From positions 171,689 through 235,688 of the forward strand of contig JACQZI010000010.1 in the NCBI GenBank assembly GCA_016207825.1: a stretch of 64,000 nt of DNA, given 5' to 3'. The stretch is from Planctomycetota bacterium. Its GTDB lineage: Bacteria; Planctomycetota; MHYJ01; JACQXL01; JACQZI01. The notes below the pieces were generated by a model that was given only the letters and a program-made list of their open reading frames with translations, ran no database searches and was not told the origin of the DNA. Of the stretch, positions 1 to 64,000 are shown one piece after another (within the stretch, counting starts at the first letter, position 1; every line of letters begins with the position of its first letter). Made by a program: the position numbers and the translations under genes.

Positions 1-654
1 TGATTTATCCGCCACTTCTTGGTACATGCTCAATGCTTCTTCCAAATTCTGGTCCAGAGGATGCTTGACGCTTTCCTTGGCAAATATCGTATCTGCCTCT
101 TTTAATAATTTTTCCAGCCTATCCCTTTCCTTAATCATTTCTTCGGCTTTGTCCTTGAGTTTTTCGTAATCTTCCTGTTTGCCCCAATACTTGGTGTACT
201 TTTGGCTAACCCAGGCTGTCAGATTTGCGGGCGGGATGATTTTCAGCCAGCCTTCTTCCTCCCCGATAATGGTCACTTCGGCATCTGCTGAAACTTGCCC
301 GATGATATTATTGGCGGTATTTGATGTGCTGGAACGGACGTTTACTTTATTGCCTTTAACCGTTCCCTTGCCGCCTTCTTTACGTTCGATGAATTTAGCG
401 GAAATCCAGCATGAAACTCCCGGAGGGATGATAACTTCCACCCAGCCGAGTTTTTCACCCACGACCTGGAGTTTATCCCCCATTTTTACGACATGGAGGG
501 AGGCAAAATTCGTACCCGGGCCATTCCTCATATTCAGGCTTTTAGCCGTGACCTCACGAACTTCTTTTACCTTAACAACATCCTGTGCATATATGGGCGC
601 CCATAAAAATGCTCCGCAAGAGAGCATCACCGCGATTAAAATGATTCGTTTCAC
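1..654 (-). CDS. Exported tandem SH3-domain protein (C-terminus cut by window edge)
   Basis: The reading frame runs off position 1, so only the first 218 residues are seen. The start is a GTG at 654-652, with GGAGG about 7 nt upstream. A signal peptide (KRIILIAVMLSCGAFLWAP..YA) leads into two bacterial SH3 (SH3b) repeats, roughly residues 27-85 and 90-150. The first contains LNMRNGPGTNFASL and the second NVRSSTSNTANNIIGQV, the usual SH3b signature. A charged, probably coiled-coil stretch (KLKDKAEEMIKERDRLEKLL) follows. SH3b domains usually bind peptidoglycan or envelope proteins, so a periplasmic or cell-wall role is inferred. The full length and any C-terminal domain are unknown. Confidence 0.8.
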   Translation of the reverse strand, partial: MKRIILIAVMLSCGAFLWAPIYAQDVVKVKEVREVTAKSLNMRNGPGTNFASLHVVKMGDKLQVVGEKLGWVEVIIPPGVSCWISAKFIERKEGGKGTVKGNKVNVRSSTSNTANNIIGQVSADAEVTIIGEEEGWLKIIPPANLTAWVSQKYTKYWGKQEDYEKLKDKAEEMIKERDRLEKLLKEADTIFAKESVKHPLDQNLEEALSMYQEVADKS

Positions 655-687
655 TATACTCCTCCTTTCTTAGGAATTAGTGTGTGA

Positions 688-705
688 CCCCGGCATTCGC
701 CGGGG
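688..705. repeat. GC-rich palindrome in the SH3 gene leader
   Basis: CCCCGGC-ATTC-GCCGGGG is a perfect 7-bp inverted repeat with a 4-nt loop. It sits between the predicted promoter and ribosome binding site. Similar ATTCGGGG palindromes recur in other intergenic regions of this window (for example near 33890), so it is probably a dispersed repeat rather than a dedicated regulator. Confidence 0.5.
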
Positions 706-719
706 CAAGTATAATACTA

Positions 720-748
720 TTAATATCGGATTTTCCCCTTCCTGTCAA
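720..748 (-). promoter_or_regulatory. Sigma-70-type promoter for the SH3-domain gene
   Basis: On the minus strand there is TTGACA (748-743), a 17-nt spacer and TATTAA (725-720). The predicted leader is about 65 nt and contains the GC hairpin at 688-705 and then the ribosome binding site. Hexamers and spacing are seen directly; activity is inferred. Confidence 0.5.
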
Positions 749-1712
749 GAGAAAATTCACACTAAGAAATCTAATGAATCAGGCTTGACGGATTGCGCAT
801 AAAAATAAAGAAAAGTGGCGTATTTGCCCGCCTGGCGGCGAGGCAGGAACTACGCCCCAATTCCTTACACTTGAGAAACTTGCACATCCAAGAAGAGTTG
901 CTTGTCTATCTGGATGTAGTCAACGTGGCTCGCTCCGCCCGGAGTAAAGCGATTCAGCTTTATACCCTCGTTTATTAATTCCAAGCAGGCTAATTATCCG
1001 AAGTATTGACTGCGGAAAGAATCATATCAATCTGAGCCCAATAAACTTTGGAACGGCTAAAGACTTCGCACCCTCCCAGACAGATGAAAACACCCCCCTC
1101 TACCCATCCCCACTATACCCCCAGGGGTATCTCTCTCCGGGGTATCCCGAGCGCGAAAAGGGAGTATCTCGAAATTCTATTTAAGGGGAACAAAAATAGT
1201 TATGCCCTCCTTACAGGGTATCACCACCCCCTATACCCACCTACCCTATACCCTCCTCCCTACCCCTATTCGGACCGGTCAAAGCACTTGGAATAGGGGG
1301 GTGCGACGGGAAAACGAACATATTGATTAAATCAGGATCGAAATGCAAGGAGCTTTTTAGGTTATTAGTAAATTGATGATTGGGCAGACTCGAAAAAACG
1401 CGCCTTGAATATCAGGAAAACAGCGGATTATAAGGGGCGGAGACTTCGGCGACGTCCTTGAACGAAGTGAGAGTGGGAAGTCCATGTCATCACCCAGCCG
1501 CTTTGCCCTATCGTAAGTATACTTTATCTTATCCGTGGTGCCGGATTCCGGACCGTCCATATAGATTTGTGTCCCATCCTCCTTATAGCCGTAGACGATC
1601 TTTCCCAATCTGTAATATATTGATTCTAGCACAGATTCGCGGTTTCTTCACTTCACCTGCATTCGTGGTCCTTCGGCTCGAGGTCACTTGTCCGTCGCAG
1701 GTACAAACCTGC
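749..1712. other. Repeat-rich intergenic region without a supported gene
   Basis: Nearly 1 kb with no convincing coding sequence. It holds a short palindrome (around 822-846, GCCCGCCTGGCGG..) and a C-rich stretch at about 1070-1290 with many CCCTATACCC-type motifs and their GGGGTATC complements. I could find no constant period in this C-rich stretch. A minus-strand reading frame at 1357-1632 has no initiation signal or recognisable domain and I do not call it. Confidence 0.5.
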
Positions 1713-2810
1713 TTACTTCTTGAAAGATGCCTGCTGTTGCTTGGAATATTCCTGTATCTTCACCTCTATATCAGCAGGATTCTGGGAGGCGTCTTTCATC
1801 ACCTGGTATGTTATTTTCTTCTTTTTATACAGGTCAAAGAGGAAGTCGTCCAACAGAACCATTCCCTGGTTTCTGCCGGTCTGGATGGCGGAAACGATTT
1901 TATGCGTCTGGTTTTCGCGTATCAAATGTTCTATCGCAGAAGTGGATAACATTATTTCAAAAGCGGCTATAACGCCCGGCTCATCAGCCCTAGGCAACAA
2001 AACCTGCGAAATTACCGCTATCAAAGAAGAAGCCAACTGAGCTCGGATTTGCTCTTGCTGTTCCTGCGGGAAGGCGTCTATCACACGATTGACAGTCCGC
2101 GCCGCGCCGGTAGTGTGCAGCGTCCCGAAAACCAAGTGTCCCGTTTCCGCGGCGGTAATGGCAGTCTGGATTGTTTCCAAATCCCTCATTTCCCCCACCA
2201 GTATAACGTCCGGGTCCATGCGCAACGCTTTAGTGATGGCTTCAGCAAAAGAGCCGATATCCGTGTATACTTCGCGCTGGGTAATAATGGATTTTTTATG
2301 CTCGTGGTAATATTCTATCGGGTCTTCAATCGTCACAATATGGCAATCGAATTCTACATTAATATAGTTTATCATGGCGGCAAGCGAAGTGGTCTTGCCG
2401 CTTCCTGTCGGACCGGTCACCAGGATAAGCCCCCTGGGACGCGACATCAATTCCTTAATCGTATCCACCGGCAAACCGACCTCATCCAGGCTCCTTATTT
2501 TGGAAGGAATGAGCCTTAAGACGATTCCGATATTTCCTTTCTGCTTAAAAACGCTCACGCGGAAGCGGGCTTTTTTCTCGAAAGCGAAGCCGAGGTCGCA
2601 TCCGCCTTTTGACTGCACTTCCTGCTGCTTGCTTTCCGAGGTTATCGCCTTCATATAAGCGGTGGTATCGTCATTGGTCAGTTCCGGGATATTCAATTTG
2701 CGCAAACTGCCGTGCAGGCGTATAATCGGAGGGTTGCCTACGGTTAAATGCAAATCAGATGCGTTTTTATCAACGACCAATTGCAGAAGTTTATTAAGTT
2801 CTACTGCCAT
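1713..2810 (-). CDS. pilT: Type IV pilus retraction ATPase PilT
   Basis: A 365-residue protein of normal PilT length. It has the N-terminal PAS-like region ([19 protein letters not shown]), Walker [10 protein letters not shown] (about residue 133), the Asp box/Walker B region with [12 protein letters not shown], and the His box [11 protein letters not shown]. PilT hexamers power retraction of type IV pili and twitching. The C-terminal tail [13 protein letters not shown] is short and polar. It lies 61 nt downstream of the PilB-like ATPase gene on the same strand, so the pair probably forms one transcription unit for pilus extension and retraction. No pilin or PilC gene is in the window. Confidence 0.95.
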
Positions 2811-2871
2811 CTTATTTTCCCTTTATATAAGAACAGAAAACACAAACAATGGGGTTTAACCGGTTAAGCCA

Positions 2872-4602
2872 TCAATACGCGATATCTTCGCGTTTGGTCA
2901 TGAGAAGCACTTCTTCCACGGTGGTAATGCCATCCAAAACCTTGCGGACGCCGTCATGGAGCAAGTTGACCATTCCGTTCATAATCGCCTGTTCCCTTAA
3001 TTTCAGGGTGGATTCTTTTTGGAAAGTCATTTCCCTTATGGTAGAGTTCATTTCCATCAATTCAAAAAGTCCCTTTCGCCCTTTGTATCCGGAATCCTTG
3101 CACTCCTTGCAGCCAATTGCCTGATAAATCGTCTTGCCGGCGATATCTTTTTCCGAAAGCCCCAAAGCAGCCAATTCTTCCTGGGTCGGCTGGTAAGGCT
3201 GTTTGCATTTAGGGCAAAGCACCCTGACCAGGCGCTGGGCCAATATCGCCTGTATAGATGTCGAAACAAGGAAAGGCTTGACACCCATATCAAGAAGCCT
3301 GGTAAGCGATGAAGGTGCGTCATTCGTATGCAGGGTGGAAAACACCAAATGGCCGGTAAGGGCCGCCTGTATGGCGATTTCCGCGGTTTCTAGGTCGCGG
3401 ATTTCGCCGACCAGTATGATATTCGGCGCCTGCCTTAACATCGCCCTGATAATAGAGGCAAAGGTAAAACCTATATCCGTTTTTACACGGCACTGGTTGA
3501 TTCCGGGAAGCACGTATTCCACCGGATCTTCCGCGGTGATTATTTTTACATTGGGTTTGTTTAACTCTTTAAGGGCGGCGTAAAGAGTGGTGGTCTTGCC
3601 GCTTCCTGTAGGGCCGGTCACCAGGAAAATGCCATTGGGCTTTTTAATAATACTCCGGAATTTCTGGTAATCTTCCGAATGGAATCCCAATTCTTCCAAA
3701 GTGACCAGAGCCTCTTTTTCCAGGAGCCTCATGACGATACTTTCGCCGTGGGAAGAGGGCAAGGCAGAAACGCGGATATCAAAATTCTTGCCGTTTAAAA
3801 TCAGCGGAATCCTTCCGTCCTGGGGCTTCCTTTTTTCCGCGATATCCATTCCGGACATAAGTTTAACGCGCGAAAGCAAAGAACCCTGCAAACGCTTCGG
3901 TGGTGATTCTATCGGGACGCACATGCCGTCAATGCGGTAGCGAATCCTTAATTCTTTTTCCATCGGCTCGATATGAATATCGCTTACCCTGTTTTTCACC
4001 GCGTCAGCCAGTATCATCTGGACGAGCTTGATAATCGGTGCGTCATCGCCGGCCTCCTCATCCTCATCGGTTTTCCTGACAGAGACATCGCCTTCATCGG
4101 CGCCTCCGATAATGCCGTCCAATTCCGAGCCGACCGAACCGTAATATTTGGTCACCGCCCCGAAAAACTCTTCCGGGGTAGTCAGGACGCATTCCAAGTC
4201 CGCATTAAGTAAAAACCTGAGGTTATCCAGGACAAAAACATCAAGCGGCTCTATCGAGGCAATCGTCAGGGTGCGATCTTTTTTGGTCACCGGAATAATC
4301 TTATGTTCCATCGCAATATTCTTAGGAACAGTCTGGATGATTTCCTCCTTGATTCCACCGGTCGACAGGCGGACGAATCTAAGGTTATGCTGAACGGCCA
4401 AGGCGGAAGTAACCTGATTCTGGTTAGCCCAGCCTTTTTCGATGAGTATCTCGCCGATGCGCTTAACCGGTGTTTTCGCATCGCCTTTTTCCGAAGCGGC
4501 TTTTTCGGACATTTCCTGCTGTATTTTTAAAGCCTCTTTGACTTGTTCCGCAGTAACTACTTTTCTTTCCTTTAGTATCTCGCCGATTAATTTACGCTTC
4601 AT
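2872..4602 (-). CDS. Type IV pilus assembly / type II secretion ATPase (PilB/GspE family)
   Basis: A 576-residue secretion ATPase with two N-terminal MshEN-type segments (KRKLIGEILKERKVVTAEQV and RIGEILIEKGWANQNQVTSA), then the GspE core. Walker A is [10 protein letters not shown] (about residue 330), followed by APNIILVGEIRDLETAEIA and GHLVFSTLHTNDA. A four-cysteine zinc site is present (LCPKCKQPY ... GCKECKDSGYKGR). A low-complexity acidic segment (KTDEDEEAGDDAP) separates the N-terminal and catalytic parts. With pilT just downstream a PilB role (pilus extension) is more likely than GspE, but the family cannot be split from sequence alone. The gene has no Shine-Dalgarno; its promoter lies directly in front of the ATG. 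Confidence 0.92.
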   Translation of the reverse strand: MKRKLIGEILKERKVVTAEQVKEALKIQQEMSEKAASEKGDAKTPVKRIGEILIEKGWANQNQVTSALAVQHNLRFVRLSTGGIKEEIIQTVPKNIAMEHKIIPVTKKDRTLTIASIEPLDVFVLDNLRFLLNADLECVLTTPEEFFGAVTKYYGSVGSELDGIIGGADEGDVSVRKTDEDEEAGDDAPIIKLVQMILADAVKNRVSDIHIEPMEKELRIRYRIDGMCVPIESPPKRLQGSLLSRVKLMSGMDIAEKRKPQDGRIPLILNGKNFDIRVSALPSSHGESIVMRLLEKEALVTLEELGFHSEDYQKFRSIIKKPNGIFLVTGPTGSGKTTTLYAALKELNKPNVKIITAEDPVEYVLPGINQCRVKTDIGFTFASIIRAMLRQAPNIILVGEIRDLETAEIAIQAALTGHLVFSTLHTNDAPSSLTRLLDMGVKPFLVSTSIQAILAQRLVRVLCPKCKQPYQPTQEELAALGLSEKDIAGKTIYQAIGCKECKDSGYKGRKGLFELMEMNSTIREMTFQKESTLKLREQAIMNGMVNLLHDGVRKVLDGITTVEEVLLMTKREDIAY

Positions 4603-4610
4603 AATAACTA

Positions 4611-4639
4611 AATATTATAAAATAAAACCAGTTTGTCAA
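4611..4639 (-). promoter_or_regulatory. Promoter of the PilB-like gene, leaderless arrangement
   Basis: Minus strand: TTGACA (4639-4634), 17-nt spacer, AATATT (4616-4611), then only 8 nt to the ATG at 4602. A start site 7 nt after the -10 box would leave about 2 nt of leader, and no ribosome binding site is possible. A TATAAT also overlaps with suboptimal spacing. Confidence 0.55.
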
Positions 4640-4650
4640 GTCAATCCAGA

Positions 4651-5184
4651 CTATTTTGCCTGCACAGGCGTTTGCCCGGATGACTTGGTATCGTAATATT
4701 CCTTGAAAGCCTCAAATGCCTTATCATCATAGAGGACGAAATAAACTGTTTCGAGGAGGGGATACTGCTTAACGAAGGATTCGGCAGTATCTATCATAAT
4801 TTGGGCACAACGGGTAATGGGAAATCCGGCAACGCCCGTCCCAATCGCAGGGAAAGCGATTGACTTGATATTATTTTCTTTAGCCCTCATGAAGCTGTTA
4901 TAAGTCGAGCTTTTAACGGAATCTGCCGTAGCCCATCCGCCCAATGCCATACTGGCGGCGTGGATGACATATTTGGCTTTAAGAGTCCCGCCCGTGGTAA
5001 TTGCTGCTTCGCCTATCTGGATAGGAGCCTTGGTATTGCATTCAGCCTGTATTTTCGGACCTCCTTTTTGGCGTATGGCACCGGCAACGCCTCCGCCGAG
5101 AATCAAATCGTTATTAGCAGCATTGACGATGGCATCCACGGACATCTCGGTAATATCGCTTTTTACTATCTTTATCTTATCCAT
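4651..5184 (-). CDS. Macro-domain (ADP-ribose-binding) protein
   Basis: A 177-residue protein that is essentially one macro domain. It begins IKIVKSDITEMSVDAIVNAAN and continues with LGGGVAGAIRQKGG, the conserved ADP-ribose-binding elements, and then AFPAIGTGVAGFP near residue 115. Family members bind ADP-ribose or remove it from proteins or O-acetyl-ADP-ribose. Its start overlaps the end of the HEAT-repeat gene by 8 bp, so the two are translationally coupled. The C-terminal tail (DTKSSGQTPVQAK) is extra. The substrate is unknown, and no ADP-ribosyltransferase partner is visible in the window. Confidence 0.92.
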   Translation of the reverse strand: MDKIKIVKSDITEMSVDAIVNAANNDLILGGGVAGAIRQKGGPKIQAECNTKAPIQIGEAAITTGGTLKAKYVIHAASMALGGWATADSVKSSTYNSFMRAKENNIKSIAFPAIGTGVAGFPITRCAQIMIDTAESFVKQYPLLETVYFVLYDDKAFEAFKEYYDTKSSGQTPVQAK

Positions 5185-6079
5185 TATTTCTTAAATTAGG
5201 TGAGATTTTGCTCAAAGTTTCCTTTTCTTCAGGTGTTAAGTTTTTAAACACGGCGCTTTGTTTGGCAATCTTTTCCCGCCGGACGATTTCCCTGAAAGTG
5301 AGCTTAATATACCGCGCGCCCAGTTCGGAAATATTTAATTCTACAGGATAAAGCCTTAAAAGCGGGACTAAAGCGCGCTGGTCGCCCACTTTCCTGAGCG
5401 TTTCAATCACATCAACATGGACACGCTTGGTTCCATCGGCCAGCAACTGCAGTAAATCATCAAGCCCATCGCGCGTCCCAAGGTCACCCAGCAAATCATG
5501 TATGCGCAAGCGCACTGTTTGGTGAAAATCGCTCGGTTTTTTCCCGGTAGCTTCTGCAGAACCGTTCGCTTGGTTCCCATTAGAAGACGCTTTCTGCAGT
5601 TCCTGATTAATATTCTTGATATAGCCGATTAAAACCGGCACGGCACTTCTGTCATTCAACCTGATAAGTGTTTCCGTAATGCTTTCCAACAGGGTCAAAT
5701 CCGTCGGTTTTTTAAAATCATTTATTTTCTTAAGCGCTTCAATCAAAGGCGGCACGGCCCGCTTGCCGATTTCTTCCAGGGCAGCGGAAACCTGGAACGC
5801 CAGAGTAGAATCCGTCGGATTTTTAAAAAGGATATCGACCAGCTTTTGTGCCGCAACCGTCCCCAGGCGGTTCAGGCGGGCAATAGTAGAATTTCTTATT
5901 TCAAGATCGGAAGAAAATATCCCCGGGACGAGAGACAGTATATCCGCATCGGAAACTTCCGATGGCATCTTATCATCAATCTTTTCCCAAAGCTTCAAGT
6001 TAAGCTTATCCAGTTCGCTGTGGTCCATCAAGTCGGGCATGCCCGACATTGACTCGCCATCAGGGTTTGTTTCTCCCAT
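5177..6079 (-). CDS. HEAT-repeat protein
   Basis: A 300-residue soluble protein with helical HEAT-like repeats. Examples are DLEIRNSTIARLNRLGTVAAQKLVDIL, an IGKRAVPPLIEAL unit, RSAVPVLIGYIK, and VIETLRKVGDQRALVPLLRL. Such alpha-solenoids act as protein-binding scaffolds. A ribosome binding site (GAGAGGTGG) precedes the ATG at 6079. A low-complexity stretch (NGNQANGSAEATGKKP) divides the repeats. It overlaps the downstream macro-domain gene by 8 bp, so a shared job is plausible, but no specific function can be assigned. Confidence 0.8.
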   Translation of the reverse strand: MGETNPDGESMSGMPDLMDHSELDKLNLKLWEKIDDKMPSEVSDADILSLVPGIFSSDLEIRNSTIARLNRLGTVAAQKLVDILFKNPTDSTLAFQVSAALEEIGKRAVPPLIEALKKINDFKKPTDLTLLESITETLIRLNDRSAVPVLIGYIKNINQELQKASSNGNQANGSAEATGKKPSDFHQTVRLRIHDLLGDLGTRDGLDDLLQLLADGTKRVHVDVIETLRKVGDQRALVPLLRLYPVELNISELGARYIKLTFREIVRREKIAKQSAVFKNLTPEEKETLSKISPNLRNNG

Positions 6080-6200
6080 AATTCATTCCACCTCTCTAGC
6101 AATACTATACAAAATTTTCCGGAAATGTAAAGAGTAAAATTAGTTTTCTAGAAAGATTTTTTTAAGCGCGCCGGCTCCGAAGGCACGCTGAAATTGAGTT

Positions 6201-8183
6201 TCACGCGCGTAAATATTTTTCCGCATCCACTTCATCGCGTTTTAATTTATAAATTGCCTCTTTAATAACAACGGTATCGGTTATCCCGGCCGCGCGGCAA
6301 GCCCGTTCAAGCTGGTGCAAAACCTGTATGGCCAAACGAAAAGTCCGGACCAGGTCGCCATCTGCCGCGCTGGTCCATTCGTTCAAAGCTTCAAATGGAG
6401 TTCCGGTAGACCATGCATACGCCGCGCCACTCAATTTAAAATCAGGTTGTTTGGAAAGTTCCGTGATACCATTTTTCCTTTCTTCACGATCAATCCGGTT
6501 ACTCACTTCCATAACCGGTTTATAAACATTGGTGAGCTGATATTTGGGAATCCTCTGGTACATCTCGCGCCGCTTGGATTCAAACACAATAGCAACACAA
6601 AGGATATTCAATTCATCTGGGGTAAGTTTTTCCAGAACCCTTCCTGCAAAAAGCTCTCCCATAATCAATTCATACCCGTAAATCTGTCGGGCGAAATGTC
6701 CCAAACCGGTCAGAGACTGCCCCCTTATATACCCCATCCGTTCCAACAGCCTTAATTTACGTCGGACCTGCTCAACCGTTTCGGCAAAACAGATTTCCCC
6801 TCTTTTAAAACCCCTATCTTTCGTTTTTCGATGGACGCGTATTTTAGGTTTAGCCTGGAAATTACTCAGGCTTTTGGCGCAGACATCATAAATATTCTCC
6901 TTAAGCTTATGGTAAAGATTCAAGAGGCACGCATAAGAAAGGTTGAATTGGCTTTTAACCGGCTCAATCGGTCCGGCGGTTATCTGTTCCACAAAATGAG
7001 GGCGAATATAAGGACGTTTAAGGTAGCTGTAAACAAAGCCGACCTCATCAACCCCGCGCCGGCCGGCACGCCCGGCCATTTGATGGTAATCCCTGCTTTT
7101 TATAAAATTCCGCCTGACACCGTCAAATTTAATTAAATCATCGAATATTACGGAGCGGGCGGGCATATTCACACCGACCGCAAAAGTTTCCGTGGCAAAA
7201 AGTAGTTTTATCAACCCCTTAGTAAAAAGCTGTTCCACAATTTCCTTCAAGGTCGGCAACATCCCGGCATGGTGAAACGCCACGCCGTTAGAGATTAACG
7301 ATGAAATAAAACCGACCGATTCATTAGAAAACTCCAAACCGTATTTCAGGCATAATTCGGAAAAAATCTCTTCGGCTTTTTGCTTTTCCTCATCATTCAA
7401 CAAACCGCGTTTTAGGTTAGTTTCCGCTCGTCGCTCGCAATCTTTCCTGTTAAAGAGGAAATAGAGACATGGCAGCTGGTTTTGTTTCACCACATAATCA
7501 ACAACCGAATCGCGCACGGTGCGATTCCATTTAAATTCGACAGGAGACACTGCTTCGGTCATGCTTTTTATCTTATTCAATGTCTTTATGTTGCCAACCC
7601 CGATATTTTCTAGGAACAACAAATGACGCAAAGGCACCGGACGCTGGAATTCCTCAATCACCACCAAATTATCATTACGGACATTTTTAATCCATCTGCC
7701 GAGCGTATTGATATTGGGTATAGTGGCACTAAGAGCTATGATTTTAATCTCTTTGGGCGCGAAAATAATGCTTTCTTCCCAGACAGTGCCGCGCTCCTCA
7801 TCGTCAAGGTAATGGACCTCGTCGAAAATGACGTATGAAACGTCTTTCAGCCTTTCCGGATTTTCCAAGATGCTATTGCGGAATATTTCAGTGGTCATGA
7901 TGAGCGCACGGGCATCAGGATTAATTGTTACATCGCCGGTAACCACACCGATATCATTCCCGTACTCACGGCTAAAATCGCGGAATTTCTGGTTGCTGAG
8001 CGCTTTTATCGGAGCGGTGTAAACGATACGCTTACCTTCCTTCAGGATTTTTTCCAGGGCGAATTCTGCGATAAGGGTTTTTCCTGCACCGGTCGGAGCG
8101 GCCACCAGCACAGACTGGTTGCGTGATATTGCTTCAATGGCTTTTTCCTGAAATGGGTCTAACTTAAGACCTCGGTATTCCAT
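6201..8183 (-). CDS. Ski2-like DExH-box RNA helicase
   Basis: A 660-residue superfamily 2 helicase. The motifs in order are Walker A APTGAGKTLIAEFAL (about residue 29), YTAPIKALSNQKFRDF (Ia), VIFDEVHYLDDEERG (DExH, about 120), ALSATIPN (III), FATETFAVGVNMPAR (V) and HQMAGRAGRRGVD (VI). The C-terminal 200 residues are helical, as in the Ski2/Mtr4/DSHCT group. The Ski2-like assignment rests on the QMAGRAGRRG and VNMPAR forms. These enzymes unwind RNA in decay or processing. The ATG at 8183 abuts the stop codon of the upstream gene (8184), indicating translational coupling inside the minus-strand operon. Confidence 0.9.
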   Translation of the reverse strand: MEYRGLKLDPFQEKAIEAISRNQSVLVAAPTGAGKTLIAEFALEKILKEGKRIVYTAPIKALSNQKFRDFSREYGNDIGVVTGDVTINPDARALIMTTEIFRNSILENPERLKDVSYVIFDEVHYLDDEERGTVWEESIIFAPKEIKIIALSATIPNINTLGRWIKNVRNDNLVVIEEFQRPVPLRHLLFLENIGVGNIKTLNKIKSMTEAVSPVEFKWNRTVRDSVVDYVVKQNQLPCLYFLFNRKDCERRAETNLKRGLLNDEEKQKAEEIFSELCLKYGLEFSNESVGFISSLISNGVAFHHAGMLPTLKEIVEQLFTKGLIKLLFATETFAVGVNMPARSVIFDDLIKFDGVRRNFIKSRDYHQMAGRAGRRGVDEVGFVYSYLKRPYIRPHFVEQITAGPIEPVKSQFNLSYACLLNLYHKLKENIYDVCAKSLSNFQAKPKIRVHRKTKDRGFKRGEICFAETVEQVRRKLRLLERMGYIRGQSLTGLGHFARQIYGYELIMGELFAGRVLEKLTPDELNILCVAIVFESKRREMYQRIPKYQLTNVYKPVMEVSNRIDREERKNGITELSKQPDFKLSGAAYAWSTGTPFEALNEWTSAADGDLVRTFRLAIQVLHQLERACRAAGITDTVVIKEAIYKLKRDEVDAEKYLRA

Positions 8184-9065
8184 CTATTTTTTCTGGCTTT
8201 CTTCTGCGGGCGCTGGTGTGGGTTCGGTTTTTCTCTTGGATTTTTCCGCTTCTTCCTTTTTTTTCGCCTCTTCATCTTCCTTCTTCTTTTCTTCCACTCC
8301 TTTTTCCCATTCTTTGAATTTATCGGCAAATTCCCGCTCCTCCTGGGAAGGCACTACTTTTAAACGAATAAAACGACTTATGATTTCATCATATCTTTGT
8401 TCATTCCATTTATCGGGAGGGAATTTCTCGACCAGTGCCCGGCGATCCAGCACGGCTTTCAATTCCAGTGATTTCAACCAGTCGTCATAAACTTTTAAGA
8501 ACTCCTTTTCGTCAGCGCTACGGTAGCTTTCCATTTTTTCAAGTATATCGGTTTTCCTATCCTCACTCCAACCTTCATCAGGATTGAATTTTTTCAGTAT
8601 CGCCATCAGCTTTTCCCGTTCTTTTTCTTCTTCCGTCTTTTCCGGCACCTCCGGAGGGGTGCCTTCCTTGATTGTAGTTTCCTTGGATTGGACAGGCTGA
8701 ACAACCGGTTCATCTTCCCGCCAGGTTTTTTCCAGCCTTTCTGTTTTTTCCTTTTCTATCTGCTCTTTTTCCTTATCGGTCAACGAATCGAGTGTCTCTA
8801 TCTTCTGGATGTTATTTTTATAAACGCTGATATTGCCGTCAAAATCCGGGTCGTCATAAGAAACATCAAGCGTGATTTTTTCCTTGGTGATTACCTTAAC
8901 AATGCCGGAAATCTGTGAACCCGTTTTTGGGGTAATCCTGATGTGATCATTAACCTTGATATTGGCGAACGAATCCGCATCTTCGGCAAAAACCGGCGCC
9001 GCTAAGCAGGCGACTATGCACAATAAAATGCCCAAAGCATGGCTAAAGGTGTTTTTGTAAAACAT
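8184..9065 (-). CDS. Exported coiled-coil protein with small beta-barrel N-terminus
   Basis: A 293-residue protein with a signal peptide (residues 1-27, ending APVFAED). Next comes a beta-rich segment (VNDHIRITPKTGSQISGIV ... NNIQKIETL) resembling the N-terminal module of the protease encoded upstream in the same operon. The rest is highly charged. It contains two copies of a helical repeat, starting LKKFNPDEGWSEDRKTDIL and VEKFPPDKWNEQRYDEII, and a Lys/Glu-rich tail (KKKEDEEAKKKEEAEKSKRK). I recognise no named family. It is probably periplasmic or surface-associated and cotranscribed with the genes on either side. Confidence 0.7.
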   Translation of the reverse strand: MFYKNTFSHALGILLCIVACLAAPVFAEDADSFANIKVNDHIRITPKTGSQISGIVKVITKEKITLDVSYDDPDFDGNISVYKNNIQKIETLDSLTDKEKEQIEKEKTERLEKTWREDEPVVQPVQSKETTIKEGTPPEVPEKTEEEKEREKLMAILKKFNPDEGWSEDRKTDILEKMESYRSADEKEFLKVYDDWLKSLELKAVLDRRALVEKFPPDKWNEQRYDEIISRFIRLKVVPSQEEREFADKFKEWEKGVEEKKKEDEEAKKKEEAEKSKRKTEPTPAPAEESQKK

Positions 9066-9086
9066 ATTTCTCCCTCCCTTTAAACC

Positions 9087-11444
9087 TTACTCCTGCAAAT
9101 AAATAAGCAGGTTTCTGTGCGCCAGTAGTATGATATCATCCTTTTTATCGTTGTTGATATCGATGATTTTTATATCGCGCGGTTCGTTAACCGGCAGGTT
9201 GCGCCAGCGATAATCCTCGCTTTCCTCATCCAACAAATCTGTTTCCGGGTCTTCAAAAACCTGGAACGTCAACTCCTGGTTTAATTTATTTTTTTCATCT
9301 ATCGAAAGTATCTCCATATTATGCCGTTTGCCTTCTATCAAAACCACGTCTTTTTTCCCGTCGCCGTTGACATCGCCAATAGCGTACCTGGTATAAACCC
9401 CGCGTTTAATCCGCGTGGCATAATCAGCCAGAGGCTCAAACTGCGGGTCAGTCACATCGGAATAAAGTATACCGAACCGCTCCTGCCCAAACAACATTAT
9501 ATCCTTTTTCCCATCGTTATTCATATCTTCGGCAAAAATATTTTTGATCGTCAGGTAACTTATCTCGATATTTTCTAAGATTTCATAAACGCCCTGGACA
9601 TTCTTTTTAAGGATTGTCAATAACTTAAGCTGGCTATCGTAAAGGATGACTTCGGGTATTTTATCGCTATCCAAATCAAAAGTAAAAGCGGTTTGGACAA
9701 CCGATTCTGATGACTTACCGTTATACTGGTCTATAACCTGAGGGCTTCCGCCGTTCCAGTCAAGCGAGCGTACAAAATTATTCTGCGAAATAAGCATCTC
9801 GTTTATACCATCACGGTTAACATCCCCCCAAGTAAGCTCGACCGGATTAAGCTTATTTAACAAGCTTGTCAAGGCTGTATTGCCAGTCGTAATATCCTTG
9901 AAAGAGCCGTCTTTTTGTTGTGTGAATATGATCGGAGAACTCATCTGGAAAAACAAAATTAAATCAGGCTGTTTATCATTATCAACATCTATTGCTTTAA
10001 TTTCATCCACGACAGTCCCTTGCTTTGCGGTGAGTTCGATTTTCTGCGTCTGGGACCATTCTCCTTTTTCATTTAGGCCCATTACAAAAATAAATCCTTT
10101 TTCCGCTTTTTCGTTACGCGCGCCATAAACAAGGTCGAGCTTTTTATCCTGATTCATATCAGCAATGACAAATGCCGTCGGCGTTTCTTCCGGCAGGAAA
10201 AGCGGTTTCGGGAAAGATAATCTTCCCTCGGGCGTCATTTGCACAAAACTAATGCACTTCTCTTTAGAGCTGATAATTACCACCTCGTTTTTCCCGTCGT
10301 TATTAATATCGCCGATTGCGGCATTCTGCATACCCATGAGCGAAGGATAAACCTTTTTTTCAGCCAGATTGCCTGATTCATCCTGCAAATACAGGCTGAT
10401 TTCCGCCCGGGAGCTATCCACATAAACCACATCGAAAAGCTTATCAGCGTTAACATCGCCTATTGCCAGACCTTTAGAAGAACCGATACCGATCTTAAAG
10501 AAATAATCACGGCTACGGCTTAAATTGAATTTCTTCTTTTCGTCAGGTTTTAATTCATCTGGTTTAGAAAAGCGATAGATTTTAAAGGCATTAGTCTGTG
10601 CATGCATTGCAAGCATCTCGTTTCTCTTATCTCCGGTAATATCCTCGAAATCACCTATTCTGATACCCTCTATTTTCTGGGTTATTTCCGGTGCAAAACA
10701 AAAATTAGTTAGCTGTTTACGAAAAGACAGCAATTGTCCACTTGGCTCAAAGAATATCAAATCCTTTAAGCCGTCTCCATCGGCATCCGCCAGGTGAAAA
10801 TCCGCCACTTTCTTCATGGTGTTTTCATATTTCACCGCCTTACGGAAAGACCGGTCCTTTTCGTGGAGAATAATATTAATATCCTCATTATTTAAAACGA
10901 TAATCTCATCTTTCTTATCGTTATTGATATCCTCGACCTTAAGAAGGCTGCCCCGGTTATCCAACTCTATTTCCTTTGGAGAAGAAAACGCCCTTTTATC
11001 CTTCTCGTGAAAAAGGATATTAACCTTGCCATCGCTATCAAGGAAAACAATATCAACCAACCCGTCGCCGTTGACTTCTCCGGTAGTCATCCCTGAAGCA
11101 GCTTTTTCCATGACGAAAGATTCCTGCATAAACCTCGGATCTAACTTATCTGTCTGGTAGAATACGGACACCTTTTTTTCCGTGCCGTTAACTACCAGAA
11201 AATCAAACCGTCCATCTCCATCAAAATCCTGTATACGAAGGTTATTCATGTTTTCCCCGATTTTAATAGTCTCAGGGCCCAGGAATCCGTATTTTTCGGA
11301 AACACGCTTGATTTCATCCCGATTGAGCCTGGTTTCCCCTGTTGCTTCCTCCCCAACCGCCAGTAATCTGGATGCGGCCACAAAAACCATGCTCATTATA
11401 GACAGGATGCATATGGCAAAAAGAACGTTTCTTTTATTTATCAC
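9087..11444 (-). CDS. Exported FG-GAP/VCBS beta-propeller protein
   Basis: A 785-residue protein starting at GTG (11444) behind a GGGGGGAGAG ribosome binding site. After a signal peptide there are more than ten repeats of the calcium-binding type D-x-[DN]-x-D-x-x-x-[DE], for example DFDGDGRFDFLVVNG, DINNDGKNEVVIISS, DMNNDGKKDIMLFG and DVNGDGKKDVVLIEG. These are FG-GAP/VCBS blades, as in integrin-like beta-propellers. Such proteins are secreted and bind ligands or surfaces; no enzyme domain is visible. The protein ends directly after the last blade. It sits in the minus-strand operon between the DUF3352-like gene and the coiled-coil protein. Confidence 0.88.
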   Translation of the reverse strand: MINKRNVLFAICILSIMSMVFVAASRLLAVGEEATGETRLNRDEIKRVSEKYGFLGPETIKIGENMNNLRIQDFDGDGRFDFLVVNGTEKKVSVFYQTDKLDPRFMQESFVMEKAASGMTTGEVNGDGLVDIVFLDSDGKVNILFHEKDKRAFSSPKEIELDNRGSLLKVEDINNDKKDEIIVLNNEDINIILHEKDRSFRKAVKYENTMKKVADFHLADADGDGLKDLIFFEPSGQLLSFRKQLTNFCFAPEITQKIEGIRIGDFEDITGDKRNEMLAMHAQTNAFKIYRFSKPDELKPDEKKKFNLSRSRDYFFKIGIGSSKGLAIGDVNADKLFDVVYVDSSRAEISLYLQDESGNLAEKKVYPSLMGMQNAAIGDINNDGKNEVVIISSKEKCISFVQMTPEGRLSFPKPLFLPEETPTAFVIADMNQDKKLDLVYGARNEKAEKGFIFVMGLNEKGEWSQTQKIELTAKQGTVVDEIKAIDVDNDKQPDLILFFQMSSPIIFTQQKDGSFKDITTGNTALTSLLNKLNPVELTWGDVNRDGINEMLISQNNFVRSLDWNGGSPQVIDQYNGKSSESVVQTAFTFDLDSDKIPEVILYDSQLKLLTILKKNVQGVYEILENIEISYLTIKNIFAEDMNNDGKKDIMLFGQERFGILYSDVTDPQFEPLADYATRIKRGVYTRYAIGDVNGDGKKDVVLIEGKRHNMEILSIDEKNKLNQELTFQVFEDPETDLLDEESEDYRWRNLPVNEPRDIKIIDINNDKKDDIILLAHRNLLIYLQE

Positions 11445-11456
11445 CTCTCCCCCCCA

Positions 11457-13415
11457 TTATTCTGAAATCAACCTGATATAATCCCTCGACATAAAACCAT
11501 CTTTAACGGGATAAAACTGCCCGAAAGATTTCAATCCGGCAAGGTGTTTTTTAATCGTTTCAATTTTAGGCATAAGCTTCAGTAATTCTTCTTCCGGACC
11601 GGGATCCTTCGGTTTCTGGAATCTTTTATTCATCTCGGAAACCTTATTGAAAAGATTCTCCATCAATTCAACATATTTCACCCAATCCATATACGACACA
11701 AAAGTTTTATTAGCATCAATTTTGTTCTTGATCAGTATTTTGGCGAAATCCGCATCAGCCAGCAAAGAGCCTTTGTTTTTACCGGCAAGCGCATCCGCAA
11801 CCGTGCGAAGATAATCAGCTGGAAAAGCAAACACAAAGGTATCATTGGTAAAGAAATATCCGGCCAATTCCTTCCCTGCCGGCGCTTCGCCTTCGTCTTC
11901 TTCCATCCCCATACCACCGCCGCCAAAATTAGATTCGACTATGTGCAAAGTAACCCCATTATAGTCTTTCTCTTTCAAGCTGACAAATCCGCCTTCGGCA
12001 AATATCTTTTTTACAACCTGGTCATGAGCTTTTTTAAACTTATCTGCCTGTTTGATATTCCCGATAATTGCAATCTTCATCGGGAAAAAGCTCGTTAAAT
12101 CCATTGGATCGGCTTTGCCCGCATTCGGTAAATCCTCCAATATCGCAAATTCGCTCCCGAAAGCTCCGATGATATCATCCTTAATCTTAAGCCCAATCTC
12201 TTCTTCGCCCGACTGCATTTCTTTCATCATCATATCAAATTCCTCTTTGGGCACCACTTTGGAAAGCACATCCATCACTTCATCATAGATTTCCGTAGGG
12301 GAAACAGCCATGCCTAAATAAAGAAGCGTTTCCTTGGGAACAGCCTTCATGGTATTGAATTCTGCGGTAGCTGAAGAAGAAAGTATTTTCCATATTCCAC
12401 GCTTGGCGCCTGGAATATCGAGATAAGTAAAACCAACCATCCCATCTCCTTCAAAGCGGCTTGAACCGGCTAAGCTCTTCAAATCACCCAGTCCGGTAAG
12501 TTCAATCACCTTTTCCACAGTCTTGTTTAACTCATCTATCGCTTCCGGTGAAGTTGAACCGTATTTCATGTTTTCTTTAACAATCCATTGCTTAAGCATT
12601 ACAACCAACGGCGAGACATTGACAAAAAACGTCTGGAGCCTTTCTTCGCCTATTTCAGCAACTATTTTCTTATAGGAAGCAACCGTATTCAAAGACTTAT
12701 TTGCCCCTTCGCCTTTATAATTGTCAATCACCTTCTTAAATCCCTTTTCCCCGTAAGCCAGGAAAAAGATGTCATCCATATAACCGTATGAAACGTTGAG
12801 AGATACTTTCTTTTCATAGAACGTAAAATATGAAACTTTTTTGTATTCATCTGCTTTTTTATAAATCTCTTTTTCGGTCAGCTGGGTGCAAATTTTATCT
12901 ATCAGGTTGTCTAGCGCCTCCTTATTGGAACCCGCACGGGCAAGAAAAACCACGTGGGGGACAGGAGTAATATCTTCAACCTCAACTTCTTTCTTCACAT
13001 AATCATCCGCTTCCTCATCCCATTCATACTTGGTCACTTTTTTTGTGCCGGTTTTTAATTCAATAGTGTCCAGGATAAAGGCAACCTGACCGCTGAAAAC
13101 CGTTCCGAGCGCAGAAGTGATTTCTTTCAGCGAAATCTGGGTTTTTGCAGTAACCTCTTTTTCGAATTCTTTTTGTATCAACTCCATCGCCTTATCCGTA
13201 AACTTTTTGACCTCTGGATCATTCCACAAGTTATTTATAAAAGATTTTTCTATAACATCACTTACGCGTGCCATATCATCAATTGAATAATACACATAGA
13301 CATTTTCCGGAACAAAGCTGTCAAAATTAGGCTTCATTTCCGGCGCCTGTGCTCCTAAGAAAAGGCACAGCACTATTGCCATGCACAGGGCCGTTAAAAC
13401 GGTCAGTTTTTTCAT
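11457..13415 (-). CDS. Large exported protein, DUF3352-like
   Basis: The start chosen is the ATG at 13415 (MKKLTVLTALC), because GGAG lies 8 nt upstream; two in-frame ATGs further upstream have poorer spacing. The 652-residue product has a signal peptide, then SFVPENVYVYYSIDDMARVSDV, which resembles the opening of DUF3352-type proteins that are common in Planctomycetota. Later parts include KETLLYLGMAVSPTEIYDEV and a Gly/Glu-rich loop (GGGGMGMEEDEGEAP). No catalytic motif is recognised. Family assignment is by resemblance only. It is 12 nt upstream of the FG-GAP gene and likely cotranscribed. Confidence 0.65.
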   Translation of the reverse strand: MKKLTVLTALCMAIVLCLFLGAQAPEMKPNFDSFVPENVYVYYSIDDMARVSDVIEKSFINNLWNDPEVKKFTDKAMELIQKEFEKEVTAKTQISLKEITSALGTVFSGQVAFILDTIELKTGTKKVTKYEWDEEADDYVKKEVEVEDITPVPHVVFLARAGSNKEALDNLIDKICTQLTEKEIYKKADEYKKVSYFTFYEKKVSLNVSYGYMDDIFFLAYGEKGFKKVIDNYKGEGANKSLNTVASYKKIVAEIGEERLQTFFVNVSPLVVMLKQWIVKENMKYGSTSPEAIDELNKTVEKVIELTGLGDLKSLAGSSRFEGDGMVGFTYLDIPGAKRGIWKILSSSATAEFNTMKAVPKETLLYLGMAVSPTEIYDEVMDVLSKVVPKEEFDMMMKEMQSGEEEIGLKIKDDIIGAFGSEFAILEDLPNAGKADPMDLTSFFPMKIAIIGNIKQADKFKKAHDQVVKKIFAEGGFVSLKEKDYNGVTLHIVESNFGGGGMGMEEDEGEAPAGKELAGYFFTNDTFVFAFPADYLRTVADALAGKNKGSLLADADFAKILIKNKIDANKTFVSYMDWVKYVELMENLFNKVSEMNKRFQKPKDPGPEEELLKLMPKIETIKKHLAGLKSFGQFYPVKDGFMSRDYIRLISE

Positions 13416-13468
13416 ATGCATTCTCCTTCTCCCCAAAATCTGGGGCAGGTCGCCTAAAAGGCAACTTT

Positions 13469-14470
13469 TTATTTCTTCTTATCTTTCTTCTTATCTGCAT
13501 CATTAGTTGACGCAGACTTCTTACGTGGAGCCGGGCAATAACGGTAACCGTAATTCGGGTTATCCTTATCGTAAGCATAAGCCTCTATGCTCTTGATAAA
13601 CTCAAGAATATAATTACTGGGCAAACCAAAACCAAGCCCTTCATAATAAGAAACACCATAGGTAACCAGCCCGATTACCTCTCCATGGGCATTAAGAAGA
13701 GGACTCCCGCTGTTGCCCGGATTAATCGGCGCGGTTGTCTGCATATAAGGCAACCCGCGGATATCCCTGCCGCGGGTGCTGACAATCCCTTCAGAAATAG
13801 TCCGCTCCAAACCCAAAGGATTCCCGAAAGCAAAGGTCGGATCACCCTTTTTGACCTGGTTAAAATCACCTATCATCACCGGCATCAAGGTCAAATCCTT
13901 TAAATCAGCCTCTTTAATCTGGAGAAGCGCGATATCAAAATAACGGTTGAAACCGAGAATAGTCACTTCATCAATTTTCTTCTTATCTACGGTGTTGCCT
14001 TTCTGCTGGTAGATAGTAATGCCGATTTTAGTCTCGCCTGCAATAACGTGGTGGTTGGTAATAATATGCCCCTTTGGGGTGATGACAAAACCGGAACCAC
14101 GCAGGCTTCCGCCCACGTTAACCGCTACGATTGAATCATTGTGTTTATTGGCAACCTCCGTGGCACTGTAAACTCTTTTCACTATCCGCCTGGGCTGGGT
14201 AATATAACTAACCAGGTCTTTGAATTCAGCCGGTTCGCTCTTGGCATCGTCGGACGGCGGTGTTTCGGTAGATGTTTTTTCTACTTTGGCAACTTCGTCA
14301 GAAGGAATATCAATAATGGTAAACCCGACATCAAGGAAAAGCGATTTATCGTTCTGTTTAACCACCTTCCCTGTCATCTTCTCCCCATTTTTAAGGGTAA
14401 CTTCTTCCGCGTAAATCGGCAGGATTACTAAAGAAACGAGAATCAATATAGTCAGATATTTCTTATACAT
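13469..14470 (-). CDS. Exported trypsin-like serine protease (DegP/HtrA-like, no PDZ)
   Basis: A 333-residue protein with a signal peptide (residues 1-21). A short beta module follows (LKNGEKMTGKVVKQNDKSLF), then an S1C-type protease domain from about residue 105. The catalytic triad is visible: His in IITNHHVIAG, Asp in FNRYFDIALLQI, Ser in PINPGNSGSPLLN. Unlike DegP/HtrA there is no PDZ domain; the chain ends in a Lys-rich tail (DADKKKDKKK). It probably acts in the periplasm on misfolded or surface proteins. It is the first gene of the minus-strand run that continues to the helicase, and a GGAGG ribosome binding site precedes the ATG. Confidence 0.9.
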   Translation of the reverse strand: MYKKYLTILILVSLVILPIYAEEVTLKNGEKMTGKVVKQNDKSLFLDVGFTIIDIPSDEVAKVEKTSTETPPSDDAKSEPAEFKDLVSYITQPRRIVKRVYSATEVANKHNDSIVAVNVGGSLRGSGFVITPKGHIITNHHVIAGETKIGITIYQQKGNTVDKKKIDEVTILGFNRYFDIALLQIKEADLKDLTLMPVMIGDFNQVKKGDPTFAFGNPLGLERTISEGIVSTRGRDIRGLPYMQTTAPINPGNSGSPLLNAHGEVIGLVTYGVSYYEGLGFGLPSNYILEFIKSIEAYAYDKDNPNYGYRYCPAPRKKSASTNDADKKKDKKK

Positions 14471-14870
14471 TAATTATATCCTCCATTTCGGTATTTAGTT
14501 AAGGGTAAGTATAAATAGTATTATTTGCTTTGGCAAGAAAATCATTAAATAAATAACTCTAATATGATTTTATTAAGTAGAGAAAGATAATCTTACATTA
14601 AATGAGCTTAAAGAAAAGGTTTATACAAAGCCTGGGACTTCTTTATCTTGAGTTTTGTTTATCCGGATATACAGCCTTTCAGGAATACAATTTATAAGTT
14701 ACGCAGAGCCTGCAAAAGGATTCCAAAAATATTTTGCCCATTTCATATACTATCCCCGGAATGACTCCAATATTCCGTTTATTTGATGGAGCACGATGCA
14801 TATCGGAGGGATGCTTAGGAGCTTTACGTAATTTGATAGAGGTAACGGATAGACAGGCTACCAAGAACGT
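14471..14870. other. Intergenic region, no gene supported
   Basis: About 400 bp, AT-rich near the protease gene. A 61-codon minus-strand frame at 14679-14864 has no ribosome binding site and no recognisable domain, so I leave it uncalled. I see no strong terminator. Confidence 0.4.
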
Positions 14871-15857
14871 TTAATTGCAGCAGGGGAACCCATTATTACA
14901 AGCAAAGATTTGGCGTGCTTTCGCTAGCGACATCACCGTTGATTGAAACCTGATTTCGTCCGGCAACTTCCCCATATACATGAGCTTATCAGCCCTGCAG
15001 ACCAAACTGACCACAGTATCATTTATCTTACCAAAAGTCGCTCCGATTGAGACCGTTAGACTTATCGTTTCCGAATCGACAAAGAAATCAGAACGTTCGA
15101 TCACAAAACGCAACCTGTCTGCGATATGAAACAGTCTATCCTTGGCAAAATTATTCACTATGGCGATGAACTCCTCGCCTCCCCATCTTCCTAAAAAATC
15201 ATACGGGCGCAAATTACTCGAAATCTTATTGGCCACTGTTTTGAGCACTTCATCCCCTACATGGTGTCCGTATTTATCATTAATCGTTTTGAAACGGTCG
15301 ATATCAATAAAAAGAATACCAAATGGCCAGTCATAAGTTCTCAAATCATCCAGCCGGCTACTCAACTGCATTTCGGTAAAACGACGGTTACCTATCCCGG
15401 TAAGCCCATCGGTAAAAGCCATTCTTTTTAACTCTCTGTCATTTTTTAATCCGGCCATGCGCGAAGTGCTGACCCTGATAAGCGCAACAAGATTTTTCAC
15501 CTCCCGATTAAAATCCTTAACGGGAGCAACGCTTAAAGTAATCGGGAACTTATAACCGTTTTTGCTTTGCAACATATATTCCCGTTTATGGATTAAACCA
15601 GTCTTAACCGCTTCGTTTAACAAGCATCTACCTTTATGGCATGGATTATCATCATTATCATCAAAAATCTTAAAAAACTCCGTGTTGCAGAATTTACCGA
15701 CCGTATCAGAACTTTTGACTCCGGTCAAACGCTCTAATCCCTTGCTCCAATAAGTTATTTTACGGTTTATATCAGTGCAATAAACTCCATAGGCAAGATG
15801 GTTTAAAATATCTATACTGTTAGAACCTATAAAGAGACTGTCTGTATCTGAATTCAT
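14871..15857 (-). CDS. PAS-GGDEF diguanylate cyclase
   Basis: A 328-residue cytoplasmic protein. Residues about 12-130 form a PAS domain (LAYGVYCTDINRKITYWSKG ... LERLTGVKSSD), and about 145-300 a GGDEF domain with the intact active site GRWGGEEFIAIV and LTGIGNRRF. It would make cyclic di-GMP from two GTP in response to a signal sensed by PAS. A cysteine-bearing PAS loop (NPCHKGRCLLNEA) could bind a metal or respond to redox. The usual C-terminal YxAKxxGRN box is replaced by LMYMGKLPDEIR, and the chain ends CNNGFPCCN, which is odd. Cyclic di-GMP could connect to the pilus ATPases upstream; that is inference. Confidence 0.9.
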   Translation of the reverse strand: MNSDTDSLFIGSNSIDILNHLAYGVYCTDINRKITYWSKGLERLTGVKSSDTVGKFCNTEFFKIFDDNDDNPCHKGRCLLNEAVKTGLIHKREYMLQSKNGYKFPITLSVAPVKDFNREVKNLVALIRVSTSRMAGLKNDRELKRMAFTDGLTGIGNRRFTEMQLSSRLDDLRTYDWPFGILFIDIDRFKTINDKYGHHVGDEVLKTVANKISSNLRPYDFLGRWGGEEFIAIVNNFAKDRLFHIADRLRFVIERSDFFVDSETISLTVSIGATFGKINDTVVSLVCRADKLMYMGKLPDEIRFQSTVMSLAKARQIFACNNGFPCCN

Positions 15858-15934
15858 TTAGTTATGTACCAACTCTTTTTTGCCGTTTTGGTGTGTTTTC
15901 AAATCATGCAATATCTAACGGTATTTAATTTCAC

Positions 15935-15962
15935 ATTATAAGAAAAGAATTCATATTGTCAA
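15935..15962 (-). promoter_or_regulatory. Sigma-70-type promoter of the PAS-GGDEF gene
   Basis: Minus strand: TTGACA (15962-15957), 16-nt spacer, TATAAT (15940-15935). The predicted leader is about 70 nt, ending at the ATG at 15857, where no clear ribosome binding site is seen. Confidence 0.55.
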
Positions 15963-16051
15963 GCATTAATTTTAAAATATTATGTTTTTTTATAACTCCT
16001 TAATTTTCCTTATGCATTCCAATTTAAGTGCCAGGGGAAAAGAGTTTAGCT

Positions 16052-16483
16052 TTAATTTGAAGTATGGCATATCAAAGGATAAAGTTTGCAGGCGACGCAG
16101 AATCCGAAAAACGACTCTAACGCCGCGAAGAACATCACCGCGCCTGCCGTTATAAACGAAGCCGTTTGCATATCCGCCAGCAAAAAAACCGCCATGATAA
16201 CGCAAAAGAAGGTGCCTATCTTTGCCGCGAACACCTTGCGCGCCATATCCTCCATCCGCGGCTTTACTCTTAAAAGCTTCAGGATAAAAGAACTGGTGAT
16301 GCTTAACGGGCTGTATTTCGGATTGATAAAACCGCGGATAAGGAAATCCGCCGCGGCGGCATAAACGATTATCTCCTCTTTTGTAAAGATAAACGCCGCC
16401 AGCGCGGCCAAAACCATAAAGGCGTTAAGCCGGGCGACCCTTTCATTCCCCAGCTTCCCGGATATCGGGCAGGCAACATTCAT
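16052..16483 (-). CDS. DUF4395 family membrane protein
   Basis: A 143-residue protein with an N-terminal CPISG motif (NVACPISGKLGNERVARLNAF), three or four hydrophobic helices and the C-terminal cysteine pair GFCVACKLYPLICHTSN. This matches the DUF4395 family, small membrane proteins often found beside thioredoxin or sulfur-handling genes. The ribosome binding site GGAGGTG precedes the ATG at 16483. The conserved Cys residues at both ends suggest thiol chemistry or metal binding. A redox link to the nearby thioredoxin-like selenoprotein candidate at 17781 is possible but only positional. Confidence 0.85.
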   Translation of the reverse strand: MNVACPISGKLGNERVARLNAFMVLAALAAFIFTKEEIIVYAAAADFLIRGFINPKYSPLSITSSFILKLLRVKPRMEDMARKVFAAKIGTFFCVIMAVFLLADMQTASFITAGAVMFFAALESFFGFCVACKLYPLICHTSN

Positions 16484-16523
16484 TTTTCTTCACCTCCAAA
16501 CAACGGGATTAAACCGGAAATCT

Positions 16524-17591
16524 TCAAATAATATTAAACGCCCTCACTCCGTAAATGCTTTTGTTCTTCATATACCACGCCAAATCAACCAGCTCCAGGT
16601 TATCCTTTATCACTTTCTTAAATATATCCTCCCAGTGCATATGGACAAACTGCTTTTTGTATTTAGGCATGAGAAATGAACGTATATTCTTTGTCACCGG
16701 CAGGCTTTCCGGCTTACCCCGCTTAAGGTTCAGGACATGCGCACTCCTCAGATTCACCACGAACCAATCACGCGCGCCGGAAACCTTTGCCATGGATGCG
16801 GCAAACGCAATATCACGGAAGAGCTCCTCGTAAAAAGGCGTCGGCGGATTAGCAACATCAAAGATAGGGTCGTTCCTGAGATATTCATTATCCAAGTAAT
16901 ATTTCTTAATGAGCTCCGGCACCTTTGACGGCTTTTCGCCCGGCAGGCGCTTTGAGCCGCCGGCGATTTTATTTCCGCTCCCGAATTTGGCTTCTATCAC
17001 GATGACCAGTTTCCTGGGGATAACGAGCATGACATCCGGCTCGGTCGGCGACTCCCTGATATCGCTTTCTAAAGCCTTCCGGACTTTTAACAAAGGCTGG
17101 CAATGCCTGAACGTCCCGCGCACCAAATCCACCTTTCCGTCCCAGAGATATAAATCCGCCGGGCGGGTATAAACCTTGCCGGTAATCAGGGCGACCAGCT
17201 CGGCCAAGGCGTATTTATTTCCGGCAATCAAGCTGAAAACATTCCAGGTGAGCGCATCGCCGCTTGATTCATAAGCCGGACTGATTGGGTCCGCTTTTAT
17301 CTTGCCCTTCAATATCCTATTGATGTAAAAATCATTATTGAACCGCAGGCTCCGTTTAAGCGCCAGTTCTTTTTCCGTCTGGCTTATTCCGTTAAAATAT
17401 GTAAAGGTGTTTTTATGGACGCGGATTCCGTGGACCGGGCAAAAAGGAAGGAACTGCATCCTGCCCTTGACGCGCCGGAAAGGCGCTTTGGACAAAAGCG
17501 CGTCGCAATTCTTTACCGGGCAAAGCCCGCTCTTCAGGCGGCTTGCCTGCAAATCGTGCCGGCCGAACGAAACCGTGCATCTTGATATCAT
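16524..17591 (-). CDS. Orphan PD-(D/E)XK-like nuclease with N-terminal zinc-ribbon-like segment
   Basis: A 355-residue protein that I cannot place in a named family. The N-terminus carries C-P-V-K-N-C at about 23-28 and FCPVHGIRVH at about 50, a possible zinc-binding group. Near residue 190 is EPDVMLVIPRKLVIVIEAKFGSG, cited here as D..(10 residues)..EAK, the spacing of a PD-(D/E)XK nuclease core. The ribosome binding site AAAGGAG precedes the ATG. Restriction-like endonuclease activity is inferred from the motif only; no methylase is adjacent. GC-rich codon use resembles the neighbouring DUF4395 and downstream selenoprotein genes rather than the AT-richer operons. Confidence 0.6.
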   Translation of the reverse strand: MISRCTVSFGRHDLQASRLKSGLCPVKNCDALLSKAPFRRVKGRMQFLPFCPVHGIRVHKNTFTYFNGISQTEKELALKRSLRFNNDFYINRILKGKIKADPISPAYESSGDALTWNVFSLIAGNKYALAELVALITGKVYTRPADLYLWDGKVDLVRGTFRHCQPLLKVRKALESDIRESPTEPDVMLVIPRKLVIVIEAKFGSGNKIAGGSKRLPGEKPSKVPELIKKYYLDNEYLRNDPIFDVANPPTPFYEELFRDIAFAASMAKVSGARDWFVVNLRSAHVLNLKRGKPESLPVTKNIRSFLMPKYKKQFVHMHWEDIFKKVIKDNLELVDLAWYMKNKSIYGVRAFNII

Positions 17592-17780
17592 ATTTATCTC
17601 CTTTTATCAGTATCACGGTATTTTACTTTTGCTTTAAGCCCTGTCAATCTAATATGAACCGGCAGTTGCTGAAAGAAACGCCTGCCGATTTTAAACCCGC
17701 CCCGCCCATCATATTTTTCTTGCGCTTAATATGGGTATTTACTAAAATACTTGCTCTCAGCAAAAACAAGGAGACCTTAT

Positions 17781-19058
17781 ATGAAAAAGAAACTGTTCTT
17801 CCTGGTTTTACTCTTATGCATCGCGCTCATCCCGCTTACAATAGCCGGCGAACAAAAGCTTAAGCTTAAATGGGAAAAAACATCGGACGACGCCCTGAAA
17901 GCCGCCCAGCAAACGAATAATCCGGTATTGCTCTTTTTTGTCTGCGGGGCCTGAGGGCTGGAATCCGGAGCTGCCAGCCGTGTGCTGGCAAACGACAAAT
18001 TCATCGAAGCCGCCCAAGGTTTCCATTTAGTCAACGGCACTGAAAAAGACGCGGAGAAATTCAGGGTTCCCCCTGACACGAAAAAATGCGGCATTGTCAT
18101 AGTCGATCCCTTCGGCGACGAACTGGCCATGGGCAGGATATACGACCCCGACGCCCCGGAAAACCTGGCACTGGCAATCATCAGCAAGGCACTTAAGATT
18201 TATGATTCCGAAATAAGCTGGCTGGATTCCGTCGAAAAGGGAATCGCCAAGGCGAAAAAGAGGGATAAGCCGGTCCTGGTTTTCATGGCCGACGATAAAA
18301 AGCCCTCCCAGCAAACCCTGCAAGCGCTGAACAGCCGCGAACTGATGCGCTTGCGGAAATATTTTGTATTTGTCAAAATAGCACATGACAAAGAATCTGA
18401 AGATGCGAAGAAATGGTCGGCGTCATCCGCCCCGTATATTGTCATCCTCAACCCTTTTGAAGAATCAGGCAAAGACCCGATGAAAAAGATATCCGGGCAA
18501 AAAAACGGCAAAACACTCCAGAAGACACTGGAGGAAGCAAAAAAAGCCTATGACCAGATAAAGGAAAAAAGGGCCAAAACAGAGCAGGTTTTCGCTCTCA
18601 ACAGCTCATCATTCGAGGACGGGGAAATGATTCCCAACAGGCATTTTAAAGGCGAAAACAGCCCCTCGCCGAATATGTCCTGGCCGGAAACGGAAGGCGC
18701 CAAATCTTACGCGATTATCTGCGCCAATTCCGAAACAATCGATAACCTCGCCTGGATAACCTGGGTGATTTTTAACATCCCGGAAAAAACAAACGCGCTA
18801 CCGGAAAATATCTCGAAAGGCGCCGAACCGAATGAAGTCAAGGGCGCCAAACAAGGCGTTAATAACCTCGGCAGCACCGGATACGCCGGCCTGATAGCCA
18901 CCAGCGGACGGGGAAGCCAAGAATGTTATTTTACGCTTTACGCGCTTGATACGATACTTGAATTAAAAGCCGGGATAAAAGCCGCGGAATTGCTGAAGGC
19001 CATGGAAGGCCATATTATCAAACAATCCACGCTGGTCGGGCTCTATAAGAATAATTAA
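17781..19058 (+). CDS. Probable selenoprotein: exported thioredoxin-like/PEBP fusion with in-frame TGA
   Basis: Start ATG 17781 follows AAGGAG. The frame is open to 19058 apart from one TGA at 17952-17954, giving 425 residues if read as selenocysteine at residue 58. Order: signal peptide (1-23), thioredoxin-like domain (about 30-135) with FFVCGA-U-GLES, a second thioredoxin-like domain (about 145-255, KKRDKPVLVFMADDKKPSQQ), then a PEBP/YbhB-type domain (about 275-425, beginning FALNSSSFEDGEMIP). The reading aligns without gaps to F-x-A-x-W-C-G-x-C of thioredoxins, placing Sec at the first catalytic Cys; it is also CxxU. A hairpin fitting a bacterial SECIS follows. The alternative is a nonsense mutation giving a pseudogene. 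TGA is an ordinary stop elsewhere, so global recoding is excluded. Confidence 0.75.
17973..17989 (+). promoter_or_regulatory. Candidate bacterial SECIS hairpin
   Basis: GCCAGC-CGTGT-GCTGGC is a perfect 6-bp stem with a 5-nt loop that has G at its second position. The loop lies about 26 nt after the TGA, within the distance known for bacterial SECIS elements. An alternative stem GGCTGG (17956-17961)/CCAGCC (17974-17979) overlaps it. The hairpin lies wholly in coding sequence, as SelB-dependent decoding requires. Confidence 0.6.
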
Positions 19059-19219
19059 CACACCCCTCAGTCCCCTCTTTGTAAGGAGGATTACGGAGCG
19101 GCAGCGAAGTCCCTCCCCGATGGGAACAAGGGTTGCCATCCAATCACCGTTTAATTACCTTCGTCTTTAAGGTATTGAATATTATTTACCGCGCTGCTAT
19201 TTTTGTATATATTATCCAT

Positions 19220-19783
19220 ATGGATTTTATCACCATCTTTTTAATTGCGCTCGGGCTTTCGATGGACGCGCTGGCGGTTTCCATCACCAACGGAATCATT
19301 ATAAAGAATGTCAAAATAATCCATGCCTTCAGGATTGCCCTGTTCTTCGGTTTATTCCAGTCTTTTATGCCGGTCGTCGGCTGGCTTGCCGGATTGGGAT
19401 TAAAGGGATTCATCTCCGGCATGGACCACTGGATTGCTTTCGGGCTTTTGGCGATAATCGGCGGCAAGATGATTTACGAATCGTTCAAACTGGACGCGGG
19501 CAAAGATAAAAACGAATCGCTTAACACCTATATGCTCCTGATTTTATCCGTGGCGACGAGCATAGACGCCCTGGCAGTCGGCTTCACGCTGGCATTTTTA
19601 AATGTCGTGCTGATATTGCCTGTGGCGATTATCGGACTCGTCACCTTCGGGCTTTCCTTTATGGGCGTTTACGCCGGGAATAAGTTCGGTGCGCTTTTAG
19701 GAAACCGGATGGAAATCATCGGCGGATTAATCCTAATCGGAATCGGGCTGAAGATATTAATCCAGCATCTCTTTTACGCGTAA
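19220..19783 (+). CDS. mntP: Manganese efflux pump MntP
   Basis: The start at 19220 gives the canonical beginning MDFITIFLIALGLSMDALAVS. The 187-residue product has six hydrophobic helices and the two family-typical repeats, each with an acidic D-A-L-A motif (LSMDALAVS near residue 15; TSIDALAVG near 115). MntP exports Mn2+ to protect against toxicity. The upstream frame could extend to 19133, but the longer N-terminus is not like the family. The 160-bp region before the gene was checked for a yybP-ykoY manganese riboswitch and I do not see the characteristic core. Confidence 0.93.
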   Translation: MDFITIFLIALGLSMDALAVSITNGIIIKNVKIIHAFRIALFFGLFQSFMPVVGWLAGLGLKGFISGMDHWIAFGLLAIIGGKMIYESFKLDAGKDKNESLNTYMLLILSVATSIDALAVGFTLAFLNVVLILPVAIIGLVTFGLSFMGVYAGNKFGALLGNRMEIIGGLILIGIGLKILIQHLFYA

Positions 19784-19803
19784 TAACAGCTTCCAAACTA
19801 CGC

Positions 19804-21135
19804 CTATTTGGCCATATCTTCCGGGTTTTCTTCCGGGAATTCATCCGGCGGCGGCGTTTCATCTTCCGGTTTTTTCTCTTCCTCTTCGTAAGGGACGGCT
19901 TCTCTAACCGCACCTTCACGCCTTAAATAGCTTTTATATGCCGTGGTGCCTTGTTTTATCTGCATACTTCCGGGTGGCTCTTCAAAAAGGTAGTCCACAT
20001 CAGCCTCAAACCATTCGCTGGTTATGGTCGAACCAGCCGGTTCGGTAAGCCCGTATGAATAAGTGGAATAGACCGCCGTCCCCTTGTAATAAGACATCTT
20101 CCCCAGCACGTTAAGGATATGCGGGTCCCCGCTTTCCACGTTTATTGTCATGCGTTTTATTTCCCCGTTATTCAAAGCGTCAATAATAACAAGTTCATAA
20201 GCCCCCCTGCGCAGGCGCGTTTCGGCATTACTGCTATCCTCAAGCGTAAACCAGTCTTTGCCGCCGAGCTTCAAAAGGACTTTATACCCGCTGTAATTAT
20301 CTATGTATACCGGAGCGATGGCGAATTTTATCCCGATGACCAGCCATAGCACCCATAACCCGATTACCAGAAGGTAGGTTTTTATCACGGATAATTTACT
20401 AGCAGACGAGGAAAGTGCATCTTTTAATCCAAACAGGAAACCAAGCACTAAAATACCGCTGATTATGGTCGTCCAAAGCCATAATCCTCTCCCGGCAATA
20501 AACCAGGCGCCTGCGGCAACTACCGCATACCCGATAAGCCAATACAAAGCCATTGATTTATTACCGGCAGGAACTTCCGGCTCAAGGCCTGGCGCATGGA
20601 GCCCTTCGGTTTGGAATTGCGCCTGCACTTCACCCTGGGGCGGTGGTACGGTCTTGGCCTGATAGTGTCTTTCCACCGCATCCCAGGAGCCTTCGGCGCC
20701 GAGCTTGGGGAAATACTGGCCAAAAGCTGTGCCGAATTTATCCAAGGCCGCGTTGCCGGAAACAACGCCTAACTTTTTATTGTATGACTCGCCCTCGCTT
20801 AAAAGCCTTTTTATCTCACCCGCGGGAACGGAGACAAGTTCGGTAAAATATTCCTGCTTCTCATCCTTAAAGACCAAAAGCACCTGTCCGCTTGAAATAA
20901 GCGATTCAATATATTTTTTACAGAGCGCATCGCTGATATCCAGAATGCGGTGGAAAAGGTAAGGCTGATCTGGCATATCATATAGTTTGGTGAACGAGGC
21001 AAGAAGCGCCCCCTCGGGAAAATAAAACATCCGGAAGATTACTGATTTACGGACGCCCTTGAAAGTATTGGGATCGGGCGGCGATATTTCCCAGGAAGGA
21101 ACTCCTTCTTTGTAAGTAAGATTGACTGTCGGCAT
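19804..21135 (-). CDS. Hypothetical membrane protein with Pro/Glu-rich tail
   Basis: A 443-residue protein of unknown family. Residues 1-170 look soluble, 195-290 contain three transmembrane helices (ALYWLIGYAVVAAGAWFIAG, LWTTIISGILVLGFLFGL, TYLLVIGLWVLWLVIGIKF), and the C-terminal 150 residues form a beta-rich domain (VYIDNYSGYKVLLKLGGKDW). The chain ends in a very acidic tail (EEEEKKPEDETPPPDEFPE). AAGGAG precedes the ATG at 21135. It is convergent with mntP (20 nt apart). It could be an envelope or stress sensor, but nothing in the sequence proves a role. Confidence 0.65.
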   Translation of the reverse strand: MPTVNLTYKEGVPSWEISPPDPNTFKGVRKSVIFRMFYFPEGALLASFTKLYDMPDQPYLFHRILDISDALCKKYIESLISSGQVLLVFKDEKQEYFTELVSVPAGEIKRLLSEGESYNKKLGVVSGNAALDKFGTAFGQYFPKLGAEGSWDAVERHYQAKTVPPPQGEVQAQFQTEGLHAPGLEPEVPAGNKSMALYWLIGYAVVAAGAWFIAGRGLWLWTTIISGILVLGFLFGLKDALSSSASKLSVIKTYLLVIGLWVLWLVIGIKFAIAPVYIDNYSGYKVLLKLGGKDWFTLEDSSNAETRLRRGAYELVIIDALNNGEIKRMTINVESGDPHILNVLGKMSYYKGTAVYSTYSYGLTEPAGSTITSEWFEADVDYLFEEPPGSMQIKQGTTAYKSYLRREGAVREAVPYEEEEKKPEDETPPPDEFPEENPEDMAK

Positions 21136-21154
21136 GTTTTATTTTCTCCTTATT

Positions 21155-21228
21155 ACACGAAATCACGAAAATGGGAACTCGAAGACAAGAAAACTGATTT
21201 CGTGCTTTCGAACCTCTTTCGTGTTTAA
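21155..21228. repeat. Imperfect inverted repeat (ACGAAA/TTTCGT)
   Basis: ACACGAAATCACGAAA (21155-21170) is complemented by TTTCGTGCTTTCG and CTTTCGTGTTTA some 30-50 nt later. It resembles the degenerate cacgaa-type repeats seen elsewhere in the window (56734-56788). It lies in the gap between the membrane-protein gene and the HTH gene and may form a hairpin in either transcript. Confidence 0.4.
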
Positions 21229-21314
21229 AACTTATGCTAATTCTTAGAGCCGTATTTGTCAATAATAAAGAGTTGCCAATGGATAAATATGTTCGCCATC
21301 CTAAAGCATCAGGA

Positions 21315-21761
21315 TTAATCGCCTCTTAATTTCTTATTGACAATCTGCCTTATCCTTTCATGCGATATATTTATTTTCCAGTTATCTTTTATCCATTTGG
21401 CGATTTTACGGGATGGCCAGCCTTCGGTGGATGCCCTTCTTTTTATCATATATGTCGACCATCCGCTCACGGACATAATTTCGTCAATCTGTTGGGCGGT
21501 TAATTTCCTGGAACGGACGGGATAAGTGAATCCGGCAAGCCCTTTTTCTTTATATAGCTTGAGCCATTGGTAAACCGAGCGGGAAGAGGTTTGCAATTCT
21601 TCGGCGATTCGTTCCACGGTATGGAATTCGTGGGAAAACCAGACTGCCTGGGCGCGTTTCCGTGCGTGGTAGTTGCCTTCGCCTGCCATGCGGGACATAA
21701 AATGCTGGAGCGAGGCAATCCCGGATTTATCCAGCTGGATGAAAATACATCTTCTTGGCAT
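21315..21761 (-). CDS. HTH protein, N-terminal part of an IS630-like transposase
   Basis: A 148-residue protein starting at ATG 21761 (AAGGAG 4 nt upstream; an in-frame ATG 15 nt earlier overlaps that site). It has two helix-turn-helix segments, VERIAEELQTSSRSVYQWLKL and a C-terminal one with SRKIAKWIKDNWKINISHE, as in the DNA-binding half of IS630-type transposases. The DDE catalytic half is absent. It could be a domesticated DNA-binding protein or a remnant. A shorter relative is at 34962. Repeats surround it (21155-21228, 21773-21898), but they are not transposon-style terminal repeats. Confidence 0.7.
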   Translation of the reverse strand: MPRRCIFIQLDKSGIASLQHFMSRMAGEGNYHARKRAQAVWFSHEFHTVERIAEELQTSSRSVYQWLKLYKEKGLAGFTYPVRSRKLTAQQIDEIMSVSGWSTYMIKRRASTEGWPSRKIAKWIKDNWKINISHERIRQIVNKKLRGD

Positions 21762-21772
21762 AAAACTCCTTG

Positions 21773-21898
21773 CCACAGAATCACAGAGTTCACGGAGAAT
21801 ATTTTTTATAAAGAGTCCAAGAAACCAGGAAAAATTTCATGGATTAATGATCTCATTATTAATATATTAAACTCTGTGTTCTCTGTGTCTCCGTGGCT
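21773..21898. repeat. Inverted repeat of cacagag type upstream of the HTH gene
   Basis: CCACAGAATCACAGAGTTCACGGAG at 21774-21798 (only its ends matter: CCACAGA...CACGGAG) faces ACTCTGTGTTC...CTCCGTGGC at 21870-21897. A third partial copy (CTCTGTGCCCTCTGTGG) is near 22058. These are short degenerate repeats of a type widespread in uncultured bacterial genomes; the function is unknown. Confidence 0.5.
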
Positions 21899-21901
21899 AT
21901 A

Positions 21902-21967
21902 TTGTCAACTAATTTCTTCCACTTTGTCAAGCATTTTCTTCCATTTTGTCAACCCAATATTTCCGTT
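21902..21967. repeat. Mini tandem array, three units with a 22-nt period
   Basis: TTGTCAA occurs at 21902, 21924 and 21946, exactly 22 nt apart. It is followed each time by a T/C-rich stretch with TTTCTTCCA or similar (the third unit is diverged). It lies about 300 bp before the larger 22-nt array at 22261. Confidence 0.6.
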
Positions 21968-22260
21968 TATCCTATAAAACTCAATATAATCAACAACCAT
22001 CTTCAATATAACGAGTTTCTTATTCGCTTTATATTGAAATATCTCTTTTTATACCCCTCTGTGCCCTCTGTGGTCGTATTTTACCCCAAAAAAGTCGGTT
22101 AATTCTCCCTTATCGGGAGATAAAAGGGGGGTTTTATTTCCGCACTTTTTATATTCGGCGGCTAAAACCGCCTGATTCGTTGTTATATTGAGTATTAGGC
22201 ACTAAAAACCCGGTTAATTCGCCCAACCATGGAGATGGGGGTGGGGGTATCCTACCCCTA

Positions 22261-22480
22261 CACCTCCATAACCATTACCCTGCACCCCTATAACCATTAC
22301 CCTGCACCCTTATAGCCATTATCCTGCACCCCTATAACCATTATCCTGCACCCCTATAACCATTATCCTGCACCCTTATAGCCATTATCCTGCACCCTTA
22401 TAGCCATTATCCTGCACCCCTATAGCCATTACCATGCACCTCCATAGCCATTATTCTACACCCTAATAGCCTATATGCTC
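22261..22480. repeat. Tandem array of about 10 units, exact 22-nt period (array 1)
   Basis: Units start at 22261, 22283, 22305, 22327, 22349, 22371, 22393, 22415, 22437 and 22459. Each begins CACCCYTATARCCATTA and most end CCTG. Inner units differ at one to three positions, while the edge units are more decayed, as expected for an old tandem expansion. The whole gap 21899-22706 holds no gene; apart from this array and the mini-array it has only short degenerate repeats. Confidence 0.9.
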
Positions 22481-22706
22481 TACCCTCATAACATAACGTA
22501 TACCCTATACCTGTATAGCCATCGGCATATCTTAAACATCTTAGCTGACAGATTATTGGAAAAGTTTTCGGGAATGAGATTATCGGGACGGGAGTTCGGG
22601 ATTAAGACTTTGACCACCTGAAACGATTAATCTTTTAAACTATTAAGCTTTTAAGCCTTTTGGACGTCAAGCCTTCGCTGGCACTGGGGGTTGTTAGCGG
22701 GATGAA

Positions 22707-23174
22707 TTATTTTATTCTTCCAAGTTTGAATAATCTTGTTAGCCAATTATGAGACCAATACCACCTTTCCGTTTCGTCTATTACACAGGCAGCATATTTA
22801 TCAGCAGGTAACCCATTCTCCTGTATCAATTTATCTGCATCTAAATAATAATCATGACTTTTCCCTTCCGTTAGCTCCAATCTTCTTGGATTGGTATCAG
22901 CGCATAATAAATACTTTTGCTTACTATTGCGTGGCATTAATAAACCTGCTCTCGAAAGTGTTACGGGTCTTCGTCCAACATTTATTGCCGTAATTATTAA
23001 AGAAGTAAGAACAGCACCATTAGGCTGAACTTTTGTGTAATTATCGCCAATTTTAACTTTTATATTTGCTCTGTCTCTACGATATTCAAATATCTTTAAA
23101 ACAGCTAATATAGTCGCTAAAATACCACCCCAAACACCTACCCAATCAGTTAACTTCATATTACTTAAATCCAT
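22707..23174 (-). CDS. Small membrane-anchored hypothetical protein
   Basis: A 155-residue protein with one N-terminal transmembrane helix (VGVWGGILATILAVLKIF, about 12-29). A beta-rich soluble domain follows (VLTSLIITAINVGRRPVTLS) that looks like an immunoglobulin-like fold. No ribosome binding site is evident. Proteins of this general build are often found among accessory genes. It is 10 nt downstream of the PIN-like gene and probably cotranscribed with it and the restriction enzyme. The function is unknown. Confidence 0.6.
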   Translation of the reverse strand: MDLSNMKLTDWVGVWGGILATILAVLKIFEYRRDRANIKVKIGDNYTKVQPNGAVLTSLIITAINVGRRPVTLSRAGLLMPRNSKQKYLLCADTNPRRLELTEGKSHDYYLDADKLIQENGLPADKYAACVIDETERWYWSHNWLTRLFKLGRIK

Positions 23175-23184
23175 ATTTATTACA

Positions 23185-24063
23185 TTAAAGAGATTTCATA
23201 AACTCGTCAAACTTCATAATACGCCCATTATCTGCAAAGATACCTTTACAGTAACCTACAAGGTTACTATCATCAGAAACCAATATTGATGCTTCTCCTC
23301 CCAAGTACGTAGCGATATCAATGTCAAAATAGTCGTTCTCCACAATCCCCGTCCCTTTAATATAATAATGGTCTAATAATATACCCTGAACGAGTGAACT
23401 AATCTGTAATTTCTCGAACGGTGTACTCTGAATATTTTGTATCTCTTGGTTAGAAAATTGGTGTTTCCGGCATTCCCGAATAAACCATTCTTCAAAGAAG
23501 CTAACCTTTTCACCTTGGGCATCAGGCGCTTTTATCTTCGCAATGATATCTGCATTTTGTTTAGCAATGTCTTTAAAACCTCTAAGGATAGGAATTTCCC
23601 AGCCGCTTGAAAGCTCTTTATTCTTAAGTATCGTTACCCAAGAATTACCATCGCGAGATGATTCAATTTGCCCTGCTGTTGTAACCTCTCGCAGGAAAAA
23701 GTCAATAGCCTGTCGCCATTCGGTCCGTTGTGAGGGCGATATAGTTTTGTCTGCAAACACATAAAGTGTTCGTTTGATAAGTTCGTCCGTGTCAGGAAGA
23801 ATATGTCCGTCTGAAAGTTGCCCAAAACGGCTTACGGCACAGCGAATCTCCGCCACATCCGCGTCCGTCAAGGGCGATTTTCTGTTTAGGTTTGACCCAA
23901 GAAGTTCTTGCAATACTCGCGGAATCCAGCCTGTTTTATAATCACTTTGTTTACAGGCTCTATCTAAACTTTCCCATTCTTTTTGGTTCAGCACACCTAA
24001 TTTACGAACCGCATTGGTATCAAAGATAAAGTTAAGCTTAAAACCTGATATATGTGGTAACAT
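23185..24063 (-). CDS. PIN-like nuclease-fold protein next to a restriction system
   Basis: A 292-residue protein. The N-terminus NFIFDTNAVRKL is the first acidic strand of a PIN domain. Near the C-terminus, VENDYFDIDIATYLGGEASILVSDDSNLVGYC supplies the later acidic residues (D-x-D ... SDD; quoted only to show their order). PIN domains are metal-dependent ribonucleases. The middle 180 residues are helical and not recognised. The gene starts 7 nt after the stop of the type IIG enzyme gene. This suggests an accessory effector in the same defence unit rather than a typical VapC toxin: it is twice the usual size and no antitoxin is present. Confidence 0.65.
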   Translation of the reverse strand: MLPHISGFKLNFIFDTNAVRKLGVLNQKEWESLDRACKQSDYKTGWIPRVLQELLGSNLNRKSPLTDADVAEIRCAVSRFGQLSDGHILPDTDELIKRTLYVFADKTISPSQRTEWRQAIDFFLREVTTAGQIESSRDGNSWVTILKNKELSSGWEIPILRGFKDIAKQNADIIAKIKAPDAQGEKVSFFEEWFIRECRKHQFSNQEIQNIQSTPFEKLQISSLVQGILLDHYYIKGTGIVENDYFDIDIATYLGGEASILVSDDSNLVGYCKGIFADNGRIMKFDEFMKSL

Positions 24064-24070
24064 AATTTAC

Positions 24071-26881
24071 TTATAAGTTTCCTTCCACGATTTTGATTTC
24101 GGCTGGAGTTAGACCATACAGTTTATAAACCAATTCATCAATCTCGCGGTCGGTTTCGGTAATCTGGTTCTGGAGTTGGTCTTTCTCGTTGCCTTTGGCG
24201 GCTTGGATTTTCTTGTTCAGGGCAAGCATTATATTAACCAATGCTATCATCTTGCTGTAGAGTTTCTTTTCCACAGAAGACGATAAATTAATTTTGCGAA
24301 CAGGTAACTGCGCTAAATGCCCTCGTTTTACTTGGGCAAGGGCTTCACCCTTTTCCGGATTTATAATTGTTTGATAAAACCAATTTAATAATCGCGAGTT
24401 AAGAAGGCCTAATATGTAATGCAAGCTTATATCTTTTTCACTCGGCAAAATAGTATATAAATTATCGCGAACAATAAATTGCTCTTGGTCTATTACAGCA
24501 ACCAAAGAGTCTCCGGTTTGTCGTATAACTATTTTTTCAGGTGCATCATAACCTGCAGAATATCGAGGTTCCGCAAGCCAGTCACCAAAACTAATCCAAT
24601 AAGCATTGTTCCAAAGAATTTGATACTTTTGAATAAGGCTTCCTCTTAATAAAGGACGAAATGTTGAATTGAGTTTCTTTTCTGAAACAAATGGTTTTTC
24701 ATCCACGATTTTGCGTGTCTGATGAGGGCTGCCTTTCCCTACCTGAAAAGGCTTTGCGCCCTGCGTAATAATACACACTTTATCAAGAACAGGAAATCTC
24801 CGTAATTTATTGGCAAAGCCAGTTAATTCTGGTCTTTCAAGGATGTTGACGGGTTTTCCATTAGTATCTTGCCATCTTTGTTGTGGGATAAAGTATTCGC
24901 TTTGCGTATTGTCTTTTTCGACAACTGTAATCATGATTTTAGAGGCTGATTTTGAGATTACTTTTCTGATAATAACTATTTCCGTATCTACCGTAGCTTC
25001 TAAGAAAACTGGATGACGGTAATGAACTATGTTTTCAACTTGTGTTTTGCTAAAAACATATTGCCTGATTTTATTAGACTGAATATTTAGAAGCCAAGTA
25101 TTTGGAATAATCATACCAAATAAACCACTTTTCCTTAGCAAGGAAAGAGATTTTTCGAGGAATAATATATAAGAATCTAATTGATAATCTTGGGATTCAA
25201 ATTTAGCCAATAAATACTTTGTTGTATTTGAAGACAACAAAGCACCATACGGTGGGTTTCCAATGACCACGTCAAACCCGCCCTTTTTCATAACCCTATC
25301 AAACTGTTTGTCCCAGTTGAATGGTTTCACCTTATACCAGTCATCGCCGAAATATTTCTTTAATGATATGGCATCACCGGAGACGAGCGAATTACCGCAT
25401 TTAATATTACTGTTTAACATTGGGAGAACCGCCTGCCCGGAGATGAAAGACTCCCCGTCAAGCATCTTTAACATCAGGGATAGTTTGGTTACCTCTACTG
25501 CCTGTTCATCTAAATCCACGCCAAAGATATGGTCAAGCAGAATCTTCCGCTTTTCGAAGATATCAAGCTGGGGTAATTGTTCTTCATCTTTGAGTTGCAA
25601 TTTCTTCTGCCCGGCAGAGTGCTTCAATTTAAGTTTCTTTTGCCTACGGTAGTAATTTATCATTTCCTCATAAGCCCTGATAAGGAAACTGCCTGAGCCG
25701 CAAGCCGGGTCTAATATCTTTAATTCCTTAATCTTTTTGGGAGGCAATTCCTTTAAGAGCTTGCCGATAGTATTTTGCACGATATAGTCAACGATATATT
25801 GAGGCGTGTAATAAACGCCCCCGGCTTTCCTGACATCCGGCTTCATTTCGTATTTGACCTGTTGCTCAGTTAATTTGATAGTATAACCCAGGTATTCTTC
25901 ATAGATATTCCCCAGCACTTCCAGCGGGATGACATCGAATTGGTAAGGGTTATAGGTTTCCTTGATGATTTGTTCCATTACCGGGAAGTCAATAGCTAAA
26001 TTTGCCTCCCATTCTTTGGGGCTGAAAAGGTCGCTATCAAAAGTGTTGTTGTAGCTTTTAAACTCTTCTTTGAGCAATAGCATGGTATTGGTGCCGATGG
26101 ATTCTGTCCGTTCTCCAAACAGTTCGGATAGTTTCTTACGGTGTACCAGCCCGCGGTCTTCGCAGGAGCGCATAAAGACAATCCGGTCAAGGAGTTTCTG
26201 GGTAATTTCCTTTAGGTAATGGGCGTCCTTTTCCTTGTCGCCGGAATCAAAGAGCGCAGGATTATTCTTGTATATGTCTTTGGCTAATGCCTCCCGCCAT
26301 TCTTTGAGGTCTTTAAGGATTGCCTTGTCTACAGGCAGTTTTTCCAGATTGGATTTCTTTAAGAGAAGTTTATCAAGAGTGCCGTTTAACGCCGATTCCT
26401 TGGAAAGAGGCCAGATATCGTCGTCAAAGGAATCAAGATAAAAGTTCAGCTTGCCGTATATTTTACGGCCTTTGATTGTATTTCTTAAATCAGGTTTGAC
26501 GGTAACATCAAAAAGCCAGCTTTCTTCAAAGTTAGTCAGGAGGACAAACGGGACGCCTCTTTTATTATAGCCGTATTTCAGAACCTGTTCGGTATGGGCG
26601 GAAAGACCGTCTTTGGGTGTTTTGGCTTCAACGAATATTTTTATCTTGCCGTCTATTTTTAACCCGTAATCAACCCTGCCCCGTGAAACTGATTCTTCAG
26701 GGCTGACTTCATCGCGGTTAGTTATATCCCAGCCCAGGACGTCTTTTAGGAATGGATTGATAAAAGCCATTTTGGTGGCTTCTTCGTTATAAGTTTCTAT
26801 CTTGCCGGCGGATTTCTCGCTTTCAAACTTCTCTATTAGTTTGGCGAGATTTTCTTTGGCAGTTTCTTTGGTTAGGGGCAT
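24071..26881 (-). CDS. Type IIG-like restriction-modification enzyme (Eco57I-like)
   Basis: A single 936-residue polypeptide. The N-terminal nuclease domain has RVDYGLKIDGKIKIFVEAKTP (D ... E-A-K, about residues 69-90). An N6-adenine methyltransferase follows, with motif I LDPACGSGSFLIRAYEE (about 390) and motif IV FDVVIGNPPYGAL (about 535). The C-terminal third is the target recognition region, ending in a coiled-coil-like segment (ALNKKIQAAKGNEKDQLQNQ). Such enzymes methylate and cleave by one chain. The gene is the first of three minus-strand genes forming a small island. Its promoter abuts the ATG, with no ribosome binding site. Confidence 0.9.
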   Translation of the reverse strand: MPLTKETAKENLAKLIEKFESEKSAGKIETYNEEATKMAFINPFLKDVLGWDITNRDEVSPEESVSRGRVDYGLKIDGKIKIFVEAKTPKDGLSAHTEQVLKYGYNKRGVPFVLLTNFEESWLFDVTVKPDLRNTIKGRKIYGKLNFYLDSFDDDIWPLSKESALNGTLDKLLLKKSNLEKLPVDKAILKDLKEWREALAKDIYKNNPALFDSGDKEKDAHYLKEITQKLLDRIVFMRSCEDRGLVHRKKLSELFGERTESIGTNTMLLLKEEFKSYNNTFDSDLFSPKEWEANLAIDFPVMEQIIKETYNPYQFDVIPLEVLGNIYEEYLGYTIKLTEQQVKYEMKPDVRKAGGVYYTPQYIVDYIVQNTIGKLLKELPPKKIKELKILDPACGSGSFLIRAYEEMINYYRRQKKLKLKHSAGQKKLQLKDEEQLPQLDIFEKRKILLDHIFGVDLDEQAVEVTKLSLMLKMLDGESFISGQAVLPMLNSNIKCGNSLVSGDAISLKKYFGDDWYKVKPFNWDKQFDRVMKKGGFDVVIGNPPYGALLSSNTTKYLLAKFESQDYQLDSYILFLEKSLSLLRKSGLFGMIIPNTWLLNIQSNKIRQYVFSKTQVENIVHYRHPVFLEATVDTEIVIIRKVISKSASKIMITVVEKDNTQSEYFIPQQRWQDTNGKPVNILERPELTGFANKLRRFPVLDKVCIITQGAKPFQVGKGSPHQTRKIVDEKPFVSEKKLNSTFRPLLRGSLIQKYQILWNNAYWISFGDWLAEPRYSAGYDAPEKIVIRQTGDSLVAVIDQEQFIVRDNLYTILPSEKDISLHYILGLLNSRLLNWFYQTIINPEKGEALAQVKRGHLAQLPVRKINLSSSVEKKLYSKMIALVNIMLALNKKIQAAKGNEKDQLQNQITETDREIDELVYKLYGLTPAEIKIVEGNL

Positions 26882-26890
26882 ATGTTTTTT

Positions 26891-26919
26891 AGTATACCTT
26901 TTCCTCTATCGTTATTCAA
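26891..26919 (-). promoter_or_regulatory. Promoter of the type IIG gene, leaderless arrangement
   Basis: Minus strand: TTGAAT (26919-26914), 17-nt spacer, TATACT (26896-26891), then 9 nt to the ATG at 26881. Only about 3 nt of leader would be expected. Confidence 0.6.
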
Positions 26920-26976
26920 TCTTTTTCAGGAGTATTTATCAGCACACCTCACGTTAATCTGCGGTTATAGTTTTAC

Positions 26977-27005
26977 TTGACAACTGATTTAATAAGATTT
27001 ATCCT
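26977..27005 (+). promoter_or_regulatory. Sigma-70-type promoter of cdhD-fhs
   Basis: TTGACA (26977-26982), 17-nt spacer, TATCCT (27000-27005). It is followed by AAGGAGAG about 15 nt later and the ATG at 27033. The leader is about 20 nt, so this transcript, unlike several others here, has a normal ribosome binding site. Confidence 0.65.
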
Positions 27006-27032
27006 ATCGCAATAGGTTTAAGGAGAGCTAAT

Positions 27033-27998
27033 ATGCCGGTAACAAAAATGCTCGAAAAATGGTCGGGTCAAGTCCAGGAAATCACTATCGGCGCAACCAA
27101 ATCAGAAGGCGGCTCCAGAACCAAATCCGTAAAAGTCGGCGGGGAAACCGCCATGCCTTTCCTCCATGAAGATGGAAAGATGCCCAATAAGCCCCTTATT
27201 GCCATGGAAGTCCTGGACTGGGTTCCGCCGGACTGGCACCCGGTTCTCAAGGAAACCTTTAAAGACGTCTTAAATAATCCCGCCAAATGGGCAAAGAAAT
27301 GCCAGGATGAATACGGAGCTGACCTTATCTGCCTCAAACTCCTGGGCGCCCATCCAGAAAATAATAATACCTCCACGGCAGATATTGTCAAAACCGTCAA
27401 GGCCGTCAAAGATGCCGTCGGTTTACCCATCATTATCTGGGGATGCGGCAACGCGGAAAAGGATAACCAGCTTTTCCCGGCAATCAGCCAGGCATTGAAA
27501 GGCGAAAGAGCCCTTCTGGGGACAGCTACCCAGGATAACTACAAAACGCTCGCCGCCACCTGCATCGCGGATGGGCATAACATCATCGCGGAAAGCCCGC
27601 TTGATATAAATATCTGCAAACAGATCAATATCCTGCTTTCCGATATGGATATGCCCTTTGAACGCATCGTCATCTTCCCGACGACCGGGGCAATCGGTTA
27701 TGGATTTGAATACGCTTATTCCATAATGGAACGCACCCGGCTGGCCGCCCTGGGCGGCGACAGCGCCATGGCCTGCCCTATAATCGGAGTCGTCTCTTCC
27801 GAAGCCTGGAAGACCAAGGAAGCCAAGGCGCCCGAATCCGAAATGCCCGGCTGGGGCGCACTGACCGAAAGGGCCATTTCCTGGGAAACAATAACTGCCT
27901 GCGGATTCCTGCTCGCCGGTGCCGATATATTAATTATGTACCACCCGAAATCGGTGGAACTGCTTAAGAAATATATCGAGCAGATGATGGCACGCTAA
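27033..27998 (+). CDS. cdhD: Acetyl-CoA decarbonylase/synthase subunit delta (corrinoid iron-sulfur protein small subunit)
   Basis: A 321-residue TIM-barrel protein. It begins VTKMLEKWSGQVQEITIG, then has KSVKVGGETAMPFLHEDG and PLIAMEVLDW, sequence typical of the CdhD/AcsD delta subunit. With the gamma subunit it forms the corrinoid protein that passes the methyl group from methyl-tetrahydrofolate to acetyl-CoA synthase in the Wood-Ljungdahl pathway. The gene starts behind AAGGAGAG and is followed 38 nt later by fhs, so C1 entry and methyl transfer are encoded together. The gamma subunit, CODH and ACS genes are not in the window. Confidence 0.93.
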   Translation: MPVTKMLEKWSGQVQEITIGATKSEGGSRTKSVKVGGETAMPFLHEDGKMPNKPLIAMEVLDWVPPDWHPVLKETFKDVLNNPAKWAKKCQDEYGADLICLKLLGAHPENNNTSTADIVKTVKAVKDAVGLPIIIWGCGNAEKDNQLFPAISQALKGERALLGTATQDNYKTLAATCIADGHNIIAESPLDINICKQINILLSDMDMPFERIVIFPTTGAIGYGFEYAYSIMERTRLAALGGDSAMACPIIGVVSSEAWKTKEAKAPESEMPGWGALTERAISWETITACGFLLAGADILIMYHPKSVELLKKYIEQMMAR

Positions 27999-28036
27999 AG
28001 GCCATCATCCCTGCCCTAAAGCGAAAGGGAAAAACA

Positions 28037-29779
28037 ATGGCAGAATCAACCTCCAAATCCAAAAGCGGAGCGAAGCGTCGTCCCGAGGATGTCAAACCCG
28101 ATATCGAAATCGCCCAAGCGGCAAAGATAAAACCGATTACCCAAATCGCCAAGACTCTCGGCATTGACGAACGCTATATCGAGCCATACGGGCATTACAA
28201 AGCCAAAATCAGCCTTGATTTGCTGGATACGCTTAAGAATAAGCCGCTCGGGAAATATATAGTCGTCACGGCAATCACCCCAACACCCCTGGGAGAAGGC
28301 AAGACCGTCACAACAATCGGGCTTTCCATGGCATTGAATCACATCGGTAAAAACGCGGTTACCTGCATACGCCAGCCCTCGCTCGGTCCGGTCTTCGGGA
28401 TTAAAGGCGGCGCGGCCGGCGGCGGATATTCCCAAGTCATCCCGATGGAGGATTTCAACCTGCACCTAACCGGCGATGTCCACGCGGTCAGCATCACCCA
28501 CAATCTCTTGGCCGCATTCATTGATAACAGCATCTACCACGGTAACAAGCTTGATATCGACCCGAAAAATATCTTCTGGCGGCGGGTGGTCGATATCAGC
28601 GACCGCGCGCTCAGGAATATAATCACCGGTCTTAACGACGAGAAACTGCAGAGAGAAACCGGGTTTGATATCGCGGTTGCCTCCGAAGTAATGGCGATAC
28701 TCGCGCTGACGGCGGACCTGAAGGATTTAAGGAAACGGCTGGGAAGAATCGTGGTCGCCACGGATAAAAATGGAAAGCCGGTAACGGCGGACGACCTTAA
28801 ATGCGCCGGTTCCATGGCGATACTGATGAAAGACGCGCTTAAGCCGAATCTCCTGCAGACCCTGGAAAACACGCCCTGTTTCGTGCACGCGGGGCCTTTC
28901 GGGAACATCGCGCACGGGAACAATTCCATCATTGCCGACCGGATGGCGCTGCGCTTGAGCGATTACGTGGTGACGGAAAGCGGATTCGGGGCGGATTGCG
29001 GCGCGGAGAAATTCATCAATATCAAATGCCGGGTGAGTGGGTTAAAACCTGATTGCGCGGTGATAGTCGCTTCCATCCGCGCGCTCAAGATGCACGGAGG
29101 CCTGGGCAAAATAGTCGCCGGGAAGCCCCTGCCCGAAGAGCTGAAGAAAGAAAACCTCGGCGCCTTGGAAAAAGGCTGCGCCAACCTTGAGAAACACATA
29201 GAAAATATGCTGCTCCACGGCGTGCCGGTGGTGGTGGCTATCAATAAATTCACCACGGATACGGAAAAGGAAATCGAACTGGTCAGGGAAATCGCCCGGA
29301 AAGCCGGCGCCCAAGACGCCCTCACCTGCGATGTCTGGGCGAACGGCGGCGCGGGCGGAACGGACCTGGCCATGGCGGTCGCCAAGGCCGCGGACAAGCC
29401 TTCCAAATTCAGGTTCCTCTACGAAACGGAATGGCCCATAAAGAAAAAGATTGAGACTATCGCCACCAAAATCTACGGCGCCAAGGACGTTCACTACGAG
29501 CCCCTGGCAGAGGAAAAGATTAAAATGTATACGGAACTCGGCTATGACAAATTGCCGATTTGCATGGCAAAAACGCATCTTTCCCTGTCACACGACCCTG
29601 AATTAAAAGGAAGGCCTTCGGGATTTACTTTGCCGGTAAGGGACGTCCGCGCTTCGATAGGAGCAGGGTTCCTGTATCCATTATGCGGGAAGATGATGAC
29701 CATGCCGGGTTTGCCGAGCAATCCGGCCGGCGCGCATTATGATATCACGGATGAAGGAAAGGTGCTGGGACTGTTCTAA
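28037..29779 (+). CDS. fhs: Formate-tetrahydrofolate ligase
   Basis: A 580-residue enzyme of full length. Motifs include the P-loop TPTPLGEGKTVTTIGLSMAL (about residue 85), RQPSLGPVFGIKGGAAGGGY, and the conserved C-terminal region LPICMAKTHLSLSHDP. It activates formate with ATP onto tetrahydrofolate, the first tetrahydrofolate step of the methyl branch of the Wood-Ljungdahl pathway, and also feeds purine and serine C1 pools. The extra N-terminal 25 residues (STSKSKSGAKRRPEDVK) are low complexity. It is cotranscribed with cdhD. The ribosome binding site is weak (AAAGGGA). Confidence 0.97.
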   Translation: MAESTSKSKSGAKRRPEDVKPDIEIAQAAKIKPITQIAKTLGIDERYIEPYGHYKAKISLDLLDTLKNKPLGKYIVVTAITPTPLGEGKTVTTIGLSMALNHIGKNAVTCIRQPSLGPVFGIKGGAAGGGYSQVIPMEDFNLHLTGDVHAVSITHNLLAAFIDNSIYHGNKLDIDPKNIFWRRVVDISDRALRNIITGLNDEKLQRETGFDIAVASEVMAILALTADLKDLRKRLGRIVVATDKNGKPVTADDLKCAGSMAILMKDALKPNLLQTLENTPCFVHAGPFGNIAHGNNSIIADRMALRLSDYVVTESGFGADCGAEKFINIKCRVSGLKPDCAVIVASIRALKMHGGLGKIVAGKPLPEELKKENLGALEKGCANLEKHIENMLLHGVPVVVAINKFTTDTEKEIELVREIARKAGAQDALTCDVWANGGAGGTDLAMAVAKAADKPSKFRFLYETEWPIKKKIETIATKIYGAKDVHYEPLAEEKIKMYTELGYDKLPICMAKTHLSLSHDPELKGRPSGFTLPVRDVRASIGAGFLYPLCGKMMTMPGLPSNPAGAHYDITDEGKVLGLF

Positions 29780-29825
29780 GCCATCCCACTCCGCTTCCCC
29801 TCACGGGATGCCTGCCCTATTCTAC

Positions 29826-29875
29826 AAATGGGACTCCCTATTTATTCGGGGTCCCCGAAACAGAGTGGAGCGGGG
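29826..29875 (-). repeat. Dispersed palindromic element downstream of fhs
   Basis: Contains GGGACTCCCTAT, then ATTCGGGGTCCCCGA, then AGAGTGGAGCGGGG. The same order of blocks, in opposite orientation, is found inside the nfeD gene (62711-62771), and partly at 34006-34110, 30553-30612 and 32258-32294. The element is non-coding here. Confidence 0.7.
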
Positions 29876-29949
29876 CTGGACTATGCTTCGGGAACGCCCA
29901 ATCCTATTATTTTTGTGGGGAGGCAGCTGCTTACACAGATTTGAAATAA

Positions 29950-30237
29950 TTACTGATTGCGACCGGCTTTAACGGCAATGCGTTTATTCCGTTTAGCCTG
30001 TTTGTCTATCAATTCTTTCTTCTTGGCTTTAGGGAAGCCTTTCACCTGGATTTCCCTTTTCATCGCCTTTGCCTGGCCGCCGCAGCGCTCCCGGTAGACC
30101 AATATTGCCGGAGTTCTTGTCCTGGTATAACGCGCGCCTTTGCCGGAATTGTGCATGGCAAGGCGATGCTCAATATCCTTGGTGATGCCGGTGTAGTAGG
30201 TTTTATCTGAGCATTCCAGTATATATAAGTACCACAT
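29950..30237 (-). CDS. Single-domain GIY-YIG endonuclease (UPF0213-like)
   Basis: A 95-residue protein beginning MWYLYILECSDKTYYTGITK, with the two family strands in the form LYI ... YTG, then the conserved Arg of DIEHRLAMHNSGKGA and the catalytic Glu region RERCGGQAKAMKREIQVKGF. GIY-YIG single-domain proteins cut DNA and are often mobile. The intact copy is about 90 bp from a partial tRNA-Leu copy and tRNA-Leu(GAG). Two decayed relatives are at 31641 and 58043. No ribosome binding site is evident. Cellular function is unknown. Confidence 0.88.
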   Translation of the reverse strand: MWYLYILECSDKTYYTGITKDIEHRLAMHNSGKGARYTRTRTPAILVYRERCGGQAKAMKREIQVKGFPKAKKKELIDKQAKRNKRIAVKAGRNQ

Positions 30238-30330
30238 AGGAAAGAGGAATAAACCCTTCGACTACGCTCCCGCCAGAGGCGAGGCTCGCCAAAGGCGGCA
30301 GGGTAACCCTTCGACAAGCTCAGGCTAAAT

Positions 30331-30398
30331 GCGCGGGGCGAGATTTGTCATTTCCCGGATCCCGCTACAGCGGGAAACTCGCAAGCCGCTTGCAGCGC
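30331..30398 (-). pseudogene. Partial tRNA-Leu copy (3' half) interrupted by a palindrome
   Basis: The first 17 bases (30331-30347) are identical to the 3' end of the tRNA-Leu gene at 30447-30528. The next block, AACTCGCAAGCC (about 30376-30387), is also identical to the tRNA. About 28 nt containing CCCGCTACAGCGGG are inserted between them. Homology fades in the variable arm. It is therefore a broken tRNA-Leu copy, not a working gene. Edges are accurate to a few bases. Confidence 0.7.
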
Positions 30399-30446
30399 AT
30401 CTATTCGCGCGTAATTTATTGCTAAAAGAACACTGGCTTTAAGGAT

Positions 30447-30528
30447 TGCGCGGGGCGAGATTTGAACTCGCAAGCCTTGCGGCATACGCCCCTCAAACGT
30501 ACGTGTTTGCCAATTCCACCACCCGCGC
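30447..30528 (-). tRNA. tRNA-Leu (GAG)
   Basis: An 82-nt class II tRNA read on the minus strand from 30528. The 7-bp acceptor stem GCGCGGG/CCCGCGC, the D-arm GGTGGAATTGGCAAAC, the anticodon loop TTGAGGG (anticodon GAG) on stem TACGT/GCGTA, a long variable arm (TGCCGCAAGGC-type) and the TTCAAATC T-loop are all present. CCA is not encoded. Confidence 0.93.
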
Positions 30529-30552
30529 TTATTGTTACATGGATTTAATCCC

Positions 30553-30612
30553 ACTCCTCCCGCCTTGCGGGATACGGGGACACCCGATTATTGGGAATCC
30601 CGAAATGGGCGA
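30553..30612 (+). repeat. Dispersed palindromic element before the radical SAM gene
   Basis: Carries CCCGCCTTGCGGG, then GGGGACACCCGATTA and GGGAATCCCGAAATGGG, the same block order as the copies at 62711 and 34006. It lies directly downstream of the tRNA-Leu start and upstream of the radical SAM gene. The long upstream extension of that reading frame passes through it but is not used. Confidence 0.65.
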
Positions 30613-30690
30613 ATCAGTTTTATCAGTTTAGCCTGTTTACAGAATAAATCAAGAAAAATATATCTTGCCTGCTCGGCTATAATTAATATA

Positions 30691-31626
30691 ATGCAATTGA
30701 TGAGGCGTTATTATTCCTTTAACCAATACCTGAAAGAAACCTTTCCGGGACACCGCATTTACAAGATACCGGTCCATGCCGGCTTAACCTGTCCCAACCG
30801 CGACGGAAAGGCCGGGACCGGAGGCTGTATCTATTGCGATAACCGCTCTTTCAGCCCTAATACGAGACAAAACAAACCATTATCCATAAAAAGTCAGGTT
30901 GAAGAAGGAATGAAATTCTATCGCACCAGGCACCAGGCAGATAAATTCATCGTCTATTTCCAATCTTTCAGCAACACCTATGCACCGATAGAAAAACTAA
31001 GGCAATTATATGATGAAGCAACAGGTTTTCCGGATGTAGTAGGGTTATCCATCGGTACACGGCCGGATTGCGTTTCTGAAGAAACCATCTCTCTTATCAG
31101 TAAATATACTAAAAAATATCTGGTCTGGATGGAATACGGGATCCAGTCAATACACAATAAAACACTTGATTTAATCAACCGGGGGCATACTTACGATGAT
31201 TTCGCCAAGGCGGTAAATATAACCAAGGGCAAAGGTATAAAAATCGCCACCCATATTATCCTGGGACTGCCCGGAGAAACCAAAAACGATATGATAAAAA
31301 CCGCGCAACAGGTCGGATTGCTCGGACTGGATGGCATTAAGATTCATCATCTTTATGTCGCTAAGAATACGGCATTGGAAAACCGGCATAATGAAAGCAA
31401 GGTAAAATTATTGACATTGGGCGAATATATTCCTTTAGTATGTGATATCTTGGAAAACCTGCCTGAAGGAATGGTAATCCAAAGGCTGGTCGGCGAACTT
31501 TCGGAAAGCTATGCCATCGCGCCGGCCTGGAACGTCCCTAAAGCTAAAATACTTTCGATGATAGAAGCGGAACTGGATACTCGCGGCTCTTACCAGGGAA
31601 GGCTTTTTCCGAAAATGCCCCGTTAG
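30691..31626 (+). CDS. Radical SAM protein, TIGR01212-like
   Basis: The start chosen is ATG 30691 (MQLMRRYYSFNQYLKETF), because a TATAAT lies 7 nt before it and the longer frame runs through a repeat. The 311-residue product has GLTCPNRDGKAGTGGCIYCD, the TIGR01212-type cluster (C, then C-x2-C), instead of the plain Cx3Cx2C. Downstream are SIGTRPDC, KKYLVWMEYGIQS and THIILGLPGET. This family is a radical SAM group related to Elp3 without the acetyltransferase; its reaction is not established. The original copy may be leaderless. It lies next to a GIY-YIG remnant and thiE. Confidence 0.88.
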   Translation: MQLMRRYYSFNQYLKETFPGHRIYKIPVHAGLTCPNRDGKAGTGGCIYCDNRSFSPNTRQNKPLSIKSQVEEGMKFYRTRHQADKFIVYFQSFSNTYAPIEKLRQLYDEATGFPDVVGLSIGTRPDCVSEETISLISKYTKKYLVWMEYGIQSIHNKTLDLINRGHTYDDFAKAVNITKGKGIKIATHIILGLPGETKNDMIKTAQQVGLLGLDGIKIHHLYVAKNTALENRHNESKVKLLTLGEYIPLVCDILENLPEGMVIQRLVGELSESYAIAPAWNVPKAKILSMIEAELDTRGSYQGRLFPKMPR

Positions 31627-31640
31627 AGATTAACTAAGCT

Positions 31641-31900
31641 ATGTTTTATACTTATGTGCTATTAAGCAAGAAAGACGGCAAATGGTATACTGGCTATATT
31701 AACGATTTACGGAAACGCTTCAAGGAACATAATGATAACTAGACTGCTTCAACAAAAGGGAGAGGCCTTTGAATTGATGTATTATGAGCATGCGTAAACA
31801 AATATGATGCTTTAGTTCGTGAGAAATACTTAAAAAGCGGGATGGGAAAACGATATCTTAAAAATCGCCTGAAGCGTTTCCTATCTCTAACGGGGTGCGA
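31641..31900 (+). pseudogene. Decayed GIY-YIG endonuclease gene
   Basis: Starts at ATG 31641 with MFYTYVLLSKKDGKWYTGYI then NDLRKRFKEHN, followed by a TAG. Reading through it in the same frame gives TASTKGRG, a TGA, another TGA after IDVL, and then KYDALVREKYLKSGMGKRYL near the C-terminus. The order of these blocks is that of an intact GIY-YIG protein. Three stops in one frame show loss of function. Confidence 0.85.
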
Positions 31901-31917
31901 CAAGTATAAAACTACAG

Positions 31918-33042
31918 ATGAATACAGATAAACACAGTTTACTCAGAATAATAGACGTGAATGCTAATAGGTGCCGTGAGGCAACCCGCGTACTTGAGGA
32001 TTATACAAGATTTGTCTTGGATAACGAACAGTTTTCAACCCAACTACGCGATATCCGGCATAAACTGACTGAATGCCTAAAACCTCTCGGCAATCTGGCG
32101 TCGGCACGTAATGTCCAAGACGATATCGGACGCGAGAATATCTCAAATACCTCTACCACAGCCGGAGTCGTAATTGCTAATTTTAAGAGACTCCAGGAAT
32201 CATTAAGAAGCCTGGCTGAATATACTAAAACCATTAAGCCATCTCATTTCTATCAAAAGGGACTCCCTATCAATCCCGATTGTATCGGGAAACAAATTAG
32301 AACGAGGCAGATTACAATAGGGATAGAAAAACTCCGGTTTAATGCTTATGAACTGGAACAGCAAATTACATTCCATCTCTTCCCGAATAAGGCATTCCAA
32401 AATGTCCGGTTGTATGTCCTGGTCTCAACCGATTTAATCCATAAGCCCATCATAGAAATTGCCAGGGACGTCATCCGCGGCGGAGCAGACGCCCTACAGC
32501 TAAGGGAAAAATCCATGCCGGATAATGTACTGCTCGATATGGCGCTTAATATAAGAAAACTGACTATGGCTCATAAGGTATTATTTATCGTGAATGACCG
32601 GGTGGATATCGCGCATCTGGCCAATGCGGACGGAGTGCATTTGGGCGATAGCGATATCCCGATTAGGCAGGCGAGGAAGATATTAGGGCCGGATAAAATT
32701 ATCGGAGCAACCAGCCATAATATTAAAGAAGCACTGGAAGCGCAAAATGAAGGCGCGGATTATATCTCGGTTGGGCCGATGTTCCCATCCCCCACCAAGC
32801 CGCACCTAAAGGCGGAAGGGCTGAAATATATCAAGGAAACCGCTCAGAAAATAAAGATTCCTTATGTCGCCATCGGGGGGATAAACAAAACCAATTTACC
32901 TTCGTTACTAAAACAGCATAAAAAACTGTTTAAATATCCGCTGAAGGCGGCGGTTTCTTCGGCTATTCTTGGAAAATCCAATCCGGCGGCGGAAACAAAG
33001 TTTATAAAAAAAGCATTAGCCTCAAAGACGCCAAGACACTAA
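31918..33042 (+). CDS. thiE: ThiD2-ThiE fusion, thiamine phosphate synthase
   Basis: A 374-residue fusion. Residues 1-125 match a ThiD2 domain (LLRIIDVNANRCREATRVLEDY), a proposed HMP-phosphate kinase replacement. Residues about 165-374 are thiamine phosphate synthase (LYVLVSTDLIHKP, ADALQLREKSMPD, FIVNDRVDIAHLANADGVHLG, ISVGPMFPSPTKPH), which joins the pyrimidine and thiazole halves of thiamine. About 20 residues (around 115-135, YQKGLPINPDCIGKQ) are an in-frame insertion of the dispersed palindromic repeat, in the linker between domains. A TATAAA lies 7 nt before the ATG, without a clear -35. No TPP riboswitch seen. Confidence 0.92.
   Translation: MNTDKHSLLRIIDVNANRCREATRVLEDYTRFVLDNEQFSTQLRDIRHKLTECLKPLGNLASARNVQDDIGRENISNTSTTAGVVIANFKRLQESLRSLAEYTKTIKPSHFYQKGLPINPDCIGKQIRTRQITIGIEKLRFNAYELEQQITFHLFPNKAFQNVRLYVLVSTDLIHKPIIEIARDVIRGGADALQLREKSMPDNVLLDMALNIRKLTMAHKVLFIVNDRVDIAHLANADGVHLGDSDIPIRQARKILGPDKIIGATSHNIKEALEAQNEGADYISVGPMFPSPTKPHLKAEGLKYIKETAQKIKIPYVAIGGINKTNLPSLLKQHKKLFKYPLKAAVSSAILGKSNPAAETKFIKKALASKTPRH
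32258..32294 (+). repeat. Dispersed palindromic element inside the thiE frame
   Basis: AAGGGACTCCCTAT followed by CCCGATTGTATCGGG, the same blocks as the copies at 29826 and 62711. It is in frame and encodes GLPINPDCIGK, in the linker region between the ThiD2 and ThiE domains, so it can be tolerated. Confidence 0.7.
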
Positions 33043-33173
33043 AAAACAGCTTGGTAATTTTCCGGCTTAGTGCCTTAGAGTCTTGGTGGCAAAAATCACA
33101 AAGTTTTCTTGCATTATACAGGTTTTTATTATAGTTTGAATATGTCATTATAAAAATGAAAGGAGGTGATAAC

Positions 33174-33350
33174 ATGGGAGACCTGTATGTTGTCCAATCA
33201 AAGGTAAAGGAATTCATCAAGAAAAAAGGTTGCAACACCAGCGCTGACGCGGTAAAGATGCTCAGCAAAACCATCGAAGAACACCTGGTCAAGGCAGTCA
33301 CCAGGGCAAAGGCAAACAGGAGGAAAACCGTAAAGCCGTCAGACCTTTAA
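33174..33350 (+). CDS. Small bacterial histone-fold protein
   Basis: A 58-residue protein; ATG 33174 is preceded by a perfect AAAGGAGGTGAT. The sequence YVVQSKVKEFIKKKG, then TSADAVKMLSKTIEEHLVKA and RAKANRRKTVKPSDL, follows the order helix 1, long helix 2, short helix 3 with the R-x-T-V pair. This resembles the single-domain bacterial histones such as Bdellovibrio Bd0055. It is basic and very strongly translated by its initiation signal, as expected for a nucleoid protein. DNA binding is inferred from the fold. A structured RNA segment follows the stop codon. Homology to archaeal histones is by general pattern and not verified by alignment. Confidence 0.8.
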   Translation: MGDLYVVQSKVKEFIKKKGCNTSADAVKMLSKTIEEHLVKAVTRAKANRRKTVKPSDL

Positions 33351-33440
33351 ACTAGGGATATCATGAGCGATACCCGTCCCCGATAGCCATCGGGAGAACG
33401 TGGATAAACCAGGAATCTAAACGCAACCTTAAGTGAACTG

Positions 33441-33516
33441 AATCCGGGGGCATGATGTTCACCCCGCACCTTATGTGGTGCGTGGGTAAAAGCTCATCGT
33501 GTCTCCGGATTTTTAT
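33441..33516 (+). terminator. Long structured hairpin after the histone gene (terminator or small RNA)
   Basis: Nested pairing: AATCCGG (33441) with CCGGATT (33505), CATGATG with CATCGTG (one G-U), ACCC with GGGT, and CGCACC with GGTGCG around a TTATGT loop. It ends in a T-rich stretch (TTTTTATT). The stem is far longer than a usual terminator. A structured 3' UTR or a small RNA is equally possible; I matched no known RNA family. Confidence 0.5.
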
Positions 33517-34005
33517 TAACAGGGAATGTAGTGTAACTGTTATATTTATAAGCATATAATTTTATTATACTAAATTAAAATTTTATTCCAAACCACATAC
33601 TAAGACAAGGAAAATGGAGCAGGCGGTTCCACACCCGTTGAGCCAAATGCTTATCCGCCCCCATCTCTCCGTATTATCGTTCGGGACAGATTAGCAGGAC
33701 TTATCCGGAGCGGCCCAATTATTTACTATTTTCACCACCCACCTATCGGGATGTATACTATTGGCGCGGGAGATGTAGATTATAGGTGGGGCGCCGGATA
33801 AGAGCGTATTTCATAACACTCCGGCTTTGTCACCCTGAGTAAAGCGGAGGGTCTCGTTTGGCTTATAATGAGATTCTTTCCGCCTGACCCCGAAGACATT
33901 CGGGGCTTGGCGGGCGCGGAGTTTACTCTGAAGCATTGGAGATGCTTCGCTCAGCATGACAACTGTTGAAGGGCTCAGAATGACCTCGCTCCACTTCGTT
34001 TTCCG

Positions 34006-34110
34006 CCAATCCGCCTCAGGCGGACTGGCATGGCGGGACACCCGATTAACCCCGCTCCGCTGCGCTTCGGGGTCACTCCGAATAATCGGGAGTCCCGGTA
34101 TGGGTGTAGG
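34006..34110 (+). repeat. Nested copy of the dispersed palindromic element
   Basis: GCTCCACTTCG, then an inserted segment with CGCCTCAGGCGGACTGG, then CGGGACACCCGAT, then a second insertion (CCCCGCTCCGCTGCG...CGGGGTCACTCCGA), then AATCGGGAGTCCCGGTATGGG. Compared with 62711-62771, two palindromic blocks have been inserted within one element, showing that such units insert into each other. Confidence 0.6.
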
Positions 34111-34314
34111 GAGCCCCATACCGAAGGTATGGGGCAGTTAGTTAGGTTATAAAATGCGCTATAGGATTACCAGCCCAGATTCTTTCAAGGCTGATTTCAA
34201 ACGGATATCTATATCCCGCACAAGATGCGAAACATACCAAGAATCCAATTATCCCCACCAAGGGTTCTGGGCAAGAAAGATGTCAAAAGTTAGCTCATAA
34301 ACCGCCAATTTCTC

Positions 34315-34408
34315 ACGCAAAGTTGCAGTCCACAGCAACTTTATTTGACTTCTCAAAAAACAGACAGCAACTTTAATTCCATTAAAGTTGCACTACAGGG
34401 CAACTTTA
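34315..34408. repeat. Cluster of GCAACTTTA inverted repeats
   Basis: The motif GCAACTTTA or its complement occurs at 34335, 34367, 34383 (complement) and 34400, with a further complementary CAAAGTTGC at 34318. The central pair GCAACTTTAAT-tcc-ATTAAAGTTGC is a perfect 11-bp palindrome. It could bind a protein or form a hairpin; no gene is near. Confidence 0.6.
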
Positions 34409-34607
34409 TGTTGGATTTTGGCAGATTGGGCAAGCAATATCTCTAAATAAAGCCATATTTGCCGCCTGAGGATGACTTGCCTCCGGAGAGGACATTGGAA
34501 CCCTATGCCTAACTCCTTATAAATAACACTGTTGGGACAAGTGAGCAGAAGTGAGCAAGTAGGGGTAGGGTACCCCCTATACTACCCTGCCCTACTGCAA
34601 CATCTCC

Positions 34608-34880
34608 CCTAAGATAGGAACAGCACTGAGGTAAGGCGGAATCCGTTCTCTGGTATGACAGAATCCATGTAGAGGTATGGCAGAAACCGTACTTAGGTAG
34701 GACAGGAACAGCCCGCCTGACCGGACGGGCAGGTATTCCGGTAGGCAGGAACCCATATCCCGGTAGATTGGAATCCGCACTCCGGTAAAGCGGAACTACG
34801 ACTCCGGTAGGGTGGAACTACTACCCCGGTAAGATGGAATCACTACTTAGGGCAGGCGGAAACCATTATCGGGTTAGATA
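34608..34880. repeat. Tandem array of 12 units, exact 22-nt period (array 2)
   Basis: GGTA occurs at 34630, 34652, 34674, 34696, 34740, 34762, 34784, 34806 and 34828, in phase at 22 nt, with decayed matches at 34718, 34850 and 34872. Typical units contain GGTARGRYGGAATCC and then a variable region. One unit pair (34696-34739) carries a GCCCGCCTG...CGGGC palindrome without breaking the 22-nt phase. The sequence differs from array 1, but the period is the same. Confidence 0.85.
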
Positions 34881-34961
34881 GAGAATATGCAGGTCAATTA
34901 TTTTTATGGGTGGTATGACGTCCTCTGAATTAGAATTAATATCTGTTATTATTCCACTCTT

Positions 34962-35171
34962 TTGTTGCATTATATTAAACTAACCAAGAAACAGATTAAA
35001 GAATTAGATGATTTCTTAAAGATTAAGCGCCTGCCTTTGGCTCCTGATGAAAAAAGGATAAGAACGCGAGGGCAGGCAGTTTGCTATTCTGCTGAAGGCT
35101 GGCCGGTTAGCGATATCGCCAAAAAGCTAAATACATACGAACGCTCGGTCTGGCGCTGGCTGGAGCCCTGA
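34962..35171 (+). pseudogene. Truncated HTH/transposase-like fragment
   Basis: Codes for about 69 residues (starts TTG, no ribosome binding site). IRTRGQAVCYSAEGWPVSDI and AKKLNTYERSVWRWLEP show the HTH of IS630-like transposases, and the order resembles the protein at 21315-21761. A stop follows WLEP, before the second HTH. It is probably a dead fragment. Confidence 0.65.
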
Positions 35172-35309
35172 ATACATTCGGGACATTCGCCTTAATTCGC
35201 AATACCTGTGTTTGCGCCTGTATTCACCAACGCATTAAAATCTGGATTTTTCCCGGAATTTTTGCTATAATAAAAAGTCTTAATTATGCAACTTTGGGGG
35301 AGTAGCAAC

Positions 35310-36839
35310 ATGAAGAATATTCTATACCCGGAAAGGCTGAATGTCACCGAGGCGCTTCTGTCTGAAAACATTTCCAAAAGAGCTGATAAAACAGCCCTTT
35401 ATTTTAACGACCAACAAATAACCTACAAGAAATTAGGGGAAGACGTAAACCGTTTCGGCAACGTCCTTAAAGGCCTGGGCATAAAACCGGGTGAAAGAAT
35501 ATTACTGGTCCTTTTAGATACGCCTTATTTTTATTACGCCTTTTTGGGGAGCATCAAATACGGCACCATTCCGGTCCCGATAAATACCACCCTTAAAAAA
35601 GCCGATTACGAATTTATCATTCAGGACAGCCAAGCAACCACAATTATTACCTGGGAAAAAAGCGAGGCGGCTCAAGCCAAATCAGCTTCATTAAAACATA
35701 CTATTTTCTGCGATAAACCCTTTGACGGACTTATGGCAAAGGCGTCTCCGGAATTAAAGCCGGCTGACACATCAAAGGATGATACCGCCTTCTGGCTATA
35801 CAGCTCCGGGAGCACCGGAAAGCCAAAAGGAGTCCTCCACCGGCACCGAGACATCCTTTTCACCGCCGATACTTACGCAAAAGAAGTGTTAAAGATATCT
35901 GAAAAAGACATTATCTTTTCCGCCAGCAAGTTATTTTTTGCGTATGGGCTTGGCAATTCGCTTTCTTTCCCTTTAAGGGCAGGCGCATCGGTAATCGTCT
36001 TTTCCGAAGGACCATCACCGGAAAATGTGCTGAATATTGTAGAAAAGCTTAAGCCGACAGTATTTTTCGGGGTGCCCACCCTTTATAACTCTATGCTAAA
36101 GCGTATGAAGGGTAACCCTTTCAGTTCTGTCCGTATCTGCGCCTCAGCCGGAGAAGCCCTGCCTCCGGAGATATACAAGAAATGGGAAAAGGTCACGGGG
36201 CTGGAAGCGCTTGACGGAATCGGTTCAACCGAGGCCTTACATATTTTCATTTCTAATTTTCCGAACGGCGTAAAGGAAAATTCAACAGGGAAAACCGTGC
36301 CTGGTTACGAGGCAAAAATTATAACTACTGAAGGCAAAGAGCTCGCCGACGGAGAAACGGGGTATCTCGTTATCCGCGGGCAAAGCATCACCCCTTCTTA
36401 CTGGAACCGGCCGGATGAAAATAAAGCGAAAATAATGGCAGACGGATGGTTCAACACCGGCGATATGTATAGTAAGGAAAACGGTTACTTTTTCTGCCAG
36501 GGGCGCGGTGATGATATGCTTAAGGTCGGCGGCATTTGGGTTTCACCGGCGGAAATAGAAAATGTAATTACCTCTCATGCCGCGGTGCATGAATGCGCGG
36601 TTGTCGGACATAAAGTGGAAGGACTGGTAAAACCTTTTGCCTACGCGGTTTTAAACCAGGGATACGATAAAACCGAGGAGTTTTCCAAAAAACTCCTTGC
36701 CGAAGTGCAGGAAAAACTTCCCAAATACAAATGGCCGTGGGAAATACGGTTTGTCGATTCCCTCCCCAGGACCAGCACGGGAAAAATCCAGCGCTTTAAA
36801 TTAAGGAATAGTCAGCCGGAATATTCGGCGAGAAGCTGA
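35310..36839 (+). CDS. Benzoate-CoA ligase family acyl-CoA synthetase
   Basis: A 509-residue ANL-superfamily enzyme. The start ATG 35310 (MKNILYPERLN) has GGGGGAG 8 nt upstream; an earlier in-frame ATG has none. Motifs: LYSSGSTGKPKGVLHRH (AMP-binding, about 160), FFGVPTLYNSML, GEALPPEIYKKW, DGIGSTEALHIF, and the C-terminal LPRTSTGKIQRFKLR with the catalytic Lys. The FNTGDMYSKENGYF and DDMLKVGGIWVSP segments match the benzoate-CoA ligase group. It would make an acyl- or aryl-CoA from ATP and a carboxylic acid. The true substrate is not deducible. A TATAAT lies near 35269. Confidence 0.88.
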   Translation: MKNILYPERLNVTEALLSENISKRADKTALYFNDQQITYKKLGEDVNRFGNVLKGLGIKPGERILLVLLDTPYFYYAFLGSIKYGTIPVPINTTLKKADYEFIIQDSQATTIITWEKSEAAQAKSASLKHTIFCDKPFDGLMAKASPELKPADTSKDDTAFWLYSSGSTGKPKGVLHRHRDILFTADTYAKEVLKISEKDIIFSASKLFFAYGLGNSLSFPLRAGASVIVFSEGPSPENVLNIVEKLKPTVFFGVPTLYNSMLKRMKGNPFSSVRICASAGEALPPEIYKKWEKVTGLEALDGIGSTEALHIFISNFPNGVKENSTGKTVPGYEAKIITTEGKELADGETGYLVIRGQSITPSYWNRPDENKAKIMADGWFNTGDMYSKENGYFFCQGRGDDMLKVGGIWVSPAEIENVITSHAAVHECAVVGHKVEGLVKPFAYAVLNQGYDKTEEFSKKLLAEVQEKLPKYKWPWEIRFVDSLPRTSTGKIQRFKLRNSQPEYSARS

Positions 36840-36851
36840 AAGAAACTCCGC

Positions 36852-37223
36852 TTACGGCTTGGCTTTCTTACTTATCGCGACAAATGCCATCTGGAGGTTA
36901 TAAAGCACTTCCTTCATTGCCTGGGCTTCTTCAGGCGTGAGATTTCCTTTGGTCTTGGCTTCCAAAATCTGGATAGTATCGATAAGGTATTTCGCCTCAG
37001 GTAAATTCATTTCCTTCTGCCCGGTTGCCGGGTGCGGCACCTGCCCCAAAGCCATTAAAGCCTGTGTGGCCAGTGTGGAAATGAAATGGATAAAACTGGG
37101 CCCTTCGGGACCTTCGGCTTCTTCACCTGGGGGTTCTTTTGAAGCAGAACTTTGGGCAAATTTTTCCTTCTCAGCCCGGGCCCGCATTTTCCAGTCTTCG
37201 TCTATATGCTTTTCTTCTGACAT
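36852..37223 (-). CDS. DUF1844 family protein
   Basis: A 123-residue protein. The start is the ATG at 37223 (MSEEKHIDEDWKMRARAEKE); a longer frame to 37280 is not favoured because the promoter ends right at this ATG. An acidic, low-complexity N-terminus leads into FIHFISTLATQALMALGQVP and DTIQILEAKTKGNLTPEEA, the DUF1844 signature. The family is widespread in Planctomycetota and related phyla, with unknown function. It is transcribed divergently from the ECF sigma factor. Confidence 0.88.
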   Translation of the reverse strand: MSEEKHIDEDWKMRARAEKEKFAQSSASKEPPGEEAEGPEGPSFIHFISTLATQALMALGQVPHPATGQKEMNLPEAKYLIDTIQILEAKTKGNLTPEEAQAMKEVLYNLQMAFVAISKKAKP

Positions 37224-37230
37224 ATTATAT

Positions 37231-37261
37231 AATATATAACATCTGTTCACTAAATAGTCAA
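37231..37261 (-). promoter_or_regulatory. Promoter of the DUF1844 gene, leaderless arrangement
   Basis: Minus strand: TTGACT (37261-37256), 17-nt spacer, TATATA (37238-37233), then 9 nt to the ATG at 37223. Confidence 0.5.
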
Positions 37262-37273
37262 GTAGAAAATGAG

Positions 37274-37302
37274 TTGACATAATAACTTTTATATAATATC
37301 CT
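37274..37302 (+). promoter_or_regulatory. Promoter of the ECF sigma gene, leaderless arrangement
   Basis: TTGACA (37274-37279), 17-nt spacer, TATCCT (37297-37302), the same hexamers as the cdhD promoter. The ATG is at 37311, 8 nt later. A second ATG at 37320 is also possible. Confidence 0.55.
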
Positions 37303-37310
37303 GTTATGTC

Positions 37311-37892
37311 ATGGAAGAAATGGACCTAATCAGGCAAAGCCAGCAGAATAACCGCCAGGCTTTTAACCAGCTGGTGCTGAAACACCAGGACGTATTATAT
37401 AATACATTATACCGGATGATAGGCAATGAGGATGACGCACTGGATATCTGCCAGGAGGCATTCATCCGGGCATTTGTCAATATCAAAAGTTTCAGGGGAA
37501 ATTCATCGTTCCTGACATGGCTCTGCCAGATAGCAATCAACCAGTATTACACTCATCACCAGAAGGCCAAAAAAGAGAAAGAACGCAAGGTTGATTACCA
37601 GATAGTCCAGAAAAAACAAGTCGTCCAGGCATATTCATCCGGGCTGACCGATATGAATAACCCTTCAATAAACCCAACCCAGCCGGTTCAAGCCAAAGAA
37701 CAGGAGGAAACGGTCCAGAACGCCCTTAATTCGCTTGAGCCGGAAATGAGGAAAATTGTTGTATTAAAAGACATGGAAGATTTATCCTATACGGAAATTT
37801 CCGCAATGGTCAAAAAACCAGTTCATATCGTCCGCACACGGCTCTGCCAGGCACGCCAACAGTTACGAACTGCCCTAAAAAAATATTTATAG
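37311..37892 (+). CDS. ECF-type RNA polymerase sigma factor
   Basis: A 193-residue sigma factor of the RpoE/ECF class. Region 2 is FNQLVLKHQDVLYNTLYRMI and DALDICQEAFIRAFVNIKSF (about 18-60). Region 4 is LEPEMRKIVVLKDMEDLSYTEISAMV (residues about 143-170, ending in VRTRLCQARQQL). A long linker (about 85-140) is polar. It is the first of a run of genes with a Ser/Thr kinase and a zf-HC2 anti-sigma protein, an arrangement known from Planctomycetota where kinases control ECF factors. No ECF-type autoregulated promoter was recognised; its own promoter looks housekeeping. Confidence 0.9.
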   Translation: MEEMDLIRQSQQNNRQAFNQLVLKHQDVLYNTLYRMIGNEDDALDICQEAFIRAFVNIKSFRGNSSFLTWLCQIAINQYYTHHQKAKKEKERKVDYQIVQKKQVVQAYSSGLTDMNNPSINPTQPVQAKEQEETVQNALNSLEPEMRKIVVLKDMEDLSYTEISAMVKKPVHIVRTRLCQARQQLRTALKKYL

Positions 37893-37995
37893 AAAAACAA
37901 TTTTATTTAGCATGTTTTAAAACCGCCCCAGTCTAATATAGTGGAAAGACAAGAGAAACCGCTAAAGGGGATATTAGAATAAAAGGAGCAATGAA

Positions 37996-40116
37996 ATGAC
38001 GGCTTATCAAAATCAGGCAGATGATAATCAAAAAGGGAAAGCAAAAACGGGCACGTCTAAACTCCAGTTAACTGGAGAAACGCTCGGTAATTTCCGCATC
38101 ACAGAAGAATTAGGCAAGGGAGGGATGGGCGTTGTTTACAAGGCTTACGACCGCGCGCTTGACCGCGTGGTGGCAGTCAAGGTCTTGCCCCTCCATCTGG
38201 CAGAAGACAATGAGTTCATTAAAAGATTTATCCGCGAAGCCAGAATCGCTGCGAAGCTCGAGCATCCGAATATCGTCCAGATTTATTCGGCCGCCAAATC
38301 AGGAAACCTCTGGTACATCGCAATGCAACTTGTCAACGGCAAGCCCCTTTCAGCTTACCAGAAAACCAAAACAAAGTTTTCCATAAAGGACGCTTTGCTT
38401 ATTACGCGTGCGGTGGCAGACGCCCTTTTCACCGCCCACCGGATGGGAATCGTCCACAGGGATATCAAGCCATCCAATATCATGATAGATGAAAAGGGAC
38501 AAGTCAAAGTGATGGATTTCGGGCTGGCGCGCGCCATGGTCGCGCGCAACAAGATAACCCATACCGGGCTTTACCTTGGGACACCTGAATACAGCTCTCC
38601 GGAACAATGCGAGAGCTCTGTAGTAGATGAAAGAGCCGATATCTATTCGCTGGGAGTGGTATTATACGAATTGCTTTCGGGCAGAGTCCCCCATGTCGCC
38701 GAAACACCGCTGGCTCTCTTTAAAAAGATAGTGGAAGAACCGCCTATCCCGATTAAAATGATTAATTCCAACGTCCCCGCTTCCGTAGCCAACCTGGTAA
38801 ATAAAATGATGGAAAAAAACAAGGAAAAGCGTTACCAGTCTACAAGAAATATTATTGAGGATATTGACAGCATTCTCAAAACCGAAGCGCTGCCGGTAGC
38901 CAAAAACGTAATCAGGATAAATGATTCAGGTGACCCTAAAGCCACTCCGGCTATTCCTGTCAAGAAACACGGGAAAAGAATCATCGTAATAACCAAATCA
39001 CCCTTCCCCGTGCTATATACATTAATAGGGGTCGCTGCCGGGATATTACTGGTGTTATTTATTGCTTTCCGCAATAAACCTTCCGAACCAGATAAAACAA
39101 TTGATTCATATCATGGGAAAAATGTTCCGGCCAGCCAGCAAACGGTTGATACGGCACAAGAAGCGGAAGATATTAAAACAGTTGTCTTTGATTTCCAGAA
39201 TCTCGGTAATAACAGCGATGCGAAATGGCTGGAAATAGCAATTCCGGAAATGCTTATTGTCAATCTTAACCAGTGCCAAACGCTTAAAACCATCCCCCGC
39301 CCATCGCTTATGGAAAAGATAAAGCAGACAAAAAAGATAATAGACAGTAATTCTCTTTTCAGCCCGGAAGCCAAGTCTATTTTAAACGGGTTGAAAGCCG
39401 ACGTGGTAATAGTAGGAAAGTTTTTTATTCCCGAACCGCCTAAAATCAGGGTTACCGCAAGCATTTACCGCTATGACGGCAAAAACCAGCCCGGATTAAT
39501 ACATATTGCCGATTGTGGGAAAGACGGGGCTAATTATAATAAAGACCTGCTTAAAATCATTGATGATTTAACTGTAAAAGTAATAGACACCTTAAAGGAA
39601 AAAGGACAGCCATACCTAGTCCAGGCCAGCCGGATTTCCTTGCCCGGCTCGCCTGATACGGCAAAGTTAATGGTGGCGCAACTGGACCAGGCTAAACAGC
39701 TTAATGCTTATCTGGGAAAGAACAAAAACGAGCATCTTGATAAAACGAATATGAGAGACTACGGCAATAAGAGCATGGAACTTTCAAATGCCCCCGCAGC
39801 GCCTAAGATAAGCAAACCTGAAGAAAATAATATCATCGTTGCCGAAAAATCAATGGAAGAACCTGAACTTCAAGGATTATCCGCAGAAGGCGGTTTTGTA
39901 GAACTAACGGATGAAGAGAAAAAACCTAAGGACGAATCGGTTAAAGGCGATATCGAAACAAAGCTGGCTGAAAAAGAAAAATCAATCGACAAAACAAGCG
40001 ATATGCTTGATAACAAAAACGGGCCATCCCAGGAAGAAATAGAATTAATAAATAAATTAAAAATGCTATATAACACCATCCAGCGGATGGAACAAAAAGA
40101 TAAGGAAGCGAGGTAG
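37996..40116 (+). CDS. Membrane Ser/Thr protein kinase with periplasmic CsgG/FlgO-like domain
   Basis: A 706-residue Hanks-type kinase. The kinase domain (about 35-300) has GKGGMGVVYKAYD, VAVKVLP, HRDIKPSNIMIDE, DFGLA and GTPEYSSPEQ. A single transmembrane helix follows (PVLYTLIGVAAGILLVLFIAF, about 340-360). The C-terminal part faces the other side and has KTVVFDFQNLGNNSDAKWLE and ADVVIVGKFF, resembling FlgO/CsgG-type sensory domains, then a charged tail. AAAGGAG precedes the ATG. It is next to an ECF sigma factor and an anti-sigma factor, so it may phosphorylate one of them; that is inference. Confidence 0.92.
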   Translation: MTAYQNQADDNQKGKAKTGTSKLQLTGETLGNFRITEELGKGGMGVVYKAYDRALDRVVAVKVLPLHLAEDNEFIKRFIREARIAAKLEHPNIVQIYSAAKSGNLWYIAMQLVNGKPLSAYQKTKTKFSIKDALLITRAVADALFTAHRMGIVHRDIKPSNIMIDEKGQVKVMDFGLARAMVARNKITHTGLYLGTPEYSSPEQCESSVVDERADIYSLGVVLYELLSGRVPHVAETPLALFKKIVEEPPIPIKMINSNVPASVANLVNKMMEKNKEKRYQSTRNIIEDIDSILKTEALPVAKNVIRINDSGDPKATPAIPVKKHGKRIIVITKSPFPVLYTLIGVAAGILLVLFIAFRNKPSEPDKTIDSYHGKNVPASQQTVDTAQEAEDIKTVVFDFQNLGNNSDAKWLEIAIPEMLIVNLNQCQTLKTIPRPSLMEKIKQTKKIIDSNSLFSPEAKSILNGLKADVVIVGKFFIPEPPKIRVTASIYRYDGKNQPGLIHIADCGKDGANYNKDLLKIIDDLTVKVIDTLKEKGQPYLVQASRISLPGSPDTAKLMVAQLDQAKQLNAYLGKNKNEHLDKTNMRDYGNKSMELSNAPAAPKISKPEENNIIVAEKSMEEPELQGLSAEGGFVELTDEEKKPKDESVKGDIETKLAEKEKSIDKTSDMLDNKNGPSQEEIELINKLKMLYNTIQRMEQKDKEAR

Positions 40117-40121
40117 TGGTT

Positions 40122-41453
40122 ATGAAATGCGATAATATCAGAGAATTATTAAGCGCTTATATTGATGACGAGCTTTCCGAAAAAGAGTCAACAATGGTCA
40201 GGCACCATCTGGAAGATTGCCTCGATTGCAAGGAGGAAGCCGTTGAATTAAACAAGGTGCGGCAAATGATGAAAGAATTGCCTATGGTAAAAGCACCGGG
40301 CGAACTTGTTGACAGGATAAATAAAGGGTTAGACGGTATTTCCCAACCTAAACACGTAAATATTTTTACACGATACCAATGGATAATACCCAGCCTGGCG
40401 ACAGCCGCGGCAGCGTTCCTGGTCGTTTACGTAGGCTTAATACTGCAACCGTCTAAAACGACCGAGATAACCGATAATCAGGCCGGCAATGCCGTTCCCG
40501 AACATACACTTTTGCCAGCCAATTCGCTTGCGGAATATGAAAAAGCACAACCAGAAGGGTTTACGTGGAGCGTCAACGACAAAACTGACAAACCCGTAGT
40601 GTTTTCACAAAAAGTCAATATTGCCTCTAAAAATAATGATAAAGCTTTACAGGATATTAAGGCCATCCTTACACATTATTCAGGTAAAATCGCTGATGGC
40701 AAGGCAGGAAAAAAGAGTGAAACACAAAAAGCAAGTAATAATATCTTAACAAAAGGAAAATCGGATACGGAAAGGCAAAAGAGCAAATTAAAAACATATC
40801 AGGTCAAAGTAATCCTGCCACTTAACCAAAAAGAAGCTTTTATTGAGCAGCTTAAAATACAGAAAATAGGCGATGTTAAAGTGGCTGACTTGGAAAAAGC
40901 CCAAACGGGCTCTCTTACCGTCCATGAATTATTAACTGATGAACTGGTCACCAAAGTTGAAGATAAATTAAACAATAAAATGCTGGAAACAAAAACTGAT
41001 GTCGAAGATTCATACGGTTGTTTAGCTAAAGAAGATAATAAAACAGGGCCGAATAAACAAGAAAAATCCAATAGAGGAAATTTTGCCGGTGCGATGAAAA
41101 CCCAGCCAGCGCCGACCGCCCCCACGCAACCGCAGGAAGGCAATTCATTTTTTGAAGAAACCGAAAGTAACCTAAAAAAACTACCTGACAATACCGACCA
41201 GGAATTCGAGGATGCCGATAATGAGGAAAAATCTGATGAAGTAAATGAATTAAAAGACAATGCAGAGCAGTTAAAGAAAATAGACGATTCTTTGGTCATA
41301 CTTCATGATTTGGAATCACAGAAACAAGTAAAAGAAAAAGGAAGCGACAAATCAAGAGGTTTTTCAACTGGCGAAAACAAGGAATTGTCAAAAGATAGAG
41401 GCGCATCTGATTTCGGCTTGATAGAGTTAATCATTATTCTAGATGAGGAATAA
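40122..41453 (+). CDS. Anti-sigma factor with zf-HC2 zinc finger
   Basis: A 443-residue protein; ATG 40122 is preferred, with GTG 40116 as an alternative that overlaps the kinase stop. Residues 1-45 form a zf-HC2 domain (MKCDNIRELLSAYIDDELS ... HHLEDCLDC), typical of anti-sigma factors. One transmembrane helix is at about 88-110 (SLATAAAAFLVVYVGLILQP). The long C-terminal region is charged, with low complexity (KKSETQKASNN, NEEKSDEVNELKDN), and is presumably extracytoplasmic. It should bind the neighbouring ECF factor and release it on a signal; the kinase could be the switch. Confidence 0.85.
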   Translation: MKCDNIRELLSAYIDDELSEKESTMVRHHLEDCLDCKEEAVELNKVRQMMKELPMVKAPGELVDRINKGLDGISQPKHVNIFTRYQWIIPSLATAAAAFLVVYVGLILQPSKTTEITDNQAGNAVPEHTLLPANSLAEYEKAQPEGFTWSVNDKTDKPVVFSQKVNIASKNNDKALQDIKAILTHYSGKIADGKAGKKSETQKASNNILTKGKSDTERQKSKLKTYQVKVILPLNQKEAFIEQLKIQKIGDVKVADLEKAQTGSLTVHELLTDELVTKVEDKLNNKMLETKTDVEDSYGCLAKEDNKTGPNKQEKSNRGNFAGAMKTQPAPTAPTQPQEGNSFFEETESNLKKLPDNTDQEFEDADNEEKSDEVNELKDNAEQLKKIDDSLVILHDLESQKQVKEKGSDKSRGFSTGENKELSKDRGASDFGLIELIIILDEE

Positions 41454-41494
41454 ATTCTCTCCCGGCAAGCCGGGGGTGAAAGGAGGATAGAAAC

Positions 41495-43714
41495 ATGAGA
41501 AGAATAATAGCACTGCTAATACTGACAGTAGGTTTCATCATAGCGATTAGTCCCCTATCCGAAGCGTGCGGTGTTATTGATATAGACCGCCGGATTTTAC
41601 CGCCCAATACACAGGTCACCAATATGTCCGTCCAGAAAACCGCGCTCGATGTCAAGATTGAAAACCAGGTGGCCATGGTTACCGTTGACGAGGTATTCCA
41701 CAATTCCAACAACTTTCAGGCGGAGGGAATATTTATCCTGCCAATACTCCCGGAAACAACGGTACAGGATTTATCCCTGTGGATTAACGGTAAAGAAACC
41801 AAAGGGGAACTCTTGGACCGCGATAAAGCCCTGCAGTATTACCAGGAAACCGTGCGCAAGATGGTTGACCCGGCGCTTCTGGAATACGCTGGACATGATT
41901 TACTCAAACTACGCGTTTTCCCCATTCCAGCAGCAAGCCAGGATTTGGGACAGGGACCGGGCAACGTAAGAATTAAGTATACATATACATACCGCTTGCC
42001 GAATGATAACGGCATATGCGTTTTCCGCCATCCATGGGGAACGAATAAGTTTTCCAGCGCAGCCATTGATTCAGCGGTTATTAACGTGGCTCTTAATTCA
42101 AACATCCCGATTAAAAGCATTTATTCGCCGACTTATCCGGCAGTTGATATCATCCGAAAAAGCGATAGCAACACATCCATCAGCTTTGAGCAGAAAAACA
42201 TGAAGCCGGATAAGGATTTCATTCTTTATTACACTCTCTCGGAAAAGCAATTCGGCGTTAACCTGACCACATATAAAAAATCAACAGGGGATGGCTTTTT
42301 CATGATGATGCTTTCTCCCAAATATGAGACGGAAGATTCTGAAGTCGTAAAGAAAGACGTCGTGTTCGTCATGGACACATCCGGTTCCATGCTTGATAAT
42401 AAAAAAATAGAACAGGCAAAGAAGTCCCTGGAATTCTGTATCCATAGCCTGCGCGAGGAAGATCGCTTTAACCTGGTTACTTTCAGCAGCGAGGTAAGGA
42501 CATTTAAAAGCAACCTGCAAGAAGTAACCACCACCTCTAAAGAAGATGCGATTAAATGGGTAAGTGAAATAGACGCACGCGGAGGGACAAACATTGACAG
42601 CGCACTCCAAACCGCGATTGAGATGTCCGATACATCGAGCAAACGGCCGTATCTGATAATATTCATTACGGACGGTATGCCGACTGTCGGCGAAACATCC
42701 CCGGATAAAATAGTAAAGAATGTTACGTCAAAAAATACCAAGAATATCCGCATTTACACCTTCGGCGTGGGGTATGATGTCAACACCCATCTTCTGGATA
42801 AGATTGCCGAAGAAAATCAAGGGGCGCGTGAATATATCACTCCGGATGAAAATATCGAGGTCAAAGTATCCAACTTCTATGATAAAATTGCCTATCCGGT
42901 CCTTTCGGATGTAAAATTGGAAGCAGCTAATATAGAGATTTATGACCGTTATCCACAAAAGCTTTCGGATATGTTCCGCGGTTCGCAGATGATTATTTTC
43001 GGACGGTATAAAGGCGGTGGGCAAAAACTGATTACACTCACCGGAACGGTTAACGGAGAACCCCGCAAGTTTGAATATGAAGCAACCTTTGCCGAAAGGA
43101 ACGAAGTAACCGATTTCATCCCAAGGCTTTGGGCGACCAGCAAAATTGGCTACCTCATGGATGCAATCAGACTTCATGGCGAAACCAAAGAAGTCAAGGA
43201 AGAAATTGCTAAACTAGCGATTGAATACGGCATTCTTACCAAGTATACTTCCTGGCTGGTACTAGAGGACATAAAAAACGAGCCTAACACCCCTACCCCG
43301 CCAGGTTTAAGCCAAGGCTTTAGCGGAACTTCAATGGAAAATGAACTGAAGGACGAAAGTATTTCAGTACGAAAAAGTAGCGGTGCTGGTGCAGTAGAAA
43401 AAAGCAAAGAAGCGGATAAGTTACAAGAAGGGAACTATGATGGAAAAGAGGCCGGGACCGGACATCTCGGCAGGACGATTAAGGAAAAGGTAAAACAAGT
43501 CGGCGATAAAACATTCTACTTAAGCGACGGCATCTGGTACGATAGCCTCTATACGGAAAAGGACAAGGATAAAACAACTAAAATAGAATACCTAGGCGAT
43601 AAATACTTTGGATTGATTAAAGATAATCCGGAATTAGGCAAATACTTTGCCTTAGGCGACAAGATTGTAGTTTGCTTCGGCGATAAGATTTATGAAATTA
43701 CTTCAGCAGAATAG
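41495..43714 (+). CDS. Exported VIT and von Willebrand A domain protein
   Basis: A 739-residue protein with a signal peptide (1-25). A VIT domain follows (about 45-165, beginning with NTQVTNMSVQKTALDVKIEN), then a VWA domain (about 285-460) with the intact MIDAS motif VFVMDTSGSMLDNKKI and DARGGTNIDSALQTAI, TDGMPTVGE. The C-terminal 200 residues are charged with a final beta-rich unit (GDKTFYLSDGIWYDS). GGAGG precedes the ATG at 41495. VWA/VIT proteins mediate surface adhesion or complex assembly. Its position behind the kinase and anti-sigma factor suggests it is an output or sensor of the module. Confidence 0.92.
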   Translation: MRRIIALLILTVGFIIAISPLSEACGVIDIDRRILPPNTQVTNMSVQKTALDVKIENQVAMVTVDEVFHNSNNFQAEGIFILPILPETTVQDLSLWINGKETKGELLDRDKALQYYQETVRKMVDPALLEYAGHDLLKLRVFPIPAASQDLGQGPGNVRIKYTYTYRLPNDNGICVFRHPWGTNKFSSAAIDSAVINVALNSNIPIKSIYSPTYPAVDIIRKSDSNTSISFEQKNMKPDKDFILYYTLSEKQFGVNLTTYKKSTGDGFFMMMLSPKYETEDSEVVKKDVVFVMDTSGSMLDNKKIEQAKKSLEFCIHSLREEDRFNLVTFSSEVRTFKSNLQEVTTTSKEDAIKWVSEIDARGGTNIDSALQTAIEMSDTSSKRPYLIIFITDGMPTVGETSPDKIVKNVTSKNTKNIRIYTFGVGYDVNTHLLDKIAEENQGAREYITPDENIEVKVSNFYDKIAYPVLSDVKLEAANIEIYDRYPQKLSDMFRGSQMIIFGRYKGGGQKLITLTGTVNGEPRKFEYEATFAERNEVTDFIPRLWATSKIGYLMDAIRLHGETKEVKEEIAKLAIEYGILTKYTSWLVLEDIKNEPNTPTPPGLSQGFSGTSMENELKDESISVRKSSGAGAVEKSKEADKLQEGNYDGKEAGTGHLGRTIKEKVKQVGDKTFYLSDGIWYDSLYTEKDKDKTTKIEYLGDKYFGLIKDNPELGKYFALGDKIVVCFGDKIYEITSAE

Positions 43715-43741
43715 AAAAAATAATATGAAAAGGAGGTGCGT

Positions 43742-45838
43742 ATGCTGAAACGTTGGATGGCACTCATGATAGTGCTGATACTGGTAGCCGGCAACCCCGT
43801 GATGTGGGCGCAGGATAAGGGCGACGAAGAATCCACCCAAACTAAAATAACCAAGGTAGTGTTTTATAAACACGGCATGGGCTATTTTGAAAGGGAATGC
43901 GCCGTAAAAGGCGATGCCACCATCACCCTCGGATTCAAAACCAACCAGATGAAAGATATCCTGACTTCGTTTTTCGTGGTTGATAAGAACGGGGGAAAAA
44001 TCACAACCGTGGGTTATGATTCAAAAGATCCGATTGACAAGCAACTGGAAAATATCTTAATCAGGGTTCCCGAAGGCGCGGCTTTGACCCAGTTTCTGGC
44101 ACAACTCAAAGGCGCAAAGATTGAGGTTAAAATCGGAAATGAAATCTTTCAGGGAACTATCATGGGTATTGAACCGATTTCCCAGAAGATGGATAATATG
44201 ACCGTTACCGCTTATAAATTAGTGATACTCAAAGCGGATGGAGAAATAAAACCGGTTAACTTACTGGAAATAAGTTCACTGAAACTTCTGGATGAACCGA
44301 TTCAGAAAGATTTGAAAAGGGTGCTGGATATTTACCTTAATTCTAAATATACGGACCGCAAACAGGTTAAAGTAATCTGCAACGGCAAAGGCGACAGGAA
44401 TATCATGATGGGCTATCAACTGGAAATGCCCATATGGAAAACATCCTACCGCCTGATACTGGATGAAAAGGAAAAACCGTATCTGCAAGGCTGGGCAATT
44501 ATAGAAAACCCAACTGATGAAGATTGGGCCGATGTCCAAATGTCTTTTATTGCAGGAAATCCGATTTCATTCAGCATGGACCTTTATACATCATATTATC
44601 CCCAGCGGCCGGAAATCAACCTGGCAAGCATTATCCCACTGGTCGGTGCATTATTTAATACTATAGAGCTGGCTAAAGGAAACTCTGATGCGGCTGATAA
44701 GATGTATGATGAAGGAAATTACGCGCTGGAAGAAAAAATGCAATATGGTGGCGGGCGAGGAGGATATGCAAATAAATCAAAGGCACCAAATAATGCACCA
44801 GGGATGATACCTGCCCCAAATATGTCCATGTTATTGCAGAATTCCGTAAACGCACTGACAAGCGGCATGCAGGTAGGGGAACTTTTTGCCTATAACGCAA
44901 AGACACCCGTCTCTATCAGCCGCCGTCAGGCAGCGATGGTCCCGATTATTACCGATACGGTAGAAGGCAATAAGATTCTCTATTACCGCGCGCAGGTTTC
45001 TCCAAGACTCATGAATGCCTTTTATATGACCAATTCCACTAAATTAACACTGGAAACAGGACCGATGACCATATTTGAAGGCTCTACATCCATCGGCGAA
45101 GGCTTATTAAAAGAATCTCTGCAGGCGGGGATGAAAGAAATACTCCCTTACGCTATAGAGACCGGATGCACGATTGAAGTAACCAATAAATATACATCAA
45201 AGCCTGTCCATAAATGCAAGATAACCAACGGGATGCTGGTAATGAACAGTTATTCCATGAACGAAACGGCTTATAAGCTTGCTAATAAAACAGGCCGCGA
45301 TCAGGTAGTTTATTTAGATCATCCCCGCACCGGCGGTTATACTTTGATTGAACCCAAAAAAGCTGATGAGGAAATTCCAAGCTACTACCGTTTCAAATTT
45401 GATTTGGCGGCCGGCAAGAGCATTGATTTCACGGTTACCGAACAAACCGAAACCGCATCGCAGATATACCTGCAAAATATTTCCACTGACCAAATCAGGT
45501 TCTATTTAAGCCAATCACCGCTTTCTTCCAGCGCTAAGAAGTTTTTGGAAGAGTTGACGGTTTTAATGGGACAGGTTTCCGAGCAGAAAAGAGTCTATAG
45601 CGAATATCAAACCGAGCTTGACCGTTTGTCAAGAGAACAAAATGAATACAGGCAAAACTTAAATGTCCTGAATATCAATAATCCCAAAGAACGCGAACTC
45701 AGGGAAAAGTGGGTTGACAAACTCGATAAGGCTGTCGAACGTGTTGACACCTTAAAAAGCTTGATGAAAGAAACACTGGACAAGCAAAACACATTACAGC
45801 AAGAGCTGGGAAAGAAAATCCAGGGTTTTAACGACTAA
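43742..45838 (+). CDS. Exported DUF4139 domain protein
   Basis: A 698-residue protein; ATG 43742 is chosen because AAAAGGAGGT lies 5 nt upstream (GTG 43736 overlaps it). A signal peptide (ending NPVMWAQD) leads into VVFYKHGMGYFERECAV, the N-terminal part of DUF4139-type proteins; later VNPTDEDW-like blocks (AIIENPTDEDWADVQMSFI) and a C-terminal coiled coil (SREQNEYRQNLNVLNINNP) follow. A Gly/Tyr-rich insert (YGGGRGGYANKSKAPNN) is low complexity. It is probably a surface or periplasmic protein. A strong terminator follows, ending the 37.3-45.8 kb cluster. Confidence 0.85.
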   Translation: MLKRWMALMIVLILVAGNPVMWAQDKGDEESTQTKITKVVFYKHGMGYFERECAVKGDATITLGFKTNQMKDILTSFFVVDKNGGKITTVGYDSKDPIDKQLENILIRVPEGAALTQFLAQLKGAKIEVKIGNEIFQGTIMGIEPISQKMDNMTVTAYKLVILKADGEIKPVNLLEISSLKLLDEPIQKDLKRVLDIYLNSKYTDRKQVKVICNGKGDRNIMMGYQLEMPIWKTSYRLILDEKEKPYLQGWAIIENPTDEDWADVQMSFIAGNPISFSMDLYTSYYPQRPEINLASIIPLVGALFNTIELAKGNSDAADKMYDEGNYALEEKMQYGGGRGGYANKSKAPNNAPGMIPAPNMSMLLQNSVNALTSGMQVGELFAYNAKTPVSISRRQAAMVPIITDTVEGNKILYYRAQVSPRLMNAFYMTNSTKLTLETGPMTIFEGSTSIGEGLLKESLQAGMKEILPYAIETGCTIEVTNKYTSKPVHKCKITNGMLVMNSYSMNETAYKLANKTGRDQVVYLDHPRTGGYTLIEPKKADEEIPSYYRFKFDLAAGKSIDFTVTEQTETASQIYLQNISTDQIRFYLSQSPLSSSAKKFLEELTVLMGQVSEQKRVYSEYQTELDRLSREQNEYRQNLNVLNINNPKERELREKWVDKLDKAVERVDTLKSLMKETLDKQNTLQQELGKKIQGFND

Positions 45839-45858
45839 CTGTTAAATAGACCTGTTTT

Positions 45859-45893
45859 AAAGGGGCGGACTTAAAAGCCGCCCCTTTTTATTT
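45859..45893 (+). terminator. Rho-independent terminator of the kinase/VWA cluster
   Basis: GGGGCGG (45862-45868) pairs with CCGCCCC (45878-45884) around a 9-nt loop, followed by TTTTTATTT. The signal is clear and lies 23 nt after the DUF4139 stop. Confidence 0.9.
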
Positions 45894-45912
45894 CAGCGTA
45901 TATAAATAACTC

Positions 45913-45941
45913 TTGACCAAAGCCTAAGCTATAGTTATAAT
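45913..45941 (+). promoter_or_regulatory. Promoter of the DnaJ gene, leaderless arrangement
   Basis: TTGACC (45913-45918), 17-nt spacer, TATAAT (45936-45941), ATG at 45951, 9 nt after the -10 box. There is no room for a ribosome binding site. Confidence 0.7.
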
Positions 45942-45950
45942 CTTCCTTTA

Positions 45951-46940
45951 ATGGAATACAAAGATTATTATAAAATCCTGGGCGTATCCAAAAATGCTTC
46001 TACGGATGAGATAAAATCTGCATATCGCAAACTTGCCCGCAAGTATCATCCCGATGTAAACCCGGGTAATAAAGAAGCTGAACGACATTTTAAAGAAATA
46101 AACGAGGCGAATGAAGTATTATCAGATTCTGAAAAACGGAATAAATACAACCAATTAGGATCTGATTGGGAAAGAGTTTCACGCGACCAGGATTATGCCA
46201 GACAGTATTACAGCCGCGCCCGGACTTCCCCCCAATGGGAGGAAGTCAAATTCGGCGGAGGTGGCGATTTCAGCGATTTCTTCGCATCATTCTTCGGGGA
46301 AGAAGACATACTTTCCGCGCTTGGCGGCATGGGTGGTACTAGATTCCGAACGAGTTCACGCCAACCCAGAGGCTATAACGCTTCTCAATCGGGGCAGAAT
46401 ATAGAGGAAAAACTGGAAATTACCCTTGAAGAAGCATTCCATGGAACCAAACGACTTTTGCAGCTACAAACCAGCCAAGGCTCAAAGCGTATCGAGGTAA
46501 AAATCCCTAAAGGCGTAACCGAAGGGTCTAAAATAAGATTAGCCGGGCAAGGCGGACCGGGCATTGCCGGCGGAAACCCCGGTGATTTATATCTTATCAT
46601 AAAAATATTACGGCACCATTTGTTTGAATTAGACGGGTATAACCTACGCTGTGAAATTCCTGTCCTTGATTACGATGCAATTACGGGAACGAAGATTCAA
46701 ATATCCACCCTGGAAGGAAAAGTCGACTTAAAGATTCCGGCAGGAACACAATCAGGAACAGTTTTACGCCTGCGCGGACAGGGATTACCACAATCCGGCA
46801 GTAAGACAAGAGGTGATTTGTTTGTTAAAATAAGAATAGTTATCCCTGAAAAGCTTACGATTAAAGAAGAAAAACTCGTGCAGGAGTTAAAGAATCTCCG
46901 CCAGCAACGCGGCGTGGATGAAAATATCAGGAAAAACTAA
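45951..46940 (+). CDS. DnaJ/CbpA-type co-chaperone
   Basis: A 329-residue protein. The J-domain (1-70) contains [20 protein letters not shown] with the HPD signature. A Gly/Phe-rich linker ([19 protein letters not shown]) and the C-terminal substrate-binding domains ([37 protein letters not shown]) follow. There is no cysteine-rich zinc finger, so it is the CbpA-like class. It stimulates DnaK and binds unfolded proteins. It is the first gene after a strong terminator, with its own promoter directly at the ATG. The ferritin-like gene follows 32 nt later. Confidence 0.93.
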
Positions 46941-46972
46941 CCAGTATAGCCAATAGTTAGAAAGGAGCAAAT

Positions 46973-47485
46973 ATGCCCTATTTTTTCAATGCAGAAGAAA
47001 TTATGGAAGTAGCCATTCTTATCGAGAAAAACGGAGAACAGTTTTATCGCTTGCTCATTGATGAAACGAAAGATAACGACATAAAGAAAATATGTGCCAG
47101 ATTACGGGATGATGAGAAAAAGCACCAAAAGGTTTTTGAGGAAATGCTTAAAAAAACTATGTCTAAAAAGCCAGCTTCGGTATCTGTAAAAGAATTTCCT
47201 GAAGATGATGCTAAACACCTTAAAAAAATGGCTGATGCCAATGTATTTACCAGAAACCTTTCTGCCAAGGAAATCGCATCTAAAATAAAGACCGATCAGG
47301 AAACCATCCGTTTCGCGTTAAAGATAGAGAATGAATCTATTGCCTTCTATGCCCAGCTAAGAAAATTTACCAGCTCTGATATGGGGGGAAACGATATTGA
47401 TAAGATTATTAAAGAAGAGCAAGCTCATTATAATATATTGGACAAACTGCTGACCGATAAGATTAATCCAAGGGAAACCTGTTGA
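46973..47485 (+). CDS. Ferritin-like/rubrerythrin-type diiron protein
   Basis: A 170-residue helical protein. Two repeats of the diiron pattern are visible: EVAILIEKNGEQFYRLL then DDEKKHQKVFEEM (E-x2-H), and LKIENESIAFYAQLRKF then IKEEQAHYNILDKLL (E-x2-H). This is the four-helix ferritin-like fold of rubrerythrin-type proteins without the rubredoxin domain. It probably handles peroxide or iron in an anaerobe. AAGGAG precedes the ATG. It probably shares the promoter of dnaJ. It overlaps the convergent rluA-like gene by 23 bp at the 3' end. Confidence 0.85.
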   Translation: MPYFFNAEEIMEVAILIEKNGEQFYRLLIDETKDNDIKKICARLRDDEKKHQKVFEEMLKKTMSKKPASVSVKEFPEDDAKHLKKMADANVFTRNLSAKEIASKIKTDQETIRFALKIENESIAFYAQLRKFTSSDMGGNDIDKIIKEEQAHYNILDKLLTDKINPRETC

Positions 47486-48092
47486 GCAAAGAATTCATAT
47501 CATCAGGAAGCGGGACAGAAAAATGGAGGGGTTTTTGACTGACTGGATGCGTAAAGTTTATCTCACTTGAATGTAAAGCAGTTCTCCTAAACTTCAGTTT
47601 ATAATCCCTGGCAAAAGCAAACCTGCGCTCCCCCACCAAGGGATACCCAAGCTTTACAAACTGGATTCTGATCTGGTTGGTCCTGCCGGTGACCGGCTCC
47701 GCTTCCACCACCGTAAAACCCCTGTGGCGTTCGATTACCCGGTAGCGCGTCTCGGCCGGTTTTCCTTCTATCTGGTTCATAAGCTCCGCACTATCCCGTT
47801 TCAGAACACCCTGGACAAAAGCAATATACTTTTTCTTAATTGCTTGATTATGGAATTGCTTCATTACTTCCTGTTGTATTTTTTTGCCTTTGGCATAGAT
47901 GATTACTCCTGATGTTTCGTAATCAAGCCGGTGGCATGGGTGCGCTTTGACATCTAGGCCTCTTTTACGAAGTAAGTCATTCAGGATATCAGTTAAAACG
48001 CGTTCGTGTTTGCCAGGGGCTGAAATAACCAACATATTTGCCGGTTTGTTTACTACCATTAAGTAATCGTCTTCGTAAATGATGTCTATCAT
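47463..48092 (-). CDS. RluA-family pseudouridine synthase
   Basis: A 209-residue protein with VVNKPANMLVISAPGKHER and the catalytic HRLDYETSGVIIYAKGKK (Asp in HRLDxxTSG, about residue 57), then GRTNQIRIQFVKLGYPLVGE. The family converts uridine to pseudouridine in rRNA or tRNA. No S4 domain is present at the N-terminus, as in RluA/RluC-short types. A promoter with TTGACA, 17-nt spacer and TAGTCT lies about 12 nt before the ATG. It is divergent from the O-antigen-ligase-like gene; the two promoters sit close together. Confidence 0.93.
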   Translation of the reverse strand: MIDIIYEDDYLMVVNKPANMLVISAPGKHERVLTDILNDLLRKRGLDVKAHPCHRLDYETSGVIIYAKGKKIQQEVMKQFHNQAIKKKYIAFVQGVLKRDSAELMNQIEGKPAETRYRVIERHRGFTVVEAEPVTGRTNQIRIQFVKLGYPLVGERRFAFARDYKLKFRRTALHSSEINFTHPVSQKPLHFSVPLPDDMNSLLNRFPLD

Positions 48093-48140
48093 AAGTTAAG
48101 ATATAGACTATCAAATAAAAAGTTAAGTGTCAATAATGCC

Positions 48141-48169
48141 TTGACCATATTTCACGGTAATGTTATATT
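48141..48169 (+). promoter_or_regulatory. Promoter of the first O-antigen-ligase-like gene, leaderless arrangement
   Basis: TTGACC (48141-48146), 17-nt spacer, TATATT (48164-48169), ATG at 48178 8 nt later. It sets the start codon: an ATG 18 nt further upstream (48160) would lie within the promoter. Confidence 0.65.
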
Positions 48170-48177
48170 ATTCGGCT

Positions 48178-51012
48178 ATGAATACACGCTTAGGCAATTT
48201 CTGTAATAAGGTAATTGAAACCGGCTGTTTATTAAGCCTTATCATCATTCCGCTTTTATTTAATCCATATGCCGAACAGCCGGGCAGGACTTTTGAAGGC
48301 AGCCGTGTTTTTATACTGCGTTCAATAACCCTTGTAATGATACTGGCGTGGGTGGTACAAAAACTAGAAACGGGCAATTGGAAATCAGGTATTAAAAGCT
48401 GGAAAAATCACCACCCACTGGCGATATTAACGGCAATTCTGGCTACTTTCTATTTTATAAACAGCTTTATCTCTCCTTATTTCCCGGTAACATTAAAGGG
48501 ATTTTATCTGCGCGATGAAGGTTTTTACACCTTCTTCTCCTATATTATTATTTTCTTCCTGATAATACAGACCACAAAAAAACAGCAACAGCTGGATTTA
48601 TTAATCACGGGTTTGGTTTTATCGAGCATCCCCATAACATTTTACGGAATATTACAGCATTTCGGGATAGACCCTATCTGGAAGGATAAAATCAGCGACC
48701 GTGTAACCGGAACCTTCGGCGGACCCATCTTTATGGGCGCGTATTTAATCATGGTTATCCCGCTGGTTTTATCCAGGCTTATCGAAAACATACGGCGGAT
48801 TCCTTTGAATATTTGCTATGGAGTTATTTTATTGTTACAGCTATCGGCACTCTATTTCACCAAAAGCCGTGGTCCGGCTGTGGGATTTGTGGCCGCCATC
48901 ACCTTATTTATCCTGATAATCACCGCACGGCGCAGGATAAAATGGGTGTTCATCTCAATTATCGCGATAATGATAATTCTAACTATTTTATTGATACCCA
49001 GTTCGCCTTTATCTTCCCTTAAACCGTATCTCGGAAGATTTGCCTTGCAGTCGGAAGAAGCATCGAATACCATCAAAGTCCGGTTTGCCATCTGGAAATC
49101 AGCCGAAACGGCGTTGAAAGCACAACCCACTAGGCTTTTAACCGGCTATGGCTTTGAATCCATTTATCCATTGTATTTCAAGTACAACAATCCGGATATT
49201 GCCCGGTACGAACAGGCGGATAATGCACCCGACCATTCACATAATGACACCTTTGACCTCCTGGTAACGGGCGGCATTAGCGGTTTATTGATTTTTATGA
49301 CAATCATTATCTTGGCTGCATACTATGTTTTCAAATACCTGGGCTTGATTCCAAATAAGAGCCACCAGCTTAAGTTCTATGGCTGTATTATCAGCGGGTT
49401 AATTATTGCCCTCGTGCTTACTAAAATACTGGCAGAAGGAATTATTCTTTTCGGATTAGGAATACCCGGCGGCGTGATTTTAGGGCTTGGAGTATATTTA
49501 TTGGTTTATATATTCAGTATTTCTGCAGAAACAAGAACATCACTTACTTCATCAGAGTTACTGTTAATCGGTTTATTATGCGGCATCATCGCGCATTTTA
49601 TCGAGATACAATTCGGCATGGGATTGACCACCACACGCCTATATTTATGGGGATTTATCGGACTGATTGTCGGGGGCTTGCAAGTACCTACTAATGAATC
49701 TAAGCCTGAAAAGAAGGAAAAAGAAATTGCATCCAATCCATTCAACAAAATTATACTTTGGTCCGTTATCAGCGGATTGATTATTGCCGTAATGGCATTT
49801 TCCTTAGTCCGCCTCGTCCCAAACACAACTGATATTACATTCTTACCATATATGGGCTTATTCTGGATAATAACATTGGTTTTCGGAGGAATTATCGTCC
49901 TGCCGTGGATAAATGCTTCTTCAAAAACAGTTAACATGACCTTATCATACGGTTTATATATCATTTTGTCCTCCTTGTGGAGCGGCTTATTCGTCGGGAT
50001 AAAATATTCCATGCTAACCGAACGCTCCGATTTAGGGAATTACATCACGTTATTATGCATCTGGATTATTTTAAACGCGCTGATTATTATTTTCTTTATG
50101 CCATCCGGACTGGCGCGTAAATTGGCGGGTAGTATTCCCCAAATAATTGTCTATGTCGTCATAACCGTAATCACCTTTATTTTTATGTACAATACAAATC
50201 TAAAGGAATTATATGCGGAAGTACAATACAAATATGCAAAACTTGTCCAGGCATCTAACATGGATAAATCCGTTGAGTATTACCAGAAAAGTATCCAGAT
50301 GTCGCCACAGACAGACTATTATTACGAAGATTTAAGCGATGCCTATTTTGCCAAGGGCAATTATGCCAAAAGCATAGAAACCCTGGAAACGCTCCGTAAA
50401 ACGAGCTCCTATAATCCGCGGATCGTGCGCAAATTAACCACCTTTTACCGCAACTGGTTTTTTGCTACACCAGCAGGGCATGACCAGGACCAGCGGTATA
50501 AAAAGGCGATACAATATTACCAACTACTTACGACTAAATATAGCCTTACCAACCCTGTTTATTTCAGGGAATGGGGCGACATGCTTAAGTTCAAACAAGA
50601 TTATGAAGAAGCCCGTAAAATATACCAAAAGGCAATAGATTTATCTCCTTCTTCTCCATCGGAATACTTGGTAATGGGCGATCTTTATAAAACCGCCTTT
50701 AACGATGAAAATAATGCCGTTTCTTATTATGAAAAAGCATGGCAGTTAGGAGGCTCTTTGAACACAAGACAGGCAGCAATACTGTGCGGCAATTATTTCA
50801 CCAATAAAAGATACGAAGAATTCCTTAAGCTAAACACCATTTTGATTAATATGGATTCCGCAAATTACCAGCATCACTTTTATGCTGCACAAGCCTACGA
50901 AGCACTGAAAAAAAAGAAAGAAGCGTTGGGTGAAGCAAAAGTCGCCCTGAACTTAGCACCTCAATCTGATAAAGAAATAGTAAACGGTCTTATTAAAAGA
51001 TTAGAACAATGA
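48178..51012 (+). CDS. O-antigen ligase/polymerase-like membrane protein with TPR tail
   Basis: A 944-residue protein (start 48178 set by the promoter). Residues about 15-690 contain many transmembrane helices. The Wzy/O-antigen-ligase loop is recognisable: SRGPAVGFVAAIT, then the large periplasmic loop with HSHNDTFDLLVTGG (the family's conserved His region). The C-terminal 220 residues are TPR repeats (YEEARKIYQKAIDLSPSSPS). Such proteins polymerise or ligate surface sugars or glycans; the substrate is not deducible. The next gene is a paralogue starting at an overlapping ATGA. Confidence 0.88.
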   Translation: MNTRLGNFCNKVIETGCLLSLIIIPLLFNPYAEQPGRTFEGSRVFILRSITLVMILAWVVQKLETGNWKSGIKSWKNHHPLAILTAILATFYFINSFISPYFPVTLKGFYLRDEGFYTFFSYIIIFFLIIQTTKKQQQLDLLITGLVLSSIPITFYGILQHFGIDPIWKDKISDRVTGTFGGPIFMGAYLIMVIPLVLSRLIENIRRIPLNICYGVILLLQLSALYFTKSRGPAVGFVAAITLFILIITARRRIKWVFISIIAIMIILTILLIPSSPLSSLKPYLGRFALQSEEASNTIKVRFAIWKSAETALKAQPTRLLTGYGFESIYPLYFKYNNPDIARYEQADNAPDHSHNDTFDLLVTGGISGLLIFMTIIILAAYYVFKYLGLIPNKSHQLKFYGCIISGLIIALVLTKILAEGIILFGLGIPGGVILGLGVYLLVYIFSISAETRTSLTSSELLLIGLLCGIIAHFIEIQFGMGLTTTRLYLWGFIGLIVGGLQVPTNESKPEKKEKEIASNPFNKIILWSVISGLIIAVMAFSLVRLVPNTTDITFLPYMGLFWIITLVFGGIIVLPWINASSKTVNMTLSYGLYIILSSLWSGLFVGIKYSMLTERSDLGNYITLLCIWIILNALIIIFFMPSGLARKLAGSIPQIIVYVVITVITFIFMYNTNLKELYAEVQYKYAKLVQASNMDKSVEYYQKSIQMSPQTDYYYEDLSDAYFAKGNYAKSIETLETLRKTSSYNPRIVRKLTTFYRNWFFATPAGHDQDQRYKKAIQYYQLLTTKYSLTNPVYFREWGDMLKFKQDYEEARKIYQKAIDLSPSSPSEYLVMGDLYKTAFNDENNAVSYYEKAWQLGGSLNTRQAAILCGNYFTNKRYEEFLKLNTILINMDSANYQHHFYAAQAYEALKKKKEALGEAKVALNLAPQSDKEIVNGLIKRLEQ

Positions 51013-54000
51013 AGAATAAAACCCGGATAGAACAGCCGAAGAAAACCATGCAAGAAGAACGAAGCCGAACCAAATTAGGCCTATTCTGCGAAAGCATCAT
51101 AGAAGCCTGTATTATCATCGCATTGGTTGTTTCGCCGCTTTTAATTAACCGCTACGGCGAAAACGGATATGATATGCCCAAAGGCACACTCGTTCGTTCG
51201 ATTGCAGTTATTATACTCCTTGCTTTTATCATCAACAGGATGGAAAATAAATCCTCTAAGGAAGAATCACCTGCATCTAAATCTTCAGTCTCGCGGCAAC
51301 CCATATTCATTGCCGTCTTATTAATGCTAGCAAGTTACATTATTTCCACCGTATTCTCCGTCACGCCGCATACCAGCTGGTGGGGGCATCTGGGCGCCCG
51401 GTTCCAAGGCGCTTATACCATACTTGCTTATATTATCATCTTCATCATAATGACTTTGACCATCCGCAGGAAAGAACAGATTGAACGGATAATCAACGGC
51501 ATAATAATCACCAGTATCCCGGTCTGCATCTACGGTTCATACCAGCTCTTACAATTCAGCCCTATCTGGAGCGTCCGTATTGATGCCACTCTGGGCAACC
51601 CGATATTCTTCGGCTCGTATCTTGTCATGGTCATTCCGCTTACCCTCTTACGGTTTATTCAATCATTCAACTATGAGCAAAAATACCGCCTGTTTTTCAT
51701 CATATGCTACGGATTCCTGATATTATTCCAAGGCTTCTGCCTTATCTTCACCCAAAGCCGCGGACCTTTGGTCGGATTAGGGGTCGGGCTTGGCATTTTT
51801 CTTATTCTCTGGTTTATTATAAAACACCAACGTAAATTAACGCTCGCGCTTTACGGAATTGCCCTATTCGGATTGATTGTGCTCATTATCTTTAACATTC
51901 CGGGCGGCCCTCTGGAGCAGCTTAAAAAAGTCCCGTATGTCGGCAGGCTGGGACAAATATTCGAGACTGAAGGCGGCCCAGGCAAGGTAAGATTGCTCAT
52001 CTGGGAAGGCATGCTTAACATGGTCAAAGCCGAGCCTTCCCGTGCGGCTATCGGTTATGGACCGGAAATGATGAAAGTCTTGTATTACAAACACTCCCCC
52101 AACGAACTGGTTACCTTTGAAAGGCGCGTGGCCTTCCCTGACCGTGCACACAGCGATTTTTATGATATACTCGCCACCAACGGGTTTATCGGGGTAATTA
52201 TCTACCTGGCAATTATTTTCCTAATACTATTTTCCCTTCTCAAATATACGGCTCTTATCAAAAACACCAAGCAACGGAATATATTTATCGGGATAACCGG
52301 CATTTCCGTTTTAACCGGTATTTTCCTGCCTTACCTTATAACCCATTCGCTTATTTATATAGGACTTGGTATTACCTTCGGGCTTATTGCTTCAGGCATA
52401 GTGTATATCTTAATATATCTGGTATCATGGGAGGAAAAGAAAGAAAATGAAACCCAGACGGCTAACCAAACAGTTTCACCAGATATCAGCTTGAATCTTA
52501 ACTCAAGACTTACCTTAATTGCCATCGGTTCGGCATTAATCGCACATTTTGCTGAATTAGAATTCGGGATTAATGTTAATTCATCCGCTTTCTACGGATG
52601 GCTCTTTTTAGGCTTGTTTACGGCTTATGTTTCGTATTCCGGTGAGGCAAATGAAACGGCAACTGATGCAAAACTAATACAACCTAATATCTTTTTCTAT
52701 TCATTCACGGTTATCACTGCTTTGATAGTCCTTATCTTCACCATGGTTAATTTTATCCATCCCTATTCAGATAAAATCCCCAGAACAGCCGATACGCTCT
52801 TGGATTCATTCATACATTCCTTTAATACACGCTTATTGGACTCGCCCGACAAATGGCTTCTATTATTGTATGCCCTATTTACGGTAGGATTGGGAATATT
52901 TCTCTCCATGCTACTAAAGCAGGGCGAATCCAAAAAAAGCTTGGGGTGGATTTTACAATGGTATTTTATTATTATCGTCTCAACCACCGCACTCTTTTTA
53001 ATCAGCCATTCCTTTTTCATATACCTACAATCCGGAATAATCAATGCTATCATTAATTTATATATCTGGCTGTTTATTATAATGTTCCTATTGGCTTTAT
53101 CTATTTACCATCCTGAATCTGGCGCTCGATTTTTAGGGATAAGCGGATTAATCGGCTCTCTGGTTCTTGTAATTATCGGAATATCAATTATCTGGTTTAT
53201 GGATATTAACCTGATACGGTCTAATAATGTTGCCAACAGCGCCCGTGTCTTCCGCGATGCCGGAGCCGAACACTGGAACGAGGCAATCCGCCGCTACGAA
53301 GAAGCTAAAAGGCTGACCCCAGACCCCACTTTTATCTATGCAGACCTGTCTGAAACCTACCGCTTGATGGCAGAAGCGGAAAAAGATGTATCCAAAAGAT
53401 CAGGCTATATTAATAAATCGCTGGAAAACGCCTTGGAATCTGCCAAGTATGAACCATCAAGCTGGTATCGCAATGCCAACCTGGCGCGGTTATATCGTTT
53501 TAGATTAGCTTTTACTCAAGAGCCCAAAGAACGGCACTCTTATATAACTGAGGCAGAAAATTATTATAAAATCAGCCTTGATTTATGCCCGACCAACCCA
53601 CAGCTTTTTAATGAAGTGGGCGAGTTTTATAATGAAATCCAAGATTATAATAAGGCTATTAGTTATTATGAACAATCACTCAAGATAGACAGGCATTTTT
53701 CCGAAACGCTTGCTCATCTGGGTGATGTCTATTTGACAATGGGCAATAAAGAAACGGCCACCAAATATTATAAAGAGGCAGTGGAAGAATACCAGACCTC
53801 AGACTTGTTTTTCCTAAACCCAAACCAGGATATCCTCTATGTCCGTTCCCATCAACAAGCAATAGCCCTTGACACGGGATATTATTTGGGCTATTACGGA
53901 CTGGCACGGTATCAGGGCAAACAAGGCAAGGTTGATACAGCAATAACATTAGCCCGAAACGCATTACTCCTCGCCCCTGCAGAAAAGAAACTGGAAATAG

Positions 54001-54044
54001 AGCGGTTTATCGAATACCTCACCCCTAAACAAAACGGTAAATAA
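51009..54044 (+). CDS. Second O-antigen ligase/polymerase-like membrane protein with TPR tail
   Basis: A 1011-residue paralogue of the preceding gene; the start ATG overlaps its stop (ATGA). It has the SRGPLVGLGVGLGI helix and the loop with DRAHSDFYDILATNGFIGV. A C-terminal TPR region is long (YNKAISYYEQSLKIDRHFSE and LGDVYLTMGNKETATKYYKE). Two tandem polymerase-like genes with TPRs suggest a two-component surface glycan machine or two specificities. No glycosyltransferase is next to them. The downstream region has a 22-nt repeat array. Confidence 0.88.
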   Translation: MKNKTRIEQPKKTMQEERSRTKLGLFCESIIEACIIIALVVSPLLINRYGENGYDMPKGTLVRSIAVIILLAFIINRMENKSSKEESPASKSSVSRQPIFIAVLLMLASYIISTVFSVTPHTSWWGHLGARFQGAYTILAYIIIFIIMTLTIRRKEQIERIINGIIITSIPVCIYGSYQLLQFSPIWSVRIDATLGNPIFFGSYLVMVIPLTLLRFIQSFNYEQKYRLFFIICYGFLILFQGFCLIFTQSRGPLVGLGVGLGIFLILWFIIKHQRKLTLALYGIALFGLIVLIIFNIPGGPLEQLKKVPYVGRLGQIFETEGGPGKVRLLIWEGMLNMVKAEPSRAAIGYGPEMMKVLYYKHSPNELVTFERRVAFPDRAHSDFYDILATNGFIGVIIYLAIIFLILFSLLKYTALIKNTKQRNIFIGITGISVLTGIFLPYLITHSLIYIGLGITFGLIASGIVYILIYLVSWEEKKENETQTANQTVSPDISLNLNSRLTLIAIGSALIAHFAELEFGINVNSSAFYGWLFLGLFTAYVSYSGEANETATDAKLIQPNIFFYSFTVITALIVLIFTMVNFIHPYSDKIPRTADTLLDSFIHSFNTRLLDSPDKWLLLLYALFTVGLGIFLSMLLKQGESKKSLGWILQWYFIIIVSTTALFLISHSFFIYLQSGIINAIINLYIWLFIIMFLLALSIYHPESGARFLGISGLIGSLVLVIIGISIIWFMDINLIRSNNVANSARVFRDAGAEHWNEAIRRYEEAKRLTPDPTFIYADLSETYRLMAEAEKDVSKRSGYINKSLENALESAKYEPSSWYRNANLARLYRFRLAFTQEPKERHSYITEAENYYKISLDLCPTNPQLFNEVGEFYNEIQDYNKAISYYEQSLKIDRHFSETLAHLGDVYLTMGNKETATKYYKEAVEEYQTSDLFFLNPNQDILYVRSHQQAIALDTGYYLGYYGLARYQGKQGKVDTAITLARNALLLAPAEKKLEIERFIEYLTPKQNGK

Positions 54045-54170
54045 TGATACCATGAGATTCTTTATCTCTAAATCAGCCTAATTTTAAATTATTACCATAC
54101 CTGTCAGGAAAGAAGATTAACTGTACAATTATATGATTAAATCTTGCGGACACTACTGGGACTACCCCTC

Positions 54171-54346
54171 CACCTCCATAGCTCTACTCATCCCCCTTTA
54201 TAGCTCTACTGCTCCGCCCTGATAGCCTTACCGCCCTACCCTGATAACCTTACTACTCTTACTTGATAGCCATACTGCTCCACCTTCATAGCCATACTAC
54301 TCCACCTCGATAACCTTACTACTCAACCTTGATAGCCTTACCCTAC
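54171..54346. repeat. Tandem array of 8 units, exact 22-nt period (array 3)
   Basis: Units start at 54171, 54193, 54215, 54237, 54259, 54281, 54303 and 54325. Typical units contain CACCTTCATAGCCATACT (unit 6), with a core ATAGCC or ATAACC in each. The order CACC..ATAGCC..TACT is close to array 1 (CACCC..ATAGCCATTA), so arrays 1 and 3 look related. The rest of the gap 54045-54416 has no gene. Confidence 0.9.
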
Positions 54347-54416
54347 ACCAAGTGCAAAAAATAGAATATAGGATTAGCACACTTAAACCGTATACTTAAG
54401 TATAGGTTCTTTTGCC

Positions 54417-54445
54417 TTGAATACTTTGTTGAAAAAAGTTATAAT
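54417..54445 (+). promoter_or_regulatory. Promoter of the ABC transporter operon, leaderless arrangement
   Basis: TTGAAT (54417-54422), 17-nt spacer, TATAAT (54440-54445), then 8 nt to the ATG at 54454. There is no ribosome binding site between them. Confidence 0.6.
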
Positions 54446-54453
54446 GGGAAACA

Positions 54454-55182
54454 ATGATAGAAATAACCGATTTAACTAAGTATTTTTCGCCCGCCCTTTC
54501 TTTCCACAATATATTCAGGGAAAAGACTTTCTTTACCGTAATAGACGAATTAAACTTGAATATTAAAAAAGGCGAGGTATTTGGGCTTATCGGCCCCAAC
54601 GGCGCGGGCAAGACCACCCTAATCAAAATCCTTGCCGGTTTAATATCGCCTGATAAGGGCAATGCCTTGATAAATAATTATGACCCCTCAAAGAATCAAA
54701 TAGATGTAAAAAGGTCTATCGGCTTAATCCTGGCAGGAGAGCGTAGTTTTTACTGGCGCTTAACCGGACAACAAAACCTGGTATTCTACGGCACATTTTA
54801 CGGATTGGATAAAAAGTCGCTTGTTCCACGTATCAATGAGCTTTCCGATTTGTTGCATCTTTCCTATTTAAATAAAAGGGCCGGCGAGTATTCCACAGGG
54901 ATGCAACAACGGCTTAAGTTCGCCCGCGCATTGTTACATAATCCGCCGGTCTTGCTGATGGATGAACCGACCAGAAGCCTTGATTATTACTCAGCAGAAG
55001 AACTCAGGAGTTTTATCCGGAAAGAACTGGTTAAAAAGCAGGGCAAAACCGTTCTCATGGTTACGCATAATTTGAAAGAGGCTGAAGATATCTGCGACAG
55101 AATCGGAGTAATTAAAGAAGGCAAGCTTGTGACAATTGGCAAGCCGGATGAGATAAGAAAATCGCTCTGCTATAAACTTTAA
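54454..55182 (+). CDS. ABC transporter ATP-binding protein
   Basis: A 242-residue ATPase. Walker A is IGPNGAGKTTLIKI (about 46), the ABC signature YSTGMQQRLKFA (about 147), and Walker B PVLLMDEPTRSLD. The switch His is in LMVTHNLKEAEDI. It forms a transporter with the permease gene 51 nt downstream. The family of this pair (ABC-2) usually exports polysaccharide, drug or lipid-linked molecules; with the preceding polymerase-like genes a surface glycan export is possible, but not shown. Confidence 0.93.
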   Translation: MIEITDLTKYFSPALSFHNIFREKTFFTVIDELNLNIKKGEVFGLIGPNGAGKTTLIKILAGLISPDKGNALINNYDPSKNQIDVKRSIGLILAGERSFYWRLTGQQNLVFYGTFYGLDKKSLVPRINELSDLLHLSYLNKRAGEYSTGMQQRLKFARALLHNPPVLLMDEPTRSLDYYSAEELRSFIRKELVKKQGKTVLMVTHNLKEAEDICDRIGVIKEGKLVTIGKPDEIRKSLCYKL

Positions 55183-55233
55183 TACGATTTTCAGTGGTTA
55201 GGACTATAGCCCTATACCATAAAAAAACAGCTT

Positions 55234-56037
55234 ATGCGCAAGATAAGAGCATACATAAAGAAATCAGCATTGAACCTGGTCAGTTATCGTTTTGCGTTTG
55301 CCTTGAGCATTTTCGCACCGATTATTTCAGTCGTCATATTCTTTTTCATAGACAAGCTTTTCGGTTCCCAAATAGCGCCGCACCTGGCCCCATTTGGAAT
55401 AAATTATTTTTCCTACGTCCTGGTAGGCATTATGGCAGGCGGTTTTTTAGGAGGGACTATCAGCGCCCTTGCCGCCCAGCTGAATGACGAACAAATGATG
55501 GGCACCTTTGAGGCGCTTATAAGCACACCAACCGGCATCTACACAATCATGATTGCTATGATGTCGTGGAATTTTATCCTATCCATATTTAATATATTCA
55601 TTTACGTCATTGCCGGCATTTTCATATTCGGAGTGGATTTCGGCAATATTAACCTGGTTTCAACCGCAGTTATTCTGCTTATTTCCATAATATCGTTTAA
55701 CGCATTGGGAATGCTTTCGGCAAGTTTTATCATTGCCTTTAAACGGGGCGACCCGGTTTCTTACCTTATGAATATCGGGATGGAGGTTTTGGGCGGCGTA
55801 TTCTTCCCGATTACGGTTCTCCCGGAATGGGTACGGATTTTTTCTTATATATTCCCGATTACCTATTCGATTAGGTCATTGGAAAAGGCAGTTTATCAGG
55901 GGGCAGCGCTTGCAATATTATGGCAGGATGTTTTGATATTGTTATGCATATCTTTGGCATTGATTCCGATTGCCTCGATAGCAATTAAGGCATCGCTTTC
56001 TTATGCGCGCCGTAAGGGGACATTAGTGCAATATTGA
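55234..56037 (+). CDS. ABC-2 type transporter permease
   Basis: A 267-residue protein with six hydrophobic segments. It has the ABC-2 features YVLVGIMAGGFLGGTISA and FEALISTPTGIYTI (the conserved E-x-L-x-x-T-P type), then MEVLGGVFFPITVLPEWVRI. No ribosome binding site is evident before the ATG at 55234. It pairs with the ATPase upstream. The stop codon overlaps the -35 box of the next promoter. Confidence 0.9.
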   Translation: MRKIRAYIKKSALNLVSYRFAFALSIFAPIISVVIFFFIDKLFGSQIAPHLAPFGINYFSYVLVGIMAGGFLGGTISALAAQLNDEQMMGTFEALISTPTGIYTIMIAMMSWNFILSIFNIFIYVIAGIFIFGVDFGNINLVSTAVILLISIISFNALGMLSASFIIAFKRGDPVSYLMNIGMEVLGGVFFPITVLPEWVRIFSYIFPITYSIRSLEKAVYQGAALAILWQDVLILLCISLALIPIASIAIKASLSYARRKGTLVQY

Positions 56038-56062
56038 CCTGATTAGGAATAATTGATATAAT
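56034..56062 (+). promoter_or_regulatory. Promoter of the DUF3842 gene, leaderless arrangement
   Basis: TTGACC (56034-56039), 17-nt spacer, TATAAT (56057-56062), then 7 nt to the ATG at 56070. The -35 box includes the stop of the permease gene. Confidence 0.7.
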
Positions 56063-56069
56063 TTTAGCT

Positions 56070-56486
56070 ATGAAAATAGTGGTAATTGACGGACAGGGAG
56101 GAGGAATTGGAGCACACATCGTAAAAAAACTCAGAAAGGCGGTTCCTGATAATATTGAAATAATCGCCTTGGGCACAAATGCGCTGGCAACAGCGGCAAT
56201 GATGAAATCCGGCGCCAATAAAGGAGCGTCAGGTGAAAACGCAATCGTCGTAAATGTTTCTCGCCTGGATAAAACAGACTATATAATGGGCACAATAGGA
56301 ATTATTACGGATAATGCCCTGATGGGAGAACTTACGCCCAAAATGGCTGAGGCAATTAAAGGGTCTCCGGCGGAAAAGCTTTTACTGCCGCTTAGTTCGG
56401 AAAGGACAGAGATGGTCGGGGTAAGCCGTGAGCCTTTGCCCCATTTGATTGATAAATTAATAGATAAGGTCGCAAAGATTATTTGA
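56070..56486 (+). CDS. DUF3842 family protein
   Basis: A 138-residue protein with a Rossmann-like N-terminus, VVIDGQGGGIGAHIVKKLRK, and IALGTNALATAAMMKSGANKG, matching DUF3842. A nucleotide-binding fold is suggested by the GxGGGIG stretch; no reaction is known. The next gene, CooT-like, has its own promoter in the last codons of this gene. DUF3842 genes are often next to CooT genes in acetogenic bacteria, from memory; a link to nickel or C1 metabolism is inference. Confidence 0.85.
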   Translation: MKIVVIDGQGGGIGAHIVKKLRKAVPDNIEIIALGTNALATAAMMKSGANKGASGENAIVVNVSRLDKTDYIMGTIGIITDNALMGELTPKMAEAIKGSPAEKLLLPLSSERTEMVGVSREPLPHLIDKLIDKVAKII

Positions 56487-56511
56487 CAATCATAAATCTG
56501 TATGATAGGAT
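56483..56511 (+). promoter_or_regulatory. Promoter of the CooT-like gene, leaderless arrangement
   Basis: TTGACA (56483-56488), 17-nt spacer, TAGGAT (56506-56511), then 9 nt to the ATG at 56521. The -35 box starts in the last bases of the DUF3842 stop codon. Confidence 0.5.
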
Positions 56512-56520
56512 AGGTCCAAG

Positions 56521-56709
56521 ATGTGTGAAGCAAATGTTTATTTAAGGGAAAAAGGGAAAGAAGAACTTATCCTAAAGGAAGCTGATATTGTCAGGCCGCA
56601 GGAAGACGGGCTGTTTATGAAAAGCATTTTTGGGGAACAGAAAATAATGAAGGCGAAGATTGCGGAAATCAGCTTGGTTGACCATAAGATAATAATAGAA
56701 AAACTCTAA
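56521..56709 (+). CDS. CooT-family nickel-binding protein
   Basis: A 62-residue protein, MCEANVYLREKGKEELILKE..., with the N-terminal MCEANVY and Cys2 that is the family's nickel-binding residue, and the C-terminal motif ISLVDHKIIIEKL. CooT binds Ni2+ and helps mature CO dehydrogenase. It fits the window's cdhD gene and the permease downstream. A strong terminator follows 25 nt later. Confidence 0.85.
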   Translation: MCEANVYLREKGKEELILKEADIVRPQEDGLFMKSIFGEQKIMKAKIAEISLVDHKIIIEKL

Positions 56710-56733
56710 AAGACTAATAGTCTAAAAACAACA

Positions 56734-56788
56734 AAGCCACGAAGGCTTTCAATTCCGCGAGAAACGGAATAGCTTTCGTGGCTTTTTT
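56734..56788 (+). terminator. Rho-independent terminator after the CooT gene
   Basis: AAGCCACGAA pairs with TTCGTGGCTT, enclosing a second pairing (ATTCCG/CGGAAT) with loop, followed by TTTTTTTATTTA. This is a compound hairpin. The stem also resembles the cacgaa-type repeats at 21155. Confidence 0.85.
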
Positions 56789-56823
56789 TATTTATATTTT
56801 AACAAGAAAAGAGGAGATATGAT

Positions 56824-57525
56824 ATGGATAATTCACTATGGATTTTATACGGAACAGCGCTTTTCATCGCGTTTATACATACGGTAATAGGCCCAGATCA
56901 TTATCTCCCTTTTATAATGCTGGGAAGGGCAAACAATTGGCCGGGTAAAAAGGTTGTCCTTGTCGCTGTCTTATGCGGAATCGGGCATGTTCTATCATCT
57001 GTTATACTGGGAATAGTCGGCATCCTAGCAGGCATAGGCGTGAGCAAACTTGAACATTCGGAATCAATCAGAGGAGAAATCGCAAGCTATCTATTGATAG
57101 GATTCGGAGTCGTTTACGCAATCTGGGGATTATTGCGCGGGTTACAAGGACATTACCATTCGCATTCGCATGGACATATACCTACAGGGGAAAACGAGCA
57201 TGAACATCTGCATAACCACGAACATGCTCACGCAGTTGAAAAGCAAACAACTTTTTGGGCTGTTTTTATCATATTTGTTTTAGGCCCTTGCGAGCCATTA
57301 ATCCCGCTTTTGATGTTCCCAGCCGCGGCTTACGGATGGGTAAACATACTGAATGTCGCCTTGATATTTTCGATCACTACTATATTAACAATGACCATAA
57401 TCGCCTGGTTAGGCTACCAGGGAGTAAAACTTATAACATCGAAATGGATAGAACGTTATGTTCATTTTCTGGCAGGCGGTTCCATTGCCGTATCAGGGCT
57501 GGCGATAAAGATGTTTGGCTTATAA
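56824..57525 (+). CDS. Nickel/cobalt-type permease (UreH/HupE-like)
   Basis: A 233-residue membrane protein with six or seven helices. It has the NiCoT/UreH signature FIHTVIGPDHYLPF near residue 18, a second site GHVLSSVILGIVG, and a His-rich cytoplasmic loop (HYHSHSHGHIPTGENEHEH, then HLHNHEHAHA) that likely binds metal. The last helices include ILTMTIIAWLGYQG. GAGGAG precedes the ATG. It is separated from the CooT gene by the terminator, so it has an independent promoter I could not locate. Metal specificity (Ni vs Co vs other) is inferred from the neighbour. Confidence 0.85.
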   Translation: MDNSLWILYGTALFIAFIHTVIGPDHYLPFIMLGRANNWPGKKVVLVAVLCGIGHVLSSVILGIVGILAGIGVSKLEHSESIRGEIASYLLIGFGVVYAIWGLLRGLQGHYHSHSHGHIPTGENEHEHLHNHEHAHAVEKQTTFWAVFIIFVLGPCEPLIPLLMFPAAAYGWVNILNVALIFSITTILTMTIIAWLGYQGVKLITSKWIERYVHFLAGGSIAVSGLAIKMFGL

Positions 57526-57529
57526 AAAG

Positions 57530-57946
57530 TTAAGGCTTTTTTTCCGGGGTTTTAATTTTAGAAACGTTAAACTTGCGGCTGATGACAGGCTGGTCATCGC
57601 AAAGTAATTCAAAGACATATTGCCCTTCGGTGGGGAATCTTATGTTTTTCAGTTCGAAGTTAAACTCCACGGTAGCAAGTCTGTTCGGAAATGGAATAGG
57701 ACCGTTTATGTTTATGATGATTTCATTGGTATCCAGCTTGACGCATCTTAGGCATCCCTGGTACTCGCCGATTCCTTCGGTAAGTGTAAAGAAAACGTTG
57801 ATTGAAGGATGCTGACAGGGAAATTGGGCAACCGCGATATTATTAAAAATACCGATAAGGCTTTTTTTGCCCGTGATGCGGTCTTCAATTACAGAATCAC
57901 AAATAATCATCGCTAAAGGAATCGGTTTTGGTTTTGTGGTTGTCAT
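57530..57946 (-). CDS. DUF6941 family protein
   Basis: A 138-residue protein. It begins KPKPIPLAMIICDSVIEDRI, then TGKKSLIGIFNNIAVAQFPC, the usual opening of DUF6941 proteins, followed by a beta-rich part ending with EGQYVFELLCDDQPVISRKF. It is a beta-sandwich-like fold of unknown role. It lies 5 bp from the permease on the opposite strand, and tRNA-Leu begins 11 bp upstream on the same strand. Confidence 0.85.
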   Translation of the reverse strand: MTTTKPKPIPLAMIICDSVIEDRITGKKSLIGIFNNIAVAQFPCQHPSINVFFTLTEGIGEYQGCLRCVKLDTNEIIININGPIPFPNRLATVEFNFELKNIRFPTEGQYVFELLCDDQPVISRKFNVSKIKTPEKKP

Positions 57947-57957
57947 AATTCGTTATA

Positions 57958-58042
57958 TGCCGAAGGAGGGAGTTGAACCCTCATGTCCGTAAAGGACATT
58001 AGATTTTGAGTCTAACGCGTCTGCCAATTCCGCCACTTCGGC
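57958..58042 (-). tRNA. tRNA-Leu (CAA)
   Basis: An 85-nt class II tRNA read on the minus strand from 58042. The acceptor stem is GCCGAAG/CTTCGGC. The anticodon loop CTCAAAA (anticodon CAA) sits on stem TTAGA/TCTAA. It has a long variable arm and the GGTTCAACTCCC T-loop. CCA is not encoded. A decayed GIY-YIG gene and an extra 5' half of this tRNA lie directly upstream. Confidence 0.93.
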
Positions 58043-58256
58043 TTTTAATTTCCTTTTACCACTTGTTGATTTTAAGTACTTTTCGTGTTGCCGTGCTTCC
58101 ATTCTTGTTTTAAAGGCGCGAGAATAAAGGGCGATAAGGCTGAGTAGTTCTTTCCTGACCTTTATTATGTTGATTTATTCTTCTGTCCAAATTATTAGTA
58201 AGCCCAACGTAAATATATTTACGGGTTAAACTATTAAGCGCATAAACATAATACAT
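58043..58256 (-). pseudogene. Frameshifted GIY-YIG endonuclease inserted at tRNA-Leu
   Basis: Minus-strand ATG at 58256: MYYVYALNSLTRKYIYVGLT, then NNLDRRINQHNKGQERTTQP, ending in a stop after FSRL. Shifting the frame by one gives RAFKTRMEARQHEKYLKSTS and GKRKLK. So one frameshift breaks an otherwise complete GIY-YIG gene. In the shifted frame the sequence runs directly into the tRNA-Leu gene (KAEVAELADALDSKS...), the known way in which such genes overlap tRNAs. The gene is bounded by a 5' tRNA half (58275-58324) and a full tRNA-Leu. Confidence 0.85.
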
Positions 58257-58274
58257 AAATAAAATCCAACAAGG

Positions 58275-58324
58275 CTAACGCGCCTGCCTGCTGCAGGCAG
58301 GTCTGCCAATTCCGCCACTTCGGC
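58275..58324 (-). pseudogene. tRNA-Leu 5'-half copy with inserted palindrome
   Basis: Minus strand from 58324: the first 23 nt (58324-58302) are identical to the 5' end of tRNA-Leu(CAA). Then 19 nt, CCTGCCTGCTGCAGGCAGG as read on plus (58283-58301), a near-perfect palindrome, are inserted, followed by CGCGTTA, again identical to the tRNA. After removing the 19 nt the match is 30 nt without a mismatch. Confidence 0.85.
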
Positions 58325-58328
58325 TTTT

Positions 58329-58904
58329 TTACGCTATTCTTTTAGACAATCCTCTGGTTCTTCTTAAAGCAATGGGAGGGGCGATGATTTCTGTTAATAT
58401 TATTGCCTTTGCCAATTCAGAAGAACCGTTTTCATTCAAATGCTGTGTAAAATCATCCCAGCCGCATATGGTCGTAACCGAGATATTTTTATTTTCCTCC
58501 GCGCCATCGGCTAAAACCGGCTGTTCCGGTTCCATAGCAGCCGTGGGGTTAATTCCCTCTTTAACCTGCCACACCTTTTGTGGTTTTATTCGAGGAGGTT
58601 TTTCCCTGCTTTCTGTGGTGCCCGGAAAGCCAAAAGCCTTCTTCAACACATCCTCCAAATTTATTACGGGTGGCTCTGTTTCTGAAGGGGTCTCAGATTC
58701 CGTTGGCCCCGGAACTTGTGTTTCGGTTTCTTCCTCCATGCGCAAGCCCTGTGATTTTTCCGGCTGGGCCATACTCGGCCCGGATTTTTTCTCCTCCTCC
58801 TGCCGTCTTTTCTTAGCCTCGTAAGCTTTCTTTATTACCGAGGCCAATCCAATAACGATAAAAATCACCACATACGCCGCAAGTTGTATTAAATCACTGT
58901 CCAT
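58329..58904 (-). CDS. Hypothetical membrane-anchored protein in the FloA/NfeD operon
   Basis: A 191-residue protein with an N-terminal helix (LIQLAAYVVIFIVIGLASVIKK, residues 4-25), then a Pro/Glu-rich low-complexity region (ETETQVPGPTESETPSETEP). The C-terminus has LAKAIILTEIIAPPIALRRT. No family is recognised. It is 14 nt downstream of the floA gene, and both its start and operon context suggest cotranscription. It may be an accessory of the flotillin-like membrane scaffold. Confidence 0.6.
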   Translation of the reverse strand: MDSDLIQLAAYVVIFIVIGLASVIKKAYEAKKRRQEEEKKSGPSMAQPEKSQGLRMEEETETQVPGPTESETPSETEPPVINLEDVLKKAFGFPGTTESREKPPRIKPQKVWQVKEGINPTAAMEPEQPVLADGAEENKNISVTTICGWDDFTQHLNENGSSELAKAIILTEIIAPPIALRRTRGLSKRIA

Positions 58905-58918
58905 ATTGCTACTCTATT

Positions 58919-59977
58919 TTATTTGCCAGGTTTCGGATGGTCTTTATCAGCATCCGTTCTGGGTTTAGCAATGGAATCGCGCATTTCTGTATCAGCCTGA
59001 ATATTACGCAAATTATAATAATCCATTACGCCGAGCCTTCCTTCACGGAATGCGAATGCCAGCGCCTTGGGAACTTCTGCTTCGGCTTCCACGACATGAG
59101 CGCGCATTTCCTGCGTTTTGGCTTTCATTTCCTGTTCCTGTGCGACTGCCAGTGCACGGCGGGTTTCTGCCTTAGCTCGGGCGATTTTCAGGTCGGCTTC
59201 CGCCTGATCGGTTTGCAGTTTGGCTCCGATATTATCACCTACATCAACATCGGCAATATCAATGGAAAGAATTTCAAAAGCAGTTCCCGCATCCAGCCCT
59301 TTTTCCAGGACTTTCTTGGAAATATTATCCGGGTTTTCTAAAACAGCTTTATAAGATTGGGAAGACCCGATACTGGTGACGATGCCTTCTCCTACGCGTG
59401 CGATAACCGTTTCTTCGGTTGCGCCGCCGACCAACCTATCGAGGTTTGTCCTTACGGTAACGCGCGCCTTTACCTTAACCTGAATACCATCTTTGGCAAC
59501 CGCATCTATTGTCTCGCGCCCTTTTTGCGGGTTCGGTACATCAATAACTTTAGGCAAAACACTTGTGTGCACCGCTTCCAGGACATCACGACCGGCTAAA
59601 TCGATTGCCATTGCCCGTTCGCTGGTCAGATTAATTCCGGCTTTATTGGCGGCAATAACCGCACGGACGACTTTCGTAACGTTACCGCCGGCAAGGTAAT
59701 GCGCTTCCAGTTTTGCGGTTGTGATATTGAGGCCAGCTTTAACCGCATTAATCCGGTTAATCACTACGATATGCGCGCTTACTTTCCTGAACCACATGCC
59801 GATAAGCTCGAATATCCCGACATGAGCCCCTGAAAGAAACGCCTGGAGCCACAGGAACCCAAAGCGAAAAAGTATTATCGCAATGATAAAAGCAACGATT
59901 ATTGCCGCCACCACCACGATTGTCATCCAATCGCTTCCTGATGACACTGCTTGGGCTAATAAGCCTATTTTTTCCAT
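58919..59977 (-). CDS. floA: Flotillin-like protein FloA (UPF0365)
   Basis: A 352-residue protein. An N-terminal hydrophobic helix ([19 protein letters not shown]) is followed by [18 protein letters not shown]-like sequence and the long conserved SPFH/PHB region ([46 protein letters not shown]-type [16 protein letters not shown]). It forms detergent-resistant membrane foci that organise proteins. AAAGGAG precedes the ATG. It is in one operon with two NfeD-type proteins, the usual partnership. Confidence 0.95.
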
Positions 59978-60001
59978 TGATTTCTCCTTTCTTTAAAATT
60001 A

Positions 60002-60826
60002 TTATTTATTTCCGTCCCAGATTTCTTTGACCTCATCCGGTATCTTTATTTCAACCGGTTTATCATAATCATAACAGGCGACTTCTCCGGAAAACTTAAC
60101 ATATGTTTTTTCCGGCTGTTTTTTCTTGTCCGGCGGAAGATTTTCATTATCATCCTTTTCGGCAGGACTAAGTTCGTTCTGTATAGTAACGTCTATCTTT
60201 ACGGTAATTTTATATACCAGGTTATTGCTTTTACCTGCCCAAACTTTAATAACGGAAGACTTCGTCGCGTTAACAAGCCCCTCCGGTACATTCTTATATA
60301 AAGCCAAAAAGTCATTAATTCCCTTTTGGTTCAGGCTTGCTTCAATAACCCGGCACGGCGTATCGTTTATTTTCTCCTCAACCCCATCATCAAACTTTAT
60401 ATTTTCCGTATTATTCTTGTATATATCGATAAATTCTTTCGGGGAGGCGAAATTCTGCCTTACCCATTCTTTCTGTTTATTGCCACGCATAGCGGCGTTT
60501 TTCCCTTGGCGATAGGCCTCTATTTTTTCCCCGGTGTCTTTTGATTCCATGGTGATATAGCTTAAATCCGGCTTCTGGTTCATTCCAAAAAAGGTATTTT
60601 CTATTTTGATATCGGTTTTTGGGCCTTTAAAGGAAAAGAAACCTGTCCCCTTAAAATAAAAGCCATCGGCATTAAGAGTGGCGGTTATTACTTTCTCTAA
60701 AAGCTCTTTAGGCGTTTCCGCGTTTTTAGGCGCTTCAGGAGCCTCGTTACTTACGCAAACGGAAGAAAAAACACAGGCGGTGATAATCCAAACCAATATT
60801 AAATAATTTAAATATTTGTTAATCAT
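60002..60826 (-). CDS. Exported hypothetical protein in the FloA/NfeD operon
   Basis: A 274-residue protein with a signal peptide; a lipobox-like ACVFSSVC is near residue 17-24, so it could be a lipoprotein. The beta-rich body (GFYFKGTGFFSFKGPKTDIK ... YITMESKDTGEKIEAY) resembles LolA/DUF6612-type folds in pattern only. NKQKEWVRQNF and a Lys-rich loop (PPDKKKQPEK) follow. The role is unknown; its place between NfeD and FloA suggests an envelope role. Confidence 0.6.
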   Translation of the reverse strand: MINKYLNYLILVWIITACVFSSVCVSNEAPEAPKNAETPKELLEKVITATLNADGFYFKGTGFFSFKGPKTDIKIENTFFGMNQKPDLSYITMESKDTGEKIEAYRQGKNAAMRGNKQKEWVRQNFASPKEFIDIYKNNTENIKFDDGVEEKINDTPCRVIEASLNQKGINDFLALYKNVPEGLVNATKSSVIKVWAGKSNNLVYKITVKIDVTIQNELSPAEKDDNENLPPDKKKQPEKTYVKFSGEVACYDYDKPVEIKIPDEVKEIWDGNK

Positions 60827-60831
60827 GGATG

Positions 60832-61284
60832 CTATTTCGCCCTGACAATGACTTTTACGCCTTCGACTTTTATTACTTTGATTGCAATATCTTTATCTAT
60901 CATCCCGCCTTCGGTAACGACGTCCACCTTCTTGCCTTCAATCAAGGCGGTGCCGGCCGGCCTTAGATAAGTAAAGGCAATCCCTTCCCTGCCGATTAGT
61001 TTTTCCAATTCAGGGCCCGGCGATATAAACCCTTCCTCGGTATTAAGCGTTTTGGATAATCTGAGCTTTTTTAAAGCGACTAAAATTATGAGCGGAAGCA
61101 GTATCAAAGCGCCGAGCAAAAGGATTAAACCAAGCAAAACACCGTAGCTTATAAAGGCGTAATAAATGCTTATCGCCATCCCGATTGCGCCGGCAATGCC
61201 GACAACTCCTCCGGGAATAAATATTTCAGCGATGATACAAAGCAGCCCGCCGCCGTAAAGAAGAATGATATACGAAAAATCCAT
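60832..61284 (-). CDS. Short NfeD protein (membrane helices plus OB-fold)
   Basis: A 150-residue protein. Four hydrophobic segments (LLYGGGLLCIIAEIFIPGGV, GLILLLGALILLPLIILVAL) are followed by the NfeD C-terminal OB-fold, LIGREGIAFTYLRPAGTALI and DVVTEGGMIDKDIAIKVIKV. It is a partner of flotillin-like proteins. It lies 2 bp downstream of the long NfeD gene and 5 bp upstream of the next. Confidence 0.9.
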   Translation of the reverse strand: MDFSYIILLYGGGLLCIIAEIFIPGGVVGIAGAIGMAISIYYAFISYGVLLGLILLLGALILLPLIILVALKKLRLSKTLNTEEGFISPGPELEKLIGREGIAFTYLRPAGTALIEGKKVDVVTEGGMIDKDIAIKVIKVEGVKVIVRAK

Positions 61285-61286
61285 TT

Positions 61287-62837
61287 CTATGCTTTCTCCA
61301 CTATTATTTTATTGCCTTCGACCTTAATCACTTTGACCGGTTTCCCCTGCTCGATAAATTCACCCTCGGTAACGACGTCAATAAGCTCTTCGCCGATTCT
61401 TATCTTGCCGGCCGGGCGCAGATAACTTAACACTATGCCGGTCGAGCCGATAAGTTTGTGGTAATCATCGGATGAGGTAAATCCTTCCGATGAAGTTTCC
61501 TCGGCTTTAAGGACTAACCTGTTTAGATACGGCGAATAGGGAATAAGCCTGACAATAAAGATAAAGATAACCATGGCGCTTACGGACGAAATTATGACGA
61601 CGCTTAAATTATTCCAGAATATCCGCCATTGCCACGGCAGGTCAGAAGAAGGAACGGTGAAATCCTGCATAGACAACACCAGGCTGACTAAAATGAGTAT
61701 GATACCGGCAATCCCTGTTACGCCAAAGCCGGGGATGATGAATACTTCAACCGCCAGCAACGCCAATCCGAGGAAAAAGATAAGCGCCTCCGTAACCTCA
61801 GCCAGTCCGGCTAAATAATGGCCGAAAAATATGAGGAGGAAACATACAACCGCCAGTGTTTCAGGAACGCCCATGCCGGGCGCTTTAAAGGACATCCAGA
61901 CCGCAATCAACCCTACCATGATAAGGATGCCGCTGACCAATGGATTCGTAAGGAAAATCACCAGGTCTTCGCTCCAGGTCGGTTCCATTTCACGGAATGT
62001 AAAATCCTTGATTCCGAACAGTCCGGGAATTTCGTCGCGCTTACTAACAATCGCGGATATAAGGCCGTATTCCTTCGCCTCCGATGCGGTCAAAGTCAGC
62101 GGCTCATCAGGTTTTCCGATGCGCTTAATTACCGCAATATCCTTGCCTTCCGCCTTTACCTGCTTGATTTCCTCTTCCGTCAGGTAAGCTATTTGGGAAT
62201 TATTTATTTTCACCTGGTGGACGGCAAGATTGCGATTAACCATCGCCGCCACAAGGTTATACGGATATCCTTTCTTTTCCGCTTTGGCTTTCATGATGGC
62301 TTCAAAAGCCGAGGTGTATTTAGCCTGGTGGGGATGAGGAGTATCTCCGCTACCAACAATCACTTCAGCCGCGCCGATGGTCGCATCAGGCTGCATGATT
62401 ATCTTATCGCAGGCGATGGAGATTAAAACCCCGGCGGAAATAGCCGCATTGGCGACATAGGCGACTGATGTAACGGGCAATGAATTTTCTATGCCTTTGA
62501 CAATGCCCATGGTGTATTCCTCATCGCCGATGGAAACAGCACCTCCGGGCGTATTGATTTCAAAGATAATGAGTTTTGCCCCGACTTCTTTAGCCTGTTC
62601 TACAGCCCGCTTGATGAAATGGGGAAGCCCCCTATCCATAATCGGGCCTTTAATCGGTATGACGCAGATTAACACCTCTTTATCAGCCGGCGCGGTTCCC
62701 GTGGTTTGCCCCTGGGCCCCGCTCCACTTCGTGTCGGGGACACCCGATGATAGGGAGTCCCTGAATGGGGCAAATGCTAATAATTGCGTAATGATGCCTG
62801 CAAGCAACAAAAACGTTAAGATAAGTTTATAGCGCAT
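61287..62837 (-). CDS. Long NfeD protein with ClpP-class serine protease domain
   Basis: A 516-residue protein; ATG 62837 is chosen because its promoter ends 10 nt upstream. A signal peptide (MRYKLILTFLLLAGI) is followed by about 20 residues made from the dispersed repeat, APFRDSLSSGVPDTKWSGAQ. The protease part has VLICVIPIKGPIMDRGLPHF and NAAISAGVLISIACDKIIM with the nucleophilic Ser region, then KAKAEKKGYP with a candidate Lys. Transmembrane helices and an OB-fold (LIGSTGIVLSYLRPAGKIRI) end it. NfeD proteins cleave membrane proteins and partner with FloA. Confidence 0.92.
   Translation of the reverse strand: MRYKLILTFLLLAGIITQLLAFAPFRDSLSSGVPDTKWSGAQGQTTGTAPADKEVLICVIPIKGPIMDRGLPHFIKRAVEQAKEVGAKLIIFEINTPGGAVSIGDEEYTMGIVKGIENSLPVTSVAYVANAAISAGVLISIACDKIIMQPDATIGAAEVIVGSGDTPHPHQAKYTSAFEAIMKAKAEKKGYPYNLVAAMVNRNLAVHQVKINNSQIAYLTEEEIKQVKAEGKDIAVIKRIGKPDEPLTLTASEAKEYGLISAIVSKRDEIPGLFGIKDFTFREMEPTWSEDLVIFLTNPLVSGILIMVGLIAVWMSFKAPGMGVPETLAVVCFLLIFFGHYLAGLAEVTEALIFFLGLALLAVEVFIIPGFGVTGIAGIILILVSLVLSMQDFTVPSSDLPWQWRIFWNNLSVVIISSVSAMVIFIFIVRLIPYSPYLNRLVLKAEETSSEGFTSSDDYHKLIGSTGIVLSYLRPAGKIRIGEELIDVVTEGEFIEQGKPVKVIKVEGNKIIVEKA
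62711..62775 (+). repeat. Dispersed palindromic element inside the nfeD coding frame
   Basis: GGGCCCCGCTCCACTTCGTG, then TCGGGGACACCCGATGATAG and GGAGTCCCTGAATGGGGC. The element has the same blocks as the copies at 29826 (opposite strand) and 34006. It is in frame on the minus strand and encodes the linker after the signal peptide. Confidence 0.75.
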
Positions 62838-62847
62838 AAGCAATGGG

Positions 62848-62876
62848 ATTATATATATAAAGGGGGAGTGGGTCAA
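62848..62876 (-). promoter_or_regulatory. Promoter of the NfeD-FloA operon, nearly leaderless
   Basis: Minus strand: TTGACC (62876-62871), 17-nt spacer, TATAAT (62853-62848), then 10 nt to the ATG at 62837. It defines the start: an upstream in-frame ATG at 62876 would overlap the -35 box. Confidence 0.65.
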
Positions 62877-62922
62877 GTTATTTTCGCGGTAGAAACACCA
62901 GTTTTGTAACCGCTTTAATACT

Positions 62923-64000
62923 TTAAAAATTAGTATTGTTTACAATAACATCGTCTTCAAATTCCAGGTAGGCGCTGTTAAGCACCCTCAAACCGAAAGT
63001 CTGCCCGCCGCCGATTGTGTCGGCTAACTTGCAAACGATATAAAACGTGCTTATATCAGTGGTTATGACGTGCCGTTTCATATTAAGCCAAGCCGTATTG
63101 TCAATTCCGAATGAGCCTGTGGTAACCAAAGTATCCCCGATATCCCAGCGCTTGTTGCCGTTGGTCTCTTTCCAGACCTGTACCTCAATTTTACTGTTTG
63201 AAGGACCAACCCCTCCTCCCGGAATATATTTATCTATCCTAAAACGCTTCCAAATGGCTGAAGTTACAGCAGAGCCATTGGAATTAAGTTTCAAATCGAA
63301 TGCAAGGTAAGCAATACTCTGCCCCATTTTTACTGCTGTGGAACTGGTGACATATCCGGTGATAGAACTTGATGATGGGATTTGCACATATGGAACCCCC
63401 GGCGCCATGGAAATCAAATCATAATAAATATTCTTGTCCCAGTTAATATGGGCCAGGTATAGGGTCTGGGCAGGATTCTTGACAATACAACTAGCGTAAC
63501 CATAATTAGCCATTGCCTTGGAAAAATCTTCTGTGCCGTCATTTTTAATTACATATTGCTTATCTTTAGCAGCTACGGCAAACCTATTTTCAAAATTCTG
63601 GCTGGTTATTTTGAACACGAATCCGCTCAACGCCTTTGGGTATCCGGCTACGGTCGCTAATCCGGTATTGCTGATACAATATAACGCTCCTAATTTAGTG
63701 CCTGATAACGTTTCTTCTTTGGCATCACCATCGATACTTCTTGCTTCCACAGAAGTAACCGCCGAACCTTGAGCATCGGTTGAAGTCTGCCAGAGAGCTC
63801 CGGCGAAAGTATAACACCTTACCTTCCCATCCGAACAGCCCACGGCGATTTTATCTTTAGTCCCATTGCCATCTGAATCAACTAAGCAGATATTATCAAG
63901 CTTTACATCCTTGTTATAAGCCTGCGTAGACGCGCCGATATTCACCTCGGCGAAAACAACCGCTCCGGTTGAACCGTTAACGGAATATAAATAATTATAA
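62923..64000 (-). CDS. Exported beta-propeller protein, C-terminal part (5' end outside window)
   Basis: The frame is open to the right edge of the window (64000), so the N-terminus is missing; at least 358 residues are seen. Blades of PQQ/FG-GAP type: YLYSVNGSTGAVVFAEVNIG, DSDGNGTKDKIAVGCSDGKV and GDAKEETLSGTKLGALYCI. The last 170 residues form another domain (LAFDLKLNSNGSAVTSAIWK, then WKETNGNKRWDIGDTLVTTG) ending EFEDDVIVNNTNF. No transmembrane helix or sorting signal is evident. A ligand-binding surface protein is likely; function unknown. Confidence 0.8.
   Translation of the reverse strand, partial: YNYLYSVNGSTGAVVFAEVNIGASTQAYNKDVKLDNICLVDSDGNGTKDKIAVGCSDGKVRCYTFAGALWQTSTDAQGSAVTSVEARSIDGDAKEETLSGTKLGALYCISNTGLATVAGYPKALSGFVFKITSQNFENRFAVAAKDKQYVIKNDGTEDFSKAMANYGYASCIVKNPAQTLYLAHINWDKNIYYDLISMAPGVPYVQIPSSSSITGYVTSSTAVKMGQSIAYLAFDLKLNSNGSAVTSAIWKRFRIDKYIPGGGVGPSNSKIEVQVWKETNGNKRWDIGDTLVTTGSFGIDNTAWLNMKRHVITTDISTFYIVCKLADTIGGGQTFGLRVLNSAYLEFEDDVIVNNTNF

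Follow-up and report, generated by a model that had tools for sequence, protein, structure and literature searches.

The gene on the forward strand near position 18,000 of the 64,000-nucleotide stretch analysed here (the window) very probably has selenocysteine (Sec) inserted at codon 58, an in-frame TGA at 17952-17954. The strong support for this reading is comparative evidence, not the downstream hairpin alone. As a new branch, the gene extends a selenoprotein superfamily widespread in its phylum, Planctomycetota, and is not a new kind of system. In the mechanism proposed, SelB and tRNA-Sec would read UGA 17952 as selenocysteine, with insertion directed by a hairpin 24 nt downstream. The predicted product would be an exported tandem thioredoxin-fold protein with an active domain 1, a second domain devoid of CxxC and, in the window copy, a fused PEBP domain.

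Reading frame and domain organisation

The first-pass annotation described a single in-frame TGA in an otherwise open 425-codon frame with a good ribosome binding site and a signal peptide. Read-through translation bears this out: from ATG 17781 to TAA 19056-19058 the only internal stop is TGA 17952-17954, with GGAG about 8 nt 5' of the ATG and a signal-peptide-like hydrophobic start after it (Table 1). The codons TGC GGG GCC precede the TGA and give C-G-A-U, in the context PVLLFFVCGAUGLESGAASRVLA. Among the window frames that can be read through a TGA and have no fewer than 40 codons ahead of it and 60 beyond it, this one continues by far the longest past the TGA (368 codons; the next, 168).

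Table 1. Features of the candidate selenoprotein gene, in window coordinates
Feature	Position	Strand	Basis
Selenoprotein gene of 425 codons, codon 58 read as Sec (very probable)	17781..19058	+	Read-through translation; two paralogues with same-column TGA
RBS-like AAGGAG region before ATG	17768..17773 (approximate)	+	Sequence
N-terminal signal peptide (putative)	17781..17849, end approximate	+	Hydrophobic N-terminus after MKKK; judged by eye, not by predictor
Thioredoxin-like domain 1, residues about 31-140, contains C55 and U58	17871..18200	+	AF2 model; AGR2/AGR3/ERp19/DsbH matches; PF13899 on paralogues
TGC, Cys55, partner Cys of C-x-x-U (probable)	17943..17945	+	Cys in 3/3 paralogues
TGA, Sec58 (very probable), first-Cys column of thioredoxin CxxC	17952..17954	+	Alignment with paralogues and relatives
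SECIS-like hairpin TGCCAGC-CGTGT-GCTGGCA, loop 17979-17983	17972..17990	+	Pairing, recoding, paralogue and family comparison
Thioredoxin-like domain 2 without CxxC, plus C-terminal helix	18201..18578	+	PF13899 E 5.4e-13; AF2; VIA-align
PEBP (YbhB/YbcL-like) domain	18630..19049	+	PF01161 E 4.7e-22; TIGR00481; PDB PEBPs E 3e-13

Thioredoxin_7 (PF13899) matches the window protein (P0001) with 49.3 bits, best over domain 2 (gathering cut-off 27 bits), and PF01161 matches its C-terminus with 79.2 bits (cut-off 24 bits). Of the Trx-Trx-PEBP fusion proposed earlier, the PEBP part stands, being genuine as judged from its sequence matches; the fusion is confined to the window copy, and none of the other fetched loci carries a PEBP fusion. 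The domain matches the YbhB/YbcL type (PF01161, TIGR00481 and PDB PEBPs) and differs from it in being joined to thioredoxin domains and in not keeping the DPDAP and HW ligand-site segments (WITW), which look degenerate. The gene's neighbours, an MntP-type pump downstream and an upstream gene of no assigned family on the other strand, give no functional hint.

Read with the standard code, the locus yields precisely a 57-residue exported peptide and a 358-residue ORF from GTG 17982, and TGA is the ordinary stop of 6 of the 31 long ORFs in the window. Both observations would suit a true stop, in a decaying pseudogene or between two genes. This is nevertheless very improbable: in the AF2 model the split would separate the first strand of the thioredoxin fold from the rest, and the comparisons below argue against it as well.

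Paralogues with the same in-frame TGA

Two paralogues lie on other contigs of the same genome (L019:1237-2166 and L020:1498-2409), with 44% identity to the window gene. Each contains exactly one TGA, in a column identical to that of the window gene, in a frame that is otherwise open. Their sites, PVLIFSTCDAUAVQQEEASRVLA and LVLVFSTCDCUAVQRAEASRVLA, share C-x-x-U with the window protein (CGAU, CDAU and CDCU), with a Cys at -3 in all three. The three genes form one clade (tree support 100/99). Both paralogues match PF13899 over domain 1 (38.0 and 37.7 bits; cut-off 27 bits), have no PEBP domain and are located in unrelated gene neighbourhoods. The clade, hereafter the CxxU clade, was seen in a single genome, and a scan of the collection queried with the three paralogues found no relatives.

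The presence of the TGA in the same column of two paralogues makes a sequencing error or recent decay very unlikely, and its occurrence in three open frames speaks against a true stop. A single base change would turn the window codon into one for Cys or Trp, and the first-pass annotation had itself named sequencing error as a way in which it might be wrong. An assembly or sequencing error for TGC, TGT or TGG has nonetheless a vanishingly small probability, as the identical TGA recurs at two more places in the genome, and other genomes have it at dozens of loci.

Selenocysteine machinery of the host genome

The assembly (2.89 Mb, 97.6% complete, 0.05% contamination) that holds the window gene also holds selA, selB (above cut-off), tRNA-Sec (selC) and selD, the set for which a search had been proposed. 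The tRNA-Sec has the anticodon TCA and adjoins selB; selD adjoins selA. SelD (L023:1799-2845, minus strand) has its own in-frame TGA in the active-site loop (CVGUAGK), the position known for Sec in SelD, and would be a Sec-containing SelD. At gathering scores Rfam matched only tRNA-Sec and tRNAs, and no SECIS family over the window gene.

A complete sel machinery is a further argument against termination at the TGA. It bears also on a reading of the codon as Trp or another amino acid, through a code change or a suppressor, which could appeal to the Trp that thioredoxins carry beside their first Cys. The chance of this is almost nil: the column aligns with Cys, not Trp, long window ORFs end in TGA, Trp in the gene itself is written as TGG, and the genome has a tRNA-Sec with anticodon TCA. 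The paralogues, stop usage and alignment led to the rejection of sequencing error, pseudogene and code change alike.

Selenium use had initially been linked to a Wood-Ljungdahl metabolism. The window does encode a CdhD-type CODH/ACS delta-type subunit (at 27033) adjoining a formate-THF ligase (at 28037; the pair spans 27033-29779), which fits that pathway. The evidence for Sec is, however, the sel genes and not the acetogenic ones, and TIGR01591 picked up no formate dehydrogenase alpha subunit (FdhA) in the assembly.

The downstream hairpin

The 17-nt hairpin GCCAGC-CGTGT-GCTGGC reported at the correct distance is present; it can be extended to 19 nt (17972-17990), and its loop starts 24 nt past the TGA. 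Published bSECIS rules give an upper stem of 4-16 bp, a loop of 3-9 nt with a G in its first two positions, a distance of 16-37 nt from the TGA and a minimum free energy of at most -7.5 kcal/mol (PMC13188914). The window hairpin lies within all of these limits (7 bp, loop CGTGT, 24 nt, -11.0 kcal/mol), and the G at loop position 2, followed by U, is in line with the published rule (PMC13188914). The hairpins of the paralogues are weak on their own (-7.0 kcal/mol), slightly short of the -7.5 guideline.

By itself the window hairpin stands out only moderately. Folding 17949-18000 as RNA against dinucleotide shuffles gave z -0.12; this energy comparison being uninformative, synonymous-codon recoding was used in its place. 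Of 2000 recoded versions of each gene, 36 (window gene), 58 and 143 matched the native hairpin energy; coming from paralogues, these tests are not independent of one another.

Comparison between genes is more telling. The paralogue hairpin is GCAAGC-CGTGT-GCTTGC against GCCAGC-CGTGT-GCTGGC in the window, a compensatory A-T to C-G change in the stem with both substitutions at silent third positions (GCA/GCC, Ala; CTT/CTG, Leu). The hairpin codons AGC, CGT and GTG are the same in all three genes, and codons are shared in only 24 of 97 conserved columns. Over 63 Sec sites of the superfamily, registers 49-52 contain 43 hairpins (at least 6 pairs, centred 24.5-26 nt past the TGA), about four times the 11.6 expected from synonymous recoding; this is the less biased test. 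Twelve sequences of one register have 95.8% paired stem cells and 12 two-sided changes, and none of 500 shuffles scored as high, a figure inflated by the choice of these rows for their pairing. Two relatives (L103 and L106) have the same loop on a different stem, GGAGAACCGTGTGTTCTCC.

The Sec column in the wider thioredoxin-like family

In a survey of the phylum, 174 of 392 genomes had a match at E <= 1e-12, many of these matches being plain Trx-like proteins. In the relatives fetched, 61 distinct sites have U in the U58 column, 12 have C and 8 another residue, counts that are biased since the loci were chosen partly, and preferentially, for containing a TGA; the Cys-bearing relatives include no close orthologue of the CxxU clade. 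The homologue comparison called for at the TGA codon thus returned Sec or Cys. Together with the SECIS signal, this Cys/Sec exchange counts against a true stop.

Most U sites are UxxC in an ordinary thioredoxin context (TAEWUGPC, TSDGUPPC), which places U58 at the first Cys of CxxC. Both earlier statements, that the gene encodes CxxU and that U stands at the first Cys of thioredoxin, therefore hold, the Cys of CxxU sitting three residues before the CxxC motif. Among the fetched members of the superfamily the same column is found in the motif types UxxC, CxxUxxC, CxxU, CxxC, CU and USTSSU.

Among the closest known families is the curated NF041199, the Trx7/PDZ (seleno)protein, tabled as CxxU (PMC13188914, Table 1). 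It has a Trx_7 domain, Sec at the same column and Cys at -3, its loci showing FRCVPUVPC or the Cys form LRCIPCEEC, with Cys at both -3 and +3 and either Sec or Cys between them at 0. Its members have the +3 Cys and a PDZ part, whereas the window clade kept the -3 Cys and lost the +3. The three window-clade proteins score 23.3, 20.2 and 16.1 bits against it and do not reach the curated cut-off of 300, and no member was found in the genome itself at E <= 1e-15. Uncurated UxxC Trx-like selenoproteins of Planctomycetota (for example L026, L043 and L045) share the tandem Trx layout, the Sec column and a nearly identical hairpin distance; they differ in having UxxC (UGPC/UPPC) instead of CxxU and, in those aligned, a retained cis-Pro (GYPT). 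The VPGUxxT family NF041383 matches weakly over the 25 residues preceding the site (E 5.7e-4), and differs in its motif and in score (19.6 bits against a cut-off of 275).

A scan with the UxxC relatives as queries gave nine named loci, seven of them titled Planctomycetota. A weaker relative of these proteins occurs in Pontiellaceae bacterium B12219 (L127; 32% over 78 residues). Other relatives of the window gene (L027, L028, L029 and L033) have Sec in the contexts GKMGUTIS, GKGCUGGT, GGGCUGDT and GAGCUGGT; L028, L029 and L033 have a CUxxT layout similar to that of NF041383. A second gene in L027 (L032, minus strand) has a pair of in-frame TGAs (STUSTSSUAK), and the hairpin behind each agrees with the bSECIS loop and spacing rules.

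Structure and putative redox mechanism

Confidence in the AF2 model is high for most of residues 30-275 (blocks mostly >90) and dips to 75-84 around residues 51-70. In the model residues 49-54 form a strand, C55 to U58 lie in a loop and a helix starts at 59. The model does not resolve the PEBP part (pLDDT <50), which is assigned from its sequence. Domain 1 resembles AGR2, AGR3, ERp19 and DsbH at Z 12.7-13.0 (AGR2, Z 12.9, 2.6 A, 114 aligned residues; AGR3 and ERp19, Z 12.7; DsbH, rmsd 8.5 A). AGR2 is a one-Cys protein. AGR2/AGR3, TXNDC12 (ERp18/ERp19) and DsbH are without Sec and have other active-site motifs. For domain 2 the matches are ordinary thioredoxins (Z about 12-13, rmsd mostly 2-3 A).

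In this fold Sec58 would take the place of the first, nucleophilic Cys of thioredoxin, where helix alpha-1 begins. The +3 Cys is absent from the window clade, and the cis-Pro of GYPT-type relatives is replaced in domain 1 by Gly in all three proteins (TKK[CG]G in the alignment), so that the classical CxxC/UxxC plus cis-Pro signature of a thioredoxin oxidoreductase is not found; the change of cis-Pro to Gly may alter the chemistry. Because the +3 Cys is missing and the -3 Cys kept, Cys55-Sec58 is the likely working pair. Signal-peptide residues aside, the only Cys in P0002 is that of the CDAU motif and the only ones in P0003 are the two of CDCU. As the mature paralogues thus have no further Cys (P0003 having one extra inside the motif), the pair is expected to form a reversible selenylsulfide. 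The protein could then act as a periplasmic thiol/selenol oxidoreductase or as a peroxide/electrophile reductase. That the mechanism involves the Cys55-Sec58 pair is somewhat more probable than the alternatives taken together.

Sec may also be inserted and act alone or with a partner protein, in a peroxidase-like or one-selenol manner, with no intramolecular Cys55-Sec58 pair. The closest neighbours in the tree carry Sec in other contexts that lack a +3 Cys (GCUGGT, MGUTIS, STUSTSSU), and the cis-Pro has been lost in the CxxU clade, both of which are consistent with such activity. Against it, the -3 Cys is retained throughout the CxxU clade as well as in the Trx7/PDZ family (FRCVPUVPC), and the paralogues have no Cys outside the motif, signal-peptide residues aside; this mode of action is the less likely one. 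The preferred reading, with a Cys55-Sec58 pair, can be extended to a more specific picture that stands an even chance of being right: a new selenoprotein clade with a shifted redox pair, formed by Sec and the upstream -3 Cys in the strand-to-helix loop, acting as an exported Cys-Sec redox switch; the lipid-binding-type PEBP domain fused to one copy would be controlled by this switch or would aim it.

Novelty and significance

A 2026 review counts 119 prokaryotic selenoprotein families and subfamilies and assigns proteins of one architecture to separate subfamilies when their Sec motifs differ (PMC13188914). On this basis the CxxU tandem-Trx clade qualifies as a new subfamily and the Trx-Trx-PEBP form as a new architecture; a literature search turned up no description of a Trx-PEBP selenoprotein. 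The first-pass view that the protein is of an unrecognised type holds only in part, since the protein falls in a broad Trx_7-like superfamily that includes the curated NF041199, itself tabled with CxxU (PMC13188914).

Standard annotation would break up all three genes of the clade at the TGA, and the redox centre would go unnoticed. Among the members fetched, this exported Planctomycetota Trx-like superfamily combines one Sec column and a near-constant hairpin distance with several motif types. It offers a good natural series in which to ask what makes a redox pair change side and when Sec replaces Cys.

A second candidate beside selA

Between selD and selA of the same genome lies a lipoprotein-like ORF (L023:2940-3626, minus strand; G000:C36) with an in-frame TGA (TYGUGGACNGYSWLIPK) and no Pfam or NCBIfam match. 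A homologue in a genome of the same genus (L129 in G001; 61% over 109 aa) also adjoins selA and has its TGA at the same place. Common to both is the downstream fold GGGTATT-CGTGGTT-AATACCC, a 7-bp hairpin with the loop CGTGGTT. The ORF is likely a new selenoprotein in the sel locus, unrelated to the window gene and possibly more novel than it.
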